Notes under the pieces: model-generated | What the model was told of the DNA's origin: nothing | The model's database searches: none | What the model saw: the letters and a program-made list of their open reading frames with translations, nothing else | Shown here: piece after piece, positions 1-14,315 of the stretch | Numbering within the stretch: the first letter of the stretch is position 1 | How the letters are laid out: every line of letters begins with the position of its first letter | Position numbers and translations under genes: made by a program | NCBI GenBank assembly: GCA_001871075.1 | Contig: MNUP01000073.1 | Span: forward strand, 1 to 14,315 | Source: Candidatus Desantisbacteria bacterium CG1_02_49_89 | GTDB taxonomy: Bacteria > Desantisbacteria > UBA1551 | Direction of reading: 5' to 3' | DNA length: 14,315 nucleotides

Positions 1-755
1 AAAGCTTGAATAGCGCCAGATTGATTCAAGAGATAAACAGAATCGCCAATTGAGAATGTAGTTTGCTTTGGATTAAGAATTTTCATATCATAGTTGGAAG
101 TCCATCCTTTGCCAAATATTCCAATCGCATCAGATTTACTGTTATAGGTCCTGGCAAGCTTTATATCTGGACCCCTGCCGCGTATTTCAAAATCCTTAAC
201 AGAAAAACAGAGGTTTCCGTTCAAGCTATTTACATTTCTAACCAATCTTTGAATTCCCCTTGCAGGCACACCTAGTGCGCTTGAAGAACTAAAATAGCAT
301 ATTACTTCTACTGAACTGCTTAAGTCAATTTGTTGTGTGGTCTCATAAGGGTCACGCCCATTATAACTAACATTTATTTCATATTTACCTGTTCTTGTGG
401 CTGTAAAAGTAGCGGTTGCTTCTCCCGAAGAATTGGTTCCAATAAAAGCATAATTTACTTTGGTTGGAAGGGGAGTTCCTCCCGCTGAAAGAAAATATCC
501 TCCTTGCGCACTAGAAAGAAAAGTTAAACAAATACCTCGATATGGGTAACCTGATTTTGTCACTTTGGCTGTTATTGTACACACATCATCATTATAAATT
601 ACACTGGGTTTTACATTTACCACGAGCATATAGGACGCTTCGCTTGTAACTGCAATTAGCGTGAAAGTAAAAATAAAAAATAATACACTTACGAATGTAT
701 TTAAACTGAAGGAAGGAATTTTCAACAAATAATGTTTTTTGCTATTTACTTTCAT
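1..755 (-). CDS. RHS/YD-repeat family protein, N-terminal part (runs off the window edge)
   Basis: An open frame of 251 complete codons runs from ATG at 755-753 to the window edge with no stop, so the C-terminus is missing. GAGG lies about 7 nt before the ATG. Residues 1-41 form a long signal peptide or membrane anchor with a hydrophobic core (FVSVLFFIFTFTLIAV). Residues about 42-140 look like a bacterial Ig-like domain (TITAKVTKSGYPYRGI, then SGEATATFTATRTGKYEINV). From about residue 160 the sequence matches the DUF6531-type RHS N-terminal signature: NSLNGNLCFSVKDFEIRGRG, LARTYNS, FGKGWTSNYDM. Such proteins are large secreted or surface shells, often carrying a variable C-terminal toxin; whether this one does cannot be seen here. 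The gene is clearly AT-richer than the genes from 1598 onward, which suggests transfer. Family call fairly sure, role inferred. Confidence 0.85.
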   Translation of the reverse strand, partial: MKVNSKKHYLLKIPSFSLNTFVSVLFFIFTFTLIAVTSEASYMLVVNVKPSVIYNDDVCTITAKVTKSGYPYRGICLTFLSSAQGGYFLSAGGTPLPTKVNYAFIGTNSSGEATATFTATRTGKYEINVSYNGRDPYETTQQIDLSSSVEVICYFSSSSALGVPARGIQRLVRNVNSLNGNLCFSVKDFEIRGRGPDIKLARTYNSKSDAIGIFGKGWTSNYDMKILNPKQTTFSIGDSVYLLNQSGAIQA

Positions 756-806
756 TGCTTATCCTCATTACAATAATCTTCTGTTTTTTTATTCTCAGTT
801 CAAAAT

Positions 807-853
807 AAAAAAAGGCTCCAGTCCGCCACCAATGCTTTGGCGGATTCAGCGCC
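807..853 (-). terminator. Intrinsic terminator or attenuator before the RHS gene
   Basis: Read on the minus strand, GGC (853-851) and GCC (816-814) close an outer stem. TCCGCCA (844-838) pairs perfectly with TGGCGGA (828-822), and a run of seven T follows (813-807). It sits about 50 nt before the RHS start codon and downstream of a consensus promoter. It could therefore end a small RNA or act as a regulated attenuator for the RHS gene. No second promoter is obvious between it and the RHS start. Confidence 0.7.
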
Positions 854-875
854 TTGTGTTTGTTCCATAAATCCC

Positions 876-940
876 GCTATTCTCCCTGACCGAAGCAGTA
901 TCCCAATTAGCATATATCAGGATCTTCGGACAGCAATAGC
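876..940 (-). ncRNA. Candidate structured RNA (leader element or small RNA body)
   Basis: On the minus strand three stacked helices can be drawn. GCTATT (940-935) pairs with AATAGC (881-876), CCGAAG (929-924) with CTTCGG (895-890), and ATCC (923-920) with GGAT (903-900). Between helices 1 and 2 is an asymmetric internal loop (GCTGT opposite TCAGGGAG); a one-sided ACTG bulge lies between 2 and 3. A terminator hairpin follows at 853-807 and a consensus promoter lies upstream at 1216-1189. I could not match it to any riboswitch class I know. The fold was drawn by eye and has no covariation support. Confidence 0.45.
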
Positions 941-1026
941 CTAATTCTTCTATTCTTTTACTCAAAAACAAAAATCCCCCGGGCGTTTACAATATTAGCC
1001 CTGTTTGGCGCTCCTTTCTTTAAAAC

Positions 1027-1090
1027 AGTTAAAAGTTAAAGGTTGAAAGTTACCCCTCTACTCCGATGTATCGGAGTCCCAGGGGGATCT
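1027..1090. repeat. Heptamer tract joined to a palindrome (dispersed repeat)
   Basis: Four tandem heptamers (AGTTAAA, AGTTAAA, GGTTGAA, AGTTACC at 1027-1054) run straight into a palindrome. Its inner arms are ACTCCGAT (1060-1067) and ATCGGAGT (1070-1077), with outer CCCC (1053-1056) and GGGG (1082-1086). The arrangement, heptamers abutting a GC-rich palindrome, recurs at 10573-10659 and 10701-10801 inside queE. The tract lies in the presumed transcribed leader before the RHS gene. Confidence 0.65.
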
Positions 1091-1188
1091 TCGAAAAGTT
1101 GTAGGATTGGAGGAAGAGTAATCGGCAGAGATTTTAAGGATTAGGAAAATAAGTAAATAGGGAAGTTAAAGAAGTTGGGTATATATGT

Positions 1189-1216
1189 ATTATAATCCGA
1201 AATCGTTATTTGTCAA
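1189..1216 (-). promoter_or_regulatory. Sigma-70 type promoter, minus strand
   Basis: Read on the minus strand, TTGACA (1216-1211) and TATAAT (1194-1189) are both perfect consensus hexamers separated by 16 bp. Transcription would start near 1182 and run left, giving about 427 nt of untranslated RNA before the RHS start codon at 755. That RNA would contain the structured candidate at 876-940 and the terminator at 807-853. Confidence 0.7.
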
Positions 1217-1269
1217 GAATAAAGGTGAATTTTATACGCAACAATGTCGGATAAATCCGACCGCTACAA

Positions 1270-1314
1270 AATCCCCCTTAATTCCTCTTTGAAAAAGGGG
1301 GAGATAGGAGGATT
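1270..1314. repeat. Palindromic repeat with CCCCCTT / AAGGGGG arms
   Basis: CCCCCTT (1273-1279) and AAGGGGG (1295-1301) form the inner arms, and AATCC (1270-1274) with GGATT (1310-1314) gives an alternative outer pairing. Repeats of this AATCCCCCTT type are dispersed in intergenic DNA of many environmental bacteria (general knowledge). Here it is one of four palindromes in the gene-free stretch between 1260 and 1597. Confidence 0.6.
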
Positions 1315-1347
1315 TGAAACGGAGTAGAGCCTTCTAGAGTAGAGCTT

Positions 1348-1401
1348 TAGGAGTAGACCCTTCAGGGTCGTAAAACAACGGGGCTGAAGCCCCTACTCCT
1401 A
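1348..1401. repeat. Cruciform-like palindrome with two inner hairpins
   Basis: Perfect 9-bp outer arms, TAGGAGTAG (1348-1356) and CTACTCCTA (1393-1401), enclose two smaller hairpins. These are GACCC/GGGTC (1356-1369) and GGGGCT/AGCCCC (1380-1393). The design is that of a REP-like extragenic palindrome. There is no coding capacity and no T-run that would make it a terminator. Confidence 0.65.
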
Positions 1402-1439
1402 ACACACGCAAACCTCCTTCCTTGAAGATTGGCAGCTTG

Positions 1440-1511
1440 CCCGCCGTAGCATCCGCAACCTTTCCGCGAATAGCGGAGAGCTAAGGTTGACGGAGTATCT
1501 GCGCAGGCGGG
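1440..1511. repeat. Nested palindrome, dispersed-repeat type
   Basis: Three nested pairings can be read: CCCGCC (1440-1445) with GGCGGG (1506-1511), AACCTT (1457-1462) with AAGGTT (1483-1488), and TCCGC (1463-1467) with GCGGA (1473-1477). A segment just after it (GGTCTTCGAAAAG, near 1512-1524) resembles one after the 1027-1090 repeat (GATCTTCGAAAAG, near 1086-1098). This hints that larger composite units are repeated. Confidence 0.55.
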
Positions 1512-1536
1512 GGTCTTCGAAAAGGTTTGCCCTATC

Positions 1537-1582
1537 CGCCCCGATGGACATCGGGGCGAGACCTCGCCCCAAAGGGGCGGGC
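1537..1582. repeat. Double-hairpin palindrome directly after the first UroD-family gene
   Basis: The first hairpin is CGCCCCGATG (1537-1546) with CATCGGGGCG (1549-1558). The second is CGCCCC (1565-1570) with GGGGCG (1574-1579). A short AGACCT linker joins them. The same two-hairpin plan with nearly the same arms occurs twice inside queE (10594-10640 and 10722-10771), so this is a true family. It lies 15 bp past the stop codon of the gene at 1598-2611 and could stabilise its mRNA 3' end; no T-run follows. Confidence 0.75.
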
Positions 1583-1597
1583 GATGCACGAGTCTGT

Positions 1598-2611
1598 CTA
1601 TTCCCAGAACGCCGCGTACATCGCGTCCGCGTTCTCTATGGGCACGTCTTTCGCGATCTCTCCCCTTCCGATAAACCCGCCGTTCTTCGCGTCGAATGTT
1701 TTTACCACCCTGCGCGTGTAGTCTCTTACCTCCGCGGGTTTCCCAAAAGGCAGGAAATGCTGCCTGTCTATATCCGAGAGTATCACGAGCCTCTTCCTGG
1801 TAAGAGCGGCAAGTTTTTCAAGGTCCATGCACGAAAACTGGGGGTTGAGGATGTTAAGGCCTATTTCCATGAAATCCGGGATTATTTCCATTATCATTCC
1901 ATCGCTGTGGAAATGGGTATACGCGCCGGCCCCTCGCACCATGTCAAACAATTTTTTGTACCTCGGCTTGAAAAAATGTCTCCATTCCCTTGGGTTTATG
2001 ATCAGCTGGACCTGCGTGCCCCAGTCATCGCTGTACGCCACGCAGTCCGGCTCAAGCAGGAGGACAAGCCGGGTCCCCCTAAGCATGTAGTCAAGCAGCA
2101 TGTCCATCAGCTCGTATATCTCCTTCGGCTTTTCCATAAAATCCATCATCAGGTTCTCGTACCCCCGCAGGAACTGCAGGCGCTCGAACAGGTTGCCCAG
2201 CCCGTATGGCCCGGCGAAATAAAAATATTCCTCCTTGTGTTTTTTAACCGCGTCTCTGTTCCTGAGGACGTCTTCCTCTGAGGGAAGCGGGGGGAGTTTC
2301 AGGGATTTCAATTTGCCCCAGTCGCCAAGCGGCACTTTCAGCACCTGGCCGTGCATCCCCTCCTGCTCGTTGCCCCACAGCGTGCCCCAGCCGTCATAAT
2401 GCTGCCCGTATTTATATTCGGGAGGAAGGCTTTCCTTCGGCGGTATCCCGTGGACCGGCGGCCCGAAATCGTGGGGATATTTTTTATTGAACATATCTAC
2501 AAGCGCCTGGTCGTGCGCGTAATACGCAGCGGGCAGAGCGCAGTGCATTATCGGTATTCTGTCCGGCGCCTCGAATTTCAGCGCTTTTAGAACCCTTTCC
2601 CTGCCTGTCAT
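1598..2611 (-). CDS. Uroporphyrinogen decarboxylase (URO-D) superfamily protein, divergent
   Basis: 337 residues from ATG at 2611; GGAGG lies 5-6 nt upstream, and the gene follows the SDR gene by a 10-nt gap. The N-terminus (MTGRERVLKALKFEAPDRIP) and C-terminal half (NPREWRHFFKPRYKKLFDMV, HSDG at 235-238, LNPQFSCMDLEKL, GGFIGRGEIAKDVP) fit PF01208. It lacks the N-terminal RQAGR segment of true HemE and the His-x-Cys zinc site of MtaA/CmuA corrinoid methyltransferases, having HFHSDG instead. It is therefore probably neither a haem enzyme nor a classical methyltransferase, and its substrate is unknown. Company with two dehydrogenases suggests small-molecule catabolism. It ends with TAG, immediately followed by a palindromic repeat. 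A relative lies at 11001-12083. Confidence 0.85.
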   Translation of the reverse strand: MTGRERVLKALKFEAPDRIPIMHCALPAAYYAHDQALVDMFNKKYPHDFGPPVHGIPPKESLPPEYKYGQHYDGWGTLWGNEQEGMHGQVLKVPLGDWGKLKSLKLPPLPSEEDVLRNRDAVKKHKEEYFYFAGPYGLGNLFERLQFLRGYENLMMDFMEKPKEIYELMDMLLDYMLRGTRLVLLLEPDCVAYSDDWGTQVQLIINPREWRHFFKPRYKKLFDMVRGAGAYTHFHSDGMIMEIIPDFMEIGLNILNPQFSCMDLEKLAALTRKRLVILSDIDRQHFLPFGKPAEVRDYTRRVVKTFDAKNGGFIGRGEIAKDVPIENADAMYAAFWE

Positions 2612-2621
2612 TTTGCCTCCG

Positions 2622-3404
2622 TCACCGCATCTCCTGCCCGCCGGTCACGTTGACCGCCTGCCCGGTCATATAGCTTGACCTGTCGCTTGCGAGGAACAGG
2701 GCTACCGAAGCCACGTCCTCCGGAGTCTGCGCCCTGCCCAGCGGGATCTTTCCCGCGAGATATTCTCTTACTTTCTCCGCGGGCATACCCCTTTTTACGG
2801 CGTATTGTTTCTGCAGCTCGTCCCAGTGGGGCGTAAATACTATTCCCGGGCAGACAGCGTTGACGTTTATTTTATAGGGGGCGAGGTCAAGTGCAAGCGA
2901 CTGGGTAAGGCCTATAACGGCGAATTTTGACGCGCAGTACGCAGCGAACCACGCGTTTGCGCTCTTGCCGGACTTGGAGCTCATATTTATTATTTTCCCG
3001 TATCTGCGCTCTATCATCCAGGGAGTAAACGCCCTGCAGCACAGGAAAGTCCCCTTAAGGTTCACGCCGATGATCTTGTCCCAGATTTCCTCGGTCGTGT
3101 CCGTGAAGGGAAGGATTTTGGCGATGCCCGCGTTATTCACGAGTATGTCAAGCACAGGTCCGAACTTTTTTTCAACCGCCTGTTTCATTCCCCCGACTTC
3201 CCCGGAAATACTTACGTCCGCCCTGACTGCAAGGGAACGCCTGCCGGTTTTTTCTATCTCGTCCGCGGCTTTACGCGCGGTCTCAAGGCTCACGTCGTTC
3301 ACGATGACGTCCGCGCCCTCTTGCGCAAACCTCAGCGCGATGGCTTTCCCTATTCCCTGCCCCGCGCCGGTCACCAGCGCAATCTTATCTTTCAACCTCT
3401 GCAT
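2622..3404 (-). CDS. SDR-family oxidoreductase (classical short-chain dehydrogenase)
   Basis: 260 residues from ATG at 3404, with GAGAGG a few bases upstream. All classical SDR marks are present: cofactor loop TGAGQGIG (12-19), NNAG (90-93), catalytic Asn in GVNLKG (114), Ser in NMSSKSG (142-143), and Tyr156/Lys160 in YCASK. The VNAVCPG segment and C-terminal TGQAVNVTGG are also typical. Asp37 after the second beta strand (VIVND) suggests preference for NAD(H). It resembles sorbitol-6-phosphate, 3-oxoacyl-ACP-like or sugar-alcohol dehydrogenases, but substrate cannot be assigned. It sits between the zinc dehydrogenase (separated by a repeat) and the UroD-family gene 10 nt downstream, so it is likely cotranscribed with both. 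Confidence 0.9.
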   Translation of the reverse strand: MQRLKDKIALVTGAGQGIGKAIALRFAQEGADVIVNDVSLETARKAADEIEKTGRRSLAVRADVSISGEVGGMKQAVEKKFGPVLDILVNNAGIAKILPFTDTTEEIWDKIIGVNLKGTFLCCRAFTPWMIERRYGKIINMSSKSGKSANAWFAAYCASKFAVIGLTQSLALDLAPYKINVNAVCPGIVFTPHWDELQKQYAVKRGMPAEKVREYLAGKIPLGRAQTPEDVASVALFLASDRSSYMTGQAVNVTGGQEMR

Positions 3405-3419
3405 TCAAACCTCTCAAGA

Positions 3420-3556
3420 TTAACCACAGAGACACAGAGGCACAGAGAACTACAAGTTTTTTTACAGGGAATTTATGAGAACTTAAAATGAATTCTTTTA
3501 GGTTCCCTGTGAAAAAAAGTTCTTCTCTGTGTCTCCGTGCCTCCGTGGTGAATTAT
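3420..3556. repeat. 137-bp inverted repeat (MITE-like) built on the CACAGAG repeat family
   Basis: The left arm (3420-3472) begins TTAACCACAGAGACACAGAG and ends with a T-run and ACAGGGAA. The right arm (3503-3556) is its imperfect inverse, carrying TTCCCTGT, an A-run, then CTCTGTGTCTCCG and CACCACGGAGG in inverse sense. The pair could fold into a long hairpin and occupies almost all the space between the dehydrogenase stop and the SDR start. There is no transposase inside. A further short copy of the arm lies at 5334-5355. Confidence 0.75.
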
Positions 3557-4593
3557 TACGGGTTTATGATTATTTTAAGGCCTTCTTTCTTTTTCATTGT
3601 TTCAAGCGCTTCGGGGAATTTTGAGAGCGGGAACCTGTGTGTGATCAGGGCCTTGGCGTTAATTTTGCCGGAAGCCAGCATGTCAAGGGCGAGTTTCTGG
3701 TGAATGGCGCGCGAATCGGAACTGCCGCACACCCGCAGCTCCCTGTAATGGAGCAGGTTGGTGTGCAGGGTTGCGTACGGGTTGTCTTTAGGTATGCTTG
3801 AAAAGAAACTTATCCTCGCGCCTTTCGCGGCCATTTGGATGCTCTGCGCCTGCGCCTGCGCGTCCGGTGCCGCCACAATAACCGCGTCCGCTCCCCTTCC
3901 TCCCGTCAGATCCATGACCTTTTTAACAGGGTCTTCTTCCTGGGAGCATATCGCGGCTTCAACGCCGAATTTCTTCGCGAATTCAAGCCTTGTCCTGGAA
4001 CGCTGCACAAGTATCACGCGTATTGCGCCTCTTGCCCTCGCGGTTTCAACATGCAGGTACCCGATGGGCCCTGCGCCTATCACGACGACCGTGTCCGCGG
4101 CGGTTATGCCGATTATCTCCTGCGCGTTTATAACGCACCCAAGCGGCTCTGAAAGAGAAGCCTCGTCGCTTGAAAGCCCGTCCGGAATCCTGAGGACGTT
4201 CCCCTGCGCTATCCCTAACGGCGGTATCAGCATGTATTCCGCGAAAGCCCCGTCTATGGCGGTGCCTACGGGAATCAAGTTCTCGCACATATTCTGCAGG
4301 CCCTCCAGGCATAGAATACACCTGCCGCAGGGAATGCTGGTAGCCATCGTGACCCTTTCACCGATGCTGAACCCGGCCGCGCCGGTTCCGATTTCCGTTA
4401 TCCTGCCGGCAAACTCGTGGCCCAGCACCAGCGGGGGCTTCATCCTGGGGTTGCCGTGCACGTAAGCCTTAAGGTCCGTCCCGCATATCGCACAGGACTC
4501 AACCCTGATAACGATACCGCCCGCAGCCGTGGCGGGCATCTCCGCTTCCTTTACCGAAATCCTGCCCACGCCATCGTAAACAGCCGCCTTCAT
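3556..4593 (-). CDS. Zinc-dependent medium-chain alcohol/polyol dehydrogenase
   Basis: 345 residues from ATG at 4593 (MKAAVYDGVG, the usual family start); an in-frame GTG at 4659 would add residues unlike the family. The ribosome site is weak (GGGG). Catalytic zinc ligands are Cys37 (CAICGTD), His59-Glu60 (GHE) and the Glu149 region (LSEPLGC). The four structural-zinc cysteines are at 89, 92, 95 and 103. The NAD(P)-binding loop GAGPIG is at 173-178. It oxidises an alcohol or polyol in the cytoplasm, in the manner of sorbitol/iditol or threonine dehydrogenase; the exact substrate is not visible. The SDR and UroD-family genes follow on the same strand. A strong terminator lies about 30 nt upstream, so this unit needs its own promoter, which I could not find. 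Confidence 0.9.
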   Translation of the reverse strand: MKAAVYDGVGRISVKEAEMPATAAGGIVIRVESCAICGTDLKAYVHGNPRMKPPLVLGHEFAGRITEIGTGAAGFSIGERVTMATSIPCGRCILCLEGLQNMCENLIPVGTAIDGAFAEYMLIPPLGIAQGNVLRIPDGLSSDEASLSEPLGCVINAQEIIGITAADTVVVIGAGPIGYLHVETARARGAIRVILVQRSRTRLEFAKKFGVEAAICSQEEDPVKKVMDLTGGRGADAVIVAAPDAQAQAQSIQMAAKGARISFFSSIPKDNPYATLHTNLLHYRELRVCGSSDSRAIHQKLALDMLASGKINAKALITHRFPLSKFPEALETMKKKEGLKIIINP

Positions 4594-4623
4594 TTTTACC
4601 CCGGGAAAATACGTTTTTGGCCC

Positions 4624-4677
4624 AAAAAAGCAAAAAGGGCCGGAAATACCGCGAAACACGCCATATTCTCCAGCCCT
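4624..4677 (-). terminator. Intrinsic terminator ending the barrel-to-LamG operon
   Basis: On the minus strand AGGGC (reading 4677-4673 inverted) pairs with GCCCT (4640-4636). Inside it GGAGAATA opposes TATTTCC with one bulge, and GCG pairs with CGC around the apical loop. A T-rich tail follows (TTTTTGCTTTTTT, 4636-4624). It lies 34 nt past the stop of the secreted-protein gene at 4711, exactly where the operon should end. Confidence 0.75.
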
Positions 4678-4710
4678 TCAGCTCTATTTTCCTTTCATAT
4701 AACCTGATGG

Positions 4711-5388
4711 TTATTTGCCGGCCTTTTCCACCACGACATCCTTGAAAACGGCAACGCAGTCAGACGTTGAATTCGTCCACTTGCGCGCGCCTAACACTAT
4801 CTTGCCCTTTGCCACGTACGGCGCCTCGTTCCAGTCCTTGTCTTCCGCCTTCAGGACCTCCTTGCCGTCCAGGCTTATCGTTATCACGTTTTTGACCGCG
4901 GTTATCTTAAGGTCGTGCCACTTCGCGTCCCGCAGGGTCAGGTTCTCGCCTTCCGCTATCTTAAGCGGCGTGTCGTCGTTGGTGCCGACGCCCTCGGACA
5001 TCTTGTGGATAAATATCCCGCGCGCCTAGAAAGCTATAGTGTACAGGTTCATTTCGTCCATGTACCTTATCCCTATCCACACGCCGTCCCTCCAGTCAGC
5101 GCCGGGAGAAGTCATTTTCAGCTTGCAGGAAAGCGAATAATCCGCCCAGTCTTCCTTGCCTGCTGACACCCCGACCACGTTCCAGCCGTCGTTCCCGCTG
5201 TTCTTAACCTCATACCCGTCAGCGGTAACCGCTGCCTCGCCGCCTTCCACTGTCCATGCCGGCGAACCGTCGCTGCCCTTGGCATACTTCTTGAAATCAT
5301 CCGAAAAGAGCGGCGCGTCCGCGGCGAAACACCTTAACCACAGAGAACACAGAGACAAAACCAGGATCCCGGCCAATCTTTTTCTCAT
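4711..5388 (-). pseudogene. Secreted LamG/DUF1080-like protein interrupted by an in-frame TAG
   Basis: The frame runs 226 codons from ATG 5388 (GGGAGGGAG just upstream) to TAA at 4711-4713, broken only by TAG at 5026-5028 (codon 121), between LYTIAF and ARGIFIHKM. Homology-like sequence continues smoothly on both sides, so this is one gene with a nonsense codon. Residues 1-22 form a signal peptide (MRKRLAGILV, cleavage near CFA-ADA). The remainder (LFSDDFKKYAKGS, GVWIGIRY, KWHDLKITAVKNVITISLDG, GKIVLGARKW) fits a concanavalin-like beta-sandwich of the LamG or 3-keto-disaccharide hydrolase (DUF1080) kind, probably periplasmic and carbohydrate-linked. It lies 35 nt after the propeller gene, which has the same type of defect. 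Readthrough or a base error remain possible. Confidence 0.7.
5334..5355. repeat. CACAGAG-family repeat inside a signal peptide
   Basis: TTAACCACAGAG followed by AACACAGAGA matches the arm of the inverted repeat at 3420-3556. Read on the minus strand in frame it encodes residues 12-19 (SLCSLWLR) of the hydrophobic core of the signal peptide of the gene at 4711-5388. A repeat that happens to code for hydrophobic residues has thus become part of an export signal. Confidence 0.6.
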
Positions 5389-5423
5389 ATCTCCCTCCCT
5401 TAAAATATGAACCCGTCCTTTTT

Positions 5424-6722
5424 TTAATACTGGCGGTATTTTATTGTGAGGTAGTCCCAATTTGTGTCTGTACTGTTCCTGGTATACCCTGTCACATACA
5501 CATTGCCTGAGGAATCAACTGCGATACCTCTGCCACCATCATCAGTTACCCCATTCCATACCTTCTGCCAGACAGTATTTCCATTTGTGTCATATTTTAT
5601 TGTCAGGTAGTCCGAGTTTGTGCCGTTAGAGGAATACCCTGTTACATAGACATTGCCAGAGGAATCAACTGCGATGCCATAGCCATAATCAGCACCTATG
5701 CCATTATATGCCTTCTGCCATACAGTTTCCCCATCTGCGTTGTATTTTATTGTCAGGTAGTCATAGGTTGTACCGTTATAGAACTGCCCTGTCACATACA
5801 CATTTCTTGAGGAATCCACTGCGATGCCTCTGCCCCAATCATCATTTCCCCCATCCCACGCCTTCTGCCATACAGTTTCCCCATCTGCGTTGTATTTTAT
5901 TGTGAGGTAGTCCTTGTTTGAGTTGCCAGTGGAATACCCTGCCACATATACATTGCCTGAGGAATCAACTGCAATACCATAGGCATCATCATCTTTTCCT
6001 AATCCCCTATCCCACGCCTTCTGCCAAACAATATTCCTTGCTGAATCGTATTTTATTGTCAGGTAATCCCAGTTTGTGTCTGTGCTGTTTCTGGTATACC
6101 CTGTCACATAGACATTGCCCGAGGAATCCACTGCGATGCCTCTGCCACCATCATCAGCTACCCCATCCCACGCCTCCTGCCAGACAAAACTCCCTGCTGA
6201 ATCGTATTTTCTTGTCAGGCAGTCGTTCCCCGGGACTGCGCCGTTATAGGACCACCCTGTTACATATACGTTGCCCGTGTCGTCAACTGCAACGTCATAA
6301 CCCCAATCATCACCACCAAACCCATTCCACGCTTCCTGCCACACAGTATCCCCGGTTGAGTTGTATTTTATTGTGAGGTAGTCCTTGTTTGAGTTGCCAA
6401 TGGAATACCCTGTTACATAGACATTTCCTGAGGAGTCAACTGCAATGCCATAGGCATCATCATCATTTCCTAATCCCCTATCCTACGCCTTCTGCCAGAC
6501 AGTTTCTGCGTTTGTGTATTGCACTGGTCCAGGCGTTGTTTCGCCACCTGTTCCTGTATCCGGAACTTTTGGGATTTTCCCCTCATCCTGGCCCTTCTTT
6601 ATTACCTGCTCTGCTCCGCCTGATGAACCGAAGCCCACAAAGAAAGCATAAGAAGAAACAGTAACCAGTATTAAGTAGAAAGCAACTAACAGAAACACTA
6701 AAACCATAACTGACTTTTTCAT
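5424..6722 (-). pseudogene. Secreted SBBP seven-repeat beta-propeller with an in-frame TAG
   Basis: The frame covers 433 codons from ATG 6722 (GGAGAAG upstream; a TTG at 6734 is a less likely start) to TAA at 5424. A single TAG at 6483-6485 (codon 80) interrupts it. Other repeats read WQKAWD at this point, so TGG became TAG by one base change. Residues 1-27 form a signal peptide. Seven SBBP repeats of about 50-53 residues follow, each with TVWQKAW, GIAVDSSGNVYVTGY and DYLTIKY. Seven blades would close one propeller. The protein is probably exported and binding rather than catalytic. The first repeat would be lost if translation restarted after the TAG. It follows the cyclic-nucleotide/GAF gene by 16 nt. 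If the TAG is real and not suppressed, the gene is dead. Confidence 0.8.
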
Positions 6723-6738
6723 TTTCTTCTCCAATTTT

Positions 6739-7647
6739 TTAAAATTTAATGTATACCTGCCCTAATTTCTTCCTCGCGTCGTCCTCCTCCCTGTAGAACA
6801 TATTCTCTACCGCCGCGGCGATCTGGCCCGCGACCGCGGAAAGCATTGTCAGGTTCTTGTTCCTGTAACCTCCCGCTTTCTTTTTCCCCAGTATTATCAG
6901 CCCGATATCCCTGCTTCCTAATTTTATCGGGCTTGCTATCATGGAAAGGATCTCCGGCTCGGATTTTATCTTCCCGGACAGGCCTTCGGCTGCAGCGTCG
7001 TTCACTATCCTGCCCACGGTTTCCTTCATCACGCTCTCCACCAGCCCGTTTTCAACGTCCGATATGCCTGCGGATTCCTTGACCGCGTATCCCTGCGAGA
7101 ACTGGTTATGCAGGATGAATGCCGCGCAGTTTGAGCCTGTCGCGTTCAGCAGGGCATTGAGCGTTCCGGAGAGCAGCTCTTTCAGGTCGCGTGAGGAACC
7201 TATGGTCCTTCCGGTCTCGTAAAGCGCCACAAGCTCTTCGGTGGAGGACCTGAGCCGCTCGCTCATTATTTTTATCAGGAAAAACAGCAGCCTGGACGCG
7301 GTTTCGTAGTCGGTCCTGAGCATCCCCTCAAAAGCCCCGCGCTCTATGGCAAGGACCCTGACCTTTTCAAGCGCCTTGGCGTTGGCGGAATGGGGACCTC
7401 CGTCAAGCAGGGACATCTCGCCGAAGAAATCCCCCTGCTCTAATATCGCCAGCGCCTTGTCCTCTTTCCCCTCTATCTTTTTGCTTATGAGCACCCTGCC
7501 GGACTCAATGACGTAAAATCTCCGGCCGGGTGTCCCTTCTTCAACTATCTTTTCTCCCTCGGAATATTCCTTCCTGGCTGCAAGCCCTAATATCTTCTTC
7601 TCGTCCTGTTCGCCGAGGTCGGTGAAGACCGATTTCAAAACGCTCAT
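6739..7647 (-). CDS. Cyclic-nucleotide-binding domain plus GAF domain protein
   Basis: 302 residues. The ATG at 7647 overlaps the TGA of pilT as ATGA, so the two are translationally coupled. Residues about 5-125 form a CRP-like cyclic-nucleotide-binding fold (GEKIVEEGTPGRRFYVIESG, then FGEMSLLDGG at 75-84). In the phosphate-binding cassette the Arg that contacts the cyclic phosphate is replaced (PHSANA where PRSA or PRTA is usual), so ordinary cAMP/cGMP binding is doubtful. Residues about 145-290 look like a GAF sensor domain (TGSNCAAFILHNQ, MIASPIKLGSRDIGLIILGK, LTMLSAVAGQIAAAVEN). There is no DNA-binding helix-turn-helix after the first domain, so it is a signalling protein rather than a transcription factor. 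Context suggests it modulates the pilus ATPase. Confidence 0.85.
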   Translation of the reverse strand: MSVLKSVFTDLGEQDEKKILGLAARKEYSEGEKIVEEGTPGRRFYVIESGRVLISKKIEGKEDKALAILEQGDFFGEMSLLDGGPHSANAKALEKVRVLAIERGAFEGMLRTDYETASRLLFFLIKIMSERLRSSTEELVALYETGRTIGSSRDLKELLSGTLNALLNATGSNCAAFILHNQFSQGYAVKESAGISDVENGLVESVMKETVGRIVNDAAAEGLSGKIKSEPEILSMIASPIKLGSRDIGLIILGKKKAGGYRNKNLTMLSAVAGQIAAAVENMFYREEDDARKKLGQVYIKF

Positions 7648-8690
7648 CTTATAAGCCTCCTCAGCTCGTCCGGATTGCTGGATTTGGATATACCCTCATC
7701 GTATGAAATAAATCCCTTATCGTACAGGTCTTTTATCGCCTGTTCCATTGTTTTCATCCCGGCCTGGGTGCTGGTCTGTATGGCGCTGTATATCTGGTGG
7801 GTCTTGCCTTCCCTTATAAGGTTCGCTATCGCGGGGTTGATAAGCATTACTTCTCTCGCCGCGACACGGCCTCCACCCACCTTGCTCAGGAGCTGCTGGG
7901 ACAGCACGCCTTCCAGCGCCATTGAAAGCTGCGCCCTTATCTGCTGCTGCTGGTACGGCGGGAAAACGTCTATGATGCGGTCAACGGTCTGCGCCGCGTC
8001 TATGGTGTGCAGGGTGGAGAATATCAGGTGGCCTGTTTCCGCAAGGGTCAGGGCTGCGGCGATGGTCTCAAGGTCCCTCATCTCGCCCACAAGCAGCACG
8101 TCCGGGTCCTCCCGCAGCGCGTACTTCAGCGCGCTGGCAAAGGTTTTTGTGTGAATGGTCAGTTCCCTCTGGTTTATGATGGCTTTCCTTCTCTGGTAGA
8201 TGAACTCAATCGGGTCCTCTATGGTAATTATGTGGCAGTTCCTTTCCAAGTTAATAAGGTTCAGCATCGCCGCCAGGCTGGTGGACTTGCCGCTGCCGGT
8301 CGGCCCGGTCACAAGCACAAGGCCCCTGGGAAGCCTTGCCAGCCTGAAAGCCGCCTCAGGCATTTCTATCTCTTCCATCGTGGGGATAAGCGCCGGTATT
8401 GCGCGCAGGGCCGCCGCGATCCCGCCGGAGTCCATGTAAACGTTCACCCTGAAACGCCCGTTCGGCATGCCGTAGGAAAGGTCCAGCTCGTATTCGTTCT
8501 CGAACTTCTTAGCCTGATCGCTGGTCAGTATGCTGTAAACAAGGCTGCGGGTTTCTTCAAACGTAAGAGGCTTATCCCCGAAAGGCAATAACTCGCCGCT
8601 TATCCTGAGCATGGGCGGCGAACCCGCGCTTATGTGTATGTCCGAAGCGCCTTTTTCCAGCGCTGCCTTTAAAATGGCATTCATATCCAT
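7644..8690 (-). CDS. pilT: Type IV pilus retraction ATPase PilT
   Basis: 348 residues, the usual PilT length. ATG 8690 is preceded by AGGGG and lies 9 nt after the barrel gene. Hexameric inner-membrane-associated ATPase that depolymerises type IV pili for twitching or DNA uptake. N-terminal SDIHIS and LRISGEL motifs are followed by Walker A GPTGSGKS (129-136), Asp box TIEDPIEF (156-163), Walker B DPDVLLVGEMRD (195-206) and His box STLHT (225-229). The C-terminal motif AIANLIREGK matches the PilT AIRNLIREGK motif needed for retraction, with Ala for Arg. The absence of other pilus genes nearby is common for pilT. The 4-nt overlap with the downstream cNMP/GAF gene suggests a paired regulator. 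Confidence 0.93.
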   Translation of the reverse strand: MDMNAILKAALEKGASDIHISAGSPPMLRISGELLPFGDKPLTFEETRSLVYSILTSDQAKKFENEYELDLSYGMPNGRFRVNVYMDSGGIAAALRAIPALIPTMEEIEMPEAAFRLARLPRGLVLVTGPTGSGKSTSLAAMLNLINLERNCHIITIEDPIEFIYQRRKAIINQRELTIHTKTFASALKYALREDPDVLLVGEMRDLETIAAALTLAETGHLIFSTLHTIDAAQTVDRIIDVFPPYQQQQIRAQLSMALEGVLSQQLLSKVGGGRVAAREVMLINPAIANLIREGKTHQIYSAIQTSTQAGMKTMEQAIKDLYDKGFISYDEGISKSSNPDELRRLIR

Positions 8691-8699
8691 TTTTTCCCC

Positions 8700-9938
8700 T
8701 TAGAAGTGGAGCTTGGTCTCTATCGAGGTTGAATTGATTCTCTGCCCGTCCGGCGCGTATTTCTGCGTGTAGACGTAGATGATGTCAACGTTCTCCGATA
8801 CCCCGTAAGAAACCCTTGCCTGCATCATCTGGTCATCTGGTTTTTGCGGGACTGCGCCAAGGTTCTTATAGTCATAAGCCGCGCTGATATTGATGCGCTG
8901 CTTGGTAATGCTGAACAGGTTCTCGTTGAGCGTGAGCCCGGCGTGCAGCCACGGGCATCCTTCCATCTTGGTGCCGTCCGTGAACGCGTCCTCATACGAA
9001 ACAAGGATATACACCGCGTTCATTATGCCGAAGTTCAGCTCCCCGTACCACCCGTTATACCTTTCGGTCGTGGATTTAACGAGCTTGGGTTTGCCCATTT
9101 CATAGTAACCGTCAAAATACCGCGGGCTGAAATCCGCGCCTAAGTTGCGGTACTCAAACCTGTAGTCTATGGAGAACCATTCCCAGCCTTTGCCGCCCAT
9201 GAACCCTGTCGCAAGCCCGTTGCCGTGGCCAAGCATCTGGGCTACGTCAAGGTAGTAAGTGAGCCAGCCTTTTATGATCGGCAGGTCAAGGTCAGCGCCT
9301 ATTATATTGACCTTCGTTTCCGGCACGTTGGCAAGCGCGTCCACCGCAACGCCCGTCTCCACGTCAGTCGCGTAACTTACGCCTATCGCAAGCTCGCTTA
9401 ACACCGGGATATCGGACCCTATGATCTTTAACGGCTTCACGTAAGGCCTCAGCCCGTAAACCGTGACCCTGTCCGGGAATATGTTGCTGAACACTGTTTC
9501 AAGCCCCCACTGCTCAAAATTCAGGTCCAGTTCAAGGCCTATGTTCCTGTAGGCGTTCAGGTACGCCCTCTGGTTCATATTTGAATACCCGCCCAGTATA
9601 AAACCGTGTCCCAGGGTCGCGGACTGCATGTCCCCGATCCTGAAATAAAGAGGGCTTGCGCCTTTCTCCGCCCACTGGATGAACAGTATGAGGTTCGCCC
9701 AGTCTTCCTTCTCCCAGAGCTTTATGCCGTCCGTGTCGTTCCAGGTCAGGCCCAGGTTGAGCCCGACCTTCAGCTTGTTGAATTTCATCACGGGCTGCAG
9801 CGCCACCCTGTACCACATTTCTCCGTTTATGCTGATAGCGCCTATGGAACCGCCCATTGAAAAATTCTCGCCTGCTGAAGTTGTCAAGGGAAAAACCAAT
9901 CCTGCTATTAATATGGAAAAAACGACTATGCGCTTCAT
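8700..9938 (-). CDS. Outer-membrane beta-barrel protein (unknown function)
   Basis: 412 residues from ATG 9938, with GGAGG 6 nt upstream and a consensus promoter about 45 nt further up. Residues 1-22 form a Sec signal peptide (MKRIVVFSILIAGLVFPLTT, cleavage near SAG). The mature part has many alternating hydrophobic/polar strands rich in Tyr, Trp and Gly (FSIDYRFEYRNLG, YNGWYGELNFGIMNAVYILV, INISAAYDYKN). It ends TSIETKLHF, a C-terminal Phe beta-signal recognised by the BAM machinery. This fits an outer-membrane porin-like or assembly barrel of about 16-18 strands. I recognise no named family. It is the first gene of the probable operon that continues with pilT. Confidence 0.8.
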   Translation of the reverse strand: MKRIVVFSILIAGLVFPLTTSAGENFSMGGSIGAISINGEMWYRVALQPVMKFNKLKVGLNLGLTWNDTDGIKLWEKEDWANLILFIQWAEKGASPLYFRIGDMQSATLGHGFILGGYSNMNQRAYLNAYRNIGLELDLNFEQWGLETVFSNIFPDRVTVYGLRPYVKPLKIIGSDIPVLSELAIGVSYATDVETGVAVDALANVPETKVNIIGADLDLPIIKGWLTYYLDVAQMLGHGNGLATGFMGGKGWEWFSIDYRFEYRNLGADFSPRYFDGYYEMGKPKLVKSTTERYNGWYGELNFGIMNAVYILVSYEDAFTDGTKMEGCPWLHAGLTLNENLFSITKQRINISAAYDYKNLGAVPQKPDDQMMQARVSYGVSENVDIIYVYTQKYAPDGQRINSTSIETKLHF

Positions 9939-9981
9939 TGAAACCTCCCGTATAATATATTATAGTTCCATTATAGGATAT

Positions 9982-10009
9982 ATTATAACAAATTTATCCT
10001 GTTTGTCAA
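9982..10009 (-). promoter_or_regulatory. Sigma-70 type promoter of the barrel-pilT operon
   Basis: On the minus strand TTGACA (10009-10004) and TATAAT (9987-9982) are perfect consensus hexamers, 16 bp apart. Transcription should start near 9975 and give a leader of about 37 nt with GGAGG before ATG 9938. The -35 box lies at the edge of a direct repeat copy (10007-10036), next to the CCCCGACA/TGTCGGGG hairpin. Confidence 0.8.
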
Positions 10010-10101
10010 GCCCCGACAGCTTTTGTCGGGGCGCAGACCCCCCTGTTTTATGCCGAAGGCATAGGAGGGGTCAAGCCCCAATGACTTTTGTCGGAGCGCC
10101 G
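10007..10101. repeat. Nested palindrome flanked by a ~30-bp direct repeat
   Basis: CCCCGACA (10011-10018) pairs with TGTCGGGG (10024-10031). GACCCC (10036-10041) pairs with GGGGTC (10067-10072) and encloses ATGCC/GGCAT (10050-10062). The segment 10007-10036 recurs imperfectly in direct orientation at 10071-10101 (shared TCAAGCCCC and CTTTTGTCGG). The block fills the gap between the queE stop and the barrel promoter. It could stabilise the queE transcript end, but has no T-run. Confidence 0.65.
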
Positions 10102-10105
10102 GGGG

Positions 10106-10993
10106 TCAGTTAATTCCCAGTATCTTGTGGAACTGGGGAATAATCCTGACGTCTTCCAGGCTGTGCCCGGCGATCCGCTGGAATTCAAACAGGTCCTTAT
10201 GGCGCTGCCCGGACGCGGGCTGGATAACCAGAGGGATCTTTCTGTCAACCCCGGCAACAAGAAGCGCTGCTTTTTCAATCTCCCGGGCGGTAGTCCTGCC
10301 TGTGACCACGACCTTCACGAAAACCCTGTTCCCTGCCGCGCGCAGGAACCTTCGGTGTTTTTCCCACAGGTCTCTTCTACCTGTCGCGCTGGGGAATTTT
10401 ATGTCCATTGCGACGAAATCCACGTTTTTTATTATCCCGCGCAAGGCGGCAGGCAGCGTTCCGTTTGTTTCCAGGTAGATCCTGAAACCCAGGCCCTTCA
10501 GGTCCGGGATCAGTTCTTTCAGGAAATCCGCCTGCAGAAGCGGCTCTCCCCCGGTCAGGGAAATTGAATGATAGTGAAAAGTTGAAGGTTGCCCGCCCCG
10601 ATTGATATCGGGGCGAGATCTCGCCCCCGAGTAAGGGGCGGAAAAGTTGAAAGTTAAATACTCCTTCAAAACCGCGACAATATCTTTTGATGATATTGGA
10701 TTTTTAAGTTTTAACCTTTCCCGCCCAATCAAAACGATTGGGCGAGGTCTCGCCCGCTGAAAAGACGGGCGGAGACTTTTGCAATCTGTAATCTGCAATT
10801 TATTTATACAATACTCCTGTCGCTTCCAGGAAAACCGGCTGTCGCAGTAATCACAGCGTCGAAGATTGCAGCCGGAGAAACGGATGAATATCTGCCTGAC
10901 GCCGGCGTATATCCCCTCGCCCTGTATGCTGTCAAATATCTCCGCCACCCACGCGCTTCGCATAGTGATTGTTTCATTAGTCCGATTGCCCAC
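10106..10993 (-). CDS. queE: 7-carboxy-7-deazaguanine synthase (QueE)-like radical SAM protein with in-frame repeat insertions
   Basis: 295 residues from GTG 10993 (7 nt after the upstream UroD gene); an internal ATG at 10963 (MRSAWVAEIF) is the alternative start, and neither has a clear ribosome site. QueE makes 7-carboxy-7-deazaguanine from 6-carboxytetrahydropterin, an early step of queuosine/7-deazaguanine synthesis. Family marks are SIQGEG (22-27), the SAM cluster motif GCNLRRCDYCDS (41-52), LTGGEPLLQ (146-154), VAMDIKFPS and the C-terminal PQFHKILG. The cluster motif is C-x4-C-x2-C, one residue longer than the usual C-x3-C-x2-C. About 97 residues separate CDYC from TGGEP, roughly twice the usual distance. 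The extra sequence is encoded by two palindromic repeat elements (residues about 59-97 and 113-141) flanking the helix ISSKDIVAVLKEY. The frame is open throughout; activity is uncertain. Confidence 0.8.
   Translation of the reverse strand: MGNRTNETITMRSAWVAEIFDSIQGEGIYAGVRQIFIRFSGCNLRRCDYCDSRFSWKRQEYCINKLQITDCKSLRPSFQRARPRPIVLIGRERLKLKNPISSKDIVAVLKEYLTFNFSAPYSGARSRPDINRGGQPSTFHYHSISLTGGEPLLQADFLKELIPDLKGLGFRIYLETNGTLPAALRGIIKNVDFVAMDIKFPSATGRRDLWEKHRRFLRAAGNRVFVKVVVTGRTTAREIEKAALLVAGVDRKIPLVIQPASGQRHKDLFEFQRIAGHSLEDVRIIPQFHKILGIN
10573..10659. repeat. Palindromic element B inside queE (heptamers, double hairpin, heptamers)
   Basis: Heptamers AGTGAAA, AGTTGAA, GGTTGCC (10573-10593) lead into hairpin CGCCCCGAT (10594-10602) / ATCGGGGCG (10607-10615). 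A second hairpin CGCCCC (from 10622) / GGGGCG (10635-10640) follows, then heptamer-like AAAGTTG, AAAGTTA (10644-10657). The hairpin arms match the intergenic copy at 1537-1582. It encodes queE residues of about 113-141 in frame, a stretch absent from ordinary QueE proteins. Confidence 0.8.
10701..10801. repeat. Palindromic element A inside queE (heptamers, double hairpin, heptamers)
   Basis: A run TTTTTAAGTTTTAACCTTT leads into hairpin CGCCCAATC (10722-10730) / GATTGGGCG (10736-10744). The second hairpin is GTCTCGCCCG (10747-10756) / CGGGCG-GAGAC (10766-10776, one-base bulge). Then come heptamer-like TTTGCAATCTGTAATCTGCA units, which read on the minus strand as ATTGCAG, ATTACAG, ATTGCAA. The plan is the same as in element B, but the arm bases differ in compensating pairs. 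It encodes queE residues of about 65-97. Confidence 0.8.
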
Positions 10994-11000
10994 AAACTAT

Positions 11001-12083
11001 TTACAACAGGTTTATCGGGTATCTGCCGAACTCATGGACTGTCCTGTAAAACGCCAGAATGTTCTCAAGCGGCGTGGAGGGCGTTACCTCGCTGGATGAA
11101 CCTATGAAATGCCCTCCTCCGGCAGAAGCATCTCTTATGCAATTCTTCACAGCTTCAATGACCTGTTCCTTCGTTCCCAGCGGAAGCACCTGCGAACAGT
11201 CCACGTTGCCCAGGAGTATAAGCTTCCCGTGGTATTTTTTCTTAAGCAGCGCGATATCCATGCCCGCTATAGGCTCTATGGGATTGAGCCCGTCTATGCC
11301 CGCCTCGATCATGTCGTCAAGTATCTCCATAACGTTCCCGTCGCTGTGGAACATAACCTTCACACCGTGCGCGTGAAGCGCGTCGCATACCCTTCGGAGC
11401 ATCGGTATGAAGGTCCTGCGCAGAAAAGCAGGAGAGAACATCAGCCGCCCCTTGTACGCTATATCGTCCCCCACCATGCACAGCGGGCACGCTTTTGCTT
11501 CACCGGCAACCTGGGCGTATCTTACGTGCTCTTCGCATCTGTTGTCAAGAAGCCGCTGCAAAGCTTCGGGAGCGTCATAGATCGCAGTTGAAAAAGTTTC
11601 AAGCCCCATCACGCTGTATGACGCGTGGAACCCGCATCCGATGCACGGCACGAACATTGTCTTGGGCGCGAAAGCCTCCTGGCAGGTTTTTAACCACGGC
11701 AGCCATGAGTTTTGGTAATAGTCAATAGGGGGCGGCTGGAAATCAAACGCCTTCAGGTCTTCCATGGTTCTTACGGCGTGCTTTGTCTCCCACCTTGTCT
11801 GGCCTGACACCAGTGTTTCAACGCATCCAGCCTGCGTGCCCTGCCCGTTCTGTTCCTGCGAAAAACTCTCGCCGAAACCCCTGCACAGGTCTATCCCCAG
11901 CCCGTGGTACACCCTGACATTCGCCTTGAGCAGGTCGGTCTCGCCCGGCGCAAAATGCTCAAGGGCGTACCTGTTGTCCATATAATCCCAGATCGGGACC
12001 CTGTCTGCTTCGCAGAAATTTGCGGACTTCATTATCCTGTCGTATATTTTCGGGTCAACCAGCTTTTCGCTGTAAAATCCCAT
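11001..12083 (-). CDS. Uroporphyrinogen decarboxylase (URO-D) superfamily protein, divergent
   Basis: 360 residues from ATG 12083, with GGTGGG about 7 nt upstream. The C-terminal half shares the pattern of the 1598-2611 protein: MFHSDGNVMEI (HSDG 246-249), GLNPIEPIAGMDIALLKKKY, LLGNVDCSQVLPLGT, GGGHFIGSSSEVTPSTPLEN. Like that protein it lacks HemE's RQAGR segment and an MtaA-type His-x-Cys zinc site, although it carries other cysteines (PCIGCG at 146-151, ACPLC at 198-202). Some uncharacterised URO-D proteins of this type occur near corrinoid methyltransferase systems, but no such partner is visible here, so the reaction is unknown. The queE-like gene starts 7 nt downstream, which suggests cotranscription. 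The upstream gap carries a REP-type repeat. Confidence 0.85.
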   Translation of the reverse strand: MGFYSEKLVDPKIYDRIMKSANFCEADRVPIWDYMDNRYALEHFAPGETDLLKANVRVYHGLGIDLCRGFGESFSQEQNGQGTQAGCVETLVSGQTRWETKHAVRTMEDLKAFDFQPPPIDYYQNSWLPWLKTCQEAFAPKTMFVPCIGCGFHASYSVMGLETFSTAIYDAPEALQRLLDNRCEEHVRYAQVAGEAKACPLCMVGDDIAYKGRLMFSPAFLRRTFIPMLRRVCDALHAHGVKVMFHSDGNVMEILDDMIEAGIDGLNPIEPIAGMDIALLKKKYHGKLILLGNVDCSQVLPLGTKEQVIEAVKNCIRDASAGGGHFIGSSSEVTPSTPLENILAFYRTVHEFGRYPINLL

Positions 12084-12100
12084 TTAAATCCCACCAGAAA

Positions 12101-12129
12101 TGTCATTGCGAACGCAGTGAAGCAATCTC
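12101..12129. repeat. REP-type repeat TGTCATTGCG...GAAGCAATCTC
   Basis: The segment reads TGTCATTGCG, AACGCAGTGA, AGCAATCTC, with ATTGC and GCAAT as inverted arms. Variants of this TCATTGCGA...GCAATCTC repeat are widely dispersed between genes in many unrelated bacterial genomes (general knowledge). It fills most of the 75-nt gap between the membrane fusion gene and the UroD-family gene, ending just before the latter's ribosome site. Confidence 0.75.
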
Positions 12130-12158
12130 ATATAGACTTCTACTTGATACTTGACTCT

Positions 12159-14315
12159 TTATTTTAGTATCAGCAGAAGCGCGGCGAGGGAGAAAAAGAA
12201 GATCGCGGTTATTATCTTAACAGGTATTATATTTTTCTGCGAGAATTCAGCGAACTTCTTTGAGCCGACCCCGAAATACGCGAGCAGAAATACTATAATG
12301 AGGGGAATGATGAACATCAGGTTATAAAGAAAAAGATAGAAGTAAGCCTGCGCCGCGAGGGCCGGGTCCTTGGTCATAAAAGCAATGGTCGGTATGTATA
12401 TCTGTCCCGTGCACACGGCTTCAAGCAAAGAAACAAGCAGTCCCGTGAAAAACGCCCCGGCTATGATCAAAGGCGCGTTTATGTTTTTCCTTATCCAGAA
12501 ATGTATGCTTTCCTTGACTGCCCGGGGAAGCTGGAGCGCTATCCTGCTCGAATCGCCGGTTTTCTTGTAGATATACGCGTCATACAGGCTCATGCAGCCC
12601 AGGAATACGGCAACGGCAAAAATGGCGTAGAAGATAGCGGAAGAAACAACCTTGAACGCGGATATGCTTTGCAGGACCTTAAAAAGCCCCACGCCAAGCA
12701 TGTAATAAGCGGCAAAAACCCCTGCCGCGAAAAATATCCCGTTCAGCAGTATGTCCCGCTTGCTCCTGCCCGCGTAGGTCAGGAAAGAAATAAAAAATAT
12801 GATAGTCGCGAAAGCGCAGGGATTTATACCGTCGATAAGCCCAGCGGCTATCACGGCAAACGGGCCGAAAGACCTGAACCTGCGGGCTATCACGCTTTCA
12901 GTATTAGCGCCTGCGGCCTGAAAGGTTTCGGAAAGAGTCTTTTTAAGCGGCTGGGTCTTCTTGGCCTTAATCGCGGCAAGCTCTTCTTCGATCAATTTTT
13001 CGAGCTTTTTCTTTATCTCTATGCTGCCAAGCAGACACCTTCCGCCCACATAAGCTTCCATGGGCACGCTTTTCTTTATCCCGTATTTTTCTTCAAGGCC
13101 CACGAGCATCTCGTAATTTTCTTTTTTCGAAATATCGAATTCTTTTATTTCGACAGCACCGCCGTATTTGACCCTGATCCCCGGCAGCAACCCTCCCCTT
13201 ATTTCCTCGCACTGGCGGCATCCCGGCGAATAAAAATACATAACCTGCAACGCGCCTTTTTGCTGTTTGTTCGGAGTCACAAACTTTTGACTTTTACCTT
13301 TTACCTTTTGACTTTTGACTTGTATCTTCTCTTCGATTACAGGCCTTTTCACCCTTCCCGTTATCAGAATTGAACTCACCTGCTGGGTCGGGTCATTCGT
13401 CTCTATGTATAAGTTATAGATAAATGTTTCTCCGAGGACTTCTTCGGAAAAGAAAAACAACTTTATACCTGATTCCCCGAGCGGCTGAATACTGTCCGAG
13501 GCAGGAAGAGCGCTAATGCATTCGCAGGAAGCCCTTATTTTCCTTAAAACAAGTGTGTCTGACCCGATGTTGCGGACAGGTATCTCGCTTTCAACGGTCC
13601 TGCCCTTCTCTATCTCGCCCCAGTCCAGCTCATCCGGGACCATGATGAACGGGATCGCTCTTCCAAGCTTTGTTTCCGGGACGACCTTTAACGCGGCGGT
13701 TTCAGGTGCTGCCGTTGCTGCAAGTCTTTTTGCTTCCTGCAAAACATCGTATTCCGCCACAAGCGCGGCGGTCTGCGTGTCATCCGAAACTTTGTCGTTA
13801 AGCAGCGTCAGCTTGTAATCAGAAACCTTCAATATATAATCTTTTTTCTGGATATAGAGCTTGTATGTTGACTGGCCCGGGAACTGGACAAGGTTCGCTT
13901 TTGTCGCGATCTTATCCCTTGTAAGCGTGATCCTGCCCGCGTATTCGCCGTTTTTGCCTGCCTGGACGATAACTGCGTTCCCGGATTTAAGCGGTTTTTC
14001 CATCAGGGTCTGCGTGTGCCCGCCTACAATAATGTCTATTCCTTCCACCTCTTTGGCTAATTTTTCATCCCCTTCGTCTCCGAGATGAGAAAGCACGACA
14101 ACAATGTCTGCCTTACCTTTTGTGTCAGCAATGATCTTTTTCAAAACCGCTGCCGGGTCAAGGATCACAAGCCCTTCGATCTTTTCTTTGGGGAAGAAAA
14201 GGAACGCCCTGTCATTCACAACAGACGCTATCAGGATCTTAAATCCGCCTATATCCTTGATTATGTACGGCTTAGTAAATAATGGGGACTGTCCCGATTT
14301 TTGTAAGTCAAAATC
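12159..14315 (-). CDS. Metallophosphatase-DUF1573-thioredoxin-CcdA fusion protein, 5' end outside the window
   Basis: 718 codons are open from the window edge to TAA at 12159; GTG 14219 is only an internal codon, since homologous sequence (TKPYIIKDIGGFKILIASV) precedes it. Visible residues 1-190 are the rear of a 5'-nucleotidase/UshA-type metallophosphatase (VVLSHLGDEGDEKLA, IDIIVGGHTQT with metal His). Its usual C-terminal nucleotidase domain is missing. Residues about 226-324 are DUF1573 (DWGEIEKGRTVESEIPVRN, SCEC). Residues about 352-445 are a thioredoxin fold with CRQC (Cys366/369). Residues about 480-718 are a six-helix CcdA/DsbD domain with INPCAF (Cys500) and EAVCTGQIY (Cys635). The CcdA part would carry reductant from cytoplasmic thioredoxin to the fused periplasmic CxxC. 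Likely role: periplasmic disulfide reduction coupled to an exported hydrolase. Confidence 0.85.
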   Translation of the reverse strand, partial: DFDLQKSGQSPLFTKPYIIKDIGGFKILIASVVNDRAFLFFPKEKIEGLVILDPAAVLKKIIADTKGKADIVVVLSHLGDEGDEKLAKEVEGIDIIVGGHTQTLMEKPLKSGNAVIVQAGKNGEYAGRITLTRDKIATKANLVQFPGQSTYKLYIQKKDYILKVSDYKLTLLNDKVSDDTQTAALVAEYDVLQEAKRLAATAAPETAALKVVPETKLGRAIPFIMVPDELDWGEIEKGRTVESEIPVRNIGSDTLVLRKIRASCECISALPASDSIQPLGESGIKLFFFSEEVLGETFIYNLYIETNDPTQQVSSILITGRVKRPVIEEKIQVKSQKVKGKSQKFVTPNKQQKGALQVMYFYSPGCRQCEEIRGGLLPGIRVKYGGAVEIKEFDISKKENYEMLVGLEEKYGIKKSVPMEAYVGGRCLLGSIEIKKKLEKLIEEELAAIKAKKTQPLKKTLSETFQAAGANTESVIARRFRSFGPFAVIAAGLIDGINPCAFATIIFFISFLTYAGRSKRDILLNGIFFAAGVFAAYYMLGVGLFKVLQSISAFKVVSSAIFYAIFAVAVFLGCMSLYDAYIYKKTGDSSRIALQLPRAVKESIHFWIRKNINAPLIIAGAFFTGLLVSLLEAVCTGQIYIPTIAFMTKDPALAAQAYFYLFLYNLMFIIPLIIVFLLAYFGVGSKKFAEFSQKNIIPVKIITAIFFFSLAALLLILK
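13283..13324. repeat. Six tandem heptamers within the fusion gene
   Basis: On the plus strand six exact 7-bp units follow one another: ACTTTTG, ACTTTTA, CCTTTTA, CCTTTTG, ACTTTTG, ACTTGTA. The 42 bp keep the frame and encode a lysine/serine/glutamine-rich linker (VKSQKVKGKSQK) between the DUF1573 and thioredoxin domains. The units resemble the heptamers that flank palindromes at 1027-1054 and in queE. Confidence 0.8.

Follow-up and report, generated by a model that had tools for sequence, protein, structure and literature searches.

Paired-hairpin palindromes in a Desantisbacteria genome lie in frame within genes and in heptanucleotide tracts and resemble REP dimers

REP dimers have been described in frame within genes of O. 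terrae, Thioalkalivibrio, R. conorii and others, where they encode 20 to 30 residues; the cases include R. conorii dnaE and a double insertion in one gene, and the CGTC REP families are without a dedicated transposase (PMC3733652). Rickettsia palindromic elements (RPEs), which are stem-loops of 105 to 146 bp, also occur in frame in genes (Ogata 2000, reviewed in PMC2229807). Abundant heptamers are known from Beggiatoaceae, whose TAACTGA repeats are mainly intergenic and have one unit sequence (PMC4679880). Here we describe palindromes that combine features of these systems, starting from a stretch of 14,315 nucleotides from Candidatus Desantisbacteria bacterium CG1_02_49_89 (the window), which is contig 105 of a genome assembly of 2.48 Mb in 150 contigs.

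A sequence-only reading of the window had proposed that two double-hairpin elements flanked by heptamer tracts lie inside the queE frame and that a third copy is intergenic, near 1537-1582. Both queE copies were located, with the frame open through them, and the intergenic copy was delimited at 1535-1581. The features are as follows.

10106 to 10993, minus strand: queE, a 7-carboxy-7-deazaguanine synthase-like radical SAM protein of 295 aa from GTG, open through both elements
10592 to 10642, plus strand: copy A, a double-hairpin element of 51 nt, in frame in queE; the gene strand encodes SAPYSGARSRPDINRGG
10570 to 10591, plus strand: left 7-nt tract of copy A, ..AAAGTTG AAGGTTG
10643 to 10658, plus strand: right 7-nt tract of copy A, AAAGTTG AAAGTTA AA, in the register of the left tract
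10720 to 10773, plus strand: copy B, a double-hairpin element of 54 nt, in frame in queE; gene-strand reading LRPSFQRARPRPIVLIGRE (phase 1)
10706 to 10719, plus strand: left 7-nt tract of copy B, AAGTTTT AACCTTT, weak
10774 to 10802, plus strand: right 7-nt tract of copy B, GACTTTT GCAATCT GTAATCT GCAATTT
1535 to 1581, minus strand: copy C, 47 nt, intergenic, with a length not divisible by 3

The layout of copy A is C-CCGCCC..GGGCGAG-AT-CTCGCCC..GGGCGG-A, and copy C lies about 17 bp past the 3' end of an MtaA/UroD-like gene (1598-2611). As single-stranded DNA, copies A, B and C each folded as two separate hairpins, with z values of -4.6, -6.3 and -4.8 relative to dinucleotide shuffles, none of which folded as well (0/200). 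The flanking heptamer tracts proposed earlier were clear around copy A and weaker around copy B, and the earlier estimate of about 60 added residues is corrected to the 35 (17 + 18) that the two elements encode. Elsewhere in the window, two copies of another type of palindrome (GTCAAGCCCCGACA..TGTCGGGGCGC) lie shortly past the 3' end of queE (10005-10099), and an intergenic region (3407-3565) contains a facing pair of inverted CACAGAG-type heptamer tracts.

We then asked how widely the hairpins are dispersed. The 16-nt core GGGCGAG-RY-CTCGCCC had 79 exact matches in the genome, compared with 0 for a reversed-pattern control, and 133 when one mismatch was allowed. The exact GT core occurred 74 times in this genome compared with 0 to 1 times, the chance level, in each of 385 other sampled genomes. 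Neither the GT core nor the full pattern was found in the genome of one same-order relative, which belongs to another family. The census covered stretches around ∼120 copies (numbered with L below, as are other sequences used here; 0.5 Mb in all), and 82 well-delimited copies were the basis of the counts of ends, lengths and frames. The family thus defined has more than 100 copies in the genome, most of ∼45 to 57 nt, with the consensus C-CCGCCC-[stem X]-GGGCGAG-GT-CTCGCCC-[stem Y]-GGGCGG-A, an inverted dimer made of two units of one hairpin with a 2-nt spacer between them. Its ends are fixed: C precedes CCGCCC in 80/82 copies and A follows GGGCGG in 79/82. Single units are essentially absent, since all but one (L107) of the 12 apparently lone halves belonged to dimers whose core is a variant.

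The base of the stem, GCCC/GGGC, is constant, and the upper stems vary by compensatory pairs, with 48 distinct arm pairs seen. At stem position 5 of 160 half units, all four Watson-Crick pairs were present (C-G, 94; G-C, 24; A-T, 19; T-A, 14), and 94% of the half units were paired, compared with 42% expected if the arms were independent. This bears out the paired arm changes noticed in the window. This covariation could come from compensatory selection for folding or from template-switch correction of the palindrome, and the data do not distinguish between the two.

Several variants and larger arrangements were observed in the same stretches. A composite in which a CAGGGCTGAAGCCCTGAGTTAT hairpin is joined to the element and to AATTCCTTG is repeated ∼10 times, as if several palindromes moved or spread together (L108, L118, L119, L122, L130, L134, L139, L143, L156 and L157). 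Two tRNA-Ser genes are immediately preceded by copies whose hairpins are longer (L129:2473-2748 and L159:1164-1237), and a GAAGT-core subfamily, mostly of 52 nt, lies in 8-nt TTTCGTGC tracts (L081, L087, L095, L103 and others).

Can such elements reside in genes without interrupting them? Among the 82 delimited copies, 18 lay within open, gene-looking frames, so that there are at least 18 intragenic copies overall, one of which (L150) was assessed from its translation and coding score. Support from Pfam or PDB was available for about ten of the genes (dnaE, ddl, hisF, a leuC-like gene, lpd, thiL, a class-I fumarase gene, a B12-radical-SAM gene, a GH127 gene and queE, which holds two copies), with Pfam domains flanking or spanning the inserts. 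For several other intragenic copies the insertion falls at a signal peptide, and there the start of the gene is less firmly placed; Pfam gave no match for four long element-bearing ORFs. No intragenic copy contained an in-frame stop. Lengths were divisible by 3 in 18/18 intragenic copies (48, 51, 54 or 57 nt) compared with 20/64 others (Fisher, 6e-8), a result that is partly circular given that listing required an open ORF. In a small test independent of the ORF listing, a hexamer model chose the coding frame on each side of the element separately; for the eight elements with coding sequence on both sides, the same frame was chosen in 8/8 cases (chance, 1.5e-4) and in 7/8 with a 90-nt window. 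The GAAGT class, which is mostly 1 mod 3, contributed 0/31 copies to the intragenic set. Counting in-gene copies by reading frame, a check proposed with the original observation, thus favored coding compatibility. Five combinations of orientation and phase are in use, and phase 0 accounts for 12/17 mapped copies (P ∼0.002 against one third). The phase-0 copies begin with SAP or PAP and mostly end with GG.

These frame data bear on whether the inserts are translated at all. The hairpins might instead be excised from the transcript, or ribosomes might bypass them. Skipping reportedly has a precedent in Magnusiomyces mitochondria, in the 'byp' hairpins, and short GC-rich hairpins in conserved genes of a repeat-rich genome resemble byp in form. 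A skipped element, however, needs neither a length of 3n nor an open frame, yet all 18 intragenic copies have both, in contrast to the other copies, of which 44/64 have lengths that are not multiples of 3. We therefore regard nontranslation as extremely improbable.

Alignments with PDB sequences located extra residues at the elements. In Ddl, positions 120-149 stood against 135-145 (net ∼+19 residues); in HisF, 146-211 against 134-137 (net ∼+62); and in LeuC, 243-305 against 256-277 (net ∼+41). Fumarase had a net gain of ∼16 residues, and Lpd, DnaE and ThiL also had extra residues at the element. The extra length in HisF, LeuC and ThiL exceeds the element, part of it being tract or other repeat sequence. 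The Ddl insert is predicted to yield peptides such as SAPINIGARPRPAFAQGG.

We next considered where the elements insert. Degenerate 7-nt tandem tracts numbered 125 in 0.49 Mb of this genome, compared with 6 in 0.50 Mb of other genomes, although the 0.49-Mb sample was picked for holding elements and may overstate the density across the genome. Many elements lie inside such tracts with the register kept, and similarity across the element junction is highest at a 7-nt period (0.458, compared with 0.304 for random pairs). The flank consensus over distinct sites is ∼YYG|WAR, and, apart from the 7-nt repetition of the tract, the flanks contain no target duplication. A target duplication of 7 nt was itself rejected: it would make intragenic copies 2 mod 3, when 18/18 are 0 mod 3, and junction similarity (0.47) is about that within tracts (0.40 to 0.42). 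Intragenic elements are 0 mod 3 without any flanking sequence, so the inserted unit must be the segment from C to A itself.

Tracts also occur in genes by themselves. Long ORFs enclosed tracts in 24 tract-ORF pairs among the 125 tracts, and some of these pairs involve overlapping frames. Palindrome-free tracts lie in frame in conserved-looking genes (glutamate synthase-like, thiL, pyrK-like and integrase-like), with in-gene sites at L153:4120-4200, L091:4080 and 4314, L100:2778 and 2944, and L130:3872, and another is in frame in window ORF 12159-14315, at 13281-13308. The alignment of PurL (L155) with PDB sequences for a tract-only insertion fell in a highly variable region.

The residence of copies in tracts raises the possibility that the element is immobile, with slippage and template switching in unstable heptamer tracts producing hairpins in place that converge on one architecture. 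The paired arm changes are what template-switch correction of quasipalindromes predicts, and template switching may be the source of the covariation. Against an origin in place, the ends, the 16-nt core and the stem bases are common to unrelated sites, and one hairpin pair (TGCGCAAAGGCA / CGATATTRATCG) occurs in several different tract types. This recurrence argues that the elements reached those tracts independently and requires copying from site to site, which makes origin in place very improbable.

We examined queE more closely. Here 97 residues separate the FeS motif from GGEP. This interval is mostly 51 to 58 residues (range, 31 to 64) in 78 homologues, and a hand count gave 60 in the same-order relative, leaving a net excess of ∼37 to 46 residues here; the elements encode 35. 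The QueE homologues are without the inserts, so that neither result named at the outset as refuting the proposal was obtained: relatives with the same residues but no palindromic DNA, or no further hairpin copies in the genome. In an AlphaFold model, proposed earlier as a check of the fold, the core was intact and the inserts were modelled as disordered loops: pLDDT exceeded 90 for most of the core and fell below 50 at residues 81-90, 121-129 and 133-136, in the insert regions. The best structural match of the model was B. subtilis QueE. An ATG is present 10 codons downstream of the GTG.

Decay of a gene that is still open was raised at the outset for queE, and the host genes in general might be decaying, with the elements as harmless passengers in pseudogenes still open by chance. 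The QueE FeS motif lends this some weight: it reads CNLRRCDYC (CX4CX2C), with an extra Arg from an extra CGA codon (window 10838-10870), compared with CX3CX2C in 78/78 extracted homologues, and it also differs from the motif in the QueE alignment. Judged by this motif, QueE activity is in doubt. The other invariant QueE residues are retained, however, and an intact queC is present in the genome; the dnaE, ddl, hisF, lpd and leuC hosts have complete flanking domains, and the frame is preserved far above chance. Decay is therefore highly unlikely for the set as a whole, queE itself being less certain.

The queE gene of the same-order relative has no element between the FeS motif and GGEP but has a heptamer tract at the site of insert 1 (ATGAGCC ATGAGTC ATGTGTC ATGAGTA, encoding MSHESCVMSK). 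This element-free tract suggests that, at this site, the tract preceded the element. The relative's queE also carries a separate in-frame hairpin insert near the C terminus (CCCGCCGTGGCGGG, GGTCCCCAGGGAC), the first hairpin motif of which is rare in that genome (L033:1400-1432 for the tract and 1930-2000 for the insert).

Judging from sequence comparisons, we consider it very probable that the palindromes are a nonautonomous, REP-dimer-like (BIME/REPIN-like) mobile element that coding loops tolerate and that persists in genes only when frame-neutral; the intragenic copies all have lengths divisible by 3 and no in-frame stop. The original suggestion, that these palindromes form a family of their own which is compatible with coding and inserts into heptamer tracts, is thus supported by its dispersal, its 18 in-frame copies and the period-7 similarity at its junctions. 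The element would move via a single-stranded hairpin intermediate, cut by a hairpin-recognizing transposase, most likely of the RAYT/Y1 type, and would be joined without target duplication. Selection would then filter the insertions in genes, such that frame-neutral copies in structurally tolerant loops remain and are translated as extra, mostly disordered residues. The genome has 10 Y1_Tnp matches; judged by size or fragment, nine of these (L068-L076) are RAYT-like. No element lies within 1.5 kb of any of the 10 Y1 genes; an autonomous partner was thus not found in these neighborhoods, and a link to a neighboring RAYT was rejected. A RAYT acting in trans is plausible.

It is also possible, though we hold this only tentatively and think it somewhat unlikely, that proteins are lengthened in two layers, with diverse heptamer tracts entering coding loops in frame and also receiving a dedicated hairpin element that has been shaped, in its length, ends and reading phase, to suit translation. 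Heptamer tracts as landing sites, often in genes, would offer a testable account of how selfish DNA makes proteins longer. For the element itself, the preservation of frame gives the exact insertion unit (C to A, with no target duplication) without an empty-site comparison, and knowing this unit limits the kind of enzyme that should be sought. A selfish repeat would here be written into proteins as extra loops, in hosts that include a replicative polymerase, a cell wall ligase and central metabolism, some of them normally essential (dnaE). Coding palindromes thus extend beyond reduced intracellular genomes to a 2.5-Mb genome of a poorly sampled lineage.

How does this family compare with known systems? 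Cyanobacterial STRRs are reportedly heptanucleotide repeats, and the present genome shares with them and with the TAACTGA repeats an abundance of 7-nt tandem tracts. Unlike the TAACTGA repeats, the tracts here have many degenerate unit sequences, are often in genes and carry palindromes. A MITE with terminal inverted repeats differs in its target site duplication, which is absent here. Like RPEs, the family inserts in frame into a wide range of unrelated conserved genes, which tolerate the added residues, but the double hairpins here are 45 to 57 nt long, apparently unrelated in sequence and found in a 2.5-Mb genome; the described length is what sets the two apart. The earlier comparison with Rickettsia therefore holds as an analogy and not as membership.

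Like GTAG and CGTC REPs and BIMEs, the elements are dispersed short hairpins in many copies, with inverted dimers and stem variants that preserve pairing, and they share with these REPs in-frame dimers, two insertions in one gene and a dnaE case. They differ in having no GTAG or CGTC tag at the unit ends (the outer ends are C and A and the inner junction is GAG-GT-CTC), a fixed 2-nt spacer, essentially no single units and sites in 7-nt tracts, and the repeat-flanked RAYT of GTAG REPs was not found here. A REPIN replicates as an inverted doublet of REPs and is mobilized by a RAYT; in the present family, virtually all halves likewise occur in dimers. By the tests made, the element belongs to neither the GTAG nor the CGTC families nor, by length, to RPEs. 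In the open-access literature, we found no published description of this family nor of its combination of features, obligate hairpin dimers with new ends that land in heptamer tracts within genes. The nearest prior art is the broader work on REPs (PMC3733652) rather than the Rickettsia elements.
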